A DNA stretch of 64,000 nt, from contig CAJXOS010000013.1 in the NCBI GenBank assembly GCA_913057725.1, forward strand, positions 1 to 64,000, written 5' to 3'. The position numbers and the translations under genes were made by a program. This stretch comes from an uncultured Lewinella sp. (GTDB lineage Bacteria > Bacteroidota > Bacteroidia > Chitinophagales > Saprospiraceae). Each line of letters starts with the position of its first letter. The first letter of the stretch is position 1. Of the stretch, positions 1 to 64,000 are shown one piece after another. The notes below the pieces were generated by a model. The model was given only the letters and a program-made list of their open reading frames with translations, did no database searches and was not told the origin of the DNA.

Positions 1-1
1 T

Positions 2-88
2 TTAACTCCTGAACAAATGCTTCAAATTAAAGGCGGAGGTACGACAAGTTCAATAACCCAGTCTACAAGCCAGACCCGTACACAGTAG
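2..88 (+). CDS. C-terminal end of a small GG-leader (RiPP-like) peptide, 5' truncated
   Basis: A frame open from the window edge gives 28 residues and a TAG stop at 86-88. It begins LTPEQMLQIKGG, which resembles the end of leader peptides in Bacteroidota natural-product precursors (a Glu-Gln-Met/Leu stretch followed by Lys-Gly-Gly). After the double glycine come 16 residues very rich in Ser, Thr and Gln with no Cys. A strong terminator follows within 80 bases, so this is the end of a transcript. Function as a modified or secreted peptide precursor is inference: the start, the full leader and any maturation genes lie outside the window. It could also be the tail of an unrelated protein. Confidence 0.5.
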   Translation, partial: LTPEQMLQIKGGGTTSSITQSTSQTRTQ

Positions 89-125
89 AGAACTTCCTCG
101 ATTATCAGTACTTTTTTTACTGTTT

Positions 126-164
126 ATGTCGGACAACCTCCAAGTTGTCCGATATTTTGGTTTT
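126..164 (+). terminator. Rho-independent terminator after the GG-leader peptide
   Basis: TCGGACAAC at 129-137 pairs perfectly with GTTGTCCGA at 144-152 around a six-base loop, and the stem extends three more pairs outward with one G-T. It is followed by TATTTTGGTTTT. It would end transcription entering from the left edge, before the convergent CHAT gene. Confidence 0.8.
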
Positions 165-266
165 AGGTAGTCGATGGAGTGGTGAGGTGGTATAACGTAG
201 TTTAAAGTCGCGGGAAAACAAGTTGTTTGAAGATCTTGTCTTAAAATGGATATGGCTGATTCAGAA

Positions 267-3101
267 TTAACTGTTTTTTTTCTCCCGTAAGAAGAATGTA
301 AGGCCTATTATTCCCAGTAGGAATAGAGAAAGTATTTTGTGATTTCTATTCCAAAAAATTTGTGAGTTTATTGGTTGCATATCTCCGATAGCCACTAAAC
401 CTGCCCAGTAGTAGGGAGCTAGCTGGATATCAGAGCATTCTTCAATAAAGTCGAGTTTTGCTAAACGTAGGGCCTGATCTTTTGACTTTCCTTCGGCCAG
501 ATATGAATAGAATTTATCTAACAGTTGATGTGTTGTATGTTCATTAATCTTCCATAGTGTTGAGACTACACTCGGTACACCTGAGTATGCAAATCCGCGT
601 GCAAGGCTCATGATACCTTCGCCTTGTCGAACATCACCAATTCCGGCATCGCAGGCACTCAAGACAACTAAGTGGGCGGATAATCGCATGCTTTGCAGGT
701 CCCTCAAATAAAGTGGTTCATCCACAAAATCAATTGCTGGTTCATGCAAAATGGAATCGTAAGCACTGGCGTGAGACGCAAAATGGATTAGCCCGTATTG
801 CTGGCCAATATCTATGAATTTCCGTTTGGTGGCTGATTGCCTAACTAGGCTAGCTGTATTCCATTGTTGAGTTGCCGATAATGGCAGTTCGCTAAGCGGT
901 AAGTGTCGATTAGGATCACTCACAAATACTGGAGCGATATGTAGAAACTGTCCATTAAATGATGCATTTGCACTGTTTATGTTTTGGATAGCCCACGAAT
1001 AGGCATAAGAGATGGACAGTTGCCGAAATAGAAAGGGAAACGATCGTATACTTATTTCAGTGACGGGCGTTGACAATAGGAGGTCAAAGGGCAGGAATGC
1101 CAGTTGGCCATCTGGAATAACTAGGAGTTGATCTAAACTGGATAAAGGTATATCTGGAAGCAAGGCTTCAAATAACTCATACGCGGCCTCTGTATAGGCA
1201 GTGATACCGGCTTTGCCCGTCATTTTTAAATTGTTGAGTACAGTGTTTTGCAAGTTCAAAATTGCATCCGGATTATTCAGGCGCTGGAACCTTACTTGAT
1301 TGGGTTGTAATAGAATAAAATACCAGTCTTTATTGCCCGTAAAATAGGTTGCCACCCCTTGTTGCCTCTGTAGTTGTTTTTGAATGGCTGTCGCGGAAGG
1401 GAAAGATGGTTGGGTATAGACCTTGTATTCCGGATAGTGCTGCTCAATGTTTCTTTGCCATGACTCTCGCTCACGCGTTAGTTGTAGCAAGTGGCTATTC
1501 CAATTTGCTATTTTTTGCTGATCCGCCGATTCGCCACGTGCTTCTTCGCCATTGATTAATTTTCTGTAGTAGTTGAGTTCAATTTTGAGATCTTGTCCTT
1601 GCGCTATAATTGACGGAGGCAGTGCACTACGTCCTTCGGCTTCGTGAGCCATGAGTTCTTCTAGCAAAACAGCGGCTTTACTTTGTTCGAAAAAGTATAA
1701 AGCTTCGTTAACGTAATGTAACCGGCCTGTTTTTTGGTATAGTTGATGAGCTAAACTAATGGCCAATTCATAGTAATCATGAGCGTTCGCACTTAGGAAT
1801 AACTTTGACTCCTCTGACTGATAATTACGGCGAAGTTGATCACCTAATTCAGAGAGGTAGTGGTAACTTTCCAACGCTTTATCCCAATAGATATCTTCCT
1901 TTTCGGTAGTAGCTAGGCGTTGTTGAATCATGGCTCTTGTTTCCATTAATTCAATACAGGCTAAGGGAGAGGAAATGTTCCAATTTTCAATTGGACGTTT
2001 GGTGAGTTGGTCCCAATCGGTGGCATTTGACAAGCGAATTATTCCGTCAGTAGTTGCTTGTAGTGCTAATTTAAATTGGCCGGTGTGCATCAGGCATGTG
2101 GCGCGAAAATCCTGTCGTCTAGCAAAGTCTACGACCTTTTCGGCGGACATGAATTCTAGGCTCTGTTCGATCGCCTCTAGTGCAGCGCGCCATTCCCCCT
2201 TTTCTGCTAGCCATTGACTATGAACACTATGTACTTCTGCGTTCTGATCAGGAGTTAGTCGCGAGAGGGAAAATGCTTTTTGAATGTATTTCTCCGCAGC
2301 GTCTTCGCCTTTAAGTTGTAGTGAGACTTCTGCTAATCTTGTGTAGCAGTATAAATAATAACGTGTTGCGAATGTAGAGCTATTGGACTCCATAAGAGAA
2401 AGCATCTGAAGAAGATATACTCTTGCTCTTTTGGGCTTTTTTAGGTAACGAGCGACATCTGCTAAGTCTTGATAGAGTTCTACGATTCGAAAAGCTATAT
2501 TTGATTTATTATAGAGGTTATTTTTAGCTATTGCTATTTGATAAATGTTAAGCGCATCTTTAAGGTATAATTCAGCCTGATCGAAATCTCCTTTAGTCAA
2601 TGCTATATTACCAATGTTCTTTAGAATACTTCCTCTAAATGCCTGATTAGACTTTCCCTCTGTGTACATTAGAAGCGCAGTTTGATACAAAGAAAGAGCC
2701 CGCTCGTAATCTTGATATACTGCGCGATATACCATGGCTAGATTATTCAAAGTGGCCATTCGTAAATAACTTTCACACGGCAAATAAGAAGCTGCTAAGT
2801 CAAACGCCTCTTTATTGTTTATTTCAAGACTATCGAACTTCTCCAAGATATTATAGCAGTAACTTAAGCCTGCCTTCAGATAAACAACCTTTTCCCAGTC
2901 ACCATTTTCTATAAAGAATGGTAATGCTTTATGCGAATAATTGATGCATTTTTGGGCATCCATGTAAGAAGTATCCGCAATATTAAAGTATTCAACCGCA
3001 TTTAAGGAATCCTGTCGGAAGTTCTCTTGGCAAGTCCCGTTGAGGGCAAAGACCAAATACAATAATACTGCGAACGCTTTTTTAAACTTCAAGGGAACCA
3101 A
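267..3101 (-). CDS. TPR-CHAT domain protein, predicted exported and membrane-anchored
   Basis: Residues about 40-430 are helical TPR-like repeats. The C-terminal third is a CHAT domain (caspase-like peptidase family): His777 lies in a HFASH motif and Cys817 in a LSACDAG motif, followed by the typical GEG, LARGF and STLW stretches, so the His/Cys dyad is intact. The N-terminus looks like a signal peptide, and a hydrophobic segment near residues 923-937 is followed by a short basic tail. This suggests a periplasmic enzyme anchored at its C-terminus. Both possible starts are TTG (3101, or 3092, which gives a cleaner MKFKKAF signal start). It begins 3 bases after the upstream lipoprotein gene, so the two are co-transcribed. 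CHAT proteins are protease-like; the substrate is unknown. Confidence 0.85.
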   Translation of the reverse strand: MVPLKFKKAFAVLLYLVFALNGTCQENFRQDSLNAVEYFNIADTSYMDAQKCINYSHKALPFFIENGDWEKVVYLKAGLSYCYNILEKFDSLEINNKEAFDLAASYLPCESYLRMATLNNLAMVYRAVYQDYERALSLYQTALLMYTEGKSNQAFRGSILKNIGNIALTKGDFDQAELYLKDALNIYQIAIAKNNLYNKSNIAFRIVELYQDLADVARYLKKPKRARVYLLQMLSLMESNSSTFATRYYLYCYTRLAEVSLQLKGEDAAEKYIQKAFSLSRLTPDQNAEVHSVHSQWLAEKGEWRAALEAIEQSLEFMSAEKVVDFARRQDFRATCLMHTGQFKLALQATTDGIIRLSNATDWDQLTKRPIENWNISSPLACIELMETRAMIQQRLATTEKEDIYWDKALESYHYLSELGDQLRRNYQSEESKLFLSANAHDYYELAISLAHQLYQKTGRLHYVNEALYFFEQSKAAVLLEELMAHEAEGRSALPPSIIAQGQDLKIELNYYRKLINGEEARGESADQQKIANWNSHLLQLTRERESWQRNIEQHYPEYKVYTQPSFPSATAIQKQLQRQQGVATYFTGNKDWYFILLQPNQVRFQRLNNPDAILNLQNTVLNNLKMTGKAGITAYTEAAYELFEALLPDIPLSSLDQLLVIPDGQLAFLPFDLLLSTPVTEISIRSFPFLFRQLSISYAYSWAIQNINSANASFNGQFLHIAPVFVSDPNRHLPLSELPLSATQQWNTASLVRQSATKRKFIDIGQQYGLIHFASHASAYDSILHEPAIDFVDEPLYLRDLQSMRLSAHLVVLSACDAGIGDVRQGEGIMSLARGFAYSGVPSVVSTLWKINEHTTHQLLDKFYSYLAEGKSKDQALRLAKLDFIEECSDIQLAPYYWAGLVAIGDMQPINSQIFWNRNHKILSLFLLGIIGLTFFLREKKNS

Positions 3102-3104
3102 TGA

Positions 3105-4283
3105 TTATGGGCAAAAATTTACAGGAATTATTACATTATGTTTAGACTCATGAACATTATCTCCTAAATCATCAATACATTGAAAATAGGCTAAAGAGAG
3201 CGAGTTTTGACCACAGGAATCTATGATGAGAGTGTCATTATGAACCCCATTTACTGTGCTATGTGCATGACTAGAGGAGCTACCTAAATTGAAAACAAAA
3301 TGATGAGGATATGGAGATCCATTATTAAACTTAGATATTGGTACAGTCCCCTCAATTTCTACTACAGCCCTACAAATACTTGAATTTTCACAGTAACCTG
3401 CGCATCCTTGCTTGTAAGCATTGGGAATAATATTAATTGGCATTCCCTGTGTTTTTGTAGTTTCATTTAGTGTTACATCGTAAACAATATTTGATACTAA
3501 AGCATCATTTGGTCCGGTAAAGAGATAAAGATTAATCTTATCAGTATCTAGTACTTCCCTTTTGTCACAAGGAACTTCCATAAAAAAACGAAAATAAAAC
3601 GAGAAAGAATCTGCATTAATATGATCGATGCAATTTCGGACCTTGGATCCGTTTTTTGATCTCAACTGGAAGTTGTTCGAGAGAAAATCTTTATCTTCTA
3701 GGGTAACGATATGTATGATTGGCCCATTTCCACCTGTACAATTTATAGTCATAGCATTGGTGCATCCTGGGTATTGATAAATAGTATCACAAATTATGTC
3801 CGGTTCAACAGGTTGTGGAGGTATAGCTAAAGAAGGAGCTGCTAATTCTAATTCCCGAGCTGCCTCGTTGCTTCTAGACTTAGTAACAATAAATGAGTGA
3901 CTGGCAATAAGTGTCAGGCATTTTGATAATTCCTTCTGCGCTGACACTCTCCAGACATAATGATGTCCACCTTTAATTTGACTAATATCCTTACTCTTTA
4001 GGGAAAAGCTGCTTTTATTAGTAATAGCTTCATCCATTACTAAATTATAAGTATAACTTCTCTCTATATCTGTTACTAAGGCGGTATCTAAACGGTATAG
4101 CCTAAAACGCTGGTAATCATAATTATTCTTTGAATTCCAAGTAAATACTAGGTCATTTATTGAGTCAAATGGAATAATTACATCGTCTTTTGGAAAAGTG
4201 TCTACTTGATTCTCTTTCGCCCAGTCACAAGCCCCCCAAATCAAAATGCCAACTAGTAAACACAACTGAAATATCCTGATCAT
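3105..4283 (-). CDS. Hypothetical lipoprotein, first gene of the CHAT unit
   Basis: I do not recognise a named family. The ATG at 4283 gives a short basic N-terminus, a hydrophobic stretch and Cys (IWGAC), consistent with a lipoprotein signal although the lipobox is not standard; a TTG start 12 codons further upstream is less likely. The first ~130 residues look like an Ig/FN3-type beta-sandwich. The rest is Cys-containing and beta-rich, with many Asn/Ser/Thr. The coding sequence is visibly more AT-rich than the surrounding genes. It ends 3 bases before the TPR-CHAT gene and is transcribed divergently from the sigma factor gene. A surface or periplasmic sensor or binding role is inference from that context. 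Confidence 0.7.
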   Translation of the reverse strand: MIRIFQLCLLVGILIWGACDWAKENQVDTFPKDDVIIPFDSINDLVFTWNSKNNYDYQRFRLYRLDTALVTDIERSYTYNLVMDEAITNKSSFSLKSKDISQIKGGHHYVWRVSAQKELSKCLTLIASHSFIVTKSRSNEAARELELAAPSLAIPPQPVEPDIICDTIYQYPGCTNAMTINCTGGNGPIIHIVTLEDKDFLSNNFQLRSKNGSKVRNCIDHINADSFSFYFRFFMEVPCDKREVLDTDKINLYLFTGPNDALVSNIVYDVTLNETTKTQGMPINIIPNAYKQGCAGYCENSSICRAVVEIEGTVPISKFNNGSPYPHHFVFNLGSSSSHAHSTVNGVHNDTLIIDSCGQNSLSLAYFQCIDDLGDNVHESKHNVIIPVNFCP

Positions 4284-4542
4284 TTTTAATAGCGTTATGG
4301 TGTAAATAATAGTATGCAAGACAAGACATTACGCCTCTGTCCTTGTATCAGTCAATTTATCTATCCTGATTGTTACCTCTTTAATCCCACTTTTTTCAAA
4401 AAAAATTAGGATGGTCTGATCGGGCTAAATTCTAAATTTAGATGTCCTTGAAAATAACAAGACTTTCGATAAATGTATTCATTTTTATCTACATTCGTCA
4501 GAGATGAAACGTCCCTGGTTTAAATCATAAATAAAACGATAG

Positions 4543-5115
4543 GTGTCAGCACAATCGAGCCAACCGCATCCGGATCAGCAGTATATCGAGGGACTCATTC
4601 GAGGAGATAAACGAACGTTTAAGCTGATTTACGAACGATATTTCCCCTTAATCGAGCGCTATGTTCGACAGAATAGCGGTCAACGGGCTGATGCGGAAGA
4701 TGTATTCTATAAATCTTTAGAAATCATATATCTACAAGCCAGAGACGGTTTAGTGATAACTCAATCATTCAAGGCGTATCTTAAGTTGATTTGCCAACGA
4801 CGCTGGCTCAACGAGTTAAGACGGTCGCAGCGGGTAGTTTTAAACCTTAAGGATCAACCTGAACCTTACCTGGATGCTGAGGTGATAGCACAGATCGAAA
4901 AACATGAGCGCAAATTGCTATATCGTAAGCACTTTCAAAAACTACCAATACGGTGCCGTGAAATTTTGGAACTCACCTTTGAGGGAAAAAATTATAAAGA
5001 AGTTGCGGAGCAATTAAAGCTCAACTATAGTTTTGTACGACGAAGAGGCGGGGAGTGCGCCAATACATTGATGAAGAATATTCACCAAGATCCTTTGTTT
5101 AACGAACTGAAATAA
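4543..5115 (+). CDS. ECF-type RNA polymerase sigma-70 factor
   Basis: The 190-residue protein has the two-domain layout of an extracytoplasmic-function sigma factor. Region 2 spans about residues 18-70 and includes a DAEDVFYKSL motif. Region 4, a helix-turn-helix, spans about 130-180 (LPIRCREILELTF, then YKEVAEQLKLNYSFVRRR). The start is GTG at 4543. The next gene begins 5 bases downstream and encodes a single-pass membrane protein with an anti-sigma-like layout. The CHAT/lipoprotein unit is transcribed away from the shared 260-base upstream region. It probably directs transcription of a small regulon, possibly including its own neighbours. Confidence 0.88.
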   Translation: MSAQSSQPHPDQQYIEGLIRGDKRTFKLIYERYFPLIERYVRQNSGQRADAEDVFYKSLEIIYLQARDGLVITQSFKAYLKLICQRRWLNELRRSQRVVLNLKDQPEPYLDAEVIAQIEKHERKLLYRKHFQKLPIRCREILELTFEGKNYKEVAEQLKLNYSFVRRRGGECANTLMKNIHQDPLFNELK

Positions 5116-5120
5116 AGCAT

Positions 5121-5855
5121 ATGCAACCAGAAATAACATTTGCCAAGTGGGAGGAGTTTCTGAGCGGTAGTTTGGAAGCAGAGGAACAGCAAGCCTTGGA
5201 GAATGCATTGCAAGAGGATTCGGACTTGCAAGCTCAATTCGCCCTCTACCAAGAAGTACGTAATGCTCAAAAAGACCCCGACTTAGATCAGTTCGTAGCA
5301 ACCCTTAACGAAGTTAGGGCAGAAACAGTCAATCCTATTAGGATACCTATGATGCGCAAAATAGCAGTTGCTGCTTCTATAGCTGCCGGAATTTTGATAT
5401 TGCTTTGGTTTACTATGAGACCGGACAAGACGGTTTTAACGACACAAGAATTATACGCAGAATACGCTGTTCACGAGATCAATATTCAACAAATGAGTGT
5501 CGGGCCAGAGCTTGGAGCCATCCAAAACCTGCTGCGGGCCAAAAAGTATGCGGAAGCGTTACCACTTATCAATTCCTATCTTGATACTTACCCGGATGCC
5601 GCTGATGTCATGCTACTACGAGGGATAAGTCTTTTGGAAACAGGTCAAGTTAAGGAAGCAATTACGTGCTTTCAACGTCTAGAAGAAAACCATCCCATTT
5701 ATACCAATGAAGCAAAGTGGTACCAAGCTCTAAGCTTGCTGAAAAATGAACAAGTTTCGGCCGCAGTCACAGCCCTAACTACGATCCCTTCTGAGTCAAG
5801 TCGATATCAAAATGCGCAGGCTCTACTGAAAAAAATCGGCAAAAAAGACAATTGA
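5121..5855 (+). CDS. Single-pass membrane TPR protein, candidate anti-sigma partner
   Basis: Residues 1-75 are acidic and helical and resemble the cytoplasmic part of anti-sigma proteins, but lack the Cys/His zinc residues of ZAS domains. One transmembrane helix covers about residues 81-98. Residues about 125-240 form TPR-like helical repeats that would be periplasmic. The gene starts 5 bases after the sigma factor stop, so the two are surely co-transcribed. Known sigma/anti-sigma pairs have this order and topology. That this protein restrains the sigma factor is inference. The TPR part could be a docking surface for the similarly TPR-rich CHAT protein encoded next door. Confidence 0.75.
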   Translation: MQPEITFAKWEEFLSGSLEAEEQQALENALQEDSDLQAQFALYQEVRNAQKDPDLDQFVATLNEVRAETVNPIRIPMMRKIAVAASIAAGILILLWFTMRPDKTVLTTQELYAEYAVHEINIQQMSVGPELGAIQNLLRAKKYAEALPLINSYLDTYPDAADVMLLRGISLLETGQVKEAITCFQRLEENHPIYTNEAKWYQALSLLKNEQVSAAVTALTTIPSESSRYQNAQALLKKIGKKDN

Positions 5856-6238
5856 CCCAAGTGATTCATTATTAGTGTTTTGTGTGTCTTTTTACTCGCT
5901 ATGCTTATCTGTTTTTGTTTCAACAGGTAACAATTCCTTCCACTTGTTTGACTATTCAATAGTGCCGACTGTTTAGAGGAATATCTTCTCTACTGTACAG
6001 TCTTGTGTAAGCTGAAGCCTGTGCTGCTTCGCTTGCGAACTAGCAATTGTAAGTTGCCATCTCGGCGCTACAATTTTTGAATTAACTATTTCGGCAAATG
6101 CTGAGCTCCTTCTAAAGTCCGCTTTAGGAGAGCCTGACTATTGCTTGCAATGTCCTAAATAATCGAATCCAATAGGTAAACACCAGCAACTCAAAAAGAG
6201 CCCTGGTAAGTTCATTTTTCAATCTTAAAGAAATTCAA
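5856..6238. other. 383-base gene-free stretch with a 9-bp hairpin
   Basis: No credible reading frame. CTTCTAAAG at 6109-6117 pairs with CTTTAGGAG at 6122-6130 (one G-T pair, TCCG loop), about 110 bases before the next start codon. No T-tract follows, so it is not a typical terminator. No TAnnTTTG box is obvious, and no terminator is visible after the membrane TPR gene. Confidence 0.4.
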
Positions 6239-9200
6239 ATGACACACTTAAAACTCATCGTACTTAAAACGCTATCCTGCTTTTTTGTACTTTCTATCGT
6301 TTGTTCACTAGCCGCACAAGGCACAGTGAAGATCATTGGAGATGCCAATGATGGTGGCTTCGGAGAACTAAAGGTTATCGGAGGTAATGTCTACGCCTGT
6401 GGTATTTCACTGGATGCCAGCGGAACATATCGGGCGGTTCTGGCACAGTACACCCTAGATGGCGATCGTGTATGGGAAACCATTCTCACAGATGTACCCA
6501 ATAGTTCTTTTTCTGATTTTGCTATTATGCCAAATGGTGATATTTATGTTGTAGGTAATACCCGCACTAACTTAAACGATCAACAAACGCTCAGTGGCCT
6601 TATTGCTCGTTTTAGTGCTGGTGGTGCACTTTTATCGGCGCGTACTTACCCCTTTCCGGGCCGTGACTATATCCGCCGAATTTTGCCAAAGCCCAATGGT
6701 ACGGGCCTCATTGCTATCGGGCAGGACAACCGGGGTGGTACAGGTATTAGTGATGTAGGACTGATCTATGATATTGACCCCAATACCTTGAATGTAACGC
6801 TCCTACAGCACGCGGCTAACAATGGAGATTCTCAATGGGCACGCGGTATTTTCTTTACAGCTGCGGGTGATCTATTATTCTACGGTGATGTCCCTTCTTT
6901 GAATGGTGATGCTGGTATTGCCGTTGCCGATGCTAATGGTATCATCAACAACACCAATTACCGCCTCCGTACACCAGGGTCCAACCTGCTCGCCCCTGAG
7001 CAGTTTGCTGAGCAAAGCGGTAATTTGTACTTCACCGGCGGTGTCAACAATCCAGGTATCGGCTTCTTAGCTAGCGTGGATGCTAGTTTTGCGTACCGCT
7101 GGGCCTATAGCCTGCCTCAATTTTCTCGTCTGGAGGATATCACCACCCCTGATGCAGCTGGTGTTTTCCATACGGTTGCTCATGGTTGGGCCGGAACTAC
7201 CCAGTCGGTTTTACTCAAACTTCAGGAAGTTGCCGGAGGGATTCAACTCTTGACCGCCGCTCGCTTATTGGATGGTGCTACGGATTATCGCTCGGTAGCA
7301 GATATTGATATAGATGGAAATTACCTTTACTACACGCAGATTGGTAATAATTTACCAGATGGATTCGGTGGAACGGATGCCGTATTCGCTAAGTTAGACT
7401 TGGACTATAATAGTTGTATTACAGAATTCATTCCATTAGAAGAAATTATTCTTGAGCGCACTGAGTTGATCATTGAACCCACCGAGCTAGAGCAAGTTCA
7501 AATTGAAGCTCCTTTTGAGCAATATGAAGCGCATGAAGTATTAGAATGGGATCAATTCAACCTGTGCTGCGGTTCTCTGGTATTTGCGGAACCTCCGTAC
7601 ACCTATGATTGTGCACCTGCACCGACCTACACCTTTACCTTCGATATCGCTAACTACACAACTGTTCCGGTAACTTCGGTGCTGATCAAGAATGATGTCG
7701 ACCCTACTCAGAATGTCTTCCTGAATTTGACTGCTAGTCCAATTCTTCCTGGTGGAGTATTGACTGGGCAGCAGTTTACCCTTGTTCTAAGCGGTCCACT
7801 AACTGGCCCACAACAAGTGTGCTTCGATGTGATCTTCCTTACGGACGGTGAAGAATGTTGCCACTTTGAGCAATGCATCGAAATCTTGCCTCCTGACCCC
7901 TGCGAATCTATCAGTGTAAACTACGAACAGATCTATGACGGAGTAGAAGAAGGCGAATGCTGCTACGACTTGCAGTTGGTCAATGATTTCTGTGAAGAGT
8001 ATTTCCTAAACGTTACTACCGAGATTCTCACGCCCGGTGTCACCTTCACGAACTTCAATAGCACGCTGCTCAACGCTACGATCAATGGCAGTGAAACGGA
8101 GATTGTCTGGGATAATCCAGGTGGATTCTTGCCATTAGGACCATTAGATGACATGAGCTTCTGTTTGGGTAACATTGGCAGTACCAGCCAAGTTCCTCAA
8201 GAAGTTGCTGTCCATTGGTTCGCGAATGATCCAGTAACCGGCCAGGCCACGATCGTTTGTAGTGATACTTTGGTGGTCGAGTGTCAGCCTTGTATGATCT
8301 TGGAAGATGAGGAACTTGTTTGTGATCCTAATACTGGCAATGCGGTATACAATTTCACCGTAACGAATATGTCCTCTTACCAAATTGAAGACATTGTTTT
8401 GGAGAGCCAAACGCCAGGTATTAATATCATTCCTCCATTTATTCCAGTGAACTTGGCTCCTGCGGCTCCGCCTACTCCTGGTGGTGCTTATACGGGCAGT
8501 GTCCAATTTGAGAACACTGGCGGATGGCCTCCGGGGACGGTTGTACAATTCCGGGTTGTCTTGCTAGCTGCAGATGGCTGGTGTTGTCACCTCGAAGTAG
8601 AGGCCGTGATACCTGACTGTACGGATCAAAATGTCAATTGTGACTGTACGGATGTAGAAGGCTTCGAAGAAATACTCAGTGGGCAGGCCGGCCTCAGCCA
8701 CACCGTGAATTGTAATAATGGTACCATAACCCTTGCGACGAATACGCTGACTGAATGTGAGCGGACTCGATGGGTGCTCAATTATCCTGGACAGGAGCTT
8801 CTTGTGGAGCAATTCGGCATCGGCAACCAGCCAGTCACATTTGAAATCTTGGCAAACGGTGAGTACCAACTCTTACTTGAAGTAGTTCGTTACGACGACA
8901 ATGGAGAACCTTGTCCGGAGTTGCCAGTGAGTAGCATCGAGTATCTATTCGTAGTTGATTGTGTAAATATTGTAGTGGATGAAGATCCAGACGAAGAGGT
9001 GGACATTGATTGGCCACCAGCGGTACAGCTACAACCACTACAAACTACAACATCAGGTAAGACAGGCTTCTGGGTTTATCCTTCGCCTGTTGTACAAACA
9101 CTCAATTTATCATTAGAAAGCGAAGGCCGATATCAGATTGAGGTATTTACCGTATCAGGAATGCCTATACAAACCTACGGCCTTGATTGGGAAAAAGGTC

Positions 9201-9304
9201 AAGTAGAAAAGATCGATGTGCGGGCTTGGCCTGCAGGCATCTACTACTTGAAGGCAACTTCTTCTGAAGGGCAGGTGTATCAGACTCGATTCGTGAAGCA
9301 ATAG
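6239..9304 (+). CDS. Large secreted protein with T9SS type A sorting tail
   Basis: The 1021-residue product starts with a signal peptide ending near SLAAQG. Residues about 28-400 read like a repeated beta-propeller (delta-60/SBBP-type repeats with aspartate- and glycine-rich turns, 'G.IYVVGNT'-like units). Residues about 440-800 are Cys-paired beta-sandwich repeats. The last ~78 residues (from about 944) are a classic Por secretion tail: VYPSP, a beta-strand core, then AGIYYLKA and a final basic strand. The protein should cross the outer membrane by T9SS and be anchored or released after tail cleavage. No enzymatic motif is visible; surface display or adhesion is the likely role. A clear terminator follows. 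Confidence 0.85.
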   Translation: MTHLKLIVLKTLSCFFVLSIVCSLAAQGTVKIIGDANDGGFGELKVIGGNVYACGISLDASGTYRAVLAQYTLDGDRVWETILTDVPNSSFSDFAIMPNGDIYVVGNTRTNLNDQQTLSGLIARFSAGGALLSARTYPFPGRDYIRRILPKPNGTGLIAIGQDNRGGTGISDVGLIYDIDPNTLNVTLLQHAANNGDSQWARGIFFTAAGDLLFYGDVPSLNGDAGIAVADANGIINNTNYRLRTPGSNLLAPEQFAEQSGNLYFTGGVNNPGIGFLASVDASFAYRWAYSLPQFSRLEDITTPDAAGVFHTVAHGWAGTTQSVLLKLQEVAGGIQLLTAARLLDGATDYRSVADIDIDGNYLYYTQIGNNLPDGFGGTDAVFAKLDLDYNSCITEFIPLEEIILERTELIIEPTELEQVQIEAPFEQYEAHEVLEWDQFNLCCGSLVFAEPPYTYDCAPAPTYTFTFDIANYTTVPVTSVLIKNDVDPTQNVFLNLTASPILPGGVLTGQQFTLVLSGPLTGPQQVCFDVIFLTDGEECCHFEQCIEILPPDPCESISVNYEQIYDGVEEGECCYDLQLVNDFCEEYFLNVTTEILTPGVTFTNFNSTLLNATINGSETEIVWDNPGGFLPLGPLDDMSFCLGNIGSTSQVPQEVAVHWFANDPVTGQATIVCSDTLVVECQPCMILEDEELVCDPNTGNAVYNFTVTNMSSYQIEDIVLESQTPGINIIPPFIPVNLAPAAPPTPGGAYTGSVQFENTGGWPPGTVVQFRVVLLAADGWCCHLEVEAVIPDCTDQNVNCDCTDVEGFEEILSGQAGLSHTVNCNNGTITLATNTLTECERTRWVLNYPGQELLVEQFGIGNQPVTFEILANGEYQLLLEVVRYDDNGEPCPELPVSSIEYLFVVDCVNIVVDEDPDEEVDIDWPPAVQLQPLQTTTSGKTGFWVYPSPVVQTLNLSLESEGRYQIEVFTVSGMPIQTYGLDWEKGQVEKIDVRAWPAGIYYLKATSSEGQVYQTRFVKQ

Positions 9305-9375
9305 TGCACCTGATTCGCGTCCCAGTTTTGCAATGACGTCTGGGTACGAGCCTGAACCCATCGTCCTTTTTATAG

Positions 9376-9413
9376 AGCATGCTCCCACAGCACAGGGAGC
9401 ATGCTTATTTTTA
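9376..9413 (+). terminator. Terminator after the 1021-residue T9SS cargo gene
   Basis: AGCATGCTCCC at 9376-9386 pairs perfectly with GGGAGCATGCT at 9395-9405, followed by TATTTTTATT. Confidence 0.85.
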
Positions 9414-9442
9414 TTGGTCCGTATCTGGCTTGTGGAAATTTA

Positions 9443-9450
9443 TATCTTTG
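9443..9450 (+). promoter_or_regulatory. Possible -7 promoter box upstream of the symporter gene
   Basis: TATCTTTG matches the Bacteroidota -7 consensus TAnnTTTG. No TTTG lies at the usual ~19-base spacing upstream, so this is only a partial match. It lies about 140 bases before the symporter start and just after the preceding terminator. Confidence 0.35.
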
Positions 9451-9591
9451 CCTTTACCCTAATTGCTATAAAGAAGGAAACATCGATTAGCTTCAGGGGA
9501 TCGTAAGATGAACATGACGCCCGAAAATAAATAAGACTATCGTGCGTTCTATTGGCTTACGCTCGCGATCGATGTACGTAGCTGTGGAAAT

Positions 9592-11181
9592 ATGATACAA
9601 ACCTTGACGCCGACGGTCATTATTAGTATCATCATCGGATATTTTCTGGTGCTGATCATAATCTCCTACTTCACCAGTAAGGACTCAGATAATAATGAGT
9701 CATTCTTCTTGGCTGGGCGGCAGTCTCCTTGGTATTTAGTGGCATTTGGTATGATTGGAGCCAGTCTCTCCGGTGTAACCTTTATTTCCGTGCCCGGTTG
9801 GGTAGGGGAGGTAGACGCGGGTACTGGGCGAACACAGGGTTTTGCCTATCTCCAAATGGTCATGGGGTACTTGTTGGGCTATGTGGTGATCGCATTGGTG
9901 TTGTTGCCTTTGTATTATCGCTTAGGCCTCACTTCTATCTACGAATTTTTAGAGCAGCGATTTGGTGTTTACTCCTACAAGATTGGCGCATTCTATTTCT
10001 TGCTGTCGCGTGTTATCGGAGCATCTTTTCGCTTGTACCTAGTAGCCATTGTGTTGCAAGAGTTTGTCATGAATTCCTTTGGGGTGCCGTTCCCCATTAC
10101 GGTGCTTACGACCATTGTACTCATTTGGGTGTATACCTTCCGCGGGGGTATCAAGACGATTGTTTATACCGATACCCTGCAAACCTTATCTATGCTGACT
10201 GCCGTTATCCTTACCATTTTGGGTATTGGTTCTGCACTTGAAACAGATGTGAGCGGGTTGGTAGATATGATCAGCAATAGCGCTTATAGCCAAGTCTTCT
10301 TCTTTGAGGGAGGCTGGAGTGATCCATATAACTTCTGGAAGCAGTTTCTTGCGGGTGCCTTAATCACCATTGTGATGACTGGCCTTGATCAGGATATGAT
10401 GCAAAAGAACTTAAGCTGCCGAAGCTTAGGAGATGCGCAGAAGAATATGTTCTCCTTCAGTATTGTGTTGTTCTTTGCTAATGTTCTCTTCCTGTCACTC
10501 GGAGCATTGTTGTACATCTACGCAATGCAGGTGGGTATTGATATTCCAGAGAGTACCGATCAGCTGTACCCATTGATTGCCTTACAGCACCTGGCTCCAT
10601 ATATTGGCATTCTCTTCATTGTTGGCCTTATCGCAGCGGCCTACTCTAGTGCCGACTCTGCCTTGACAGCACTAACCACCAGCTTCTGTGTGGATTTTCT
10701 AGGATTCAATAAACAAGAAGGGAAAGAAGTAGAACAAAAGCGAACTCGCTTCTATGTTCATATCGGGTTTTCAGTATTGCTTCTTATTGTGATTCTGATC
10801 TTCAATGCACTGAATAACGATGCTGTTATCAAGCAGCTGTTTACTGCTGCTGGTTATACCTACGGACCGTTGCTCGGTCTATTTACCTTTGGTATGTTCA
10901 CCAATCTAAAAGTTCGCGAGGTGTTGGATCTAAGCTCCTATGGCTGGGCGCAGAACTTGCCCAAACCACTCCAGCGTGTCAATTTGGTCGTACTGGTATG
11001 TTTCCTAGCACCTGTAATGGCTTACTTCATTGATACCTTCTCTGCGGATTTGCTGTACGGATTTGAGTTTGGATTCCTGATTATAGCATTAAATGGCTTC
11101 CTTACTTTCCTAGGGCTTCTCGCCATTTCTTACCACGACTATGAGGACCAGCTCGTTAAGCATGAGCCTTATCAGGAGTAG
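9592..11181 (+). CDS. Sodium:solute symporter (SSS family) transporter
   Basis: The 529-residue protein is hydrophobic throughout, with about 13 predicted transmembrane helices. It carries SSS-family hallmarks: an ESFFLAGR-like stretch after the first helix, GASLSGVTFISVPGWV near residue 60, a long RTQGFAYLQM loop, and a GLIAAAYSSADSALTALTTSFC stretch near residue 350. Members use the sodium gradient to import sugars, amino acids, nucleosides or vitamins; the substrate cannot be read from the sequence. It stands as a single gene between two intergenic gaps. Confidence 0.88.
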   Translation: MIQTLTPTVIISIIIGYFLVLIIISYFTSKDSDNNESFFLAGRQSPWYLVAFGMIGASLSGVTFISVPGWVGEVDAGTGRTQGFAYLQMVMGYLLGYVVIALVLLPLYYRLGLTSIYEFLEQRFGVYSYKIGAFYFLLSRVIGASFRLYLVAIVLQEFVMNSFGVPFPITVLTTIVLIWVYTFRGGIKTIVYTDTLQTLSMLTAVILTILGIGSALETDVSGLVDMISNSAYSQVFFFEGGWSDPYNFWKQFLAGALITIVMTGLDQDMMQKNLSCRSLGDAQKNMFSFSIVLFFANVLFLSLGALLYIYAMQVGIDIPESTDQLYPLIALQHLAPYIGILFIVGLIAAAYSSADSALTALTTSFCVDFLGFNKQEGKEVEQKRTRFYVHIGFSVLLLIVILIFNALNNDAVIKQLFTAAGYTYGPLLGLFTFGMFTNLKVREVLDLSSYGWAQNLPKPLQRVNLVVLVCFLAPVMAYFIDTFSADLLYGFEFGFLIIALNGFLTFLGLLAISYHDYEDQLVKHEPYQE

Positions 11182-11496
11182 TATTTAGTCTTTGTTATAA
11201 GATTGTTTTTGGGCTGGCTTAATACATCGGTATTGAGGGTTATGACAATTGTTAGAAACCGTAAGACCGCTCATATACTTTGATTCCAGCTCGTCAGGAT
11301 TTTGCAGAGATATTCTTACCTTGCGGCGATTTTTTACTGATGATACTACAACCAAAGACGAACGTACAGACAAATTGATCGTTTTGGTGGTATGATCACT
11401 TGAAGTGCATGGGGACTAGAGTAGCCTTACGCGAAAGTGATGTAAACGCCTTTTGGAAAACCAATCCATCTGTTTTCGTCAAACTACTAATAAGTC
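11182..11496. other. 315-base gap between symporter and fabH
   Basis: I see no convincing gene or terminator here. A 62-codon minus-strand frame (11185-11373) exists but has no family resemblance and no supporting start context. No clean TAnnTTTG box is seen before fabH; the nearest, at about 11274, has three rather than two bases between TA and TTTG. Confidence 0.4.
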
Positions 11497-12486
11497 ATGT
11501 CAAAGATTCGTGCCGCAATTACCGGTGTTCAGGGTTACGTGCCAGATTATGTTTTAACCAACGCCGAGTTGGAGACCATGGTCGACACTAATGACGAGTG
11601 GATCACCACCCGTACCGGAATCAAAGAAAGACGAATTCTCAAGGGAGAAAATCAGGGAACCTCTGTAATGGGGATCGAGGCAGTTAAGGGCCTTTTGGAG
11701 AAGACCAATACTTCACCAGAAGAGGTAGAGCTTGTTATCTGCGCAACCGTAACTGCAGATATGCCATTTCCAGATACAGCTAACCTGGTCGCAGATTCTG
11801 TAGGAATGAAGAATGCTTTCTGCTTTGATGTGAATGCAGCTTGTTCTGGCTTTTTGTATGCATTGACGGTCGGCGCTCAGTTCATTGCCAGCGGAATGCA
11901 TAAGAAGGTGATTGTGATTGGAGCTGATAAGATGTCTTCAATCATTGACTATACTGACCGTGCTACCTGTATCATTTTTGGTGACGGTGCTGGAGCTGTG
12001 ATGTTGGAGCCTGATACCAGTGGAAATGGTATCATTGATTACATACACAAGAGTGATGGAGCCGGTGCTGAGTTCTTGCACCTTAAGGCAGGTGGTTCGC
12101 GTAAGCCTGCTACTGTAGAAACAGTAATGGCACGCGAGCACTTCGCGTTTCAGAATGGCCGCCCTGTATTTAAGGCCGCGGTTTCGGGTATGAGTGATGT
12201 TGTGAAGCAGGTAATGGCGCGCAATGAACTAGCAACCGACGATATTCGTTGGCTGGTACCCCACCAAGCAAATATCCGTATCATCGAAACGGTATCTCGC
12301 ATGGCGGATTTCCCTATTGAACGGGTAATGATCAACATCCAGAAGTACGGTAACACAACTGCTGGCACACTTCCGCTCTGCCTTTGGGATTATGAAGACC
12401 AATTGCAAAAAGGAGACAATGTAATCCTTACCGCTTTTGGTGGTGGCTTTACTTGGGGTGCGTTGTACTTGAAGTGGGCGATCTAG
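11497..12486 (+). CDS. fabH: 3-oxoacyl-[acyl-carrier-protein] synthase III (KAS III)
   Basis: Condenses acetyl-CoA (or another short acyl-CoA) with malonyl-ACP to start fatty acid synthesis in the cytoplasm. The 329-residue length is typical. The full catalytic triad is visible: Cys116 in NAACSGFLYAL, His256 in VPHQANIRI and Asn286 in YGNTTAGT. The C-terminal glycine-rich GGGFTWGA loop is intact. The start at 11497 gives the normal family N-terminus (MSKIRAAITGVQGYVPD). It is a single gene here with a strong terminator 40 bases downstream, not in a plsX-fabH cluster. Confidence 0.95.
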   Translation: MSKIRAAITGVQGYVPDYVLTNAELETMVDTNDEWITTRTGIKERRILKGENQGTSVMGIEAVKGLLEKTNTSPEEVELVICATVTADMPFPDTANLVADSVGMKNAFCFDVNAACSGFLYALTVGAQFIASGMHKKVIVIGADKMSSIIDYTDRATCIIFGDGAGAVMLEPDTSGNGIIDYIHKSDGAGAEFLHLKAGGSRKPATVETVMAREHFAFQNGRPVFKAAVSGMSDVVKQVMARNELATDDIRWLVPHQANIRIIETVSRMADFPIERVMINIQKYGNTTAGTLPLCLWDYEDQLQKGDNVILTAFGGGFTWGALYLKWAI

Positions 12487-12526
12487 AACGAGATCTTAGG
12501 CCCTGAATAGGGACTCACAATAAATG

Positions 12527-12568
12527 AGCTGGAAATCTGTATCAAGCAGGTTTCCAGCTTTTCTTTTT
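12527..12568. terminator. Terminator between fabH and the convergent outer-membrane gene
   Basis: AGCTGGAAA at 12527-12535 pairs perfectly with TTTCCAGCT at 12551-12559, then TTTTCTTTTT on the plus strand. The minus strand also shows a short T-rich run after the stem, so it may act in both directions. Confidence 0.88.
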
Positions 12569-12589
12569 CAGGTGTTCTTGAATCACTTC

Positions 12590-13258
12590 TCATCGGATTT
12601 TGTAAGCTACGCCTAAATTGATTTGAGGAATAAAGTATACATCAAAGGTAGTATTGTCAACGGTGTGGATTGGTGAGGTAATTGTGGGGAATTGAGTGCT
12701 TTTTCGCTCCAAGGTAGGAGCCAAGCCAAGCAGCGCTAATTTGCAGTCGATATTCCAACGCTCGTTGATTTGATAAATGCCACGGAGCAGCAAGTTCAAA
12801 TCAACGCCCCTTCTTTGCGTTATACGCTGATTGAAGATCGTCTGATCTTGACTAATTCCTTCCTCGTCCTTTTTGCTGTAGAAAAAACCGATCCCTGCTC
12901 CTGCCCCTAGCGATACCTTTCCTGCCCGTGCCTGTTCCCAGGTAATGTCGATGTTAAAGCCTATGTCTGAGTCTGTTTTTCGAAAAGAGGCCACTTCACT
13001 TCGCTGAAAAGCAAAACGTCTGAGTTGAAAGTCAATCCAGATAGGGCGTTCTCTTGTGAGGTGTAGACTTACGGCGGGGGAGAATCGGCCAAAGGGATAC
13101 ATATTGTTTTCGTTGAGCGATTGCTGCTGGTCATTTAGAAAGAACTGACTGTAGAGCTTCAAGCTCCAACTGCGATTTGATTGGCCAAATAGGCTTGTCG
13201 TTTGGAACAGAGAACAAAAGAATAGCAGAAAGAGTATGGCGTTTATTTTTCTCATCAT
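12590..13258 (-). CDS. Hypothetical outer-membrane beta-barrel protein
   Basis: The 222-residue protein has a signal peptide (residues 1 to about 25, ending LFGQS). Alternating hydrophobic and polar residues follow, with aromatic girdles and a C-terminal strand ending GVAYKIR, as in small porin-like beta-barrels of Bacteroidota. No specific family motif is recognised. It is convergent with fabH across a shared terminator and divergent from the 1827-residue T9SS cargo gene. Function unknown; a structural or transport role in the outer membrane is a guess. Confidence 0.7.
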   Translation of the reverse strand: MMRKINAILFLLFFCSLFQTTSLFGQSNRSWSLKLYSQFFLNDQQQSLNENNMYPFGRFSPAVSLHLTRERPIWIDFQLRRFAFQRSEVASFRKTDSDIGFNIDITWEQARAGKVSLGAGAGIGFFYSKKDEEGISQDQTIFNQRITQRRGVDLNLLLRGIYQINERWNIDCKLALLGLAPTLERKSTQFPTITSPIHTVDNTTFDVYFIPQINLGVAYKIR

Positions 13259-13497
13259 ACCAATAAATATAAGGGGTTTTTTAATGCATAAGCTGCTCTG
13301 CTGGCGCTGTTTTTCGTTTTTGGCACACCTTTTGCTTTACCCTTATTGGAAGTAAAATAAAGGCAAGTTTTAATCAGTAATGAACTGACTACGAGTGTAG
13401 TATGTGCACCGTAGCAGCTGATTCCCCTTTGCCTATTAGTAAGTCATTTCTATTGATAAGAGCAGGTAGGCCCTGGCTTGCCCAAAACAAGACACAG

Positions 13498-16400
13498 ATG
13501 AAATCCAAACAGAAAAAGTGGAGTAGCCAGCCCCACTTAGAGCGGGGGGCTACTAAAAAACGGCAGAAGATGATACGACCCAAAACGCAAGAACCGAACC
13601 TGGAGGTGGTGCATAAAAAACCACTTGTGACAGGTATGACCGCTCCGTGGTCTGGGATCCAACGCATGTTGACGATCCCTTGCTTACTTTTATTGCTTAC
13701 GAGCCAGGCTTGGGCACAGGATATCTTCCTGGGCGATGATATAGCCACGGGCGCGCAATGCCATTGCCTCAACAACTCGACCACTCTGACCGATGGCCAG
13801 TTTCTGGACACGATCACAGTGGATAGCGGTGTTCCGGGTGAAACCTGGACCGTAGAAAATACGAGCACTGGGGCCTACAGCACTTCGAGCCCTGCACCAC
13901 CGGCAGCGCCGGTTTCGGTGAATGGCGCGACCCTGACCGAAGTGTCAGCGGGTGTTTATCAAATTATTATTCGACATGTGGATGCTGAGGGATTCACGGT
14001 AGATGTATCCAATGGCACGGATGATCTGTCTATTAGTAACCTCTGTTATTATCCCGATGTTAGTTTCCTCGGGCTTCCTGACACAGTGTGTTTGACCAGT
14101 AATCCAGTGATGCTATTAGCGGACAACGGCGGCGTTGCCGGTATCGGTAGTTTTACTATTGATGGGCAACCCGCAACGGTCTTTAGTGCTCAGGTACTAG
14201 GGGAGGGGACGTACGAGGTGGCTTATACGTTTGATGCCTTTTCAGGTACGCCAAATAACGCGAATGATCCCGGTTGTATAACTACGATTACGAAAGATGT
14301 AATTGTACCAGAGCAGCCCAATACGGCGGTTATTGCACTGGTGAATGTCACCTTAGGGATGGACTGTGAGGCAGTGATTACCCCTGATATGGTGATGTCG
14401 GGTGATTATCCCTGTTTAGATGACTTTATAATTACCGTATTTGATCAAAACGGTCAGCCCATAGGGAACACTGTAAACGGGACCCATGCCGGACAACGCC
14501 TCAATGTAATGGTGATGTCGGAGGCAGGGCAGTTTATTGGTGATGGTCAGATTGAGATATCAGATGTTGATGCACCTACCATCATTTGCCCTCCGGGGAA
14601 TAATATGCCTTCTATTACGAATGAGGTGCAGCTACTGAATGGTAGCGTTCCTGTGACTTCTCCGCTGTTTATTCCAAACAACTTTGCGTGTTATACCGAT
14701 GCGGTAGCGCCGATGAGTGGACAGCACTATTACACGCTACAGGAGATTACGGTAACAGAAACCGACGTCTATACCATCGAATTAAATATGGATCTGGCAA
14801 ATGGCGGGATCTTTGGAATATACCAGGGTAGTTTTGATCCTTTCCAGGGAATTTGCCAAGGTCTTGTCGGGGTGTCAGAGCCACTCCCTCCAGGAGAGGG
14901 TTATTATACAATGCCTGCTAATGATGTCACGCGCTTGCATGTGATGCTGATGCCAGGCATGCCTTATACGCTACTCACTACGGCCTTTGATGGTAATCAG
15001 GTAGCCAACTATCAGTATGCCTTCTACAGCGAAGGTACTGGCCGCATCAACGGTTTAATTGGTGTAACAGCGGATATTCAACTGCCACTATACTGTAGTA
15101 GTATTCCGGATTTGATTAACAATCCAGCTAGTGTTGATATTCTTGGTGCACCTATTGTGGATGATGCTTGTATGCTTAATCCACCGGTGACCTTCACTGA
15201 TCAGTTTATCAATGGTGGTAATTGTGGTACGTCTACCATTACCAGAACATTTACAGTAACTGATCAATCTGGAAACAGTGCTACCTGTACCCAGGTGACG
15301 GAATTTCCACCTATCACTATGGAGGAAGTGAACCTTCCACCGAGGACGGTTAATATTAATTGTGATGCCACTTTCGATACCAACGACCAAGGCAATCCAT
15401 TGCCTGATCTGACCGGTTACCCCTTCGTGATAACGGCGGGAGGTACTTTCAATATCGATCCGGTGTATTGCAATATGCTAGCGAGCTATCAGGATCTTCC
15501 AAGAATCATGGTTTGTACCGGAACGGAACAGTTCGTACGCCGGTGGACAATCTTTGACGACTGTGGAGTTACAGAATTGATGCAGTTTGATCAGCTTATT
15601 ATTATTGGTGACCGCACTGGTCCGATGGTATCTTGCCCAGCACCGGATACGGATATGAATGGCATGCCAGATACGCTAGTTTATGCTACGCAAGGTGCTA
15701 TTTGTACGGCAGTACTTGACGTGCCATTGCCAATCGTTACGGATGATTGTAGTGGATGGACGGTTACTACCGAGGTGATTACCGTGCTACAAGTACCCAT
15801 CTTCAATCCGTTTAACCAGATCATTGGCTATACAACGGAAGAGAACGTACATGCGATTATTCCGCCGAATGGCAGTCGTATCGTAGCGAACGTTCCTGTT
15901 GGCGCGCACTACTTCCGATACATTGCACAAGACGATTGTGGAAACTCAGGTATAGCTGAATGCCCATTCAAAGTCCAAGACTTTGCCTTGCCAACTGCTG
16001 CCTGTGATGACCTGATTCATGTCACCTTAGGTGGTGATGGAGTGGGTACGCTTGCTGCTCAATTTGTAGATGAGGGCAGCTCAGATAACTGCGGGCCAGT
16101 AACCCTCGAAGTAAGGCGAGAAATTGATTTTGACCCTGCCGACTGTAGTGATGTTCAACCTGGTTTTACCCCTTGGGATACCAATGTGGACTTCTACTGC
16201 TGTGAGGTTGGAGATACAATAACGGTTGAGCTCCTAGTCACCGATGTAGTGGGGAACTTCAATACCTGTTCTTCTAGCGTGGTGATTATGGACAATACAG
16301 CTCCAATTTGTATTCCTCCACAACCAGTCATCATCAGTTGTGCTGACTTGCCAGATGGAGCAGATCTGGAAAATACCGACGTATTAGATGGCCTCTTCGG

Positions 16401-18981
16401 TGCTGCACAAGCAATTGATGCCTGTGATGGAGTTGTGCTCTCAGAACTCATCCCACAAGTAGATATGCAGAACTGTGGTCTAGGAAGTATCCTACGGCGT
16501 TTTCTGGTGACAGATGCTGCCGGAAATACCAATAGCTGTCAACAATTCATTGATATCACTACGAGCAGCAACTACCAAATCAAGTTCCCTAAGGACGTTA
16601 TTGGCGACTGTATAGAACCTGGTGCAGATACATTAGTGATCAATAATCTAGGTTGTGACGACTTTGCCGTCAATATCACTGAACAGCGCTTTGATGTAGT
16701 ACAAGGAGCATGCTTCAAGATCATGCGCACCTATAATGTCATTAATTGGTGTGAATATGATGGATTCTCTGCTCCAGTAGAAGTGCCACGAAACGCCGGT
16801 TGCTTTGATGAAGGTGGTACCCAAGATGTATGGGTGATCCGCGAGACGGACGGAGATACTTTCCTCGATTCCGATAGCGATCCGACGAACGGAATTCCAT
16901 TCGCAGGGACTCGAGGCACTAGCTGTGACGGTTTCAGTAACCCTGCGGGGTATTGGACAACGATCGACGGTAATGGTGCATGGACCTATTTGCAAGTCAT
17001 TAAGGTGATCGATACCGCTCCACCTGTGATTTCAATGAGTGATCCAGGACCAGTATGTACGACTCCTGGTAGCTGTGAAGGAACAGTGACGGTTGATTTT
17101 AGCCTAACGGATGGCTGTGCTGCAGCGCCTCCAACGCTTACTGTACTGCTAGATGAAGGTAATACGGGCAACTTTGTCCAGGGCGGAACAACATTAACGG
17201 GTTCTTTCCCTAATTACCAGATAACGGCAACGTTGCCAATCGGAAGTCACAGCATACGAGTGCTAGCAGACGATGAGTGCGGCAATGATGCTGGAGAAAC
17301 GGTAGAGTTTGGCGTATTCGACTGCCAGGCGGCAGGTATCATATGCAACGATAACATGTCGGTAGTATTAATGCCACAAGATCCAGGCATTGACGCTGAC
17401 GGAGACGGTGATGTGGATCCCGGTGCAATAGCAGTAATCGCGGATATGTTTGTTAACAGCTCCGGCGAAGATTGTACAGGACCACTACGTTATACCATCC
17501 ACCGAATTGACCATATTGATAATGGTACGGATGTTCCGTTCCCGAATCGACCAGCTTTGGTGGTTACCTGTGATGAAGTAGGCTTCTTGCCAGTGCGTAT
17601 TTATCAGTGGGACTCTGCCTTTAACCCTACAGCGGTGCAACCAGATGGAACGGTTGGTGGACCTAACTATATCACGTGTGATGCATTCTTGCAGGTGCAA
17701 GATTCTGATGGTCTCTGTACCACATCTACCGCAATGGGTAATGTATCAGGCCTGATCATTACGGAAGAAGGAATTCCAGTGTCAGGTGTAGAAATTACTC
17801 CGCGAGGGGATATGATGGATGATATGATCATGACGGAAAGTGACGGTCTGTTTGAGTTCGATCTGCATACGCAGGAAGACTACCAGATCACACCGTACAG
17901 CCCAGAAGATTACCTCAATGGTGTGTCGACAATCGACATCATCTTGATCAGTAAGCACATCCTGGGTATACAGCAACTTGATTCACCGTATAAGATGGTG
18001 GCGGCTGATGTGAACCGTTCTAGTACGGTGAGCACCCTGGACTTGATCCACCTCCGTAAGGCGATCCTTGGGGTGAGCACAGGCTTCCCGGACAATACCA
18101 GCTGGCGATACATTGATGCTGCCTACAACTTCCCGAATCCGGCGAATCCTTGGCAGGAGGCATTCCCAGAGATTGTAGACATCCCAATGTTGACGCATGA
18201 TTTGTTCGGAGCCGACTTCATTGCCATGAAAGTAGGTGATGTAAACGGCAATGCTCAGGCTAACGCACATGATGGTGATGACAGTCGAGCACCGGAAGAC
18301 AACTACTACCTGCGCACCGAAGAACGTGAATTCAGATCAGGTGAAACTGTAGAGGCATTATTCACGCCTGCTGATATCGACGATGCCATTCAAGGCTTCC
18401 AGATGACCCTTCAATTCGATCCTACGAAAGTGGAAGTGAATCAGATTGAGTGGGGCTTGATTCAGCCAGAGCATGTAAATGAAAGCCAACTTGACCGCGG
18501 TCTATTGACCATCAGCTGGAACACAGATAAGGATTACGGCTTGAGTCAGAGCGAGATGACCTTCTTCGGAATACAGTTATATGCTATCGGAGATGGCCGT
18601 TTGAGCGAAAGCATTGGCATCACTTCACGCTTGATCAAAGCTGAGGCTTACGGTATGGCGGATGAAGTACGAGGCTTAGGGCTCAACTTCACGCCGGCAG
18701 AGGCCAAGGGCGATGGATTCTTCCTGGAGCAAAACCGTCCGAATCCATTTGGAGATCAGACGATCATTGGCTTCCAGATTCCAGATAGCGGGCAAGTGAC
18801 GCTCACGATCTACGATACAAACGGGAAAGTAGTGCGCCAATATCAGCAATACTACGCTGCGGGTTACAACCAGATTTTGGTAGATGCCCAAGATGTAGCA
18901 GCACGCGGACTACTGTATTACAAGCTAGAAACGGATCAGTATGCAGCCACTAAGAAGATGGTTATTCTCACTACTGATTAA
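13498..18981 (+). CDS. Giant HYR-like secreted protein with dockerin-like and cohesin-like modules and T9SS tail
   Basis: About 1827 residues from the ATG at 13498; the frame stays open to an ATG at 13402. The hydrophobic export signal (LLLLLTSQAWAQ) lies about 60-75 residues inside this start, so later ATGs at 13570, 13636 or 13666 are also possible. The body is a series of Cys-paired, HYR-like beta-sandwich repeats with DDC/DNC...CG motifs. Near the end come a carboxypeptidase-regulatory-like fold, a dockerin-type pair of helix/calcium-loop repeats (about 17920-18075), a cohesin-like beta-sandwich (about 18330-18660) and a T9SS type A tail with the NRPNPF motif. Likely a surface adhesin or scaffold. 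A terminator follows. Confidence 0.82.
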   Translation: MKSKQKKWSSQPHLERGATKKRQKMIRPKTQEPNLEVVHKKPLVTGMTAPWSGIQRMLTIPCLLLLLTSQAWAQDIFLGDDIATGAQCHCLNNSTTLTDGQFLDTITVDSGVPGETWTVENTSTGAYSTSSPAPPAAPVSVNGATLTEVSAGVYQIIIRHVDAEGFTVDVSNGTDDLSISNLCYYPDVSFLGLPDTVCLTSNPVMLLADNGGVAGIGSFTIDGQPATVFSAQVLGEGTYEVAYTFDAFSGTPNNANDPGCITTITKDVIVPEQPNTAVIALVNVTLGMDCEAVITPDMVMSGDYPCLDDFIITVFDQNGQPIGNTVNGTHAGQRLNVMVMSEAGQFIGDGQIEISDVDAPTIICPPGNNMPSITNEVQLLNGSVPVTSPLFIPNNFACYTDAVAPMSGQHYYTLQEITVTETDVYTIELNMDLANGGIFGIYQGSFDPFQGICQGLVGVSEPLPPGEGYYTMPANDVTRLHVMLMPGMPYTLLTTAFDGNQVANYQYAFYSEGTGRINGLIGVTADIQLPLYCSSIPDLINNPASVDILGAPIVDDACMLNPPVTFTDQFINGGNCGTSTITRTFTVTDQSGNSATCTQVTEFPPITMEEVNLPPRTVNINCDATFDTNDQGNPLPDLTGYPFVITAGGTFNIDPVYCNMLASYQDLPRIMVCTGTEQFVRRWTIFDDCGVTELMQFDQLIIIGDRTGPMVSCPAPDTDMNGMPDTLVYATQGAICTAVLDVPLPIVTDDCSGWTVTTEVITVLQVPIFNPFNQIIGYTTEENVHAIIPPNGSRIVANVPVGAHYFRYIAQDDCGNSGIAECPFKVQDFALPTAACDDLIHVTLGGDGVGTLAAQFVDEGSSDNCGPVTLEVRREIDFDPADCSDVQPGFTPWDTNVDFYCCEVGDTITVELLVTDVVGNFNTCSSSVVIMDNTAPICIPPQPVIISCADLPDGADLENTDVLDGLFGAAQAIDACDGVVLSELIPQVDMQNCGLGSILRRFLVTDAAGNTNSCQQFIDITTSSNYQIKFPKDVIGDCIEPGADTLVINNLGCDDFAVNITEQRFDVVQGACFKIMRTYNVINWCEYDGFSAPVEVPRNAGCFDEGGTQDVWVIRETDGDTFLDSDSDPTNGIPFAGTRGTSCDGFSNPAGYWTTIDGNGAWTYLQVIKVIDTAPPVISMSDPGPVCTTPGSCEGTVTVDFSLTDGCAAAPPTLTVLLDEGNTGNFVQGGTTLTGSFPNYQITATLPIGSHSIRVLADDECGNDAGETVEFGVFDCQAAGIICNDNMSVVLMPQDPGIDADGDGDVDPGAIAVIADMFVNSSGEDCTGPLRYTIHRIDHIDNGTDVPFPNRPALVVTCDEVGFLPVRIYQWDSAFNPTAVQPDGTVGGPNYITCDAFLQVQDSDGLCTTSTAMGNVSGLIITEEGIPVSGVEITPRGDMMDDMIMTESDGLFEFDLHTQEDYQITPYSPEDYLNGVSTIDIILISKHILGIQQLDSPYKMVAADVNRSSTVSTLDLIHLRKAILGVSTGFPDNTSWRYIDAAYNFPNPANPWQEAFPEIVDIPMLTHDLFGADFIAMKVGDVNGNAQANAHDGDDSRAPEDNYYLRTEEREFRSGETVEALFTPADIDDAIQGFQMTLQFDPTKVEVNQIEWGLIQPEHVNESQLDRGLLTISWNTDKDYGLSQSEMTFFGIQLYAIGDGRLSESIGITSRLIKAEAYGMADEVRGLGLNFTPAEAKGDGFFLEQNRPNPFGDQTIIGFQIPDSGQVTLTIYDTNGKVVRQYQQYYAAGYNQILVDAQDVAARGLLYYKLETDQYAATKKMVILTTD

Positions 18982-19057
18982 CGCAAGATATTTTCATCTG
19001 TACGTCTTAAGTACAATTTATGCGGGTAAGCCGATGTGGAATGGGTCTTAACCGCCG

Positions 19058-19086
19058 GCCAGCCTCCTAAGGGGGGCTGGCTTTTT
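19058..19086 (+). terminator. Terminator after the HYR/dockerin cargo gene
   Basis: GCCAGCCTCC at 19058-19067 pairs with GGGGGCTGGC at 19072-19081 (one G-T pair, TAAG loop), followed by TTTTT. Confidence 0.88.
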
Positions 19087-19171
19087 GCTTTGGAGGCCCT
19101 GACTTTTTTGGTACAATAGCGTCTAATAAATGGAATTAGAACCGAAGGGTGATTAATCCTGTTTTAATGCC

Positions 19172-19179
19172 TAACTTTG
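19172..19179 (+). promoter_or_regulatory. -7 promoter box for the amidophosphoribosyltransferase-like gene
   Basis: TAACTTTG matches TAnnTTTG exactly and lies 26 bases before the ATG, predicting a very short leader. No good TTTG element is seen upstream at the usual spacing. Confidence 0.45.
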
Positions 19180-19204
19180 CACCAAATTTCGGATACCTCT
19201 CCAC

Positions 19205-21097
19205 ATGAGCGAGCAAATAAAACACGAATGCGGAATCGCGATGATTCGCCTCCGCAAACCGCTTAGTTTTTACCAGGATAAGTACGGCTCGGCCCTTTAC
19301 GGCCTCAATAAGCTGAAGCTGCTAATGCAGAAGATGCGTAACCGCGGGCAAGACGGTGCCGGTATGGCTACCCTTAAGCTCAACGTTGAGCCAGGGCACA
19401 AATACATCAGCCGCAAGCGTAGCAATGCTTCCAATTATCTGGATGACCTGTTTTCACAGGTGTTTCGTCGTTTCGATGAACTTACGCCCGAACAGCTCAA
19501 TGACGCAGAGTGGTTGAAGGACCACCTTCCGTATACCGGAGAGTTGATGATGGGGCACCTGCGCTATGGTACGCACGGCGATAACAGCATTGAAACCTGC
19601 CACCCTTTCTTGCGGCAGAACAACTGGAAGCCACGTAACTTGATTCTGGCCGGTAACTTCAACCTTACCAATGTGGACGAGCTCTTCACAGAATTGGTCG
19701 ACTTGGGGCAGTATCCGAAGGAAATCAGTGATACGGTAACGGTACTGGAAAAGATCGGACACTTTCTCGATGATGAGGTACAACGCCTTTTCAATTGGTT
19801 TAAGCCCGACGGCTACTCCAATCGTGAAATCAACGACCTGATCTTTGAAAAGCTGGACCTGCAGCGCCTTCTACGCCGTGCAAGTAAGAAGTTTGACGGT
19901 GGTTATGTGATGGCCGGTTTGATTGGGCATGGAGATGCCTTTATGATGCGTGATCCGAATGGTATCCGCCCTGCATTTTACTATGCAGATGAAGAGATTG
20001 TGGTAGCAGCAAGTGAGCGCCCTGCCATCCAGACTGCACTTGATGTACACATTTCAAAGGTGCATGAGATTCCTCGCGGGCACACTTTGATCGTAAAACG
20101 TAGCGGAGCTACTTCCGTTGTGCCATTTACTGATCCAGGGACGCGCTCGGCTTGCTCTTTTGAGCGCATCTACTTCAGCCGAGGTAATGACCGAGATATC
20201 TATCTGGAGCGTAAGGAGTTGGGTCGTCGCCTCGCCCGTCCGGTACTGGATATGGTGAAGAACAACTTCAAGCGGACAGTATTTTCCTTTGTGCCTAATA
20301 CTGCCGAGACCGCTTTCTATGGCATGGTGAAAGGCTTGGAAGACGAGCTTAATCAGATCAAGGAAGAAAAGATCACTAGTTTAGGTAAGAATATCACGCC
20401 AGCGAAAGTTCGGAAAGTCTTGGAGATGCGTCCACGGGTAGAAAAGATCGTGGTCAAAGACGCGAAAGTCCGGACGTTTATCGCCGATACTACTTCTCGC
20501 GGTGCCATGGTTTCACATGTTTATGATGTGACCTATGGGATTGTAGAGAATGAAAAAGACACGCTGGTCTTGATGGATGACTCTATTGTGCGCGGTACAA
20601 CCATGCGCGATAGTATTATTCAGATTGTATCACGCTTGCGCCCGAAGCGCATTATTGTCGTTTCGTCTGCTCCGCAAATTCGTTATCCTGATTGTTATGG
20701 AATTGACATGTCTAAAATGGGAGAGTTTGTGGCTTTCCGCGCCTTGGTAGCTCTTCTAAAGGACCATGGTAAGGAGCATCTTTTGCAGGAGTGTTATGAA
20801 CGTTGTAAGGCGCAAGAGCACCTGCCTAAGGAAGAGATTACCAACGAGGTGAAGGCATTGTACGACGAATTTACTTACGAGGAAGTTTCAGCTAAGATTG
20901 CAGAGATAATCACGCCGCCGAATATCAAGCCTCAGGTAGATGTGATCTACCAAACAATTGATGATTTGGGGGCCTCTTGTCCCAAGAACAATGGCGATTG
21001 GTACTTCTCAGGAGATTATCCTACACCAGGCGGAAATCGTGTAGTTAATAAATCTTTCATATATTTTATGGAAGGTAAGAACGAGCGTGCCTACTAA
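19205..21097 (+). CDS. Amidophosphoribosyltransferase-like glutamine amidotransferase
   Basis: The 630-residue protein has an N-terminal class II glutamine amidotransferase domain (HECGIAMIRL, then RNRGQDGAGMA, LRYGTHG and a GNFNLTN segment). Its C-terminal phosphoribosyltransferase domain has the PRPP-binding loop LVLMDDSIVRGTT near residues 453-465. The presumed nucleophile Cys9 follows an 8-residue N-terminal stretch, so a short propeptide must be removed, as in Bacillus-type PurF. At 630 residues it is longer than ordinary PurF (~500), with extra segments between the domains. This long form is common in Bacteroidota and may be a paralog of the true purF; the reaction (PRPP + glutamine to phosphoribosylamine) is inferred from the domains. 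Confidence 0.85.
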   Translation: MSEQIKHECGIAMIRLRKPLSFYQDKYGSALYGLNKLKLLMQKMRNRGQDGAGMATLKLNVEPGHKYISRKRSNASNYLDDLFSQVFRRFDELTPEQLNDAEWLKDHLPYTGELMMGHLRYGTHGDNSIETCHPFLRQNNWKPRNLILAGNFNLTNVDELFTELVDLGQYPKEISDTVTVLEKIGHFLDDEVQRLFNWFKPDGYSNREINDLIFEKLDLQRLLRRASKKFDGGYVMAGLIGHGDAFMMRDPNGIRPAFYYADEEIVVAASERPAIQTALDVHISKVHEIPRGHTLIVKRSGATSVVPFTDPGTRSACSFERIYFSRGNDRDIYLERKELGRRLARPVLDMVKNNFKRTVFSFVPNTAETAFYGMVKGLEDELNQIKEEKITSLGKNITPAKVRKVLEMRPRVEKIVVKDAKVRTFIADTTSRGAMVSHVYDVTYGIVENEKDTLVLMDDSIVRGTTMRDSIIQIVSRLRPKRIIVVSSAPQIRYPDCYGIDMSKMGEFVAFRALVALLKDHGKEHLLQECYERCKAQEHLPKEEITNEVKALYDEFTYEEVSAKIAEIITPPNIKPQVDVIYQTIDDLGASCPKNNGDWYFSGDYPTPGGNRVVNKSFIYFMEGKNERAY

Positions 21098-21201
21098 GAG
21101 GGGGCTAAGTCGAAAGACTGTAGGGAACTTTGTGGCAGTTTATGCAGTTCTAGAGGTGGTTACCGAAACATACTTCAATATGAAAATCGTGTTTCTGTAA
21201 A

Positions 21202-22455
21202 ATGCTCTTCTATTTAATGTCAAATAATCTGAACGGTATGGAACAGGGCTGGAATATAGGAACAGCGGGGCAGAAGAAAGGCCTTGCGCAAAAAATCGAA
21301 CCGGTGATTCTGGTTGGTATTGTACAGCGCAACCAGACCGAAGATATGATCCATGAGTATCTGGATGAGCTGGAGTTTTTGGCCCTGACGGCAGGCGCCA
21401 AATCGGTGAAGCGCTACATCCAGAAAATGGACAGTCCTAACCGACGGACCTTCGTCGGTAAGGGAAAGTTGGAAGAAATCGCCGCATATCTCGAAGAACA
21501 CGAAGAGATCACAGCCGTCATTTTTGATGACGATCTCTCCGGTAAACAGACGAACATCTTAGAGGAAACCCTCAAGGTGAAGATCATTGATCGCTCCTCT
21601 CTCATTCTCGATATTTTCGCAGGTAGAGCACAGACGGCGCAAGCTAAGACTCAAGTTGAGCTTGCTCAAATGCAATATCTACTTCCTCGACTACGGGGTC
21701 TTTGGACTCACTTGGAGCGCCAGCGAGGTGGTATCGGAATGCGCGGACCTGGTGAAAAAGAGATCGAGACTGACCGTCGTATCGTCCGTGATAAGATTTC
21801 ACAACTAAAGAAGCGACTGGAAAAGATCGATCAGCAAAACATGACCCGGCGTAAGACTCGTGATAAGCTTATCCGAGTAGCATTAGTCGGATATACTAAC
21901 GTGGGCAAGAGTACACTGATGAACCTCCTGACTAAGTCAGATGTGTTCGCTGAAAACAAACTCTTTGCTACGCTAGATACCACCGTCCGCAAAGTGGCTT
22001 TCGACCGCACGCCATTTCTTCTTTCAGATACGGTTGGATTTATTCGGAAGCTTCCTCACCACTTGATTGAAAGCTTCAAGTCAACGCTGGATGAGGTACG
22101 CGAGAGCGATATCCTATTGCATGTGGTAGACTTGGCGCATCCACAACATGAGGATCATATCCGCACGGTTAACAAGACCCTGCAAGAGCTCGACGCAATT
22201 GATAAGCCGACGCTCATGGTCTACAACAAAATCGATCTGTATCGGGAGCGTAACTATGACCTCTACCTGGAGGATCAGGCTAAGGAGGAGATCGAAAGTG
22301 GGTTGAAACAACGCCTTGAAGGTGAGTTCGGACAAGAGAGCGTTTTGGCATCTGCATTGTCTAAAGAGAACGTGGATGTTTTGCGCGAAAAGATGATGAA
22401 AATGGTGAAGGAACAGTACCACCATCGCTACCCTTACGTCGCTAAACAGTGGTAA
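21202..22455 (+). CDS. hflX: GTPase HflX (ribosome-associated)
   Basis: HflX binds 50S or 70S ribosomes and splits stalled ribosomes under stress. The N-terminal HflX domain includes the RRTFVGKGKLEEI segment and the RGGIGMRGPGEKEIETDRR linker. The G domain has G1 GYTNVGKS at about 230-237, G3 DTVGFI, G4 NKID and a G5 SALS. Total length 417 residues is normal. The start is uncertain: ATGs at 21202, 21217 and 21238 are all in frame and ahead of the conserved part. The gene stands alone between the amidophosphoribosyltransferase-like gene and the M29 peptidase. Confidence 0.95.
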   Translation: MLFYLMSNNLNGMEQGWNIGTAGQKKGLAQKIEPVILVGIVQRNQTEDMIHEYLDELEFLALTAGAKSVKRYIQKMDSPNRRTFVGKGKLEEIAAYLEEHEEITAVIFDDDLSGKQTNILEETLKVKIIDRSSLILDIFAGRAQTAQAKTQVELAQMQYLLPRLRGLWTHLERQRGGIGMRGPGEKEIETDRRIVRDKISQLKKRLEKIDQQNMTRRKTRDKLIRVALVGYTNVGKSTLMNLLTKSDVFAENKLFATLDTTVRKVAFDRTPFLLSDTVGFIRKLPHHLIESFKSTLDEVRESDILLHVVDLAHPQHEDHIRTVNKTLQELDAIDKPTLMVYNKIDLYRERNYDLYLEDQAKEEIESGLKQRLEGEFGQESVLASALSKENVDVLREKMMKMVKEQYHHRYPYVAKQW

Positions 22456-22517
22456 TTGGTCAGCGCAATACAGCGACTCGGTAAGGGATCCACAGGAGGA
22501 ATGCTGCGTTATTGAGC

Positions 22518-22540
22518 TTGCATTAATGCAACTTTTTATC
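22518..22540 (+). terminator. Weak terminator-like hairpin after hflX
   Basis: TTGCA at 22518-22522 pairs with TGCAA at 22527-22531 (TTAA loop), followed by CTTTTTATCTT. The stem is short, so termination may be partial. Confidence 0.4.
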
Positions 22541-22633
22541 TTACCTTCAGTTAAATATTTTAGTAAAACTTAGGAAAACGACTTTTAGGTAAGCATAAAA
22601 TCCAATTCGCTAAACTGACCTCCTGACCACCCC

Positions 22634-23734
22634 ATGATTACCAATCCTTTACAAGCCTACGCTCGACTGCTCGTTAATTACTGTTTAGAAATAAAGGCTG
22701 GAGAGCGGCTATATATTCGTACCACAACCTTAGCGGAAGACCTAGTGCGTGAAGTTTACAGAGAAGCTACACGAGTCGGAGCGCACGTTGAGTACGACCT
22801 TGAGTTCCGGGAAAGGGATCGCATCTTTCTAAACGGAGCAAATCCAGAACAACTTCGTTATGTTTCACCACTCTATCGCCAAGCGCTAGAGGAGTTTGAA
22901 GCTTATTTGTTTATCCGCGCACCGTTTAACCTGCGGGAGGGCCAGCAAATTGATCCTAAGAAACGAGAGGCGAGGCAAGCGGCCACCGCAGATCTTACCA
23001 AGACGTACTTCGCCCGTACTGCTGATCGCCGTCTAAAGCGAAATCTATGTCAGTTTCCTACGCAGGCTTCGGCTCAAGAAGCTGGATTGTCTTTAGAAGA
23101 ATACCAGGAATTCATTTACAGCGCTTGCCGTCTTTATGATGAAGACCCCATCGAAAGTTGGTTACAGGTTCGTAAGGATCAGCAGCGTATTGTGGATCAT
23201 TTGAATGGCTGCAATACGATTCGTTATCGTTCGGATGCTTTTGATATCAGCTATCGAACAGATGGCCGTACTTGGATCAATTCAGATGGCCAGACGAATA
23301 TGCCAAGTGGTGAGGTGTACACTTCACCGGTAGAAGATTCCGTTAACGGTATGGTGCACTTTGATTATCCTGCCATTTATCAGGGAGAAGAAGTACAGGG
23401 CGTAACCCTATGGGTACGCGATGGCTACGTGGAAAAGTGGGAAGCTAAACAGGGCCAACAGGTGTTGGATCGGGTGTTCCAAATTCCAGGTACACGTCGT
23501 TTTGGCGAAGCTGCAATTGGCACGAACTATGGCATTAAGCGATTCACCAAGAATATCCTCTTTGACGAGAAGATTGGAGGTACTATACACATGGCTATAG
23601 GGCAGTCCTATCTGCAGTGTGGAGGCAAAAATGAGTCGACAGTGCATTGGGATATGATCGCTGATATGACCCAAAGTGGTGAGATTTATGCCGATGAAGA
23701 AAAAATATATGAAAAGGGTCAGTTTTTGATTTAG
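22634..23734 (+). CDS. M29-family metallo-aminopeptidase
   Basis: The 366-residue sequence matches the thermophilic-aminopeptidase (AmpS/PepS/AmpII) family, which removes N-terminal residues from peptides using a two-metal centre. Expected metal-ligand segments are present in the C-terminal half: MPSGEVYTSP with the Glu, RRFGEAAIGTN with a second Glu, then GGTIHMAIGQSY and STVHWDMIADM with the His and Asp ligands. Length and domain order are normal. No signal peptide, so it is cytoplasmic. Single gene. Confidence 0.9.
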   Translation: MITNPLQAYARLLVNYCLEIKAGERLYIRTTTLAEDLVREVYREATRVGAHVEYDLEFRERDRIFLNGANPEQLRYVSPLYRQALEEFEAYLFIRAPFNLREGQQIDPKKREARQAATADLTKTYFARTADRRLKRNLCQFPTQASAQEAGLSLEEYQEFIYSACRLYDEDPIESWLQVRKDQQRIVDHLNGCNTIRYRSDAFDISYRTDGRTWINSDGQTNMPSGEVYTSPVEDSVNGMVHFDYPAIYQGEEVQGVTLWVRDGYVEKWEAKQGQQVLDRVFQIPGTRRFGEAAIGTNYGIKRFTKNILFDEKIGGTIHMAIGQSYLQCGGKNESTVHWDMIADMTQSGEIYADEEKIYEKGQFLI

Positions 23735-23896
23735 TGGGTCGAAATTCGCCTAAAGCAGGCCGAATAAGCCCTCTTTTTGCACATAAAGTGTTAAAAGGAT
23801 TTAAATTTTCTGGCTACCTTGCGTATCCAATACCAGATGAACGCCCAGAACAACACCCGAAAACAATTAAAGTAAACTGAAACACAACCTCAAACC

Positions 23897-24685
23897 GTGA
23901 ACAGGAACATTGCATTTTTGGAATTAAAGTATGGCAATATTTACGGAGGATACCCAAACTTCTATGCCATCAGTGAAATCGCCTTATTGGTTTTTGAACA
24001 AGGCTCTAACCGAATCTTTATTGAAAGTTGGGTCAACAGCGCAGATGTTGACGTAGTGAACGTGTATGCTCAAACAAATGAATTAGGGCACACTATTGGT
24101 CGTGGAAAGGAAGTGATCAATATGCGCACCCGCCGTCGTAATCGTTTCGATGAAGAGTTCCGTCTAAGTGAGATGGATCTGGGTGAAGCTTTCAGACGTC
24201 TTCGTTCTACCAAGATGGCTATCAAGAGCTTTTTGCTCCGCAACTTCAAGAAGTATCGTTTTGAAGATATTGTAGTCTTTGACGGTCGCCGGGATATATT
24301 CCTATGTGAGCGCTCTGGCGTGAACTTCAGCCGTCATCGCATCATTGATATTCAGAAGGATCTGAATCGTGAAACAGACTACCTGTTTAGCTTGAATAAG
24401 CTAGCCGTGGTAATTGGTTACGAAATGGATCGTTCGTACTTGCGTTCGAACAACCTGGAATACTGGTTGCACCCTATTGCCGCTCGTCAGCTAATGCCTA
24501 AGTCAGCGGCTTTTGATGCAGCTCGCTTAATGATGGTGTTCAACGAATACACAGAACACCATGATGACTTCATGATGAAGGCGGCCTTGCTACTGAATAA
24601 AATTCAGAACGCCAAGGAAGAGGAAGCCAAGAAAGAAGCAGGAGAAACCGGAACAGAAGAAGAAGGAGGAGAAAGCGAAGGCTAG
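23897..24685 (+). CDS. Hypothetical protein with a degenerate DEDD-exonuclease-like fold
   Basis: Starts with GTG (MNRNIAFLELKYG). I do not know a named family. The pattern resembles an RNase-H/DEDDh exonuclease. A first strand reads FLELKYG where active enzymes have D-x-E, then ISEIALLVFE. A middle motif, VVFDGRRDIFLCE, resembles ExoII with its Asp. A late SAAFDAARLMMVF segment resembles ExoIII, retaining Asp but with the His replaced. The catalytic set is therefore incomplete, suggesting a binding or regulatory protein. The last ~25 residues are a Glu/Lys/Gly-rich, probably disordered tail. It is transcribed just ahead of galE but separated from it by a terminator. The fold assignment is inference. 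Confidence 0.65.
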   Translation: MNRNIAFLELKYGNIYGGYPNFYAISEIALLVFEQGSNRIFIESWVNSADVDVVNVYAQTNELGHTIGRGKEVINMRTRRRNRFDEEFRLSEMDLGEAFRRLRSTKMAIKSFLLRNFKKYRFEDIVVFDGRRDIFLCERSGVNFSRHRIIDIQKDLNRETDYLFSLNKLAVVIGYEMDRSYLRSNNLEYWLHPIAARQLMPKSAAFDAARLMMVFNEYTEHHDDFMMKAALLLNKIQNAKEEEAKKEAGETGTEEEGGESEG

Positions 24686-24706
24686 TATCCTTTGATTCAA
24701 AATATC

Positions 24707-24746
24707 AGCCCGGACAATAAGCCTTTGTGCCTGTTGTTCGGGCTTT
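24707..24746 (+). terminator. Terminator between the exonuclease-like gene and galE
   Basis: AGCCCGGACAA at 24707-24717 pairs over 11 bases with TTGTTCGGGCT at 24734-24744 (one G-T pair), followed by TTG and an ATTTTT run a few bases on. It covers the GTG at 24727 that would otherwise extend galE, arguing against that start. Confidence 0.75.
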
Positions 24747-24759
24747 GTACATTTTTGCT

Positions 24760-25779
24760 ATGAGTAAAGGAAAGATATTAGTGACCGGTGGTTGTGGCTA
24801 CATCGGTAGCCATACGATTGTAGACTTGATTGAGAGTGGTTACGATGTAGTATCGGTAGACAATCTCAGCAATGGCGATGAGGCGGTCCTGGAGGGAGTC
24901 GCTAAGATAACTGGCGTCGCAGTGGAAAATCATATCATCGACCTGGCCGATAGAGTATCTACTTTACGTCTCTTCCATGAAGGGCAGTTTGATGGTGTTA
25001 TCCACTTTGCCGCCTTAAAGCTTGTTGGGGAATCCGTACATCAACCGATTCAGTACTTCCACAATAACCTGAACAGCCTTTTACATGTCGTGGAAGGGAT
25101 GGAAGCTACCAATTGCCGAAACCTGATCTTTTCTTCGTCTTGTTCTGTTTACGGCAACAGTGATGAGTTACCTGTTACCGAACAAACCCCACGACAGCAA
25201 GCAGAGTCTCCCTACGCGCGTACCAAGCAGATGGGGGAGGACATCCTAATGGATTACTGTCGTGTGCACCCTGAGTTTAAAACAGCGCTTCTAAGGTACT
25301 TTAATCCCGCTGGTGCACATTCCTCTGCTATTATCGGAGAAAGCTCCTCTAACCCTCCTAGCAACCTTGTTCCCGTCATTACGGAGACTGCGATCGGAAA
25401 GCGTCAGGAGATGACCGTCTTTGGCGATGATTACAATACCCGAGATGGCAGCTGTGTTCGAGACTACATCTATATCATGGATTTGGCCCGTGCACATACT
25501 TTGGCGCTAGACTATTTAATCCAGGATCAGCAGACTAGTAATTGTGAGATTTTTAATCTAGGCACAGGAAATGGCGTAAGCGTTCTAGAAGCTATTCATG
25601 CCTTTGAGATGGTAAGTAGCCAAAAGCTTAATTACCGTATCGGTGCTCGTAGAATGGGAGATGTAGTTTCTATCTATGCCAATTACGATAAAGCCGCTGA
25701 AGCGCTTGGTTGGCATCCTGAGCACGATATTAAAGACATTATGCGCACTGCTTGGGAATGGGAGCAGGTGAGAGGTTAG
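24760..25779 (+). CDS. galE: UDP-glucose 4-epimerase
   Basis: Interconverts UDP-glucose and UDP-galactose, supplying sugars for surface polysaccharide. The ATG at 24760 gives a 339-residue protein beginning directly with the NAD-binding strand and loop (VTGGCGYIGSHT). The short-chain dehydrogenase catalytic set is present: a Ser in SSSCSVYG and Tyr152/Lys156 in SPYARTK. RYFNPAGAH and RDGSCVRDYIYI segments are typical of GalE. The in-frame GTG at 24727 lies inside the preceding terminator and is rejected. It is convergent with rsgA. Confidence 0.95.
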   Translation: MSKGKILVTGGCGYIGSHTIVDLIESGYDVVSVDNLSNGDEAVLEGVAKITGVAVENHIIDLADRVSTLRLFHEGQFDGVIHFAALKLVGESVHQPIQYFHNNLNSLLHVVEGMEATNCRNLIFSSSCSVYGNSDELPVTEQTPRQQAESPYARTKQMGEDILMDYCRVHPEFKTALLRYFNPAGAHSSAIIGESSSNPPSNLVPVITETAIGKRQEMTVFGDDYNTRDGSCVRDYIYIMDLARAHTLALDYLIQDQQTSNCEIFNLGTGNGVSVLEAIHAFEMVSSQKLNYRIGARRMGDVVSIYANYDKAAEALGWHPEHDIKDIMRTAWEWEQVRG

Positions 25780-25839
25780 GAGATGGCAAATAGGAAGCGC
25801 AATTCATCGCGCTGTTATATTTGTGTTTCTACGCCTTGT

Positions 25840-26790
25840 TTAGACTTTCCTACGTTCCCAATAATTCTGTTCTTCCATTTCATCCAGAAGTGTCAGGTAA
25901 TTCGCGTAGCGTAGCTCGCTAAAGCGTCCGTCTTCTAGTCCTGCCTTTACGGCACAACCCGGTTCGCTGCGATGGAGGCAGTTGCCACCAAACTTACATT
26001 CCTCAGATGCCGCGAAGAACTCTCTGAAGTTATGGGCTACATCAATGGGTTCTAAATAATTGAACGAAAGGGTTTTGATCCCTGGAGTGTCAATAAGTAG
26101 GCCGCCGAAAGGGAGATCAAACATCTCGGCAAAAGTGGTCGTATGTTGGCCTTTGCCAGAATAATCACTGATGTCACCCGTTCTGAGGTCCAGTTCTGGA
26201 GCGATTGCGTTGATGAGGGTAGATTTTCCTACACCACTCTGGCCACTAATCAAAGTGGTCTTGTCTTTAAGTAATTCCTTGAAATCGTCTAGGCCGTGCC
26301 CTTCTGTAGCTGACAGGATTAAGGTTGAATAACCAATCTCCTCGTATACGTCCTGTAAATAGGCCAGAATCTCGATATCCTCCTCCTTGTAAACATCAAC
26401 TTTGTTGAAAGCAACTATTGTGGGAATGTTGAATGGCTCCGTCATGAGGAGAAAACGATCAATAAAGCCCTGCTTGAGTTTTGGCTGTGCGATCGTCATC
26501 ACAATAATAGCCTGATCAATATTGCTAGCAATAAGGTGCAAGGCATGTTTCTTTCGCGGCGATTGACGAACGACGTAGTTGTCGCGGGGCAGAATTTCCC
26601 GTATTACCCCCGTGCCTTCATCGTCGACTTCAGTGACAACACGTACCCTGTCGCCCACGGCAATAGGGTTAGTCAATCGCTTATCGTCCTTGCGAAATTT
26701 ACCGCCAATTCGACAAGCTATTGATTGGCCACTGTCTAAGCGGACAGAGTACCAGCTTCCGGTTGATTTTATAATGATTCCTTCCTGCAA
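25840..26790 (-). CDS. rsgA: Ribosome small-subunit-dependent GTPase A
   Basis: RsgA checks late 30S subunit maturation. Visible are an N-terminal OB fold (GIIIKSTGSWYSV), a circularly permuted G domain (G4 FNKVD before G1 SGQSGVGKSTL and G3 DTPG) and a C-terminal zinc site of Cys/His residues (ECKFGGNCLHRSEPGC). There is no ATG in the N-terminal region. The TTG at 26790 gives a 316-residue protein that starts as other Bacteroidota RsgA proteins do. The TTG at 26853 adds 21 unlike residues and lies inside the T-tract of the upstream terminator. Confidence 0.93.
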   Translation of the reverse strand: MQEGIIIKSTGSWYSVRLDSGQSIACRIGGKFRKDDKRLTNPIAVGDRVRVVTEVDDEGTGVIREILPRDNYVVRQSPRKKHALHLIASNIDQAIIVMTIAQPKLKQGFIDRFLLMTEPFNIPTIVAFNKVDVYKEEDIEILAYLQDVYEEIGYSTLILSATEGHGLDDFKELLKDKTTLISGQSGVGKSTLINAIAPELDLRTGDISDYSGKGQHTTTFAEMFDLPFGGLLIDTPGIKTLSFNYLEPIDVAHNFREFFAASEECKFGGNCLHRSEPGCAVKAGLEDGRFSELRYANYLTLLDEMEEQNYWERRKV

Positions 26791-26851
26791 AATAGTCTTG
26801 GATAAAGCGTAAAAAGGAGTGGAGTTCAGGGCTCCTGACTGGGGTATATAC

Positions 26852-26883
26852 AAAAAAAATGAGGCAACCGTTCCGATTGCCTC
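26852..26883 (-). terminator. Minus-strand terminator between the P450 gene and rsgA
   Basis: On the minus strand GAGGCAA pairs with TTGCCTC (26861-26867 with 26877-26883) and is followed by A and eight T residues. It lies about 190 bases after the P450 stop and only about 60 bases before the rsgA start, so it may also act as an attenuator of rsgA. Confidence 0.85.
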
Positions 26884-27075
26884 CTAATAACCCCAAAAAA
26901 CCAAATGAAAACTATCTTAGAATAAATATTCTTCGTTGTTGGTGGATTCCGTTTTTCTCGGAACCGCAACAAAAAAAAGATGTTTTCTGCAGAATCCCAA
27001 AAATATTCAGGAAATTTTTTTCACTCAGGCGAAAGGAAATTTTCGTTTCGCAAACTGTTAACACAATGTAAACTC

Positions 27076-28425
27076 CTAATTCTCATGTAGATACATAAGT
27101 ATTCCTGGCTCAGGACGGAGGGTAACTAAAGGTTTTGCCCTAATTTGCTGATTAGGAGCTAAATGGAAAGAAAAGCGTCGAAGCCAGCTTGCTAATAAAA
27201 GCTGCATTTCCATCATCGCAAAGCTGTTGCCGATGCACAATCGCGGTCCACCTCCAAAGGGTAGAAAGGTGAATGGCACTTGATCTTTCTGTCGATTTGA
27301 CGCAAAGCGCTCAGGCTGAAAGCGTTCTGAGTCCTCCCAGTAGTGCTCTTCGTGATGAATTCCATAAATAAAAGGAACGACTACAGTACCCTTAGGAATT
27401 TCCAAATCACCCACTTTATCGTCTTCCAGAGCCACTCGATCCGTAATCCAGGCGGGTGGATATAGCCGCATTGACTCGTTGATAACCTGCGTTAAATAGC
27501 TGAGTTGTCTTAATTCTGAAAAAGTGGGCGGGCGACCAGGGCAGATGCAATCCAGTTCTGCTTGTATTTTTTGCAAAACCTCCGGGTGTTTGGCTAATAA
27601 ATACAGCGTCCAAGAGAGCGCATTGGCGGAGGTCTCGTGTCCTGCTACGAACAGTATGCCGGTTTCTTCTATGAGTTGTTGCTCCTCCATCGGCAGACCA
27701 GTGTCCTCGTATCGGCTATCCAAGAGCATTTGAAGTAGATCGTCTCGGACGATTCCTCCTTCTTTTCGTCGGCGAATAAATTGCTTTTGAGTGTTCAGCA
27801 CGTCTTGTGATAATTGGAGGTAGGATCGCTGTATTCCACTTAGTTTGAAATACCAGTTTAGAAAAGGAAGGCGAACCTCCCGAATGACATGCTCCTGAAT
27901 TTTGGTAATCTTCTCTCCAAAGTCTGTCAGTTCTTCTTCCTCGATGTCCTCACTAAAGATTGCTCGAGCTACAATTCGAAAGGCAATGTTGAGCATTTCT
28001 TCGTAGATGTCAAGCGTGCCACTCGAGTTTTTCAGTCGCGCACTCAAGCGATCCCCTTCTCGATCAATGACCGTTTGCATAATAGTAGTAAGGGCTTCTA
28101 GTCGACTTCGATGAAAGCCGGGTTGGATGAGGCGGCGCTGTCGCAACCAGGAAGCCCCTGTATTGGTAAGTAATCCCTTGCCCACATAACGCGAAACCGT
28201 CTCGGTTTGCAATTCTGATTTTTCGTAGGCGCGATGATTGCGTTGCAGCACCCGCTGTGCAACTTCCGGATCAGTGGTGATCAGTGACTTACTTACCCCA
28301 CCGACATATAAATAGTAGTTGGGGCCGTATTCCCGTCCAAATCGGGTGAGGCCTCCAATAGGGTCGTGGGCAAAGCTTAATGTAGTCGGTAGAGAGACAC
28401 GACGAGGTACAGTTGGGGCGTGCAT
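27076..28425 (-). CDS. Cytochrome P450 monooxygenase
   Basis: The 449-residue protein has all P450 hallmarks: the I-helix oxygen-activation motif AGHETS, the K-helix ExxR in ESMRLYPPAW, a PERF-like segment (QPERFAS), and the haem-binding loop FGGGPRLCIG with ligand Cys397. No membrane anchor is evident, so it is probably soluble and relies on separate redox partners, which are not in the window. Sequence style is like bacterial fatty-acid or terpenoid-oxidising P450s, but the substrate is not known. Divergent from an acyl-CoA dehydrogenase; the 190-base gap between them holds two repeated palindromic sites. Confidence 0.93.
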   Translation of the reverse strand: MHAPTVPRRVSLPTTLSFAHDPIGGLTRFGREYGPNYYLYVGGVSKSLITTDPEVAQRVLQRNHRAYEKSELQTETVSRYVGKGLLTNTGASWLRQRRLIQPGFHRSRLEALTTIMQTVIDREGDRLSARLKNSSGTLDIYEEMLNIAFRIVARAIFSEDIEEEELTDFGEKITKIQEHVIREVRLPFLNWYFKLSGIQRSYLQLSQDVLNTQKQFIRRRKEGGIVRDDLLQMLLDSRYEDTGLPMEEQQLIEETGILFVAGHETSANALSWTLYLLAKHPEVLQKIQAELDCICPGRPPTFSELRQLSYLTQVINESMRLYPPAWITDRVALEDDKVGDLEIPKGTVVVPFIYGIHHEEHYWEDSERFQPERFASNRQKDQVPFTFLPFGGGPRLCIGNSFAMMEMQLLLASWLRRFSFHLAPNQQIRAKPLVTLRPEPGILMYLHEN

Positions 28426-28502
28426 TTTCTTTGGTAAGATACGGTGGGACTGTGGATGTGGGCTGAAAAAAGTGTAATTGCGATGATGTATTTACACAGC
28501 GA

Positions 28503-28522
28503 GTAGCGAATTTTCGCAAAAT
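28503..28522 (+). promoter_or_regulatory. Palindromic operator-like site, copy 1
   Basis: GTAGCGAATTTTCGCAAAAT. AGCGAA and TTCGC form an inverted repeat around TT. It is a near-identical copy of the site at 28567-28586 (19 of 20 bases). It lies between the divergent P450 and acyl-CoA dehydrogenase genes. Confidence 0.65.
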
Positions 28523-28566
28523 CATCCTTTTCTAACTTTACTTTCTCCTAAAAAGCGCTTATTTTC

Positions 28567-28586
28567 GTAGCGAATTTTCGCTAAAT
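28567..28586 (+). promoter_or_regulatory. Palindromic operator-like site, copy 2
   Basis: GTAGCGAATTTTCGCTAAAT, with AGCGAA/TTCGCT as a perfect 6-base inverted repeat around TT. It starts 64 bases after copy 1, about six helical turns, so both face the same side of the DNA. It ends 30 bases before the acyl-CoA dehydrogenase start, consistent with a repressor site. Confidence 0.65.
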
Positions 28587-28615
28587 GTGATTAACGACTA
28601 TAAAATATTGACCAA

Positions 28616-30418
28616 ATGTCTGAAGTAGCAACCTCCACCAAAGTCCTTCGGGGCGGTGAATTTCTGGTAAGATCTACAACTCCAGAAGAAGTATTTATCC
28701 CAGAAGAGTTCAATGAAGAGCAGCGCATGATTCGCGATATGGTGCGCGATTTCGTGGAAACGCACGCTTTCCCAAATGCCAATAAGATTGAAAAGCAAGA
28801 AGACAACATCGCTGTTAAGCTTCTTGATACCATTGCAGAGCTAGGCCTGCTTGGTACGCACATGCCAGAACAGTATGGTGGTATGGAGTTGGACACCAAT
28901 ACCAACACCTTGATTTGTGATGCGATGGGCCCAACCGGAGCTTTCACCGTATCCTATGCTGCGCATACGGGCATTGGAATGCTTCCTATTCTTTACTTCG
29001 GTACAGATCAGCAAAAAGAGGCGTACTTGCCTCAACTGATCAACGGAGAGATGAAAGCGGCCTACTGCCTAACAGAGCCAGGTTCTGGTTCTGATGCCTT
29101 AGCGGCAAAAACCCGCGCTGACCTCACAGAGGATGGACAGCACTATATCCTGAACGGCCAGAAGATGTGGATCTCCAACGCAGGCTTCGCGAATGTGTTT
29201 ATCGTTTTCGCTCAGGTAGAAGGAGATAAGTTTACGGGCTTCATTGTACCTCGTGATAGCGAAGGTCTAACACTTGGAGCAGAGGAAGACAAGCTAGGAA
29301 TCAAAGGATCTTCTACTCGTCAGGTATTCTTCGAAGACGTGAAAGTACCAGCAGAGAATGTGCTTGGTGAAATTGGTAAGGGGCACCTTATCGCTTTCAA
29401 TGCACTAAACATGGGGCGCTTCAAGCTGAACGCACTTTGTAATGGCGGTGCTAAGGAGTGTATCACTTCTTCCGTTCGTTATGCCAATGAACGCAAGCAG
29501 TTCAAGACTCCTATTGCCAACTTTGGTGCGATCAAGTACAAACTATCAGAGCAAGCTATTCGTGTATTCGCTAGCGAAAGTGCTTTGTACCGTACAAGCC
29601 AGTTGATGCAAGACTGGAATAAGAAATTAAAGGCAGAAGGAATTGGTTTCGGAGACGCGAAGCTACAAGCTGCCGAAGAGTATGCCATCGAGTGTGCACT
29701 ATTGAAAGTGATCGGCTCTGAGGCCTTGGATTATGTGGTAGATGAGAATGTCCAAATCCATGGTGGTATGGGCTACTCTGAAGAAGGTACTGCCGCTCGC
29801 GCTTACCGTGATAGCCGTATCAACCGTATCTATGAAGGTACGAATGAGATCAACCGTCTACTTTCTGTAGACATGTTCTTCCGTCGCGGCATGGCCGGTG
29901 CTTTTGACTTCGTGAGTCCAGCATGGGCTGTACAGAAGGAGTTGGCTAGCATGCCATCTATGGAGCAGCCAGCTGGTGAATACGGTCAGGAAGAGAAGGC
30001 GGTAGCCGAATTCAAAAAAATTATCCTGATGGTAGCCGGTGCTGCTGGTAAGATGCAGATGGAGGGTCAGTTGAACCTGAAAGTAGAGCAGGAGATCGTA
30101 ATGAATCTTGCCAATATGTTGCTCGATGCTTTCCAGGCAGAGAGTACTTTGCTTCGTGTGCAGAAGCTGGCGAATATGGCGGACAAGCCACAGGAGCAAG
30201 CAGTGTACAATGCTATCCTTCGCGTATTGATCAGCGACGCTACACATCGTATCGCCAAGGAAGCGAGTGATGCAGTTGCTTCTTTCGCAGAAGGTGACCT
30301 GCTGCGTACTTTCCTAATGGGTATCAAGCGCTTTACCAAGTACCCACCAGTAAATGTTAAGGCAGAGCGCCGCGTAGTAGCTGATGCCTTGATTGCTGCT
30401 AATGCATATGCACTGTAG
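28616..30418 (+). CDS. Acyl-CoA dehydrogenase (long, ~600-residue type)
   Basis: A flavoenzyme that makes the alpha-beta double bond in acyl-CoA during fatty acid beta-oxidation. The N-terminal acyl-CoA dehydrogenase domains contain AYCLTEPGSGSDA, MWISNAGFANVF and NMGRFKLNA. The catalytic Glu is likely E407 in IYEGTNEINR. About 170 extra C-terminal residues form a helical domain, as in very-long-chain acyl-CoA dehydrogenases. The gene is strongly terminated. The two operator-like sites upstream suggest control by a repressor, possibly responding to acyl-CoA; that is inference. Confidence 0.93.
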   Translation: MSEVATSTKVLRGGEFLVRSTTPEEVFIPEEFNEEQRMIRDMVRDFVETHAFPNANKIEKQEDNIAVKLLDTIAELGLLGTHMPEQYGGMELDTNTNTLICDAMGPTGAFTVSYAAHTGIGMLPILYFGTDQQKEAYLPQLINGEMKAAYCLTEPGSGSDALAAKTRADLTEDGQHYILNGQKMWISNAGFANVFIVFAQVEGDKFTGFIVPRDSEGLTLGAEEDKLGIKGSSTRQVFFEDVKVPAENVLGEIGKGHLIAFNALNMGRFKLNALCNGGAKECITSSVRYANERKQFKTPIANFGAIKYKLSEQAIRVFASESALYRTSQLMQDWNKKLKAEGIGFGDAKLQAAEEYAIECALLKVIGSEALDYVVDENVQIHGGMGYSEEGTAARAYRDSRINRIYEGTNEINRLLSVDMFFRRGMAGAFDFVSPAWAVQKELASMPSMEQPAGEYGQEEKAVAEFKKIILMVAGAAGKMQMEGQLNLKVEQEIVMNLANMLLDAFQAESTLLRVQKLANMADKPQEQAVYNAILRVLISDATHRIAKEASDAVASFAEGDLLRTFLMGIKRFTKYPPVNVKAERRVVADALIAANAYAL

Positions 30419-30505
30419 GAATAAGCATTTGTAGTGGTACGAAAGATTAATTGCTAAGTACCATATTCCAATAAATAGACTTTAGGTCAAATAGTCGCTT
30501 TAAGC

Positions 30506-30536
30506 AAAGCTCCGGATCACGATCCGGGGCTTTTTT
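30506..30536 (+). terminator. Terminator after the acyl-CoA dehydrogenase gene
   Basis: AAAGCTCCGGATC at 30506-30518 pairs with GATCCGGGGCTTT at 30521-30533 (one G-T pair, two-base loop), then a run of T. The 3' half of the hairpin overlaps the last codons of the convergent DUF1361 gene. Confidence 0.9.
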
Positions 30537-31209
30537 GTTCGGTACGTAACTCTTGTTGCCAGACCCAATAGGCGCAGGCTAATAAGGCGCTAAATAGTAC
30601 AATCATCAGCCAGGCCTCCATATGCTGGAATGGATACCGAATCAAAGCAAATGCATCCATCACTAACCCATAAGGTTGGACAAAGGCATCCCAGCTATTC
30701 CAGCGGAGTACTCGACCCAAGTAGATGCCAATTCCGCTCAGAAATAGTATGACCCCCATGGTAGCATGTGTGTGCCGGCTAGGATAGCGAGACGATAAAA
30801 ACGTATGCATTAACCTTAAGGCCCGGAGTGCTAGAACAGTACCCAGGTAGGCAAAACTAAACAGCAGCAAAGCATCAAACCAAAGCGGAATGTCCAGTTG
30901 TACTCGCAGGTGGATAAGATCTGTTATCAAATAGGGGGCATTCGGGAAGAACAGCGTAGCTAGAGCAAATAAGCTCCATGCCCGCAGCTTACCATCATCA
31001 TTTTCAATAAGCTCCATCAGGACAATTGGTATCCAGGCTAGAAAAGTATTCCAAATAAGGAAGATGAACCTGAGCTTAGGGCATGCGTAAAAGTCCCACG
31101 GATCGCAAGATGATTCTACCAAATAGAAAATACGAAAGAGTAGCATACCTGTGCTCAAAGCACTAAACGCCAGTAACGCCTGGTATTTGCGGAAGAAAGA
31201 AAGCAACAT
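30517..31209 (-). CDS. DUF1361 family integral membrane protein
   Basis: From the ATG at 31209 the product has 230 residues and about seven hydrophobic segments. The DUF1361 signature is present: LATLFFPNAPYLITDLIHL in the middle and an IGIYLGRVLRWNSWD segment later. The frame extends upstream to 31425, but that part overlaps the neighbouring Coq4-like gene and a short tandem repeat and has no protein-like character. The family has no established function. It is the last gene of a minus-strand group of membrane proteins, 79 bases after its neighbour. Confidence 0.85.
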   Translation of the reverse strand: MLLSFFRKYQALLAFSALSTGMLLFRIFYLVESSCDPWDFYACPKLRFIFLIWNTFLAWIPIVLMELIENDDGKLRAWSLFALATLFFPNAPYLITDLIHLRVQLDIPLWFDALLLFSFAYLGTVLALRALRLMHTFLSSRYPSRHTHATMGVILFLSGIGIYLGRVLRWNSWDAFVQPYGLVMDAFALIRYPFQHMEAWLMIVLFSALLACAYWVWQQELRTEQKSPGS

Positions 31210-31257
31210 TCTTAAAGGAGTTTTACATTGATAATTTGAACCCAAAACATTTAGCCT

Positions 31258-31284
31258 CCACCAAACCACCAAACCACCAAACCA
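31258..31284. repeat. Short 8-bp tandem repeat (CCAAACCA, three copies)
   Basis: Three perfect copies of CCAAACCA at 31261-31284, preceded by a partial CCA. On the transcribed minus strand it reads as G-rich TGGTTTGG units. It lies between the Coq4-like stop and the DUF1361 start. Confidence 0.7.
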
Positions 31285-31288
31285 TTCC

Positions 31289-31852
31289 CTACCACCTAAA
31301 CTCGTCCTCCTCACAAAGCTGCCCGCCAGCGATGAAATGCTGTAAACTAGCGAGGTTCTCCTGCAGCAGATATTCAAAGTACCAATGATGAAATGCTCTG
31401 AGTCCCTTCCCGTGTTGGTAAGCACGACGAAACCAGCCCCAATGTTCTGGAAAGCAGAGCGTGCCTACAGCTGCGGCTAAGAACGAGAAGACACTACGTT
31501 TCCCATTGCCGATCAGGCACCACTGTAAGGCTACCTCCTCAGGAGCAGATAAACCGTAGTTGAGTAGTACGTGAAAAACATCGTGGTTCTCAAAACTGGA
31601 GATAAGATCCGGTTCGTGTACTTCTAGGAATTGCCCAACTTGTCTACCCAGGCTACCGGCAGGGTATTTCAAAAGTATGGCCTTGCTGACTTGCCAGGCT
31701 GGCCTGTTATCAGGTTTGAAATAGGCATAAACGGGGTAGCTAAAGCTGTAAGCCCAGTGTAGAAATTGAGAACGAAGCCCATGTAGGGGCAAACGGAGCG
31801 CGATGGATGACATAATAGAATAAGTTAACACTTCATGCGCTTGAAAGTGCAT
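31289..31852 (-). CDS. Coq4-like protein
   Basis: The 187-residue protein carries the Coq4 family signature: H-D-x-x-H followed after 11 residues by Glu (ENHDVFHVLLNYGLSAPEE), then EVALQW. Coq4 is needed for ubiquinone synthesis in mitochondria and proteobacteria, where it binds a divalent metal through this motif. Bacteroidota normally use menaquinone, so the role here is unclear. Starts at 31852 or 31813 (MSSIALRLPL) are possible. It lies 40 bases after the DUF4173 gene on the same strand. Confidence 0.72.
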   Translation of the reverse strand: MHFQAHEVLTYSIMSSIALRLPLHGLRSQFLHWAYSFSYPVYAYFKPDNRPAWQVSKAILLKYPAGSLGRQVGQFLEVHEPDLISSFENHDVFHVLLNYGLSAPEEVALQWCLIGNGKRSVFSFLAAAVGTLCFPEHWGWFRRAYQHGKGLRAFHHWYFEYLLQENLASLQHFIAGGQLCEEDEFRW

Positions 31853-31891
31853 GAAATAGAGGTTGTGAAATACAGGCCTATAGTGGCCGAT

Positions 31892-33346
31892 CTAGTTTGC
31901 TTTTTGATAGGCTCGCCAAGCCTTTAACTGGCGATAATCGCTGTAGTTCCAGCTACGCCAATCACGATTCTCTACACGGCGTTCGAGCCGCTTTGCTTTG
32001 CTTTGGAGGTAGTCATGGTCAAGTCGGTCAGCAATCATGGTGGAGGTCTGTGCTGCTTCAAGCAGTGGTACGAGGTTGTTGTCCAGTATCTGCTGGATAT
32101 GGTAGAGGTCTGGATCTTCTCGTTGTAGATTGTAGCGTGTGATGAGGCTATCCCAGTTCACAGATGCAGCTACCAAAAGGCTCAATAGAACAGCCCGCCC
32201 ATTCATCTCCATGAGGTAGAAGGCTGTTCGTGGGCCACGAATTTTTTGATACATCGTGTAGAGGCCAAACAAGACCAGCACTAGAAATACAACGACAATA
32301 ATGCGGCCATGAGCTAGACCGTGGTGTTGTATATAATGACCATTCCTAACGCCGACTGACAATGCCAGGAATGCATTTTGTGCTAACCACAAATTAGCCA
32401 GCTGCTTTAGTCGCTGATTGTTTGGAAAAAAATTGAGATTGCCACGCATAAATAGCAATACCACCAGCATAGCTAAGACAATGGAGAAGATCAACAACCA
32501 GGTGCCTTCGTGGACATATTGACTCAATTCAGCCGCCGTGTACTCTTGCGGTGAAAACCATACCCAAATCACATCAAGCAAGTTGATGATGAGCAATAGG
32601 CTGTTCAAAATTATGAAAGAGTAGACTGCTGTCTGATATTCCTGCTTAAGGCCTAAAGTTCGAGTAGACCAGGGCAGTGGCCGACGATTGCGTATAAGGG
32701 CGAACTGCCATCCTTGAACCCAGTCATGAATGAGCGGTATCCCATTTCGGCGTCCCAGCAATGCCACCACTAGAATCCAGCCCAAAAGAAAGACGAATAG
32801 GCGGCCCATATCAAAATCGAAGTCGAATACTTCCTCGATCCAGTCTCCCATGCGTTCATTAAAAGCGCCGAAGGTGGAATTCGCAGCGCTGTAGATCAAA
32901 TAGAATGGAATGATAAGAAGGAACGGGATAATCCAAAGCCGAACCTGGCGCCAGGTGGTTTTCCACTGTGCATCTGGCCCCTGTTGAGAACTGAGGTTCC
33001 GCAGGCTGATCAACCAACCAAATAATAAACCACGTGCACTCTCTACCAAGCCAAGTACCCAAAAACGTACTTCTCGATTTTGGAGATAGCCGACTGTTAC
33101 CGCTGCAAACACCCAATAGACAACGATGCTTAGGATGGAGTGATGCCAAAACACAAAAAAGCCGCTCAAGCACCAGCCGATTAGCAAGGCATTGGTCATA
33201 GGACGCCGGCTTATTTCGGGTTTGAGCCAAAGAGCAGCAGCTGAAGTAGCAAGGCTAAATAGCAGGAGGTTCGATCCAAGGCGAGCCTCCCATATGAGAA
33301 AATGGAAGCCAAGAGCGAGCGCAAGAATAATTACAATGTTTCTCAT
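31892..33346 (-). CDS. DUF4173/DUF4153-like polytopic membrane protein
   Basis: About 484 residues with roughly 12 hydrophobic segments. The central part resembles DUF4173: an IYSAANSTFGAF segment, LGLKQEYQTAVYSFIILN, and later LAQNAFLALSVGVRNGHYI with GLAHGRI. The ATG at 33346 is preferred; the TTG at 33367 lies inside the operator-like palindrome 33353-33371. It is 48 bases downstream of the winged-helix regulator gene. Function is not established for the family. Confidence 0.78.
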   Translation of the reverse strand: MRNIVIILALALGFHFLIWEARLGSNLLLFSLATSAAALWLKPEISRRPMTNALLIGWCLSGFFVFWHHSILSIVVYWVFAAVTVGYLQNREVRFWVLGLVESARGLLFGWLISLRNLSSQQGPDAQWKTTWRQVRLWIIPFLLIIPFYLIYSAANSTFGAFNERMGDWIEEVFDFDFDMGRLFVFLLGWILVVALLGRRNGIPLIHDWVQGWQFALIRNRRPLPWSTRTLGLKQEYQTAVYSFIILNSLLLIINLLDVIWVWFSPQEYTAAELSQYVHEGTWLLIFSIVLAMLVVLLFMRGNLNFFPNNQRLKQLANLWLAQNAFLALSVGVRNGHYIQHHGLAHGRIIVVVFLVLVLFGLYTMYQKIRGPRTAFYLMEMNGRAVLLSLLVAASVNWDSLITRYNLQREDPDLYHIQQILDNNLVPLLEAAQTSTMIADRLDHDYLQSKAKRLERRVENRDWRSWNYSDYRQLKAWRAYQKAN

Positions 33347-33352
33347 TAAAAG

Positions 33353-33371
33353 TACTTTGTTTTTCAAAGTT
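33353..33371 (-). promoter_or_regulatory. Operator-like palindrome (ACTTTG-N5-CAAAGT) before the DUF4173 gene
   Basis: ACTTTG at 33354-33359 and CAAAGT at 33365-33370 form a perfect inverted repeat with a 5-base spacer, 7 bases upstream of the start codon. The same motif and flanks occur at 34352-34370. Likely bound by the winged-helix regulator encoded between the two sites. Confidence 0.65.
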
Positions 33372-33394
33372 AAAGGGCAAAAAAAGAGAATGGG

Positions 33395-33703
33395 TTACCC
33401 TTCCCCTTTCTGCATTTTGATGATTTTTTCCAAATAGGCTAGATGCTCCATGAAAGCAGCACGGCCTTTATCGGTAGCACGATAACTGGTATTTGGCTTT
33501 CGGCCAATAAATTGCTTACGGAGCTCAATAAAGCCCTCCCGATCCAAGGCTTTTAGGTGACTGGCAAGGTTGCCGTCACTAACCTCCAGATTATCGCGTA
33601 AGTGTGTAAAATCTACCCACTCTTCTACCATTAGCATAGACATTACGCCCAAGCGAATCCTATGGTCAAAAGCTTTTCGTAAATGTGTAATGATTCCCTT
33701 CAT
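33395..33703 (-). CDS. Winged-helix transcriptional regulator (HTH_34/ArsR-MarR-like)
   Basis: A 102-residue single-domain DNA-binding protein. The recognition region is VDFTHLRDNLEVSDGNLASHLKALDREGFIEL, followed by the wing (RKPNTSYRATDKGRAAF). This matches the small 'winged helix DNA-binding domain' family often found in operons with membrane proteins. Its start overlaps the stop of the upstream membrane-protein gene by 4 bases (ATGA), showing translational coupling. Identical inverted repeats precede the operon's first gene and the next gene downstream, so autoregulation is likely. Confidence 0.88.
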   Translation of the reverse strand: MKGIITHLRKAFDHRIRLGVMSMLMVEEWVDFTHLRDNLEVSDGNLASHLKALDREGFIELRKQFIGRKPNTSYRATDKGRAAFMEHLAYLEKIIKMQKGEG

Positions 33704-34347
33704 CGCTCGTATTTATTGTACATCAATAGGCCGTAGAGGATATGCAAAACGCCAAATCCAATGGCCCACAATAAGAGGCCCCAACCGATAAAGAAAAGGC
33801 CAATACTGCCCAAAGCTACTTGGCATAGACCTAAATAGTAGAGGTCATTGAGTGTGTACTTACTACCATTGATCAATGCCAGGCCGTAAAAGATAAGGGT
33901 AGCTGGTGCCACTAAACCAAGGTAGCCCTGGTAAAACATAGCTAAGCAAAATACCCCACCTGCTGTGAGCGGAATTGCCAAATTAAGCAAAAGACGTTTA
34001 GTAAGTGGGTCCCAGATGGCCTGGCCTTTCATGCGTGCCCGGCGAGTAGTGAAATAGATGCCACTACTGAGTGCACCGGCCAAGACAAAAAGTGCATCAA
34101 GCAAGTAGAAGGTATAACCGGACCATCCCCAGGGATGAGGATCTACCGGCCAGTAGTGCAACGACTCCCTATAACTCGTCACGCCTCCCGCATAAAGGTA
34201 CCACTGAGCAATAGCAGCTCCTGCTAATGCAAAGAGACCTGCTCCAACTCCGGAGAGTCCGCTGAGTCCAATGAATTTACTAGTGCGTTCCATCATGCGA
34301 TGGATATCCTGCAACTGGTCTAAGGGGTGATTGGGGAGTCTGCTCAT
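33700..34347 (-). CDS. Hypothetical integral membrane protein, first gene of the regulator operon
   Basis: A 215-residue protein with about six hydrophobic helices and a basic N-terminus (MSRLPNHPLDQLQDIHRMMERTSKF). It overlaps the winged-helix regulator gene by 4 bases. In Bacteroidota such membrane proteins recur beside this type of regulator, but no function is established. An ACTTTG-N5-CAAAGT palindrome with a seventh base pair lies 5 bases upstream of its start codon. Confidence 0.8.
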   Translation of the reverse strand: MSRLPNHPLDQLQDIHRMMERTSKFIGLSGLSGVGAGLFALAGAAIAQWYLYAGGVTSYRESLHYWPVDPHPWGWSGYTFYLLDALFVLAGALSSGIYFTTRRARMKGQAIWDPLTKRLLLNLAIPLTAGGVFCLAMFYQGYLGLVAPATLIFYGLALINGSKYTLNDLYYLGLCQVALGSIGLFFIGWGLLLWAIGFGVLHILYGLLMYNKYER

Positions 34348-34351
34348 AAAG

Positions 34352-34370
34352 TACTTTGAAATGCAAAGTA
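34352..34370 (-). promoter_or_regulatory. Operator-like palindrome (TACTTTG-N5-CAAAGTA) at the operon start
   Basis: TACTTTG at 34352-34358 and CAAAGTA at 34364-34370 form a perfect 7-base inverted repeat with a 5-base spacer. It lies 5 bases before the start codon of the first gene in the regulator operon, and a second copy is at 33353-33371. A bound protein there would block transcription. Confidence 0.68.
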
Positions 34371-34472
34371 AATGATTTTTTTCACGCCGCGCAAGCCCCC
34401 TTTATGCTTTTCCATTCAGCCTTGAAAAACTACGATTCAACGATTGCTCACAACTACTCAGCTTTTCAATGG

Positions 34473-34503
34473 TTGCTTCAAGGGAGCAATTGCGGTACTT
34501 TTA
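34473..34503 (+). promoter_or_regulatory. Possible promoter of the LytS-type histidine kinase
   Basis: TTG at 34473-34475, a 20-base spacer, then TACTTTTA at 34496-34503, one mismatch from TAnnTTTG. It lies about 24 bases before the ATG. Confidence 0.35.
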
Positions 34504-34526
34504 TATTGACAAAATAGGTATAGAGA

Positions 34527-35603
34527 ATGCAGTTAAGTGCCAAAAACAGGCAACTACTGGGGTTTAATGATCTACCAATTGTATTAGTAGGCATTCCTAT
34601 TGTGGCGTTTTTTATGCCATTGCTGTTCTTCAACGGTACGCTTGAGAATGGCCTGATAGCCTATTGGCCAAAGTGGAAGGTCTCGCTTTTCTTTACCACC
34701 TTTTATTGGGTGGCCATGCGATGGTTTGTGCTTCGCTTCCGGTCGCGTTATCCAGAGTACAAGGATACTGGGAAAAGGGTGGTACTGATGGTTTTATCTA
34801 CCATTGGGGTAGTGCTCCTCCTCAATCGGTTCTGCTATGATGTTCATGATATATTGCTGCCGGGCGGCCACGGAGAGAAGATGACACTCTTTGTGTATGC
34901 CCGGAGTACGTTCATGATGGTCTTCTTTGTATTGTCTTTGTACGAAGGGGTCTACTTCTATCATCGCTGGCGGTTGAGCCTGATCGAAACCGAACGACTT
35001 CGGCAGGAAAATATCACCTCTCAGCTGGATGCACTTAAGAGCCAGGTGAATCCACATTTCTTATTCAATAGCCTCAATACCTTAACGTATCTGATACCAG
35101 AAGATGAGAATCGTGCAGTGCGTTTTGTCCAACAACTTTCAAAGGTGTATCGCTACATTTTGGAAATCCGCGACCGTTCTTTGATTACGGTAGCAGAGGA
35201 ACTGGACTTTCTGGATGCTTATCAGTTTTTGCTCAAAGAACGATTCGGTGATAACCTCCAAATACATTTGCAAATTGATCCTGCTGTCAAGCAAATGCAG
35301 ATGATTCCATTGTCGATGCAGATGTTGTTGGAGAACGCCATCAAGCATAACATCATCAGCAAGCAGAACCCGCTTCATATAGAAATCGTTGCGGGTACGC
35401 GTAACGGCACGCTATTGGTGCGCAACCAGCTTCAACTCAAACAGCAAAGCCAAATATCTACCCAGGTTGGGCTGGATAATATCCGCCGTCGTTATGCCTT
35501 TTATACCAACGCGGACATTCAAATAAGTGATGATGATGGCTGGTTTAGCGTCGAGCTTCCTTTGCTGCAAGCACATGTTTCAGTAGAAGAGTTGAAGGGC
35601 TAA
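34527..35603 (+). CDS. LytS/YehU-type sensor histidine kinase, apparently orphan
   Basis: 358 residues. Four transmembrane segments (about 15-36, 52-70, 84-105, 119-145) with little extracellular sequence are followed by a His_kinase domain with phospho-acceptor His177 in QVNPHFLFNSLNTL, and an ATP-binding domain with LLENAIKHN and GLDNIRRRY. Partners in this family are LytTR response regulators, usually encoded directly downstream; here the next gene is a DUF2141 protein, so the regulator lies elsewhere. The signal is unknown. Confidence 0.9.
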   Translation: MQLSAKNRQLLGFNDLPIVLVGIPIVAFFMPLLFFNGTLENGLIAYWPKWKVSLFFTTFYWVAMRWFVLRFRSRYPEYKDTGKRVVLMVLSTIGVVLLLNRFCYDVHDILLPGGHGEKMTLFVYARSTFMMVFFVLSLYEGVYFYHRWRLSLIETERLRQENITSQLDALKSQVNPHFLFNSLNTLTYLIPEDENRAVRFVQQLSKVYRYILEIRDRSLITVAEELDFLDAYQFLLKERFGDNLQIHLQIDPAVKQMQMIPLSMQMLLENAIKHNIISKQNPLHIEIVAGTRNGTLLVRNQLQLKQQSQISTQVGLDNIRRRYAFYTNADIQISDDDGWFSVELPLLQAHVSVEELKG

Positions 35604-35668
35604 CAACCTTAGCACCAACAACAAAATCATTCACACCAACGTTTCCTCCCTGAATCCAAACAGTCAGG

Positions 35669-36103
35669 ATGCGTTACCTCCTTGGCCTTAGCGCCCTTCT
35701 TCTTTTATCCGTAAGCACCAATCGAACCGTCAGTGTACGAATCGCAAATATCAATGCCGCTAAAGGCTCTGTGCGCCTTGCCGTCTTTACTACTGCGGAA
35801 GATTTCAAGGAGAATGAAAACGCTGTTTTTGGCCGCGTAATTCCGTTGAGTTCACGAGGAGATGTTTCACTTGACATTCCACTCGAGGAAGGCAAGACGC
35901 ATGGCATCGCTCTTTTTCATGACTTGAATGATAACGGTAAGTTAGATAAGACACTGGTTGGTATTCCTAAGGAGCCCTATGCTTTTTCCAATAACCCAAA
36001 GGCGAAATGGGAGAAGCCTTCTTTCTCAGATATTTCTTTCCTTCCGGAAAACGCCTCTGGCGAAACATTAGAACTGCGCCTTTTAACCTGGGGTGAACGT
36101 TAA
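35669..36103 (+). CDS. DUF2141 family secreted protein
   Basis: 144 residues with an N-terminal signal peptide. The DUF2141 pattern is clear: VRLAVFTTAEDF, then HDLNDNGKLDKTLVGIPKEPYAFSNN and a PSFSDISF segment near the end. Function of the family is unknown; it is common in Bacteroidota and is predicted periplasmic. It lies 65 bases downstream of the histidine kinase on the same strand and may be co-transcribed. Confidence 0.85.
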   Translation: MRYLLGLSALLLLSVSTNRTVSVRIANINAAKGSVRLAVFTTAEDFKENENAVFGRVIPLSSRGDVSLDIPLEEGKTHGIALFHDLNDNGKLDKTLVGIPKEPYAFSNNPKAKWEKPSFSDISFLPENASGETLELRLLTWGER

Positions 36104-36337
36104 GCAGATGGTTAGACCTTATTTAAGATTCTCTGCTTGCGCGAAAATGAAGGAGCTCTATTCTGAACAAGGCAAAACCTCGGAGAAGCCGCAAAGCGAA
36201 ACGTAGGTTTAGCTGGACGGTAAGGCGAGGCTTTTTAACGAAGTGCAGGAGAAAACTTACCATTTGTAGCCAATTGGTGAAACTTTAAGCAAGCTCTTAC
36301 TACCTTGTAAGCACCTATTGACCAATCCTATCTCTTA

Positions 36338-36775
36338 ATGAAATCTGTACTGACATTCTCGGCTATCCTAGCCATCGCGATTCTAATGTGGCAATGCAAT
36401 AGAACAACCTATACTGCGGATACCTTCCCTGAATCTGATTACCTCACGTTCGGTAGCGGCGGCGGTTATGCCGGAAGTATGACGACACACTATCTGTTGT
36501 CAAACGGCCAGCTTTTTACCAGTAAATCCATGAATGGAGAAAAGACTGCTGTTGGGAAAATTGGTGCCCGTAAGGCAAAAAAACTGTTTCAAGAGTATCA
36601 AGACTCCCTAATCAACGTCCAATATGACGAAGCTGGTAATGTTTATCAGTTTTTGGAGTGGAAAGGTGCTGATACTATGCATAAAGTGCAGTGGGCAAAA
36701 GGACAAGCGGAAGCGCCAGCCGTAGCTCAAACGTTTTATCAACAACTGATCGGACTACTCCCAAAAGAAGATTAG
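36338..36775 (+). CDS. Hypothetical lipoprotein
   Basis: 145 residues: a lipoprotein-type N-terminus ending at Cys20 (ILMWQC), a Gly-rich turn (TFGSGGGYAG), then a small beta/alpha domain. I do not recognise a named family, although short lipoproteins of this layout are frequent in Bacteroidota. It is followed, 57 bases later, by the M4 protease gene on the same strand. A 7-base hairpin (36772-36789) begins at its stop codon but has no T-tract, so read-through into the protease gene is possible. Confidence 0.65.
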   Translation: MKSVLTFSAILAIAILMWQCNRTTYTADTFPESDYLTFGSGGGYAGSMTTHYLLSNGQLFTSKSMNGEKTAVGKIGARKAKKLFQEYQDSLINVQYDEAGNVYQFLEWKGADTMHKVQWAKGQAEAPAVAQTFYQQLIGLLPKED

Positions 36776-36832
36776 CCTTTAGAGGCTAACCCCTGCTTAA
36801 AATAATTTCTCCATCCCCAAAAAGAAACTCGC

Positions 36833-39800
36833 ATGCGTGTTTTGTACTTGTTTAGTTTGTGTTGTTTGAGTGTTTCGCTTTTGGCTCAGAAGCCAGTCTT
36901 CGTTCCGGTAGACCCGGAAAACCGGCTTAGTACAGAAGAGGTTTTGCAATCAATTAATGCAGAGAATATTCCGCTGCCTAGTTATGACAGTCAGCGAGCG
37001 GCAAACTTCAATCCTCAAGCGCTTGCGTTGATTGCTACCAATGGTGTCATCAAACGCTATGAGGCTCGCCCAAATGCCCAGACGGGTTTGCCAGATTGGA
37101 TTCGCCTTTGGGGTCCAGGCTTAAATACGGGTGGCATGGATGACCAGCTGTCTGCTTGGCTCACTGCTCTTGGGCCAGCTTGGTCGGTTGATAAAACAGA
37201 TGAAGAATTTGAGGAAATTAAGGTTGATGTGGAAGGCGACGGCTTAGTACACGTCACCATGCAGCAACAATATCAGGGTGTACCTATCTATGGTAATGAG
37301 CTGAAGGCACACTTTAAAAACGACCGCTTATACTTATTGAATGGTCGTGTGACGCCCAGTCCAGATATCTCTACTCAGCCTACGCTTGCGGAGGAGGAAG
37401 CGGTGACTGTAGTCAAAAACGCCGTACAGCGTCATGCTCGCCTAAAGCATTTGCAGGAGTTCGAAATGCAACTGCTGGGAGAGGAGCAAATCCAGGAGGA
37501 ACTGGTCATTTATCATCAAGGTAATGCTTGGAATGATCCTGTTTTGGCTTATTCTATTACCATAGTTCCTAACCTGGCGGCACGCTGGCATTATATCATC
37601 GATGCACATACTGGTGCTATTTTGGATGAGTTAGATCACCTATGCCATGTACTTCCGCCACCGGAAGTGACTACAGCTTTGGATTTATTTGGCATCGGCC
37701 GTACGATTCATTCTTATGAAATTGGCGGTACGAATTTCCTCATTGATGCTTCGCGCCCAATGTTTAATGCCAGTAACTCCAACTTACCCAATGAGCCTGT
37801 AGGAGCAGTATGGACCATTAACGGCAACAACAACTCGCCTGCTAATGACGATTTTTCTGCCACTCACAATACGTCTTCGGGCAACTTCTGGAATGATCCA
37901 TTAGCAGTAAGTGCCCACTATAATGCCGGAGAGTCTTATCAATATTTCCTGGAGACTTTCAACCGCAATTCCATTAATGGCCAAGGTGGAACGGTGATTT
38001 CTTTGATTAATATTACGGAAGATGATGGCAGCGATATGGACAATGCTTTCTGGAATGGCCAGGCCATGTTTTATGGCAACGGTAACCAGGCCTTCAGTTC
38101 ACCGCTGGCAAAGTCATTGGATGTAGCCGGGCACGAAATTTCACACGGTGTAATCCAGAACACAGCTAACCTCGAGTATCGGGGCGAGTCTGGAGCCCTG
38201 AACGAATCCTTTGCGGATATCTTCGGTGCATTGATCGAAGGCGATGGCTGGCAGATGGGTGAAGATGTAGTCAATCCAGCAGTCTTCCCATCCGGTGCTT
38301 TGCGCGATTTGTCTAACCCAAATAACGGCGGGAACAGCCTCGGCGATCCCGGTTGGCAACCCGCCCACACAGATGAACAGTTCTTCGGAACGGCCGATAA
38401 TGGTGGTGTACACATCAATAGTGGCATCCCGAACCGGGCATTTTTCCTTTTTGCATCGAGCGTAGGAACTGATAAGGCGGAGCAAGTCTTCTACCGTGCG
38501 CTGACGACTTACCTAACCCGTTCTTCTCAGTTTCTGGATTTAAGAGCGGCAGTAGCCCAAGCAGCTGATGACCTCTACGGGCAGGCAGAAATCAACGCCG
38601 CCATTGATGCCTTTAATGCGGTAGGAATTGGCAGCGGCGGTGGCGGCGGCACCGTGGATGATAACCAAGAGGATATAGAGGTTAATCCTGGCCGAGAATT
38701 CGTCTTGTATACAGAAGGAAATAATAACAACCTCTATTTACGGGATGCGGAAACACTCGAGTTTTTCGCGAACCCACTGTCCAATAATGATCCTATCAGT
38801 AAGCCTAGCATTACAGATGATGGTACCGTAATCGTCTTTGTAAATAGCAGCAACCAGATACAGGTCATCCAAATTGATTGGTCAGGTCCTTCCGCAAGTA
38901 GTTCCTTGTTAAGTGATAATCCAGTTTGGCGTAATGCTGCTATCTCCCGCGATGGTGGCCGCTTGGCAGCACTAACGACGGATAATGATAATCGGGTTTT
39001 TGTTTTTGACCTGAGTAACGGCGGGATAGGAAATACCTATGAGTTATATAACCCTACAACTTCTTCGGATGGCGCTACGACCGGCGATGTACAGTACGCC
39101 GATGTTTTAGAGTGGGACCTATCAGGAGAATTCCTCGTGTACGATGCCTTTAACGTCATTCAAAACCAGAATGGTTCTACGATCGACTACTGGGATATTG
39201 GATTTATTGAGGTATGGAATAATAGTACCAACGATTTTGGTGATGGCTTCATTAGTAAACTCTTTTCGAACTTGCCAGAAAATAGTAGTGTAGGGAACCC
39301 TACTTTTTCTAAGAATTCACCTTATATCCTAGCCTTAGATTTCCTCCCTGGTGATGGTAGCGCCTTCTTGTATGGTGTGAACATTGAAACAGGTGATGTA
39401 GGCGAGATATTCGAGAACGGGCGCCTCAATTATCCTAATTACAGTGTCCAGGACAATCAAATAATATTTGATGCGGAAGAAGATACCTTCGGTGATAAAA
39501 TCATCGGCATCGTTGATCTGAATGAAGACAAAATAACCCCTAGTAGTAATGCCTTTATTTTCATCGAAAATGGCTTTGCGGGCGCCCGCTGGGGCGGCTG
39601 GTTCGCTATTGGCGAGCGCGATCTGGTAGGCACCTTGGATCCAGCCTCTGATGATGCCTGGGCGCAAGCCTTCCCAACGGTGAGTAACGGGCAGCTGACA
39701 CTGACCTGGGAATTGACGAAGTCTAGTGATGTACAGCTGGAGGTGCTGGATATGCTAGGGCGTTCTTTGCACCAAAGGTCATGGAGGCAAAGCTTCGGTG

Positions 39801-39901
39801 CAGTACAAGAGAACTTGGAGCTTGATCTTCCTGCGGGTAGTTATCTCCTGCAATTACGAGCTGGCCAGCGACAGTTTAGCCAACTGATAGTGGTAGAGTA
39901 G
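36833..39901 (+). CDS. M4-family (thermolysin-like) metalloprotease with C-terminal propeller and T9SS tail
   Basis: A secreted zinc protease of 1022 residues. A signal peptide and an FTP/PepSY-type propeptide occupy about residues 1-260. The M4 catalytic domain follows, with zinc motif H434-E-I-S-H438, the third ligand in GALNESFADIFG and the catalytic NGGVHINSGIPNRAF segment. A linker rich in Gly leads to a TolB/PD40-like beta-propeller (about 620-940). The last ~78 residues are a T9SS type A tail. It should degrade extracellular protein. It ends at a strong bidirectional terminator. Confidence 0.9.
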   Translation: MRVLYLFSLCCLSVSLLAQKPVFVPVDPENRLSTEEVLQSINAENIPLPSYDSQRAANFNPQALALIATNGVIKRYEARPNAQTGLPDWIRLWGPGLNTGGMDDQLSAWLTALGPAWSVDKTDEEFEEIKVDVEGDGLVHVTMQQQYQGVPIYGNELKAHFKNDRLYLLNGRVTPSPDISTQPTLAEEEAVTVVKNAVQRHARLKHLQEFEMQLLGEEQIQEELVIYHQGNAWNDPVLAYSITIVPNLAARWHYIIDAHTGAILDELDHLCHVLPPPEVTTALDLFGIGRTIHSYEIGGTNFLIDASRPMFNASNSNLPNEPVGAVWTINGNNNSPANDDFSATHNTSSGNFWNDPLAVSAHYNAGESYQYFLETFNRNSINGQGGTVISLINITEDDGSDMDNAFWNGQAMFYGNGNQAFSSPLAKSLDVAGHEISHGVIQNTANLEYRGESGALNESFADIFGALIEGDGWQMGEDVVNPAVFPSGALRDLSNPNNGGNSLGDPGWQPAHTDEQFFGTADNGGVHINSGIPNRAFFLFASSVGTDKAEQVFYRALTTYLTRSSQFLDLRAAVAQAADDLYGQAEINAAIDAFNAVGIGSGGGGGTVDDNQEDIEVNPGREFVLYTEGNNNNLYLRDAETLEFFANPLSNNDPISKPSITDDGTVIVFVNSSNQIQVIQIDWSGPSASSSLLSDNPVWRNAAISRDGGRLAALTTDNDNRVFVFDLSNGGIGNTYELYNPTTSSDGATTGDVQYADVLEWDLSGEFLVYDAFNVIQNQNGSTIDYWDIGFIEVWNNSTNDFGDGFISKLFSNLPENSSVGNPTFSKNSPYILALDFLPGDGSAFLYGVNIETGDVGEIFENGRLNYPNYSVQDNQIIFDAEEDTFGDKIIGIVDLNEDKITPSSNAFIFIENGFAGARWGGWFAIGERDLVGTLDPASDDAWAQAFPTVSNGQLTLTWELTKSSDVQLEVLDMLGRSLHQRSWRQSFGAVQENLELDLPAGSYLLQLRAGQRQFSQLIVVE

Positions 39902-39922
39902 ATATCAGAGTAGCACGTTATT

Positions 39923-39963
39923 CAAAAGGGGAGCAGAATAGATATCTGCTCCCCTTTTGTTTT
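39923..39963. terminator. Bidirectional terminator between the M4 protease and the PLP enzyme
   Basis: CAAAAGGGGAGCAGA at 39923-39937 pairs perfectly over 15 bases with TCTGCTCCCCTTTTG at 39945-39959. T-runs follow the stem in both directions, and the two genes converge here. Confidence 0.92.
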
Positions 39964-40894
39964 AACGCGAACGGTCCAGCCTACTGGCAAAAGCTTGTAA
40001 ACCTCCGGTATGTATGGCTACTACCTGACTTCCTTCCGGGAAATAGCCTTGCTCTAACAAATCATATAGGGCGAAGAAGAGTTTGCCAGTATAGATTGGT
40101 TCTAAGATGATACCGTGTTCATGGTGAAAATGCTGGATGAAGTTGTCTAAAGCCGGGCTCCGGCGGGCGTAGCCACCGTGGTGATAATCATCCAAAGTAG
40201 TCCATCTAGTAGCCGTTTCAGGAAGTTGCTCCAGATGCCTGTTGATTTCCTTCCTCATGAAATTACCCTTCAGAACACTTACACCGATGAGTTCGGCAGT
40301 GCCCGTTAGACCATTAATAAGTCCTGCCGCCGTACCACCTGTGCCACAAGCCACGGCCAGGTGGGTTGGCTGGGTGGGGTGTTCTGTTAGAATCTCCTGT
40401 GCCAATTGAGCGCATCCAGCGAAGGCATCTTTATTGGTGCCGCCCTCCGGTAAGATATAGGAAGGTCCGAAGCGTTCAGTTAAATTTTGGAGAAAGGTAG
40501 GGTCTTGCTTCTGGCGATAACTGCTGCGATCAATAAAGTGGAGCTGCATGCCGTTTTGCTGAGCTCGTTCCAAGGTAGGGTTCTGGACAGCTTCCTCACC
40601 CCGAACCACGCCAATAGTACGGAATCCAAAGTGACTCCCGGCACTGGCCACAGCAGCTAGATGATTGCTATAGGCGCCGCCAAAAGTGAGTAGTTGCTCA
40701 TATCCTTCTTCTCGTGCTCGTTGCAAGTTGTACTGCAGCTTACGCCATTTATTACCACAAAGCGGATCATTAGGGCTAGGAGCAAGCAGGTCATCGCGTT
40801 TGATCCACAGAGCCACATCACGTGCTTCCCAGCGCGGATCATCCAATCGCTGAAGAGGGGAGGGGAGGGGGTGTTGTAGATATTGCAACTTCAT
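39962..40894 (-). CDS. PLP-dependent ACC deaminase / D-cysteine desulfhydrase family protein
   Basis: From the ATG at 40894 the product has 310 residues, the usual length. PLP-binding features are a CGNKWRKLQYN motif near residues 46-56 containing the Schiff-base Lys, SNH in GGAYSNHLAAVAS, and a glycine-rich phosphate cup (CGTGGTAAGL). Members deaminate 1-aminocyclopropane-1-carboxylate or desulfhydrate D-cysteine; in Bacteroidota the true substrate is unknown, with desulfhydrase activity more probable. The frame's upstream extension to 40972 is rejected because it lacks family similarity. Confidence 0.87.
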   Translation of the reverse strand: MKLQYLQHPLPSPLQRLDDPRWEARDVALWIKRDDLLAPSPNDPLCGNKWRKLQYNLQRAREEGYEQLLTFGGAYSNHLAAVASAGSHFGFRTIGVVRGEEAVQNPTLERAQQNGMQLHFIDRSSYRQKQDPTFLQNLTERFGPSYILPEGGTNKDAFAGCAQLAQEILTEHPTQPTHLAVACGTGGTAAGLINGLTGTAELIGVSVLKGNFMRKEINRHLEQLPETATRWTTLDDYHHGGYARRSPALDNFIQHFHHEHGIILEPIYTGKLFFALYDLLEQGYFPEGSQVVAIHTGGLQAFASRLDRSR

Positions 40895-41066
40895 AAGAAC
40901 AAAGGAACAGCATTTTCTTAACAGCTCACAAGTCTTTTTAACGGCTATTGACGCTTCCGGCCGAGGCCGCAAATTTTTTATGATACCCCTAACACTTCAC
41001 TAACATCGCTTAACGAATACGGCCTGCATCTTGGCGTTATACAAACATTCAAAAGCAAATATGAGC

Positions 41067-41121
41067 AGTGTGACCGCCGGGGAGAAATACACCGGTTTAC
41101 TTTTTCTCCGGCAACCACACT
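41067..41121 (+). promoter_or_regulatory. Long hairpin in the 5' leader of the beta-barrel gene
   Basis: AGTGTG at 41067-41072 pairs with CACACT at 41116-41121. Inside it GCCGG plus GGAGAAA (41076-41087) pairs with TTTTTCT plus CCGGC (41101-41112), using G-T pairs. The whole element is about 55 bases, ends about 34 bases before the ATG and has no following T-tract. Likely an RNA structure in the leader rather than a terminator. Confidence 0.5.
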
Positions 41122-41154
41122 AATCATCTCCAGAAACCAAAAAATTAATACGTC

Positions 41155-41847
41155 ATGCTGTCTAACTTAAAATTCCTTTTTGCCGCTCTACTATTGACCA
41201 CCGCTTTGGCCGTACAGGCTCAGGTAAGTGTGGGTGCACGGGTAGGCTATCAACTGAATAACGTATATACCACTGAGGGCTTGGGCGCAATCGCACCAAA
41301 CTTCCTCAATATAGATGAGGCCAGCTTCGGCCTTGTGACTGAAATTCCAATTGCGGGTGGCTTCAGTTTCCAGCCAGAATTGGGTTATTCTACTAAAGGC
41401 TTTGGTCTGAAAGAAGGTTTTGATGCCGATCTACTTGGTGTAAACCTACCAGTGAGTGCTCGTGCTGAAACACGGGTTCGCTACCTAGAGGTGCCACTTC
41501 TAGCAAAGTATAAGTTCGGTGAGGATGCCCTACAAGCTTACGTAGCGGCCGGTCCTACCTTCAGCTATGCGAATAAAGGACAAATTGATACCTATGCCAA
41601 TGTACTATTGGAAGTAGAACTAGGCAGTGTGCCTTTAAATCTGGATGCCATCAACTACGAGCGCTTCGATGTAGGAGCAACTATTGCCCTGGGTGCGCAG
41701 TACGACTTTGGTCCAGTGACAACGTTCGTCGATGCGCGCTATTACCGCGGCTTCTCGGAATTGTATGACATTCCATTGGTGAACGAAAAAGTACGCAACA
41801 AGGGCTACGGGTTTAACGTGGGTGTAATGGTACCTGTAGGCCAATAA
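41155..41847 (+). CDS. Porin-family outer-membrane beta-barrel protein
   Basis: 230 residues: signal peptide ending AVQAQ, then alternating beta-strands of an eight-stranded barrel in the style of OMP_b-brl_2 (VGARVGYQLNN, SFQPELGYSTKGFGL, LEVPLLAKYKF, AYVAAGPTFSY, GAQYDFG, final VGVMVPVG). Typical of small PorT/OmpW-like proteins in Bacteroidota. Ligand unknown. It has a long structured leader and its own terminator. Confidence 0.87.
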   Translation: MLSNLKFLFAALLLTTALAVQAQVSVGARVGYQLNNVYTTEGLGAIAPNFLNIDEASFGLVTEIPIAGGFSFQPELGYSTKGFGLKEGFDADLLGVNLPVSARAETRVRYLEVPLLAKYKFGEDALQAYVAAGPTFSYANKGQIDTYANVLLEVELGSVPLNLDAINYERFDVGATIALGAQYDFGPVTTFVDARYYRGFSELYDIPLVNEKVRNKGYGFNVGVMVPVGQ

Positions 41848-41919
41848 AAGATATCGTGGTTGACGATTGGAGCGGGGTGATTTTGAAATAATGCTCCGAT
41901 CAACTGAATCAACTTGTAG

Positions 41920-41948
41920 AGGTCGCTTCCATCAGGGAGCGACCTTTT
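41920..41948 (+). terminator. Terminator after the porin-family gene
   Basis: AGGTCGCTTCC at 41920-41930 pairs with GGGAGCGACCT at 41935-41945 (one G-T pair, ATCA loop), followed by TTTTG. Confidence 0.87.
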
Positions 41949-41996
41949 GTCATTTATTTGATTACAAAGTGAAGAATGTTGTAAAAAAATAATCTT

Positions 41997-42030
41997 TTTG
42001 ATTACAATTTGATTTTTTTGCGTATCTTTG
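41997..42030 (+). promoter_or_regulatory. Promoter of the candidate structured RNA
   Basis: TTTG at 41997-42000, a 22-base spacer (slightly long), then TATCTTTG at 42023-42030, an exact TAnnTTTG match. The region is very AT-rich. Transcription would begin near 42037. Confidence 0.55.
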
Positions 42031-42036
42031 AGTCAA

Positions 42037-42311
42037 CGAAGGAACAAAGCAGGAGAAAGAATTTTTATGGCTGATTTCTGCTGCTTTCGCTTCCACCCTA
42101 CATCGAGGTGGAAGCGGAACGGCTTTTGAACAGACGCACCAAATGAACACTTAAGACATAACAAACACCACTTGGGTGTTAAGCACCGCACGCGCTCCAT
42201 CTGATTACACCTTTACCTAAACCCTGGCAGCCGAAAGGCTGCCACTAGAAATTGACACTGGTTTTCGTTTTCGACCGATTCTCTGGTATACAGGAGAATC
42301 GGTTTCTTTTT
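42037..42311 (+). ncRNA. Candidate structured non-coding RNA, about 275 nt
   Basis: Between the promoter and a strong terminator there is no credible gene, but a chain of hairpins. (1) 42046-42058 pairs with 42075-42087, 13 bases with one mismatch. (2) Directly abutting it, 42088-42097 (CGCTTCCACC) pairs perfectly with 42107-42116. (3) AACACC at 42164-42169 pairs with GGTGTT at 42175-42180. (4) GGCAGCC at 42226-42232 pairs with GGCTGCC at 42237-42243 around a GAAA tetraloop. (5) The terminator ends it. A 20-codon frame at 42067-42129 is possible but unremarkable. It does not look like tmRNA, RNase P or SRP RNA. 6S-like or a new sRNA cannot be told apart by eye. Confidence 0.5.
42274..42311 (+). 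terminator. Terminator of the candidate RNA
   Basis: ACCGATTCTC at 42274-42283 pairs perfectly with GAGAATCGGT at 42294-42303, followed by TTCTTTTTT. Confidence 0.9.
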
Positions 42312-42332
42312 GCCTAGCACGAAGCTGCGGGT

Positions 42333-42377
42333 TAAAAATGGAAGCGCCCTCCGGATAATCAACTGGAGGGCGCTTCC
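42333..42377 (-). terminator. Terminator after the persulfide dioxygenase-rhodanese gene
   Basis: GGAAGCGCCCTCC at 42340-42352 pairs perfectly over 13 bases with GGAGGGCGCTTCC at 42365-42377. On the minus strand the stem is followed by ATTTTTA. Confidence 0.9.
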
Positions 42378-42399
42378 AAAATATCAGGGAATTGCTCCC

Positions 42400-43821
42400 T
42401 TAGTTTTCTGCACCTGTACTAGGGCAAACGAAAGTAGTAGTAGGTAACCCTTGCGGGTTAAAATTCGCAAAGTTCGCCTGCACGTTCACCAGGCCTTCAA
42501 ATCCACGCGCCTGCAATATCGATGCAGCCACGGTAGAGCGGTAACCGCTACGGCAGTGTAAGTAGTAGGCTTGGTCTCTATCGATTTCGTGCATGTGTGC
42601 ATTGATGAAATCCAGCGGCAGGTTTTGGCTTTCCTCCAGGTGCTCCGCTTCCCATTCGTTCGGCTTGCGTACATCGAGTACGGGGAGCTCGCCATTATCT
42701 TTTCGGAGATTCACAAATTCATCGATCCCAATGGTCTCAATCTGATCTACCTGATAGCCAGCAGCCTGCCAGGCCGCAAAGCCTCCTTCTAAGTAGCCAA
42801 GGGCATTATCATAACCAACACGAGCCAAACGTGTGACGGTCTCTTCTTCTCTACCTTCCGGAGCAATGATCAAAATGGGCTGCCGGAGGTCCTGAATGAG
42901 GGCGCCAACCCACGGAGCGAAGCTACCATCCAACCCAATGAAAATTGAATTAGGAACGAATCCTCGTACAAACTCTTCCTTTGAGCGTACATCCAATAAG
43001 AGCGCACCATGCTCATTGGCAACGGTTTCGAAAGCGGCAGGAGGAAGTGGGCGAGCTCCGCGCTCCATTACTTCGTTGATGGCTTCGTAACCTTGCTTGT
43101 TGAGCTTGGCATTTTTGGCAAAGTATTGTGGTGGAGGCAGTAGCCCGTCAGTAACCTCTGCGATGAATTCATCGCGAGTCATGTTGGCTCTTAAGGCGTA
43201 GTTCGTTTCTTTTTGCTGGCCTAGTGTGCTCCAGGTTTCCGAACTCATGTTCTTTCCGCAAGCCGATCCCGCACCGTGTGCAGGATAAACGATTACGTCA
43301 TCAGGCAAGGGCATGATTTTATTACGTAGGCTATCAAATAACCAGCCGGCAAGGTCTTCCTTGGTTAGGCTACCTTTTTTCTGTGCCAGATCAGGTCGGC
43401 CAACATCACCGATAAACAGGGTGTCGCCCGTGAAGATGGCGTGTTCCTTGCCTTGCTCATCAATGAGTAGGTAGGTGGTACTCTCAGGGGTGTGTCCTGG
43501 TGTGTGGAGTACTCTAATTTTGAGCTTCCCTAAGCTGAACTCCTCTCCATCCTTAGCAAGATGTTTTTCGTAAGCAGTCTCGGCTTCTGGGCCGTAGATG
43601 ATCTGTGCACCACTTTCTTTGGCCAAGTCTAGGTGGCCAGAGACAAAATCGGCGTGGAAGTGCGTTTCGAAAATATACTTGATCTGTGCATTCCGTGCTG
43701 TCGCACGGTCCAGATAGGGTGCTGTTTCACGTAGCGGATCAATTACAGCCGCTTCGCCTTCGCTTTCAATATAATAAGCTCCTTGGGCCAAACAGCCCGT
43801 ATAGATTTGTTCGATGTACAT
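42400..43821 (-). CDS. Metallo-beta-lactamase-fold persulfide dioxygenase with two rhodanese domains
   Basis: 473 residues. Residues 1-240 are a persulfide dioxygenase (ETHE1)-like MBL domain with metal motif H54-x-H56-x-D58 and H63, a LHTPGHTPES segment and a FTGDTLFIGDVGRPDL segment. Two rhodanese domains follow. The first (about 265-355) has lost its active-site Cys (APEGREE loop). The second (about 365-455) keeps Cys423 in YLHCRSGYRS. Fused proteins of this kind couple sulfane-sulfur transfer to oxidation of glutathione- or protein-bound persulfide to sulfite in the cytoplasm. A promoter and a terminator frame it as a single-gene unit. Confidence 0.92.
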   Translation of the reverse strand: MYIEQIYTGCLAQGAYYIESEGEAAVIDPLRETAPYLDRATARNAQIKYIFETHFHADFVSGHLDLAKESGAQIIYGPEAETAYEKHLAKDGEEFSLGKLKIRVLHTPGHTPESTTYLLIDEQGKEHAIFTGDTLFIGDVGRPDLAQKKGSLTKEDLAGWLFDSLRNKIMPLPDDVIVYPAHGAGSACGKNMSSETWSTLGQQKETNYALRANMTRDEFIAEVTDGLLPPPQYFAKNAKLNKQGYEAINEVMERGARPLPPAAFETVANEHGALLLDVRSKEEFVRGFVPNSIFIGLDGSFAPWVGALIQDLRQPILIIAPEGREEETVTRLARVGYDNALGYLEGGFAAWQAAGYQVDQIETIGIDEFVNLRKDNGELPVLDVRKPNEWEAEHLEESQNLPLDFINAHMHEIDRDQAYYLHCRSGYRSTVAASILQARGFEGLVNVQANFANFNPQGLPTTTFVCPSTGAEN

Positions 43822-43841
43822 ACGCTGTAGAATTCAAAAAG

Positions 43842-43872
43842 CAAACATAGTGGGATTGCCAAAGGTTTGCAA
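43842..43872 (-). promoter_or_regulatory. Promoter of the persulfide dioxygenase-rhodanese gene
   Basis: On the minus strand TTG (43870-43872), a 20-base spacer, then TATGTTTG (43842-43849), an exact TAnnTTTG. It lies about 20 bases before the ATG at 43821. Confidence 0.55.
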
Positions 43873-43884
43873 CTGATTTTGCTA

Positions 43885-45321
43885 CTAACGCGCTAATTGC
43901 ACCTCTCTATAGGGTATTAGAGGTACGTTGAGGTACCGTTCAGGTAGCTCTTCCCGTTTAACGGACTCTGGTCCAAAGGGAATACTTAGGAAGAGATCCG
44001 GCTCATCAAAACGGCCTTCTAAATCTTCTGGTCGGTCGGCAAGGTAGACCGTGCGACAATGCTCTGGACCTTCTATGGAAGACAGCATTAGTGTTTCTAC
44101 GCCGAGCGCCCATCCAATCCACAGCTTCTCGTAGTTCAAGTCAGTTAGGTACGCTACGCCCTTCGGATGTTCCGAGCTAGTCTGTTCATCAATTGTTTGT
44201 TGAACGTACGCCAGTCGGTTTTGGAAAAATTGCTTGGTGTTTTCAATTCTTACCAGGCTAAAGATGAGCAGTGCTCCAACCAGTAGGAACTGCCACATAC
44301 GCCTTTCAGATACCCAGTGATAGGCTATGGGGAGTGCCCAAACAAAACCCAAATAAGCCAAGTAGCCATCAATCATGATGAAGATATCCGAACTCATGTA
44401 GGCATGCATAACGATAACTACGGCCAATACCACGAGCGAACTTAATAAGACATAAAGCACCAGTCCAATACGACGCGAGAAGAGCAGACCAATCAGGCTG
44501 ATCAATAACACAAGTACAGGAAAGGCATATTGCGTATCAAAATAACGCATAACCACATCGCTCACGTAGTAGTCTGATAGATTGCTCAATACCTCCCAGG
44601 CTTCTCCCAGGCGGTTGGCTCGCTCTGCTTCGTAAGCATTTCTTTCACCCAGCACAAACTTACAAAACAGCAAGGCGCCAACGATGATGCCTGTAATCCA
44701 GAACCGGACATTCTTCCATTCTTTTTGCCAAATCATTAGAAAACCTAAACCGATGGCGGTGCCAACTATTGCAAAAGGATGGGCCCCAAGTAACAGTAAG
44801 CCTAGGAAGGCTCCTACGCCGATGTCCGCCCAAACAGGCCATGATTTTGCTACCGTATTCGGCTTGCTTAGCCATGCGAGTAGGATTGCGATAGGTACTA
44901 TGGAAAGCACCACCTCACCAACGGGAGCATAAAACTTGTAGCGTAGTGTCAAACCAAGTGCAAGCGCTAATAAGATGCCTGCTTGAGGATTGCGGAGCAG
45001 GTGTGCTACACTGAGAAATGCCACATAATAAAATACAATAAAGCCGGCGCTGTAAGCCATCAAAACAGTTTTCAGAGAACAACCCATTTTGATAGCAAGA
45101 ATGGGCAGAATTTGCGGTAGATAGCTGATTGTGCGTTCATGGCCGGTGAAGAAATCGCCGTAGACAATGACCTTAAAGCTGTAATAAGCCGTGTCCATGG
45201 CCAGCATTCGCTCTTGATAATAGACCAGGCTGAGAATGAGCATCGCCCAAAAATAGAGATGCCCCAGCACGATAAATGCCTTAGGACTAGACAGCGGTTC
45301 TTGAATGCGGTTCCAATTCAT
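43885..45321 (-). CDS. Hypothetical polytopic membrane protein (GT-C-like layout)
   Basis: 478 residues with about ten hydrophobic helices and a ~90-residue soluble C-terminal part. The first loop contains an acidic MDTAYYSF motif followed by SYLPQILPILAIKMG, reminiscent of the first loop in membrane glycosyltransferases of the GT-C type, but no specific family is recognised. Function unknown. It ends 63 bases before the start of the persulfide dioxygenase gene on the same strand, with that gene's promoter in the gap. Confidence 0.75.
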   Translation of the reverse strand: MNWNRIQEPLSSPKAFIVLGHLYFWAMLILSLVYYQERMLAMDTAYYSFKVIVYGDFFTGHERTISYLPQILPILAIKMGCSLKTVLMAYSAGFIVFYYVAFLSVAHLLRNPQAGILLALALGLTLRYKFYAPVGEVVLSIVPIAILLAWLSKPNTVAKSWPVWADIGVGAFLGLLLLGAHPFAIVGTAIGLGFLMIWQKEWKNVRFWITGIIVGALLFCKFVLGERNAYEAERANRLGEAWEVLSNLSDYYVSDVVMRYFDTQYAFPVLVLLISLIGLLFSRRIGLVLYVLLSSLVVLAVVIVMHAYMSSDIFIMIDGYLAYLGFVWALPIAYHWVSERRMWQFLLVGALLIFSLVRIENTKQFFQNRLAYVQQTIDEQTSSEHPKGVAYLTDLNYEKLWIGWALGVETLMLSSIEGPEHCRTVYLADRPEDLEGRFDEPDLFLSIPFGPESVKREELPERYLNVPLIPYREVQLAR

Positions 45322-45490
45322 ACGAGAGGTAAAAATAAGGAATGCTGCACTTTAAGAATGAGAATTGCGTGAGGACATAGTGGTAATAAATTTCCTGGAT
45401 CATCCTAGAGGTGATTAAAGACGGGAGGTACTTAACATTTCCTTATCAGGGCTTAACGCTCCGCTAAGAACATGGAAGTTAATTTGCCCG

Positions 45491-45498
45491 TATTTTTG
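45491..45498 (+). promoter_or_regulatory. -7 promoter box upstream of the small secreted protein gene
   Basis: TATTTTTG matches TAnnTTTG exactly, about 42 bases before the ATG at 45540. No TTTG at the usual spacing is seen. Confidence 0.4.
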
Positions 45499-45539
45499 CA
45501 CAAACTCTATTCATTAAACCTTATATCCATTAAACAGCG

Positions 45540-45986
45540 ATGAAAAAACTATTTCTCCTTCTGGCAGTAGCTGGACTCTTTACTTTCGACCTAAGTGCTC
45601 AGACCGAATACAAAATCGTTACCGTAGTTGAATCTATCGTACCAGGTGGTGTTGGCCGTTCTCGCATCATTGAAGAAAAAGATGAATCTGATGTAGACGC
45701 TGCGACTACCACTCGTACAGATGGTAAGGGGAGCGATCAAAACGAAGTTCGTCGTCGCGATCTTAAGATTGACAGATTTGAGGAAACGAAGCTGCTTAAC
45801 TTCTTTAGTATTGCAGGTATCAACTTTCAGAATGTAGCCTCTAACGATGCGATGATTTCTGAGAAACTGAATCAACTTACTGCCGAAGGTTGGGAACTCG
45901 CCTTTGTAACTAGTGGCGTAGAAAGCTCTGCCGGAGGTGATGACGGCGAGGGTATCTTTATTACTCGCTTTGTGTTCAAACGCTAG
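45540..45986 (+). CDS. Small secreted protein, DUF4177-like C-terminus
   Basis: 148 residues: signal peptide ending DLSAQ, a charged, probably flexible middle, and a C-terminal part (LNQLTAEGWELAFVTSG ... FITRFVFKR) like the DUF4177 fold. No catalytic motif. Function unknown; predicted periplasmic. A long hairpin terminator follows it. Confidence 0.72.
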   Translation: MKKLFLLLAVAGLFTFDLSAQTEYKIVTVVESIVPGGVGRSRIIEEKDESDVDAATTTRTDGKGSDQNEVRRRDLKIDRFEETKLLNFFSIAGINFQNVASNDAMISEKLNQLTAEGWELAFVTSGVESSAGGDDGEGIFITRFVFKR

Positions 45987-46012
45987 CCAAGAGCAAGCAT
46001 TCACCTACAAGC

Positions 46013-46050
46013 AATAAGCCCACGACTGCTCAGCAGTGCGTGGGCTTATT
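46013..46050. terminator. Long bidirectional terminator-like hairpin
   Basis: AATAAGCCCACG then ACTG (46013-46028) pairs with CAGT then CGTGGGCTTATT (46034-46050) with a single bulged G. T-rich ends are present on both strands, between convergent genes. Confidence 0.8.
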
Positions 46051-46070
46051 CCGTTTATAGAGGATGGAAG

Positions 46071-46089
46071 GGTAGGAGCGTGTCCTACC
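46071..46089. terminator. Short perfect hairpin downstream of the 72-residue membrane protein gene
   Basis: GGTAGGA at 46071-46077 pairs perfectly with TCCTACC at 46083-46089. No clear T-tract on the minus strand, so the terminator role is uncertain. Confidence 0.35.
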
Positions 46090-46110
46090 ACAAACAGTAT
46101 TCTCTTAAAA

Positions 46111-46329
46111 TTAAGCTGCGGTTGACTTTTGATCAAGCTGGCGAGCTACCGAAGTCTGTACTTCCTTTGATTCTCTCTTGAGGCCAACACCTAACATGAT
46201 AGATAAGAAGATAGGTAGGCCTAGAACGGTCAGCCAAACTTGGCCTGTAAATACGCCTACGATGATTACTGCCATCATGAGGAAGAAACGAAGGATGATA
46301 GTTGCTATGCCGATGCTGAAAAATTCCAT
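46111..46329 (-). CDS. Small two-helix membrane protein
   Basis: 72 residues with two hydrophobic helices (about 5-30 and 32-49) separated by a short turn, then a charged C-terminal tail. The frame has a good ATG, and an exact TAnnTTTG box lies about 40 bases upstream. No family is recognised. A real gene is likely from the regular membrane-protein pattern and the promoter match. Confidence 0.62.
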   Translation of the reverse strand: MEFFSIGIATIILRFFLMMAVIIVGVFTGQVWLTVLGLPIFLSIMLGVGLKRESKEVQTSVARQLDQKSTAA

Positions 46330-46365
46330 AATAGCCTGTTTTATTATTCGTAATGGATGATGTTA

Positions 46366-46373
46366 CAAAATTA
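46366..46373 (-). promoter_or_regulatory. -7 promoter box for the small membrane protein gene
   Basis: On the minus strand TAATTTTG matches TAnnTTTG, 37 bases before the ATG at 46329. No matching upstream TTTG element. Confidence 0.4.
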
Positions 46374-46393
46374 TACGTCCATCCAGACGGCAT

Positions 46394-46773
46394 AGCTGAG
46401 ACCTGTCAACGTCCTTGGTGATTTTGGTCACTAAACGTCAAGCCCTGAATTTTCTACCATTTCCTTGCTGATTTTCACTAAATTAGCCGAAATTTGTTCC
46501 TGTCCCAAGCTTCGTTTAGAAGCAGGGTACACTTGAGTATAAACCGATTTAATCCCATGAACTACACGCAAAACGTCCATCCCGATGGTACCCTATTTCT
46601 TTGTGTCCACCGTAATTTCGGTAGCTTTTACCCTTCTCGGAAAGAATCTCCTCAAAAGCAATTTATCAACCTGATTTACTGTTAATGCCGCTCAGACAGC
46701 CACGTGTTGTCGATAGAAGCCGTATGAGACTTCTCCATTGTCATTAACCCGAAATTGACCAAAAAGCTGCTTT
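46394..46773. other. 380-base gene-free region upstream of the giant adhesin
   Basis: No protein-like frame; a 63-codon plus-strand frame (46494-46685) shows no family features. A 5-base hairpin (GCTTC/GAAGC near 46508-46522) is the only local structure. No exact TAnnTTTG box is found, so the adhesin promoter is not identified. Confidence 0.4.
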
Positions 46774-49700
46774 ATGGCGCAACGATATACTGCAATTGCC
46801 TTATTCTCTGCCCTCTGTCTTTTGCTGCTCTCTGCGTTTACTAGCCCGCATCATGCCTCGTCGGCAGAACGACCTGCGATGCCGGTATTTGTAGACATTC
46901 CACCTGCAGACACAACTGTAGATTGCGTAGAAGACGTACCGGCTCCGATTGACCTCACTGCCAACGATGGTATGGGGGGAGCTGATTTTGAAGTAAGTCC
47001 GGTAGATACTCCCGATGCCAGCATGATTGATCCTTGTGCTGGAGGAGTAATTGTCCGTTCCTGGACCGCAACAGTCGGCATGGAGTCGACAACGGTTTCC
47101 CAGAACATTACGGTCTTGCCAGACGGTAGTGCACCAAGCGTTAATCTGCCTATCATAAATGATACGGTAGCTTGTGAGTTGGCCCTGCCCTCTGCACCTA
47201 ATAATCCTGATCGCTACGATGTTTGGATTAGCTCATTACGGGTAGCCGTAAGCACCAATGCGATGGATAACTGTGATGGACCAATCACTATTACCGACGA
47301 TGGCGGAACAACCTTTGAGGAAGAATGCGATACCCGCATGGTCACTTTTATGCTGAGTGATCAGTGTGGTAATATGAGCCAATTCATGGCTAGTTACACT
47401 ACAATTGATACTATTGCACCAGTACTAATTGACGTGCCGCCAAATGATACGCTGAGCTGTACGGAGATTGTTCCTGACCCGCCAGTGGTGACAGTTGTTG
47501 ATAATTGTACACCTGACTTAGTGCCTATTCTTGTGACTAATTCAAGTCAGCAAATGGATGGTACCTGTCAGGAATACGAGTACAATATCCTACGGACTTG
47601 GGTAGTAAGTGACTCTTGTGGCAATACAACCACAGCTACCCAGTTAATCCGAGTACTAGATGAAGAGCCACCAACCTTTACGGCTCCGCCCGACATAACT
47701 ATTTCCTGTACCACGGACCCACTAGATCTTACGGTTACAGGAGATGTGACAGACGCCATGGATAACTGTTCTACCGATGTAGATGTACAGTTCACGGATC
47801 AAGTAAATCCTGGTATTTGTGACGACGAAGCAACGATTATCCGCCTGTGGCGAGCGACTGATGTGTGTGGTAATGTAGCGGGTAAAATACAAGTGATTAA
47901 CGTCGCTGATCTGCAGAGCCCATCCTTTAATGTGCCGCCCGATATTACGGTAGATTGTAGTCAGGCCGATGATTTAATGGTAACTGGAGTACCGACTAAC
48001 GTAACGGATGATTGTGACCCAGATCCGGATGTCGACTTTACGGATGATATTTTCCCTGGAAGTTGTGAAAATGAATATTTGGTTCGCCGGACCTGGCGCG
48101 TTACTGACCGCTGTGGACAATTCGCAGAGATCTTCCAGGAGATTACGGTAGTAGATCAGGAAGCTCCATCCTTCGTCACGGAACCACAAGACTTACTGAT
48201 ATTCTGTGCAGTGGAAACCGAGGCAGAGCTTGTTTTCACAGATTGGCTAGACCAACGCGGAAACGGTATCGCTACGGATAATTGTACGGCTGAAGGCGAC
48301 ATCACCTGGTACATGTACAACAGTGGTACAACGGATGAACCTAGCTTGGAATTGGTGGCTTGCCCTACCGGACCTGATCAGATTGTACAGCGACAGGATA
48401 TTGACTTTATTATCGAGGATGAGTGTGGTTTAAGAGATACCGTCACGGCATCTTTCACCGTTTTGGATCAGCTTCCTCCGACTATTGAGGAATGCTCTGA
48501 AGATATTGTTGTAGAAACCAACCCTGGTACTTGTGAGGGTGATGCAACTTTAGAGCCACCGGTGATTACGGACGAATGTTCATTGAGCTCGGCTATGTTG
48601 GTGCTCACGGACAATGCTACCCTTACTTCACAGGCCATGCCTGGGCAAGAGGGGGAAGTAGCCGTAGACCCTGTTGACCTTAGCTTGGTTATTGCGAATC
48701 CACTACCCATTAATGCAAATGGTGGCGGAGATCTAATTATCACTTTGGAATCTGTAGATGGGGAATCACCTGATGAATTCTTCCGAGTGTTTGGAGAAGA
48801 TGGTACACTATTAGGCCAAACTAATCCAACCGACATGCCATGTGGCGATGGTACTACGACTTTCCCATTGTTAAGTTCGCAGATTAATGCCTGGGCTGCA
48901 GATGGTGTCATTGAAGTACGCTTGGAGCCAAATATCCCAGACGGTCAACCTGAGCGTTTCGCGATCAACGCTAACTGTCCGAATCCAAGCATCGTGACTG
49001 CTGACCTGTCCTTCACGATTAATGAACTGCGAAATATTGTATTCCAATATAGTATCAATAACGGAAGCCGCATTACAGTTGACCCTATCGCTCCGGTGGA
49101 CGTTACGCTGAATCAAGGTGACCACCTTATTCGCTACTACGCTACCGACTGTGCAGGCAATGTGGACTCTTGTGATTTCAACGTATCGGTAATCGATCGT
49201 GAGGCGCCGGAGCTAATTTGCCCAATGCCTATAACGGTTGCTGTTGATGCTGATTCTTGTCAAAAGACTTTGACGCTGCCAGTGCCTGTAAGTGCAACGG
49301 ATAACTGTGAAGTATACACTGGTTACCAGCGCACTTTACCTGCTACTTTAGGTGAGGCTTACTTGCAGTTCTTCCTCGACCCGAACTTGAATGATTACCT
49401 CCCGGCGGGCCGCACCTTGACCTTTGATGACGTTCAGGCGAATGCCTACAGTGATGTAGAGGTGACGATTGATCTCCAAGGAGACTTTAATACCAATGGG
49501 GCATTTGTGACTATCCTCGGGGACGATGGCAGTACATTGCTTACCACCTCGGTGGGAATAGCGGATTGTGCGAACCCCGGACAGGTTTCGGTAATGATTC
49601 CAGTAGCCACATTTAATACTTGGGCTGCAGACGGAATCGTGAATCTAGAGATTGTGCCAAACGATATTACGGTGCCACCAGGCGTACTTGGAGACGGTAT

Positions 49701-52700
49701 TAACCCTTGTGATCCGATGCGAGTACAAATGGACGGCGATGTGGACAGTATTAGCTACATCACGGCCACGATTGCTTACGACAACTTGGTAACTGGTTAT
49801 TTCGCTACGGGTGAATCACCTTTAGCACCTGCGACATTGCCAGCACCTTCTGGTCAAGTTACTGCTACCTTCGCAGTGGGAGAAACAGAAGTTTTCTACC
49901 ATATTGAAGATCTAGCGGGCAACGCAGATACTTGTTCCTTCCTAGTGACGGTAGAGGATATTACGCCGCCAACCGTTCTGTGTCAACCAACCAACCTGTT
50001 TATCAACCCTTCAGGCCTACAGGTGGAAGTAGTCAATGCTGATGATGTGGACAACGGTAGTTTTGATAACTGCGGTGTCATTGATAGTCTCTGGCTCACA
50101 CCGAATGTCTTCACCTGTGATCAGATTGGCGAAGTGATCGATGTGACCTTGAGCGCCATTGATGAATCAGGGAACATTGGCACCTGTGAAACAATCGTCG
50201 GTATTGCACCGGATGGTCCTCAGCCAACGGCAAACTCCGGCCTATGTGGTGGTGATACTTTGTTCTTGGCGGCTAACCCTCCAGGGCCGAATCCAGGTGT
50301 ATATACCTACCAATGGTTTGACCCTGATGATGTACCACTATCTACCGAGCAAGATGTAATGATCATTGGTATTGATGCCGATGACGAAGGCCCATACCGA
50401 GTGGTAATTACTGGTCTGACAGGCTGTACTGCCGAAGGAATTGTAAATGTGAGTATTGAGGAGTTACCACTGACCCCCGAACTCCAGATTGTCAGTAGTA
50501 TTTGTACCGATGAGGATATTCTTTTACAGACGCCTCAAGTCCCTGCTGGTAGTAATGTCCAATTCTACTGGTATGAAGGAGTGGCCCCTAATGGAACACT
50601 CCTGGGATCGAGTACGGAGCCTATGTTTAACGTACCCGGGCCGCATGCTGCTGGTATGCGACAATTCTACATGGAAGTGGAAGCCAATGGCTGTCTTTCG
50701 GCGCCATCAGGCATGCAATCAATAGAAATATTCGAAAAGCCACTGGCGGTAGTCACTTTCGCAGACACCTTGGTCTGTGCTGGTGAAGTCATCGCTCTAG
50801 GGGTGAATCCACAAGCTGGTGTAGAGTACATCTGGACTGGGCCAAATGGTTACAGTGCTGGCGTTCAATTCCCAGATACGGAACCATTAACGGCTTCCTT
50901 CGCTGGTTACTATTATGTGGAATTAAATAGAGGTCTGTGTGTATCGGATCCTGACTCCATTCTGGTTACAGTTAAGCCACGGCCGGAGCAACCAGACCTA
51001 GGTAGCAACTCTCCAGTTTGTGAAGGGGAGGACCTGATCCTTCAAACGACTTTCACTGGAGCAAGCAGCTATTTATGGCAGCGTCAAAATGATCTGCCAA
51101 TTACAACTTCGATTCCGTCGCTTACCATTTCTGATGTTGGCTCTGATGCACAAGGGATTTGGGAGCTAACGGTTATTTTAAATGGTTGTGAATCTCCAGT
51201 TTCCGAATCCATTGGAGTGGTTATTAATCCAAGGCCAGAGGCTTCTGCATCATCTGATCCAGAACCTGCTTGTCAAGGAGATGATGTCACTTTGAACGGC
51301 TTTAGTACAGTGGCGGGTTCTTCCTTCAGCTGGACAGGGCCAAGTGATTACAGCCGAAATATTCAGAACCCAATAATCAGTAACATCACACAGTCTCGTG
51401 CTGGTACTTATAACCTTACAGTAACAACTGGTGCAGGTTGTGTAGACAGTACTTCGATTGATGTAACGGTGTTGGATAATGTTAGCATTACCGGTATTAG
51501 TGATAACGCTTTAGGGTGTATTGAAGAAGGCTTCTTCCTGGAAGTTACTGCCGCTGTTTTACCAGCGGATGCTACTGGCTTGAGTTATCACTGGTCAGTG
51601 CCTGGTGAGCCAAATGTTATTATCACTTCAGAACCCGTATATGAAAGACCTAATGCTACTTCAGCAAATGAGGGCATTTACACTTTAGAGGTCTTCACTG
51701 CGGAAGGGTGTTCCTCTGGAACGAGCAATATAACGGTAGAACTGAATTTCATTCCGCCAGTACCAACTCGTCCGATGACTATATCTGGTCGAACGAGTTT
51801 CTGTGAAGGTGAATCTATGACGATAGCTACGGAGCCAGTGTCTGGCGCTGATGTAGAGTACTTATGGAATACGCCGTTCGGAAATAACATATCAACGGGT
51901 AGCCAAAACATGCTCTTCGTACCGAATATGGACGTTGGGGATGCCGGTGAATACGAAGTATATGTGATACGTGATGGATGTGCTAGTGGCGAATCGCTGA
52001 TGCGGATTATTACCATCAATCCGATCCCCAACGTGGTATTGACCAGTAATTCACCAGTTTGTGAAGGAGATCAGATATCGCTGCAGGCTACCTTCTATCC
52101 GACTGGTACTTACAGTTGGAGTGGACCGGATGGCTTCGGAAACGGCATCAATGTTCACAACCCAGTGATCAATAATGCGGTGCTTACAGAGGCTGGAACT
52201 TACCGAGTGGCAGTAGAAGTGGAGGGCTGTTTGTCTGATACGATTACGACCATGGTGGAAGTTCGGGAGCGGCCTCAAGTACCTATGATAAGTCATGAAG
52301 CCCCGATCTGTTTGGATGATCCAGATGCGGTACTGGTTTTGGATATTGATACCCTCTCTGCGGTGCCAGGTGCTATGTATACTTGGTCAACGAACAGTGG
52401 CTCGACTATTATTGGAGGGCCAGCTGCCGATTTACGCTTAGAGCTAATCGACTTCACAGAATTTGAAGACAGTGGTGTGTTCCAAATCTTTGCGCAAGCA
52501 GAGGTGGATGGATGTACTTCTGCCTTGTCGGATCCAACGCTGGTTCAGTTTGATACCATTCCGATAAACATCGCTTTCGCGGGAATAGACACTACTGTTT
52601 GTTCTGGAGAATTTGTCCTCATGGGCGCCACGCCAACTATTGGTACCGGCCTGTGGCGACTAGTAGGTGCTACCGATCCGGAAGGCGTCGCTATCGCTAA

Positions 52701-53895
52701 CCCTGATGATGCGAATTCTATCGTTAGTGGCCTTACCTCAGTTGGTGCTCCATATACCTTTAGCTGGACGCTAACGAATGGCGCATGCCGCAATTATTCT
52801 GCCGATTCGGTGAGTCTAGAAGTCATTAATGCAGAGCAATCGGATGCAGGCCCCAACGTCTTAGTTTGTGAAGATGAAATCATCATCCTTGAGGCAGTAC
52901 CACCTGGACCAGATTGTACCGGAATTTGGGTGCAAGACCCAATTCAGGAAGGACTAGGTGTTGTCATTGTAGAACCAGAAAATCCGAATACGGAAATCAT
53001 TGGTGTCGCTCCAGATAATGTCTACTTCTTCACTTGGCAAGTAGATTGTGTATGTGGAATGACGGAGGATATGACGATCGTCAATATTAGTGACCCAACA
53101 GTCAATGCTGGTCCGGATATTATTGTTTGTGAAGACTTGAATGAAGTGACCCTGCAAGGTGAGGAGCCTACCTTGGGTAGTACCATTCGTTGGTACTCAC
53201 CAGATCCTGATCTAGTGTTTTCTGATGAGACCTCAGCGACACCAGTTGTTAGTAACCTGAAAGTAGGAGATAACTTGTGCATCGTGGAGGTTGACGAAGG
53301 ATTCTGTGGCGAAGCTTCACGGGATACGGCTATTGTGACTTATAAGTTGCCACCGCAGTTGGTAGACGATATTGTCAGTGTTGGTTTTGGTGAAACAGTA
53401 GATGCATTACCATTGGCCAACGACATGGTGCCAGAGGGTACAGAAGTAGCAATTGCTAGTGGTCCTAGCGAAGGAGTCGCTTCTGTGACAGGGCCAACGG
53501 TCATCCAGTACACTGCCCCAGCAAACTTTGTAGGTACAGATCAAATTATATACGAAGCTATAAGCGAAGGCTGTGTTACGGCCACTGCCGTACTCGACCT
53601 CATTGTCGGTGAAGGCGCCGCTTGTAAAGTACCGTCGATTTTCACCCCTAACGGAGATGATTATAATGACAATTTTGTCATTCCTTGCCTTCTGGATAAG
53701 GAGTTGTACCCCAATAGTCAGGTCATTATTTTCAATCGTTGGGGAGATGAGGTCTATCGATCGGGTCAACCTTACGCAAGTGATTGGAACGGTACCTATG
53801 ATGGAGAAGACTTACCGGTCGATACCTATTTCTACGTAGTAGATCTTGGTAATGGAACGGATCCTTTGACCGGATATGTAATGATTCAACGATAA
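46774..53895 (+). CDS. Giant HYR/Ig-like surface adhesin with CHU_C-type T9SS tail
   Basis: 2373 residues with a signal peptide (residues 1 to about 32). Residues about 40-1150 are tandem HYR-like Cys-paired beta-sandwich repeats (recurring APxF/VxxPPxDxTxxC ... DNC ... CG), interrupted by two similar longer inserts. Residues about 1150-2200 are Ig/PKD-like repeats with SxxCxGxxxxL and YxWxxP motifs. A cadherin-like domain precedes the C-terminal ~90 residues (CKVPSIFTPNGDDYNDNF to the end), the gliding-motility CHU_C or type B T9SS tail. Such proteins (SprB-like) are exported by T9SS with a dedicated SprF-like partner, encoded by the next gene, 42 bases downstream. Role: surface adhesion or gliding. 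Confidence 0.9.
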   Translation: MAQRYTAIALFSALCLLLLSAFTSPHHASSAERPAMPVFVDIPPADTTVDCVEDVPAPIDLTANDGMGGADFEVSPVDTPDASMIDPCAGGVIVRSWTATVGMESTTVSQNITVLPDGSAPSVNLPIINDTVACELALPSAPNNPDRYDVWISSLRVAVSTNAMDNCDGPITITDDGGTTFEEECDTRMVTFMLSDQCGNMSQFMASYTTIDTIAPVLIDVPPNDTLSCTEIVPDPPVVTVVDNCTPDLVPILVTNSSQQMDGTCQEYEYNILRTWVVSDSCGNTTTATQLIRVLDEEPPTFTAPPDITISCTTDPLDLTVTGDVTDAMDNCSTDVDVQFTDQVNPGICDDEATIIRLWRATDVCGNVAGKIQVINVADLQSPSFNVPPDITVDCSQADDLMVTGVPTNVTDDCDPDPDVDFTDDIFPGSCENEYLVRRTWRVTDRCGQFAEIFQEITVVDQEAPSFVTEPQDLLIFCAVETEAELVFTDWLDQRGNGIATDNCTAEGDITWYMYNSGTTDEPSLELVACPTGPDQIVQRQDIDFIIEDECGLRDTVTASFTVLDQLPPTIEECSEDIVVETNPGTCEGDATLEPPVITDECSLSSAMLVLTDNATLTSQAMPGQEGEVAVDPVDLSLVIANPLPINANGGGDLIITLESVDGESPDEFFRVFGEDGTLLGQTNPTDMPCGDGTTTFPLLSSQINAWAADGVIEVRLEPNIPDGQPERFAINANCPNPSIVTADLSFTINELRNIVFQYSINNGSRITVDPIAPVDVTLNQGDHLIRYYATDCAGNVDSCDFNVSVIDREAPELICPMPITVAVDADSCQKTLTLPVPVSATDNCEVYTGYQRTLPATLGEAYLQFFLDPNLNDYLPAGRTLTFDDVQANAYSDVEVTIDLQGDFNTNGAFVTILGDDGSTLLTTSVGIADCANPGQVSVMIPVATFNTWAADGIVNLEIVPNDITVPPGVLGDGINPCDPMRVQMDGDVDSISYITATIAYDNLVTGYFATGESPLAPATLPAPSGQVTATFAVGETEVFYHIEDLAGNADTCSFLVTVEDITPPTVLCQPTNLFINPSGLQVEVVNADDVDNGSFDNCGVIDSLWLTPNVFTCDQIGEVIDVTLSAIDESGNIGTCETIVGIAPDGPQPTANSGLCGGDTLFLAANPPGPNPGVYTYQWFDPDDVPLSTEQDVMIIGIDADDEGPYRVVITGLTGCTAEGIVNVSIEELPLTPELQIVSSICTDEDILLQTPQVPAGSNVQFYWYEGVAPNGTLLGSSTEPMFNVPGPHAAGMRQFYMEVEANGCLSAPSGMQSIEIFEKPLAVVTFADTLVCAGEVIALGVNPQAGVEYIWTGPNGYSAGVQFPDTEPLTASFAGYYYVELNRGLCVSDPDSILVTVKPRPEQPDLGSNSPVCEGEDLILQTTFTGASSYLWQRQNDLPITTSIPSLTISDVGSDAQGIWELTVILNGCESPVSESIGVVINPRPEASASSDPEPACQGDDVTLNGFSTVAGSSFSWTGPSDYSRNIQNPIISNITQSRAGTYNLTVTTGAGCVDSTSIDVTVLDNVSITGISDNALGCIEEGFFLEVTAAVLPADATGLSYHWSVPGEPNVIITSEPVYERPNATSANEGIYTLEVFTAEGCSSGTSNITVELNFIPPVPTRPMTISGRTSFCEGESMTIATEPVSGADVEYLWNTPFGNNISTGSQNMLFVPNMDVGDAGEYEVYVIRDGCASGESLMRIITINPIPNVVLTSNSPVCEGDQISLQATFYPTGTYSWSGPDGFGNGINVHNPVINNAVLTEAGTYRVAVEVEGCLSDTITTMVEVRERPQVPMISHEAPICLDDPDAVLVLDIDTLSAVPGAMYTWSTNSGSTIIGGPAADLRLELIDFTEFEDSGVFQIFAQAEVDGCTSALSDPTLVQFDTIPINIAFAGIDTTVCSGEFVLMGATPTIGTGLWRLVGATDPEGVAIANPDDANSIVSGLTSVGAPYTFSWTLTNGACRNYSADSVSLEVINAEQSDAGPNVLVCEDEIIILEAVPPGPDCTGIWVQDPIQEGLGVVIVEPENPNTEIIGVAPDNVYFFTWQVDCVCGMTEDMTIVNISDPTVNAGPDIIVCEDLNEVTLQGEEPTLGSTIRWYSPDPDLVFSDETSATPVVSNLKVGDNLCIVEVDEGFCGEASRDTAIVTYKLPPQLVDDIVSVGFGETVDALPLANDMVPEGTEVAIASGPSEGVASVTGPTVIQYTAPANFVGTDQIIYEAISEGCVTATAVLDLIVGEGAACKVPSIFTPNGDDYNDNFVIPCLLDKELYPNSQVIIFNRWGDEVYRSGQPYASDWNGTYDGEDLPVDTYFYVVDLGNGTDPLTGYVMIQR

Positions 53896-53937
53896 AAACC
53901 TGCTGCCCAGAGCAGACATGAACCAAAAACTAAAGAA

Positions 53938-54894
53938 ATGCGCAAGCTGATATTACTTTGCTTTCTGTTCTTCTCGGCTGCCGTAATTATACAGGCACAG
54001 CAGGACGAACAATTTACTCAGTTTATGTACCATAAGCTGGGCTTTAACCCCGCTTATGCTGGCATGCAGGAGACACCCACTTTTACGGCGCTGGTGCGTC
54101 AACAGTGGATTGGGTTAGAAGGGGCACCAGAATCGCAGCTCCTAACTTTTAACATGCCACTGACGGCTTCTGGCATTGGTCTTGGAGCTAATATTTCTCG
54201 CCACAGTATTGGTGCCACTGAGCGTTATACTGCGGATGTTTCCTATTGCTATCGCTTCAATCTTGGACGTGGAGGCCGTATGGGTATTGGGCTTTCTTCA
54301 TCTGTACGGATGTTGCGGATCAACTTTGCGGAAACGGAATCGACACAGCCAATTGAAGGAGATCCTGCTATTCCGGTAGGTCTACAAAGCAAGATGGTAC
54401 CTAATTTTGGTGCAGGTATATACTACAGTAATCAAACCTTCTACTTGGGCCTCAGTGCACCTCGTTTGCTGACCAATAATATTGATTTTGCCGATGAGGG
54501 GACTATTGTTTCTAGAGAGGTTCCTCACTACTATTTGATGGGGGGAGTTTTAGTGCGTTTAGGCGAAAAAGTACAAATGCAACCCCAGGCAATATTAAAG
54601 TATGTAGAGGGTGCACCATTTGACGGTGACGTTAATTTAAACTTTATTTTTAGTGAAACCGTATATACTGGTGTATCTTACCGCTTGGGTGGATCCAGCA
54701 GAAGCGGTATTGGAGAGGCTGGATCAATCCTATTGGGCATGCAGTTCAGTGACCAATTTATGTTTGGCCTGGCTTACGATGTCACCTTCTCAGAACTAAG
54801 GTCTTATTCCAGCGGTTCTATGGAGGCAGTTGTCCGATATGGAATAGGTGGACGATCACGTGGTGATGAAATCCTTAGTCCACGCTTCTTTTAA
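53938..54894 (+). CDS. PorP/SprF family type IX secretion outer-membrane protein
   Basis: 318 residues: signal peptide ending IIQAQ, then the family signature near the mature N-terminus (QDEQFTQFMYHKLGFNPAYAGMQETP) and repeated beta-barrel strands (RQQWIGLEGAPESQLLTF, RYTADVSYCYRF, GLSSSVRML). SprF-like proteins bind type B tails on the periplasmic side and help deliver the cargo to the surface. Directly downstream of the giant adhesin, the expected arrangement for a cargo-partner pair. Confidence 0.93.
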   Translation: MRKLILLCFLFFSAAVIIQAQQDEQFTQFMYHKLGFNPAYAGMQETPTFTALVRQQWIGLEGAPESQLLTFNMPLTASGIGLGANISRHSIGATERYTADVSYCYRFNLGRGGRMGIGLSSSVRMLRINFAETESTQPIEGDPAIPVGLQSKMVPNFGAGIYYSNQTFYLGLSAPRLLTNNIDFADEGTIVSREVPHYYLMGGVLVRLGEKVQMQPQAILKYVEGAPFDGDVNLNFIFSETVYTGVSYRLGGSSRSGIGEAGSILLGMQFSDQFMFGLAYDVTFSELRSYSSGSMEAVVRYGIGGRSRGDEILSPRFF

Positions 54895-54969
54895 TTTCTC
54901 TATGAGCAGCCAAAAAACGGTATTTTTGCCACAGCCACTACGGCTGTCTAAACCGCATTTAAGAATAGC

Positions 54970-56988
54970 ATGAAGAAAGGTCACCTAATAGGACTGGTAC
55001 TAATGTGTGCTGCTGCCCTGCTGCGGTCGCAACCGGTGTCGGAGTATGGTGCTACCGGGCAGGAGGTGCGTGTTTTTAATACCAGCCGGGTAAATACGGA
55101 GGGCTTGGAGTTTTGTCCAGCTGTCTATGAAAACGGCCTTGTTTTCGTTTCCCGCTACAAGAATGGTCCAATTGACCCTAAGACAGGGCAAACTTTCTTT
55201 GAACTTTTCTACGCTGAATTAGATCCAAATGGGATGCCCGGCAAGCCTGAGTCCTTCTCTACGGAGTTGAATTCGGCTTACCATGAAGGACCAGTTTCGT
55301 TCAGTCCTTCCGGCGATCGTATTTTCTTTACTCGGACTAACTCTCGTAATGGTGTTCGTCGCTCGGATGCTAAGGGGCGTTCAGTAGAGAAAATCTATGA
55401 GGCTCGTCGCGGTCCATTTGATTGGGAAGATGTACAAGAACTGCCTTTTGGTAGTGATGAATATCGTAGTGTTCACCCTTCTATATCTGCCGATGAAAGT
55501 AAGTTATTCTTTGCTTCAGATCGCCCTGGCGGATATGGTGGCATGGACTTGTTCTTCGTTGAGTGGGAGAATGGAAAGTGGTCTGAGCCGATTAATCTAG
55601 GGCCAGATGTGAATACAAGTGGAAACGAAGTTTTTCCTTTCTTTCACCAAAGTGGCACATTGTTCTTCTCTTCCGATGGTCATCATGGCGCGGGTCGTAA
55701 AGATCTCGATTTGTACATGATTGATATGTCTGGCCGTAAGTGGGGAGATGTATACAATTTGGGCTCGCCTTTCAATAGCCAGGAAGATGATCTTGGTTTA
55801 GTCATTCTTCCGGATGGGCATAGTGGATATTTTTCCTCTGCTAGAAGAGGTGGCTTTGGTAAGGATGATGTGTATATGTTTAAGGCGCCAGGAGGCTTAC
55901 AGGGAATTCAGCCAAGTGCTGTTTTGAATGGTGTAGTAAACGTTACTGATAAGACAAGCAGCCGGCGTATGGCTGGTGCTTCTATTCGTATGTTTGAGCT
56001 CAATAAGGACGGACTCATCGAGGACGAAGATGCTTATGATTTAGAACTTGTGCCGAATGAGGAGGTAGAAGGAGAAATGATCATGAAGCTCATTCGTAAG
56101 AGTGATGAGGATCTCGGAAGTCCACTAGCAGTGACCGACAGGAATGGGGAGGCTGTTGTAGCCTTGGATGAAGATAAAGACTACTTGTTGTTAGTGTCAA
56201 AGCCAGACTACTTCACGCAAGAACTGCGATTCCATACCGATGAATTAGGTCCTGACCAGCCATTGGATTTTCTGATGGAGCCGACTAACTGTATCATGTT
56301 GACGGGGACGGTTAGATCGGATCGCTTCCAAATTGCAATTCCTAACGTAGCGCTCCAATTGACCAACTTGTGCGATAATTCTGTCACGACTTACCGGAGT
56401 AACATTGGTGGCGAATACGAAATTTGTCTACCGATTGGTTGTGATTATGTCTTGGAAGGCGTTAAGCCAGGTTACGAATCTGGAGCTACTCGGGTAACTA
56501 CTGTGCGTTTGCGAGGAAGCCGCTCTTTAGAAGCCGATCTCAATATTCATCCGACTTCTGATGCGATTCTACGTGAGCCTATTAAGGAAGGAACAATCAT
56601 CGTATTGGAGAACATCTACTACGATTTCAATAAGTCTGCCATCCGGAAGGGAGCAGCTCAAGATCTTGATGCACTTTCACAGCTCATGAATTTGTATCCA
56701 AGTATGCAAATCGAACTAGGTTCACATACGGATAGTCGCGGTACTGATGAGTACAACCTGGATTTATCTTTACGTAGGGCACAGTCTGCAAAGGAATTTT
56801 TGATTCAAAGAGGTGTTGCTGCCAATCGAATTAGAACGGTTGGTTATGGCGAAGCCCGCTTGCGGAATCATTGTGCAGACGGTATTGAATGTACCGATAG
56901 CGAGCACTTGCTGAATCGTCGTACCGAAGTAAAGGTGTTGAACATCGACGAGCGCGTAAAAGTGAGTTACGAGGACGATTCGAACTAG
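54970..56988 (+). CDS. OmpA-family protein with PD40 propeller
   Basis: 672 residues. A signal peptide is followed by WD40-like PD40 repeats (about 50-310, with VSFSPSGDRIFFTR and FFASDRPGGYGGMDLFF units) and two carboxypeptidase-regulatory-like sandwich domains (about 315-530). The C-terminal OmpA peptidoglycan-binding domain (about 545-665) holds YYDFNKSAIRKGA, the SHTDSRGTDEYN motif and NRRTEV. Related proteins sit in T9SS-linked envelope complexes and tie outer-membrane parts to peptidoglycan. It lies 75 bases downstream of the SprF-like gene and probably belongs to the adhesin operon. Confidence 0.9.
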   Translation: MKKGHLIGLVLMCAAALLRSQPVSEYGATGQEVRVFNTSRVNTEGLEFCPAVYENGLVFVSRYKNGPIDPKTGQTFFELFYAELDPNGMPGKPESFSTELNSAYHEGPVSFSPSGDRIFFTRTNSRNGVRRSDAKGRSVEKIYEARRGPFDWEDVQELPFGSDEYRSVHPSISADESKLFFASDRPGGYGGMDLFFVEWENGKWSEPINLGPDVNTSGNEVFPFFHQSGTLFFSSDGHHGAGRKDLDLYMIDMSGRKWGDVYNLGSPFNSQEDDLGLVILPDGHSGYFSSARRGGFGKDDVYMFKAPGGLQGIQPSAVLNGVVNVTDKTSSRRMAGASIRMFELNKDGLIEDEDAYDLELVPNEEVEGEMIMKLIRKSDEDLGSPLAVTDRNGEAVVALDEDKDYLLLVSKPDYFTQELRFHTDELGPDQPLDFLMEPTNCIMLTGTVRSDRFQIAIPNVALQLTNLCDNSVTTYRSNIGGEYEICLPIGCDYVLEGVKPGYESGATRVTTVRLRGSRSLEADLNIHPTSDAILREPIKEGTIIVLENIYYDFNKSAIRKGAAQDLDALSQLMNLYPSMQIELGSHTDSRGTDEYNLDLSLRRAQSAKEFLIQRGVAANRIRTVGYGEARLRNHCADGIECTDSEHLLNRRTEVKVLNIDERVKVSYEDDSN

Positions 56989-56989
56989 T

Positions 56990-58024
56990 ATGCAGCGCAT
57001 CAAGTGGCAGGATAGCCTCCGTTTTCTAAGAAAGTTAAGTTGGAAAAAAATCTGGAATGCCGCTTTGGTGGTAGGTAGTTATTACCTGAGTCGCTGGACT
57101 GGCACGCCGCGTCAATGGGGACTGCCCTTCACCATCAACTTTGAACCCACAACGGCTTGCAATTTGCGTTGCCCGGAATGCCCCAGCGGCCTGCGTCAAT
57201 TTACTCGTCCCACGGGTAATTTAAAGGCAGACTTTTTTCGCTCTAATATTGATCAGTTAGCCGACCATTTACTGTATCTAATTTTCTACTTCCAAGGTGA
57301 GCCCTATATCAATCCAGCCTTTCTGGATATGGTTCAGCACGCGAATGAAAAGGGAGTCTATACCATCACCTCTACAAACGGGCATTTTCTCAATAGTGCC
57401 AACGCTGAACAAACGGTTCGTTCTGGCTTGGATCGACTAATAGTTTCTATTGACGGCACTACTCAAGAGACTTATGAGCAGTACCGGAAGGAGGGAAATT
57501 TGGAAGTGGTTTTGCAAGGCGTCCGGAATGTGGTGAATTGGAAACGTAAGCTAAAGTCTTCCACGCCCCATATTGTGTTGCAATTTTTGATTGTTCGTCC
57601 GAATGAACATCAAGTCCCAGAGATCAAAAAAATGGCCGAGGGTCTTGGTGTAGATGCTCTGTCTTTCAAAACAGCCCAGGTATATGACTATGAGCATGGC
57701 AATCCTCTGATTCCTGCCAATCTTAATCTAAGTCGTTATCGCCGTCTAGCCGATGGGAGGTATGAGCCAAAGGCCAGTTTGCATAATCATTGTTGGAAGC
57801 TGTGGCACGGTGCTGTGATAACTTGGGATGGCTTAGTGGTCCCTTGTTGCTTTGATAAAGATGCGACACACCAGCTAGGTGATTTAAAAGAGAAGTCTCT
57901 CCCTGAAATTTGGCAAAGTGAGGCGTATCAAGAGTTCCGTGAACAGCTTTTTCAGGGGCGCGATCAGATCGATATTTGTACCAATTGTACGGAAGGATGT
58001 AAGGTCTGGCTAAACCCTGAATAA
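56990..58024 (+). CDS. Radical SAM/SPASM domain protein
   Basis: 344 residues. The radical SAM cluster motif C57-x3-C61-x2-C64 lies in TACNLRCPECPSG, and a C-terminal SPASM region has several more Cys (HCWKLW, VPCCFDKD, CTNCTEGC) for a second iron-sulfur cluster. Members modify peptides or act in cofactor and lipid biosynthesis; the substrate here is unknown. The start codon is 1 base after the OmpA/PD40 stop, so the genes are co-transcribed, suggesting a link to the envelope cluster. No RiPP precursor is visible nearby. Confidence 0.88.
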   Translation: MQRIKWQDSLRFLRKLSWKKIWNAALVVGSYYLSRWTGTPRQWGLPFTINFEPTTACNLRCPECPSGLRQFTRPTGNLKADFFRSNIDQLADHLLYLIFYFQGEPYINPAFLDMVQHANEKGVYTITSTNGHFLNSANAEQTVRSGLDRLIVSIDGTTQETYEQYRKEGNLEVVLQGVRNVVNWKRKLKSSTPHIVLQFLIVRPNEHQVPEIKKMAEGLGVDALSFKTAQVYDYEHGNPLIPANLNLSRYRRLADGRYEPKASLHNHCWKLWHGAVITWDGLVVPCCFDKDATHQLGDLKEKSLPEIWQSEAYQEFREQLFQGRDQIDICTNCTEGCKVWLNPE

Positions 58025-58029
58025 TTTAT

Positions 58030-58060
58030 TTTGTTAAATTAAAAGTTTTTAATAATTTTG
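58030..58060 (+). promoter_or_regulatory. Promoter of the TPR protein gene (consensus Bacteroidota type)
   Basis: TTTG at 58030-58033, a 19-base spacer, then TAATTTTG at 58053-58060: a full match to the TTTG/TAnnTTTG consensus and the best promoter in the window. It predicts a ~250-base leader before the ATG at 58317. Confidence 0.75.
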
Positions 58061-58142
58061 CATGCGCACACGTATTGCTAGGAATTCAGGGAGTGTTGAC
58101 CACCTATTGACGTTGCACGGAAGCTAAGTTTCAATTTTTTAC

Positions 58143-58246
58143 GAGGATTTATTTTGCAATCCTCCTCCCTCCTGGAATAAATACTCATAAACTTACTGAT
58201 ATAGGCGAATCTTATGTGGAATGGCTAGATCGATGGAACGATCTAG
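58143..58246 (+). promoter_or_regulatory. Structured 5' leader of the TPR gene with two hairpins
   Basis: GAGGATT at 58143-58149 pairs with AATCCTC at 58158-58164. CTAGATCG at 58225-58232 pairs perfectly with CGATCTAG at 58239-58246 around ATGGAA. The second inverted repeat could equally be a protein-binding site. The leader has no protein-like frame. Confidence 0.5.
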
Positions 58247-58316
58247 ACTAATGGTTCGTTGTAGGGTTACAAAAAGGAATTTCAGTCTTCAATATATATT
58301 AATTAGCAGCAGGGGT

Positions 58317-59336
58317 ATGGATTTTACTGTCATTGTCCTAGGAAGGTTAGAGTACGCAAACAGTCGGAGTGTCCAGCAGGCCACTAAGGTTATTACTCAC
58401 CTATTGGAAACTCGTTACAAAAATGAAGTGCTTTATCGCGATGTCGATAAAATACTTGATGACGAAGTGTGCGCTCTTATCGCACCGCGGGAAAAATTTC
58501 AATGTAGCGAAAAGGTATGGATGAACACCATCCATATGCTCGCAAAGGCGAGTGAGTTTTCTATTGCTGGAGATCTCCACCTTTGGAGAATCTTGGATGG
58601 AAAACTGCAGGAATATGTTTGCTTGGAGCCGGATAGTGACAAGTCTACCGTTCAATCTTTCCGACGTGGCCGACAGCTAATCCTTGACGGTCAACTAGAC
58701 GAAGCTAAGAAATTGCTCACCAAAGCAGTTGATCGTTTCCCTCGACATGCGCAAGCGCTCGAGCGTCGTGGTTTTATCCACTACACGCAAGGAGATACGG
58801 AGGCCGCTCTAGCTGATTATGCTGCAAGTATTGAGATTGATCGTAAGCGTCCTAATGCTTATCTCGGGCGTGCGCGTATTTTGATCAAGCAAGAGAATTG
58901 GACTGCTGCGATGGAAGATTTGACCTTCAGTATGAAGCACTCTATGCCGCATCACAATGTATACCTTGAGGCGCTTCACCGTAAGGCAAAATGCTTGCTA
59001 GAACTAGGACAGCATGATAAGGCAATTCCATTGTTTAACTTCTTTTTGAGCCGTCCATTACAGGAGGATCATCCGCAGTACGTTTTCCGCCGCCAGGTGG
59101 CCTTTGATAAGGGGCGTACGTTAGCTGCAGCAGGTAAGTTGGATGAAGCGATTAGCATGTTTGACGAAGCGCTTAAAATGCCTACGAATAATGGCAAGCC
59201 AGAAATGGGAGAAATTCTTCTGCACCGTGGTCTGGCATTTCAACAAAGTGGACAATCAGGCTTTCTAGAAGACTGGAAAAAGGCCGCTGATGAAGGCTCC
59301 GAACGAGCTGCAGAATTGCTAGCTGAAGTAGGATAA
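58317..59336 (+). CDS. TPR repeat protein of unknown function
   Basis: 339 residues from the ATG at 58317. The frame runs back to 58221, but that part lies in a hairpin and encodes an unlikely basic stretch. The first ~110 residues form a small domain of unknown type (FTVIVLGRLEYANS ... DKILDDEVCALIAPREKF). The rest is at least five TPR-like repeats (for example AKKLLTKAVDRFPRHAQALERRGFIHY). No signal peptide, so cytoplasmic. A consensus promoter 250 bases upstream and a bidirectional terminator isolate it as a single-gene unit. Confidence 0.75.
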   Translation: MDFTVIVLGRLEYANSRSVQQATKVITHLLETRYKNEVLYRDVDKILDDEVCALIAPREKFQCSEKVWMNTIHMLAKASEFSIAGDLHLWRILDGKLQEYVCLEPDSDKSTVQSFRRGRQLILDGQLDEAKKLLTKAVDRFPRHAQALERRGFIHYTQGDTEAALADYAASIEIDRKRPNAYLGRARILIKQENWTAAMEDLTFSMKHSMPHHNVYLEALHRKAKCLLELGQHDKAIPLFNFFLSRPLQEDHPQYVFRRQVAFDKGRTLAAAGKLDEAISMFDEALKMPTNNGKPEMGEILLHRGLAFQQSGQSGFLEDWKKAADEGSERAAELLAEVG

Positions 59337-59361
59337 TATTCATCGGATTTTGATATACCCC

Positions 59362-59406
59362 GCATTCCCCGTTTAGGCTAAGACTTAAGCGGGGAATGCT
59401 CGTTTT
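59362..59406. terminator. Bidirectional terminator between TPR and methyltransferase genes
   Basis: GCATTCCCCG at 59362-59371 pairs perfectly with CGGGGAATGC at 59390-59399, followed by TCGTTTT on the plus strand. It sits between convergent genes. Confidence 0.82.
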
Positions 59407-60070
59407 AGGGTAATAGTTTGGCGTGAATAATTAGAGATAATGATGCGCCTGATTCGGGGTGGAGAATGCGATCCATTGTTACAGCATTCCATCCAGATTC
59501 TTGAAGAGTAGCCTTCCAGTCATCTGGTGTGCGGTAATACCACGGGAAAGCGGCTGGGAAATCCCGCTTTAGTGCCCGCCAATCTTCTTGGTGCCAACCA
59601 GAGCTTTCTTCATTTCCCAAGATTACGGTTTGAAATACTAGGCTACCAGTTGGTACTACATGATGTCTTAGTTGAGAGAGTAGAGTCGGGGTTCCTTGTT
59701 CTTCAAAGAGCGCGAAATTGAAGGCGATTATATCAAATTGGCCTAGCTGTGACAATGCCCCCTTTCGAATTGCGTCGTAATCATGGCAGTAATAGCTTCC
59801 ACTTTGATCCTTATCTATGGCATCTTCAATTAATGATGATACGCCGTCTATACCCACGACTTTTCTCCCTGATTGTACTAGTGCTCGGCATAGCCATCCT
59901 TCCCCGCAACCCAAGTCAAGAATACTGTTTGGACAATGTGTGTTAATAGCGTTGATAATTGCTGCATTTGTAGCTGCATTTCTAGATGCCAACTCTTGCT
60001 GATTGATCGCCTGAATCCAGCTTCCGCCGTTGGCTTTCCAGGCAGTTAGAATTTCTTGGGGTTTAGACAT
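59405..60070 (-). CDS. Class I SAM-dependent methyltransferase
   Basis: 221 residues with the SAM-binding motif I LDLGCGEGW (about 51-59), an acidic motif II at VVGIDGVSS, and a later FDIIAFNFALFE segment. The C-terminal half (WHQEDW, PWYYRTPDDW) is typical of small-molecule methyltransferases of the Methyltransf_11/25 type. Substrate unknown. It converges with the TPR gene and diverges from the OmpA/PD40 gene. Confidence 0.88.
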   Translation of the reverse strand: MSKPQEILTAWKANGGSWIQAINQQELASRNAATNAAIINAINTHCPNSILDLGCGEGWLCRALVQSGRKVVGIDGVSSLIEDAIDKDQSGSYYCHDYDAIRKGALSQLGQFDIIAFNFALFEEQGTPTLLSQLRHHVVPTGSLVFQTVILGNEESSGWHQEDWRALKRDFPAAFPWYYRTPDDWKATLQESGWNAVTMDRILHPESGASLSLIIHAKLLP

Positions 60071-60156
60071 TTGTGAAGATTTGCTGTTTGAAATGAACGA
60101 TTGCGGTAGGCTCAGGCGTTTAATGCGTGTTTGTTTGATAAATATATTGTTTTTGC

Positions 60157-62088
60157 ATGCTCCGAATTATTATTGTTTCCCTGTTGTTTTCTTTTAATGC
60201 AATCCTTGTAGCGCAAGATTACGTAACGATAGAGGATCTTGATCGCCGTTCGGTGAAGCGATTTGAGGAGGCTGAATCCTTTGTGCGTAGGCAGCAAATG
60301 GAGAATGCGTTAGTGGAGTTGAATGCAATATTGGAAAAGTATAGCAATGCGATTGATGTACTCTTATTACGTGCGCAAATTCAATATGATCAAAATGAAC
60401 TAAGCTTATCCGAAGCCGACTTTGAGGCAGCCTTGGTATTAGATGAATCGTACAAGCCGCGAGCCATATATCAACTGGGTTTAGTAGAGTTTCGCCAAGA
60501 GAAGTATGAAGAGGCCATTGTTCACTATGAACGATACTTGGAACTAGCCTCTGATCGTGATCGTCGACGCGGGAGAGTAGAGAAGTATTTATCTAAAGCT
60601 AGAATCGCTGCTGAACTGGTGAAAAATCCTGTGCCGTTTGATCCAATGTCAATTGGCCCCGCTGTCAATACGAACGGTAAGGAATATTTGCCTTCGTTTT
60701 CTGCGGATGGACGTTTCTTAGTATATACCGTAAATTATGATGGCCAAGAAGATTTCTACTACAGTATATTAGACGAAGAAGGAAATTGGTCGCAAGGTCA
60801 GCCTTTGAAAGGTGTTAATACGGTGGAGAATGAGGGAGCACAGAATGTGTCAGCCGATGGGCGGATATTGTTTTTTACAGGCTGCCATTGGCCCGATTCT
60901 TATGGGAGCTGTGATTTGTATTACGCCCGAAAAATCAACGGCAAATGGGGCAACTTGCGGCACGCAGCCATTCCCATTAATAGTCCCCACTGGGATACGC
61001 AACCTTCACTTTCGGCAAACGGTGACTTTCTCTACTTTACCAGCAACCGCCCAGGAGGCTTTGGAGGAAGTGATATCTATCGTTGTAAGCGGCAGCCAAA
61101 TGGGAGTTGGGGTAACCCCGAGAACTTAGGCTCATCAATTAATACAAGCGGCAATGAACAGTCTCCATACCTGCATGCCGATGGCCAGACGCTTTATTTC
61201 GCCTCAGATGGACATCCGGGATTGGGAGATTATGACATTTTCTTAAGCAGACTAACTGCGGATGGCCAATGGGAAGAGCCAAATAATATTGGCTATCCAA
61301 TAAACACATCGGCAGGGGAGGGTACCTTGGTAGTAAGTCTGGATGGCCAGACTGCTTATTACACTACGGATCAAAATACGGAAAAGGGTAAGCCGCTGAA
61401 CCTTGATATTTATCAGTTTGAATTGCATAAAGCAGCACGGCCTAATCCTGTTACCTATGTAGAAGGCATAGTTCGCGATGCAGAGTCGAAGGCGCTTTTG
61501 GGAGATGTTGAAGTAGTAATCAGAAGAGACGGTACTACTGAAGACTTCGCTCGCCTACGGACACGCGAAGATGGCTCGTTTTTGGTGGTCTTACCTATTG
61601 GTCAGAACTATGGTATGGAAGCAGATCAGGAAGGCTATCTATTCTATTCTGATCGATTTGAACTGTCTGAGGTTTCCACCAAAGAAACGCCTTTTCAGCT
61701 CAATGTTGATTTACAACGAATTCCGGTGGTGGCCGACGCTGTTGCTACTCGTGAGCCCATTGTATTGCGTAATGTGCTTTTCGCTACAGGTTCTGCAGAA
61801 TTGTTGCCGGTGTCAGAGCCAGAACTGGATCGATTGTACGAACTGCTTGAGCGTTATCCGGAGTTGAAGATTAAGGTTAACGGCCATACAGACAATGTGG
61901 GCGACGAGGAAAGTAACTTGCTGTTAAGTGAAAACCGAGCTAATGCTGTACGCTTGTATCTAATTGAAAAGGGAATCGCTGAGAGTCGTATTCGCTATGA
62001 AGGCTTTGGAGAAAGTAAACCTGTAGCAACAAATGATACTCCGGAGGGAAGGCGAGAAAACCGTCGTACCGAGTTTGAACTAGAATAA
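60157..62088 (+). CDS. OmpA-family protein with TPR and PD40 repeats
   Basis: 643 residues: signal peptide ending ILVAQ, N-terminal TPR repeats (about 28-155), PD40 propeller repeats (about 165-430, with PSFSADGRFLVYTV, GDFLYFTSNRPGGFGGSDIY and TLYFASDGHPGLGDYDIF), a carboxypeptidase-regulatory-like domain (about 435-520), and a C-terminal OmpA domain (about 530-643, NGHTDNVGDEESN and NRRTEFE). This domain order is that of PorE-like T9SS/peptidoglycan-linking proteins. It is a paralog in style of the protein at 54970 but with an added TPR part. Confidence 0.9.
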   Translation: MLRIIIVSLLFSFNAILVAQDYVTIEDLDRRSVKRFEEAESFVRRQQMENALVELNAILEKYSNAIDVLLLRAQIQYDQNELSLSEADFEAALVLDESYKPRAIYQLGLVEFRQEKYEEAIVHYERYLELASDRDRRRGRVEKYLSKARIAAELVKNPVPFDPMSIGPAVNTNGKEYLPSFSADGRFLVYTVNYDGQEDFYYSILDEEGNWSQGQPLKGVNTVENEGAQNVSADGRILFFTGCHWPDSYGSCDLYYARKINGKWGNLRHAAIPINSPHWDTQPSLSANGDFLYFTSNRPGGFGGSDIYRCKRQPNGSWGNPENLGSSINTSGNEQSPYLHADGQTLYFASDGHPGLGDYDIFLSRLTADGQWEEPNNIGYPINTSAGEGTLVVSLDGQTAYYTTDQNTEKGKPLNLDIYQFELHKAARPNPVTYVEGIVRDAESKALLGDVEVVIRRDGTTEDFARLRTREDGSFLVVLPIGQNYGMEADQEGYLFYSDRFELSEVSTKETPFQLNVDLQRIPVVADAVATREPIVLRNVLFATGSAELLPVSEPELDRLYELLERYPELKIKVNGHTDNVGDEESNLLLSENRANAVRLYLIEKGIAESRIRYEGFGESKPVATNDTPEGRRENRRTEFELE

Positions 62089-62107
62089 AGGATAAGTGCT
62101 ATTGTTC

Positions 62108-62115
62108 TATATTTG
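62108..62115 (+). promoter_or_regulatory. -7 promoter box for the TIGR02757-type gene
   Basis: TATATTTG matches TAnnTTTG exactly, 20 bases before the ATG. The nearest TTTG is about 30 bases upstream, too far for a good pair. Confidence 0.4.
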
Positions 62116-62134
62116 GCGGCAAGTATAAGCGTAG

Positions 62135-62920
62135 ATGAATAGAACAGAGTTGAAGGCATATCTTGATGAGCAGGTAGTTCGATTTAACCAGCCCAACTTC
62201 ATTCCTGCTGATCCCATCTCCATTCCTCATTTGTTTGATCAAAAGCAGGATCAAGAGATCATGGGTTTCTGGGTGTCCATATTAGCCTGGGGGCAGCGCA
62301 AGACCATTATTAATAATGCTCATCGATTGATTGAGCTAATGGACGGCGCCCCGCATGATTTTATTATTAATCATCAAGAGCAGGACCGAGCTAAATTTGC
62401 GGACTTTAAGCACCGTACTTTTCAATATACCGATACCTTATATTTTCTCACTTTTTTGCAGTGGTATTACAAGCAGCATGATTCGCTAGAGGATGCTTTT
62501 GCACGCTTTCTTACTCCAGAGCATCCAACGATTGAGGCGGCATTGGTTGGTTTTCACGAGTTGTTCTTTAGCTTGCCAGATTCCCCGAAACGAACACGTA
62601 AACATATTGCCACGCCAGCGCGAAATTCGAGCTGCAAGCGTTTGAATATGTTTTTGCGATGGATGGTGCGGACTGATAATTCGGGAGTTGATTTCGGATT
62701 ATGGAATCGTATTCAACCTTCTCAATTGATGATGCCACTAGATGTGCATGTAGAGCGTATCGCACGTCGATTAGGATTAGTTCAGCGCAAACAGCGAGAC
62801 TGGAAGACAGTGGTTGAGCTTACCGATAATCTCCGTCAATTAGACCCTTCTGATCCGACTAAGTACGACTTTGCACTTTTTGGAATTGGCGTGCTGGAAA
62901 AGGACAATCCTATTCAATAA
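62135..62920 (+). CDS. TIGR02757/DUF2400 family protein
   Basis: 261 residues matching the TIGR02757 family by its order of motifs: an IPADPISIPHLF segment, QEIMGFWVSILAWGQRKTIINN, then KRLNMFLRWMVRTDNSGVDFGLW and MPLDVHVERIARRLGL near the C-terminus. The helical HhH-like part recalls DNA glycosylase relatives, but the function of the family is not established. Its 3' end overlaps the convergent next gene by 11 bases. Confidence 0.88.
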   Translation: MNRTELKAYLDEQVVRFNQPNFIPADPISIPHLFDQKQDQEIMGFWVSILAWGQRKTIINNAHRLIELMDGAPHDFIINHQEQDRAKFADFKHRTFQYTDTLYFLTFLQWYYKQHDSLEDAFARFLTPEHPTIEAALVGFHELFFSLPDSPKRTRKHIATPARNSSCKRLNMFLRWMVRTDNSGVDFGLWNRIQPSQLMMPLDVHVERIARRLGLVQRKQRDWKTVVELTDNLRQLDPSDPTKYDFALFGIGVLEKDNPIQ

Positions 62921-63851
62921 CCTCGATGAGGAAAAAGCCATCCTCTCCCTGGTCCTGGTATAGAGGCATGAGGATATGACTGTCATATGGTGAGATGATG
63001 CTACCATTGCGATCGTGGGCCAATAATTCGCCTGCTCTAATCGGTTGAAAATTTCTGAAGCCTGGAAGCATTTGAAAACGATCTTCTGGTTTTACGGGAT
63101 GCACTTTAAGCAGTTTAGCCACTTTAGGTAAACCCTTGCTATAGTTAATGAGTAGATCGTCATGGCGATTCTCAACATCTTCTGGTCGCACACTACCAAC
63201 TGAGCGCAAAAGATTCACAAGTGCGGCAATGGCACGTCGTGTCGATAGAGGATCTTCATGCTGGCCTGCCTCAAAGGTTACACTTACGGTAAGGCATGGG
63301 AAGTGATCACAGCAGAAATGGTGCATTGTGGTGCCGCGTAGCCCTTTCAGCATACCTGTAATTACAGGGGCATGCATGGATTTTGCCATTTCTATACTCT
63401 CAGGGTCGTCGGTGGCGAGTGTGAAAATTCCCCCATCAGCTGTTGTGGTATGCAAGTCTATAACGATCATGCGCTCCGGCTGATAGTCTTCAATCTCCCG
63501 ATCGATAATTTCCAATAGTTCCTGAAGTTCTCTGTCTTCTGCTTCTAGCGCGGAATGTGGAGTGGAGCGGATTCGACCTATGTTATCTGGTGTGAATTGT
63601 CGATTGAGATCCTTTTCAAGAAATCGCACTCCCAAGCGGCATGCCTGGAGATTTCCTCTTAGTCCGAGGAGGCGACCCTTAAATGCAAAGGTGGGGTTGT
63701 GATTCGGCTCAACATTGAGCATGTGGAATAACATGTCCAGCGCGCGAATCCCTGCCAACTCGTTTCCATGTAGTCCTCCTAAGGCAACGATAAGCGGTCC
63801 TCGTTTGGGGCCAGTATATCTTCCTATTACTCTTTCTACTAAGTCCTGCAT
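62910..63851 (-). CDS. Succinylglutamate desuccinylase/aspartoacylase family zinc hydrolase
   Basis: 313 residues of the M14-related AstE/AspA family, which hydrolyses N-acyl amino acids. Zinc ligands His28 and Glu31 lie in ALGGLHGNELAG, a third His in MIVIDLHTTTADGG, and the catalytic Glu in VSVTFEAGQHED. The exact substrate is unknown. It overlaps the preceding convergent gene by 11 bases, so both ends must be read through. The start is close to the window edge. Confidence 0.88.
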   Translation of the reverse strand: MQDLVERVIGRYTGPKRGPLIVALGGLHGNELAGIRALDMLFHMLNVEPNHNPTFAFKGRLLGLRGNLQACRLGVRFLEKDLNRQFTPDNIGRIRSTPHSALEAEDRELQELLEIIDREIEDYQPERMIVIDLHTTTADGGIFTLATDDPESIEMAKSMHAPVITGMLKGLRGTTMHHFCCDHFPCLTVSVTFEAGQHEDPLSTRRAIAALVNLLRSVGSVRPEDVENRHDDLLINYSKGLPKVAKLLKVHPVKPEDRFQMLPGFRNFQPIRAGELLAHDRNGSIISPYDSHILMPLYQDQGEDGFFLIEVIE

Positions 63852-64000
63852 CCTTCGCTCTAATATGACAGGCTAAGGTAAAAAATGTCTGTAGTAAATG
63901 AGGCCTTTAGAATAGAACTTGTAACCACGATCGTAAGTGTGGCGTCAAAGCGTATATAAGAAGCTTTTCCTTTGTCGGTAGAAACAGGCCGTTTGTCGAT

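Follow-up and report, generated by a model that had tools for sequence, protein, structure and literature searches.

A predicted small RNA gene of the Lewinella group with a two-box promoter and a seed complementary to the start region of a glucosaminidase gene

Background

A gap between bacterial genes that carries several strong inverted repeats raises the question of whether an RNA is made from it and, if so, on what that RNA would act. Such a gap is found at positions 41997-42311 of the window, by which we mean the whole stretch of 64,000 nucleotides of an uncultured Lewinella sp. that was analysed. A preliminary description, made from the letters alone, had proposed that the gap encodes a structured RNA that stands alone and has a promoter and a terminator to itself. 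By comparing the window's genome (G000) with those of same-genus relatives (G001, G002 and G003) we find the complete unit, i.e. promoter, RNA and terminator, in all four genomes, as that proposal would have it, and judge from the sequences that a real sRNA gene very probably resides at this locus.

Results

A free-standing unit between two genes

Read from the sequence, the stretch 41997-42311 is a free-standing unit that consists of a promoter, about 275 nt and a terminator. The features of the locus are the following (window coordinates):

41155-41847, plus strand: outer-membrane beta-barrel gene (PF13568), the 5' neighbour of the RNA unit
41918-41947: terminator of the outer-membrane gene itself
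41957-41966, plus strand: distal promoter box TTTGATTACA, one of the tandem TTTGATTAYA boxes present in all four homologues
41997-42006, plus strand: proximal promoter box TTTGATTACA, its first four bases being the -33-like TTTG
42023-42030, plus strand: -7 box TATCTTTG, with TATCTTT invariant in all four homologues
42036-42311, plus strand: predicted sRNA transcript of about 275 nt, its start placed by way of the -7 box
42046-42087, plus strand: stem 1, specific to G000, its 16-nt loop containing most of the seed
42063-42076, plus strand: invariant seed block TTTTATGGCTGATT; the pairing with the glucosaminidase start spans 42062-42079 in G000
42080-42123, plus strand: core hairpin P3, 17 pairs, followed by TTTT (42124-42127)
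42164-42180, plus strand: 6-pair hairpin AACACC/GGTGTT, read in the sequence, specific to G000
42192-42203, plus strand: invariant block GCGCTCCATCTG, identical at 12 of 12 positions in three of three comparisons, 5' side of a proposed long-range helix
42226-42243, plus strand: GAAA-loop hairpin of 7 pairs (GGCAGCC-GAAA-GGCTGCC), specific to G000 and gapped in the other three genomes
42253-42269, plus strand: block TGACACTGGTTTTCGTT, conserved though less well in G003, which would form the 3' strand of the long-range helix
42273-42311, plus strand: intrinsic terminator with T-run, 12 pairs (stem 42273-42304), kept in all four genomes
42400-43821, minus strand: convergent metallo-beta-lactamase/rhodanese gene, the 3' neighbour of the RNA unit

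The roughly 275 nt between the -7 box and the terminator contain no plausible gene, in agreement with what had been stated before. Just 3' of the unit, at 42338-42378, lies a strong palindrome (GGAAGCGCCCTCC/GGAGGGCGCTTCC) that is probably the terminator of the rhodanese gene and that attracts sub-threshold matches to microRNA families in a permissive Rfam search. Judged by the rhodanese gene, the closest genome with a species name among those compared is that of Lewinella cohaerens. The same genome as the window (G000) has a second copy of the outer-membrane gene, more diverged at 34% identity (G000:C118:16267-16908).

The promoter that had been described, TTTG combined with TATCTTTG, is indeed found at 41997 and 42023-42030; the -7 consensus of Bacteroides is given as TAnnTTTG in PMC7366714. 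Two copies of TTTGATTACA (at 41957 and 41997) stand against a chance expectation of 0.2 in the window. In all four homologues the TTTGATTAYA boxes lie 40 nt apart, start to start, and the start of the proximal box precedes TATCTTT by 26 nt. The composite pattern TTTGATTAYA-N25..50-TTTGATTAYA occurs once per whole genome in each of the four, always at the RNA locus, the count for the backwards-written control pattern being zero.

Fold of the predicted transcript

The minimum free energy of the predicted transcript is -87.4 kcal/mol (z -5.4 against 200 shuffles), and the RNAs of the three relatives likewise fold strongly, with z -4.7, -5.9 and -4.5. For the whole stretch 41997-42311 z amounts to -4.4 and for its opposite strand to -4.8; since the opposite strand folds too, as the stems predict, the direction of the RNA rests on the promoter and the terminator. 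In a fold scan of the window (232 stretches, plus strand only, 15 shuffles each) the RNA stretch ranks first, with z -6.5 against a median of -0.5, and it is also first among the 13 mostly non-coding stretches, where the second and third overlap it, which bears out the earlier remark that its folding exceeds that of the neighbourhood. The second-lowest value of the 232 (z -4.63) belongs to 39745-40020, around the end of the gene at 36833-39901.

All of the stems that had been described are present, and the 10-pair stem (42088-42097 with 42107-42116, the core of P3), the 6-pair hairpin and the 7-pair hairpin with its GAAA tetraloop are seen in the sequence as claimed. The first stem had been counted as 13 pairs; its arms (42046-42058 with 42075-42087) allow at most 12 pairs plus one mismatch in the sequence and form 10 in the predicted fold. 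The terminator with its T-run is there as well, with a stem of 12 pairs instead of 10. The TTTT behind P3 is possibly an internal terminator, and a transcript that stopped there would measure about 90 nt. A terminal helix between the 5' and 3' ends appeared in single folds and was dropped, its position shifting from genome to genome.

Conservation and covariation

Conservation was counted over four sequences, so that all counts given here are small. All four genomes retain the 10-pair hairpin and the terminator; neither stem 1 nor the hairpins with 6 pairs and with the GAAA loop align in the three relatives, and these three elements are not conserved, so that the set of stems put forward in the preliminary description is retained in part. 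In P3, 4 of the 17 pairs are changed on both sides and 95.6% of the cells remain paired, its covariation score is reached by 0 of 500 shuffles, and slid partners are only 35-53% paired. The terminator shows double changes in 2 of its 12 pairs. For the 3' half, the covariation score is reached by 49 of 500 shuffles and one slid version equals its double changes, and the covariation there is therefore weak; the search for covarying stems that had been suggested comes out positive for P3 and weak for the 3' half.

Apart from the hairpins, the seed core UUUUAUGGCUGAUU is invariant in all four genomes, which also have in common the block GCGCUCCAUCUG and, less so in G003, UGACACUGGUUUUCGUU. RNAalifold proposes a long-range helix (42189-42199 with 42259-42270) that would join the second and third blocks; its changes are one-sided only.

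Distribution

A DNA search of 60 relatives returned credible matches in G001, G002 and G003 only (best E 8e-9, 6e-7 and 1e-5, respectively). At E<=1 matches were obtained in 52 of the 60; those outside the genus, among the matches listed, are at most about 45 bases long with E no better than 0.005, and were rejected. In all three relatives the outer-membrane gene is again the upstream neighbour of the RNA, whose parts come in the same order. The downstream gene differs, being SCO1/SenC in G002 and G003, the rhodanese gene in G000 and, in G001, a gene that no Pfam family matches, and the combination of one upstream gene with differing downstream genes argues that the RNA is not a leader.

Of 396 genomes sampled from the order, a covariance model of the core (R1) matched 4, all from the same genus and each with a single match. 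In a sample of the family, 5 of 199 genomes were matched at E<=0.05, G002 not being matched there; two of these matches (G096 and G211, 29 bits) are weak and were set aside as motif fragments. With a model of the 3' half (R2), matches at E<=0.01 were obtained in 8 of 398 family genomes, four of them strong, all of this genus, and four weak (G286, G190, G249 and G110, 27-34 bits), the latter being read as terminators behind open frames. Both scans used stricter filters, so distant forms may escape them. In G071 (L106 1412-1491) the outer-membrane gene is followed by 80 bases and SCO1/SenC, with no RNA unit in between, and taken together with the distribution of R1 and R2 this makes the unit look genus-specific as far as the sequences go. 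The G071 arrangement is the empty counterpart of the locus in G002 and G003. Phage records gave no match to 41997-42311.

In a second genus (G017, G220 and G268) a short promoter-terminator unit lies behind the same outer-membrane gene and shares AACACCCAAAAAA with two of the four RNAs. The score of its local alignment in G220 with G001 is reached by 3 of 300 shuffles and that with the RNA of the window by 122 of 300; given this marginal alignment, the three genomes were left out of the RNA count. One of the three, G017, has a hairpin-forming insert of about 120 nt in the unit (L091 2466-2585; compare L109 and L111).

A candidate target: the start region of a glucosaminidase gene

We scanned the four genomes for AATCAGCCATAAAA, the reverse complement of the seed, allowing at most one mismatch. 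It was found at 37 places, of which 4 are the RNA itself and 33 lie elsewhere; the backwards-written control, which is not dinucleotide-matched, was found at 6. Loci were compared for 26 of the 33 places, the other 7, all in G001, being left out. Among these 26 loci the sole group of orthologues hit at the same place in three genomes (G000, G001 and G002) has the site across one start codon; two further similarities are weaker.

The gene concerned encodes a protein of 248 aa with a Glucosaminidase domain (PF01832, E 1e-11), preceded by a hydrophobic segment resembling a membrane anchor; the protein is likely a peptidoglycan hydrolase. In G000 it adjoins a divergent purD. As no AATCAGCCATAAAA site was listed for it in G003, the gene was sought there via its neighbours and was found by synteny beside purD, 56% identical. 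Its start reads ATATCAGCC-ATG-AAAAAC, in which the core of the site is kept (ATCAGCC-ATG-AAAAA is retained) with one more mismatch at the edge.

Compared over the four RNA-carrying genomes, UUUUAUGGCUGAUU falls in every case within a complementary run at the start codon region of this one orthologous gene. The contiguous pairing amounts to 18, 17, 16 and 14 (including 1, 2, 2 and 1 G-U) and the duplex energies to -25.7, -22.1, -21.2 and -18.8 kcal/mol. In G003, where the ranking covers 1127 start regions in about 1.67 of 5.6 Mb, the target ranks third by duplex energy and is among the 4 start regions that reach at least 14 contiguous pairs; none of 1000 shuffled seeds reaches 14 pairs on it. 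AAAGAAATCAGCCATGAAAAATGAA is common to G000, G001 and G002, while further upstream the sequence of G000 can no longer be aligned with that of the other two.

Start regions can, of course, be conserved for other reasons. With 7 identical bases immediately upstream of the ATG, this pair comes third among 30 start pairs, itself counted; the set seems to contain shadow frames, and the two higher-ranked pairs look like such frames. The orthologous start regions in the window and the nearby G001 and G002 stretches numbered 2, too few to serve as a background. No compensatory changes between seed and target are seen in the four genomes. Within the full-length RNA, the seed is predicted to be unpaired with a mean probability of 0.71, 0.29, 0.35 and 0.16 (G000 to G003), so that in three of the four RNAs the mostly paired seed would need opening or another fold. 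The complement of GCGCTCCATCTG (an 11-mer) was found at 12 places, 4 of them the RNA, with no gene shared among the other 8, and is no commoner than its backwards control (25 places).

Alternative explanations

In Rfam 15 no family exceeds its gathering threshold anywhere in the 64 kb. The search, proposed beforehand, agrees with the earlier impression that tmRNA, RNase P and SRP signatures are absent; the best sub-threshold match near the stretch scores 25.4 where 60 is needed and covers 41914-42020, mostly outside the RNA. The same description had considered a divergent 6S-like RNA. Such an RNA would sequester RNA polymerase, and it would be free-standing and structured, as this one is; that neither Rfam model finds a 6S RNA in the genome (RF00013 and RF01685, 6S-Flavo: no match at E<=1 in the whole of G000) can be counted in favour of this reading. 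Among 14 control genomes RF00013 matches 6 (4 over the cut-off) and RF01685 a single one, not over the cut-off, so that the negative result for RF01685 carries little weight. 6S RNA is one long rod with a central bubble that mimics an open promoter. A rod of this type is absent from the predicted folds of all four RNAs, which are branched instead, and the finding that, of 396 genomes sampled from the order, only those of one genus have the RNA speaks against 6S as well; we regard this identification as very improbable. We find it just as hard to believe that the RNA is a leader or dual-function RNA from which the frame at 42067 (MAD...) is translated. Although ATGGCTGATT is invariant in all four genomes, the frame has 20, 13, 25 and 13 codons, only M-A-D is common to all, and the changes in the hairpin keep its pairing; a conserved small protein at 42067, which had been named as a reason to abandon the RNA, was looked for in the four genomes, and the candidate peptide was rejected.

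That there is no RNA gene at all, the locus being just a series of intergenic terminators along with AT-rich sequence that resembles a promoter, would fit with the TTTT at the end of the core hairpin and with the 5' hairpin of the three relatives, which, with the A-run before it, reads as a terminator on the other strand. It would account neither for invariant blocks that lie outside the terminators nor for a two-box promoter of fixed spacing that is found once per genome, and we consider it most unlikely. A weightier alternative is that the sRNA is genuine and structured and has its main function elsewhere, on another mRNA or a protein, the glucosaminidase match reflecting chance and the ordinary conservation of a start. 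The predicted pairing of the seed in three RNAs is in its favour, as are three other start regions of G003, among them that of a pyruvate kinase gene, that pair over 14-15, and the second invariant block, GCGCUCCAUCUG, which the glucosaminidase target leaves unexplained; yet the complementarity falls at the same start-codon position in four of four genomes, in one of which the gene was reached via synteny. We think this reading possible, if on the whole doubtful.

Discussion

What the sequences show is a conserved unit with its hairpin and a complementarity that is likewise conserved, and our proposal for a repressing sRNA departs from these observations. A promoter of the Bacteroidota type, preceded by the two TTTGATTAYA boxes, would make a transcript of about 275 nt ended by the intrinsic terminator; the boxes would bind a regulator, and the promoter would be a regulated one. 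The invariant seed UUUUAUGGCUGAUU, next to the conserved hairpin, would pair in the cell with the start region AUCAGCC-AUG-AAA of the glucosaminidase mRNA, which is encoded elsewhere, and the RNA would be trans-acting. The pairing would keep the ribosome off the start codon region, and blocked ribosome binding would leave the cell with less of the cell-wall enzyme whenever the sRNA promoter is active. For this mechanism as a whole, i.e. an sRNA gene whose seed pairs with the glucosaminidase start and represses the initiation of translation, we see the prospects of being right and of being wrong as evenly balanced. More tentative still is the specific form in which a lineage-specific two-box sRNA, with an AUG-bearing seed between hairpins, is dedicated to silencing a membrane-anchored peptidoglycan hydrolase. 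If true, the Lewinella group would control the remodelling of its cell wall at a post-transcriptional level.

The suggestion of a new RNA class goes too far, in that the family is outside Rfam but its kind is known in Bacteroidota: it is a genus-restricted intergenic sRNA. Features of trans-acting sRNAs of this phylum are present in the form of an own promoter and intrinsic terminator, as read in the sequence, and of a conserved seed complementary to a start region (14-18 pairs in four of four genomes). The likenesses to known RNAs given here are likenesses of kind, drawn from published descriptions. GibS (BTnc035) of Bacteroides thetaiotaomicron, presented in PMC7366714 as the first Bacteroidetes trans-encoded noncoding RNA with target mRNAs identified genome-wide, is described there as pairing across start codons, with repression, in a genus that has no obvious Hfq or ProQ according to the same source. 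Like GibS as so described, the RNA is intergenic and genus-conserved, has its own start site and terminator, carries a conserved seed and pairs at a start codon, the start site and the pairing being predictions in the present case. GibS is, however, portrayed as largely unstructured with the seed in its 5' portion and as having metabolic targets (PMC7366714), whereas the Lewinella-group RNA is strongly structured and its proposed target is a cell-wall hydrolase. Rfp18 of Flavobacterium psychrophilum, as reported in PMC9723704, is similarly independent and genus-conserved, with a strong predicted fold and mRNA targets predicted by pairing; unlike the target proposed here, those of Rfp18 are given as mostly metalloprotease mRNAs. 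6S-Flavo RNA (RF01685; as described in PMC2864571) and 6S RNA (RF00013) are likewise free-standing and structured, and the RNA differs from them in the want of a covariance-model match and in its branched folds.

Among the papers listed in our literature searches, none deals with a small RNA from Lewinella or the Saprospiraceae, which is no proof of absence from print. A concrete, testable target site for an sRNA family beyond those of Bacteroides and Flavobacterium would show how common it is in the phylum for a start codon to be occluded, and would connect this mode of control with the remodelling of the cell wall. A second candidate site is seen in G003, where 15 contiguous bases at the start of the pyruvate kinase gene (L246 1562-2995, minus strand) can pair with the seed, several of them as G-U; judged by this pairing, the gene is possibly a further target.
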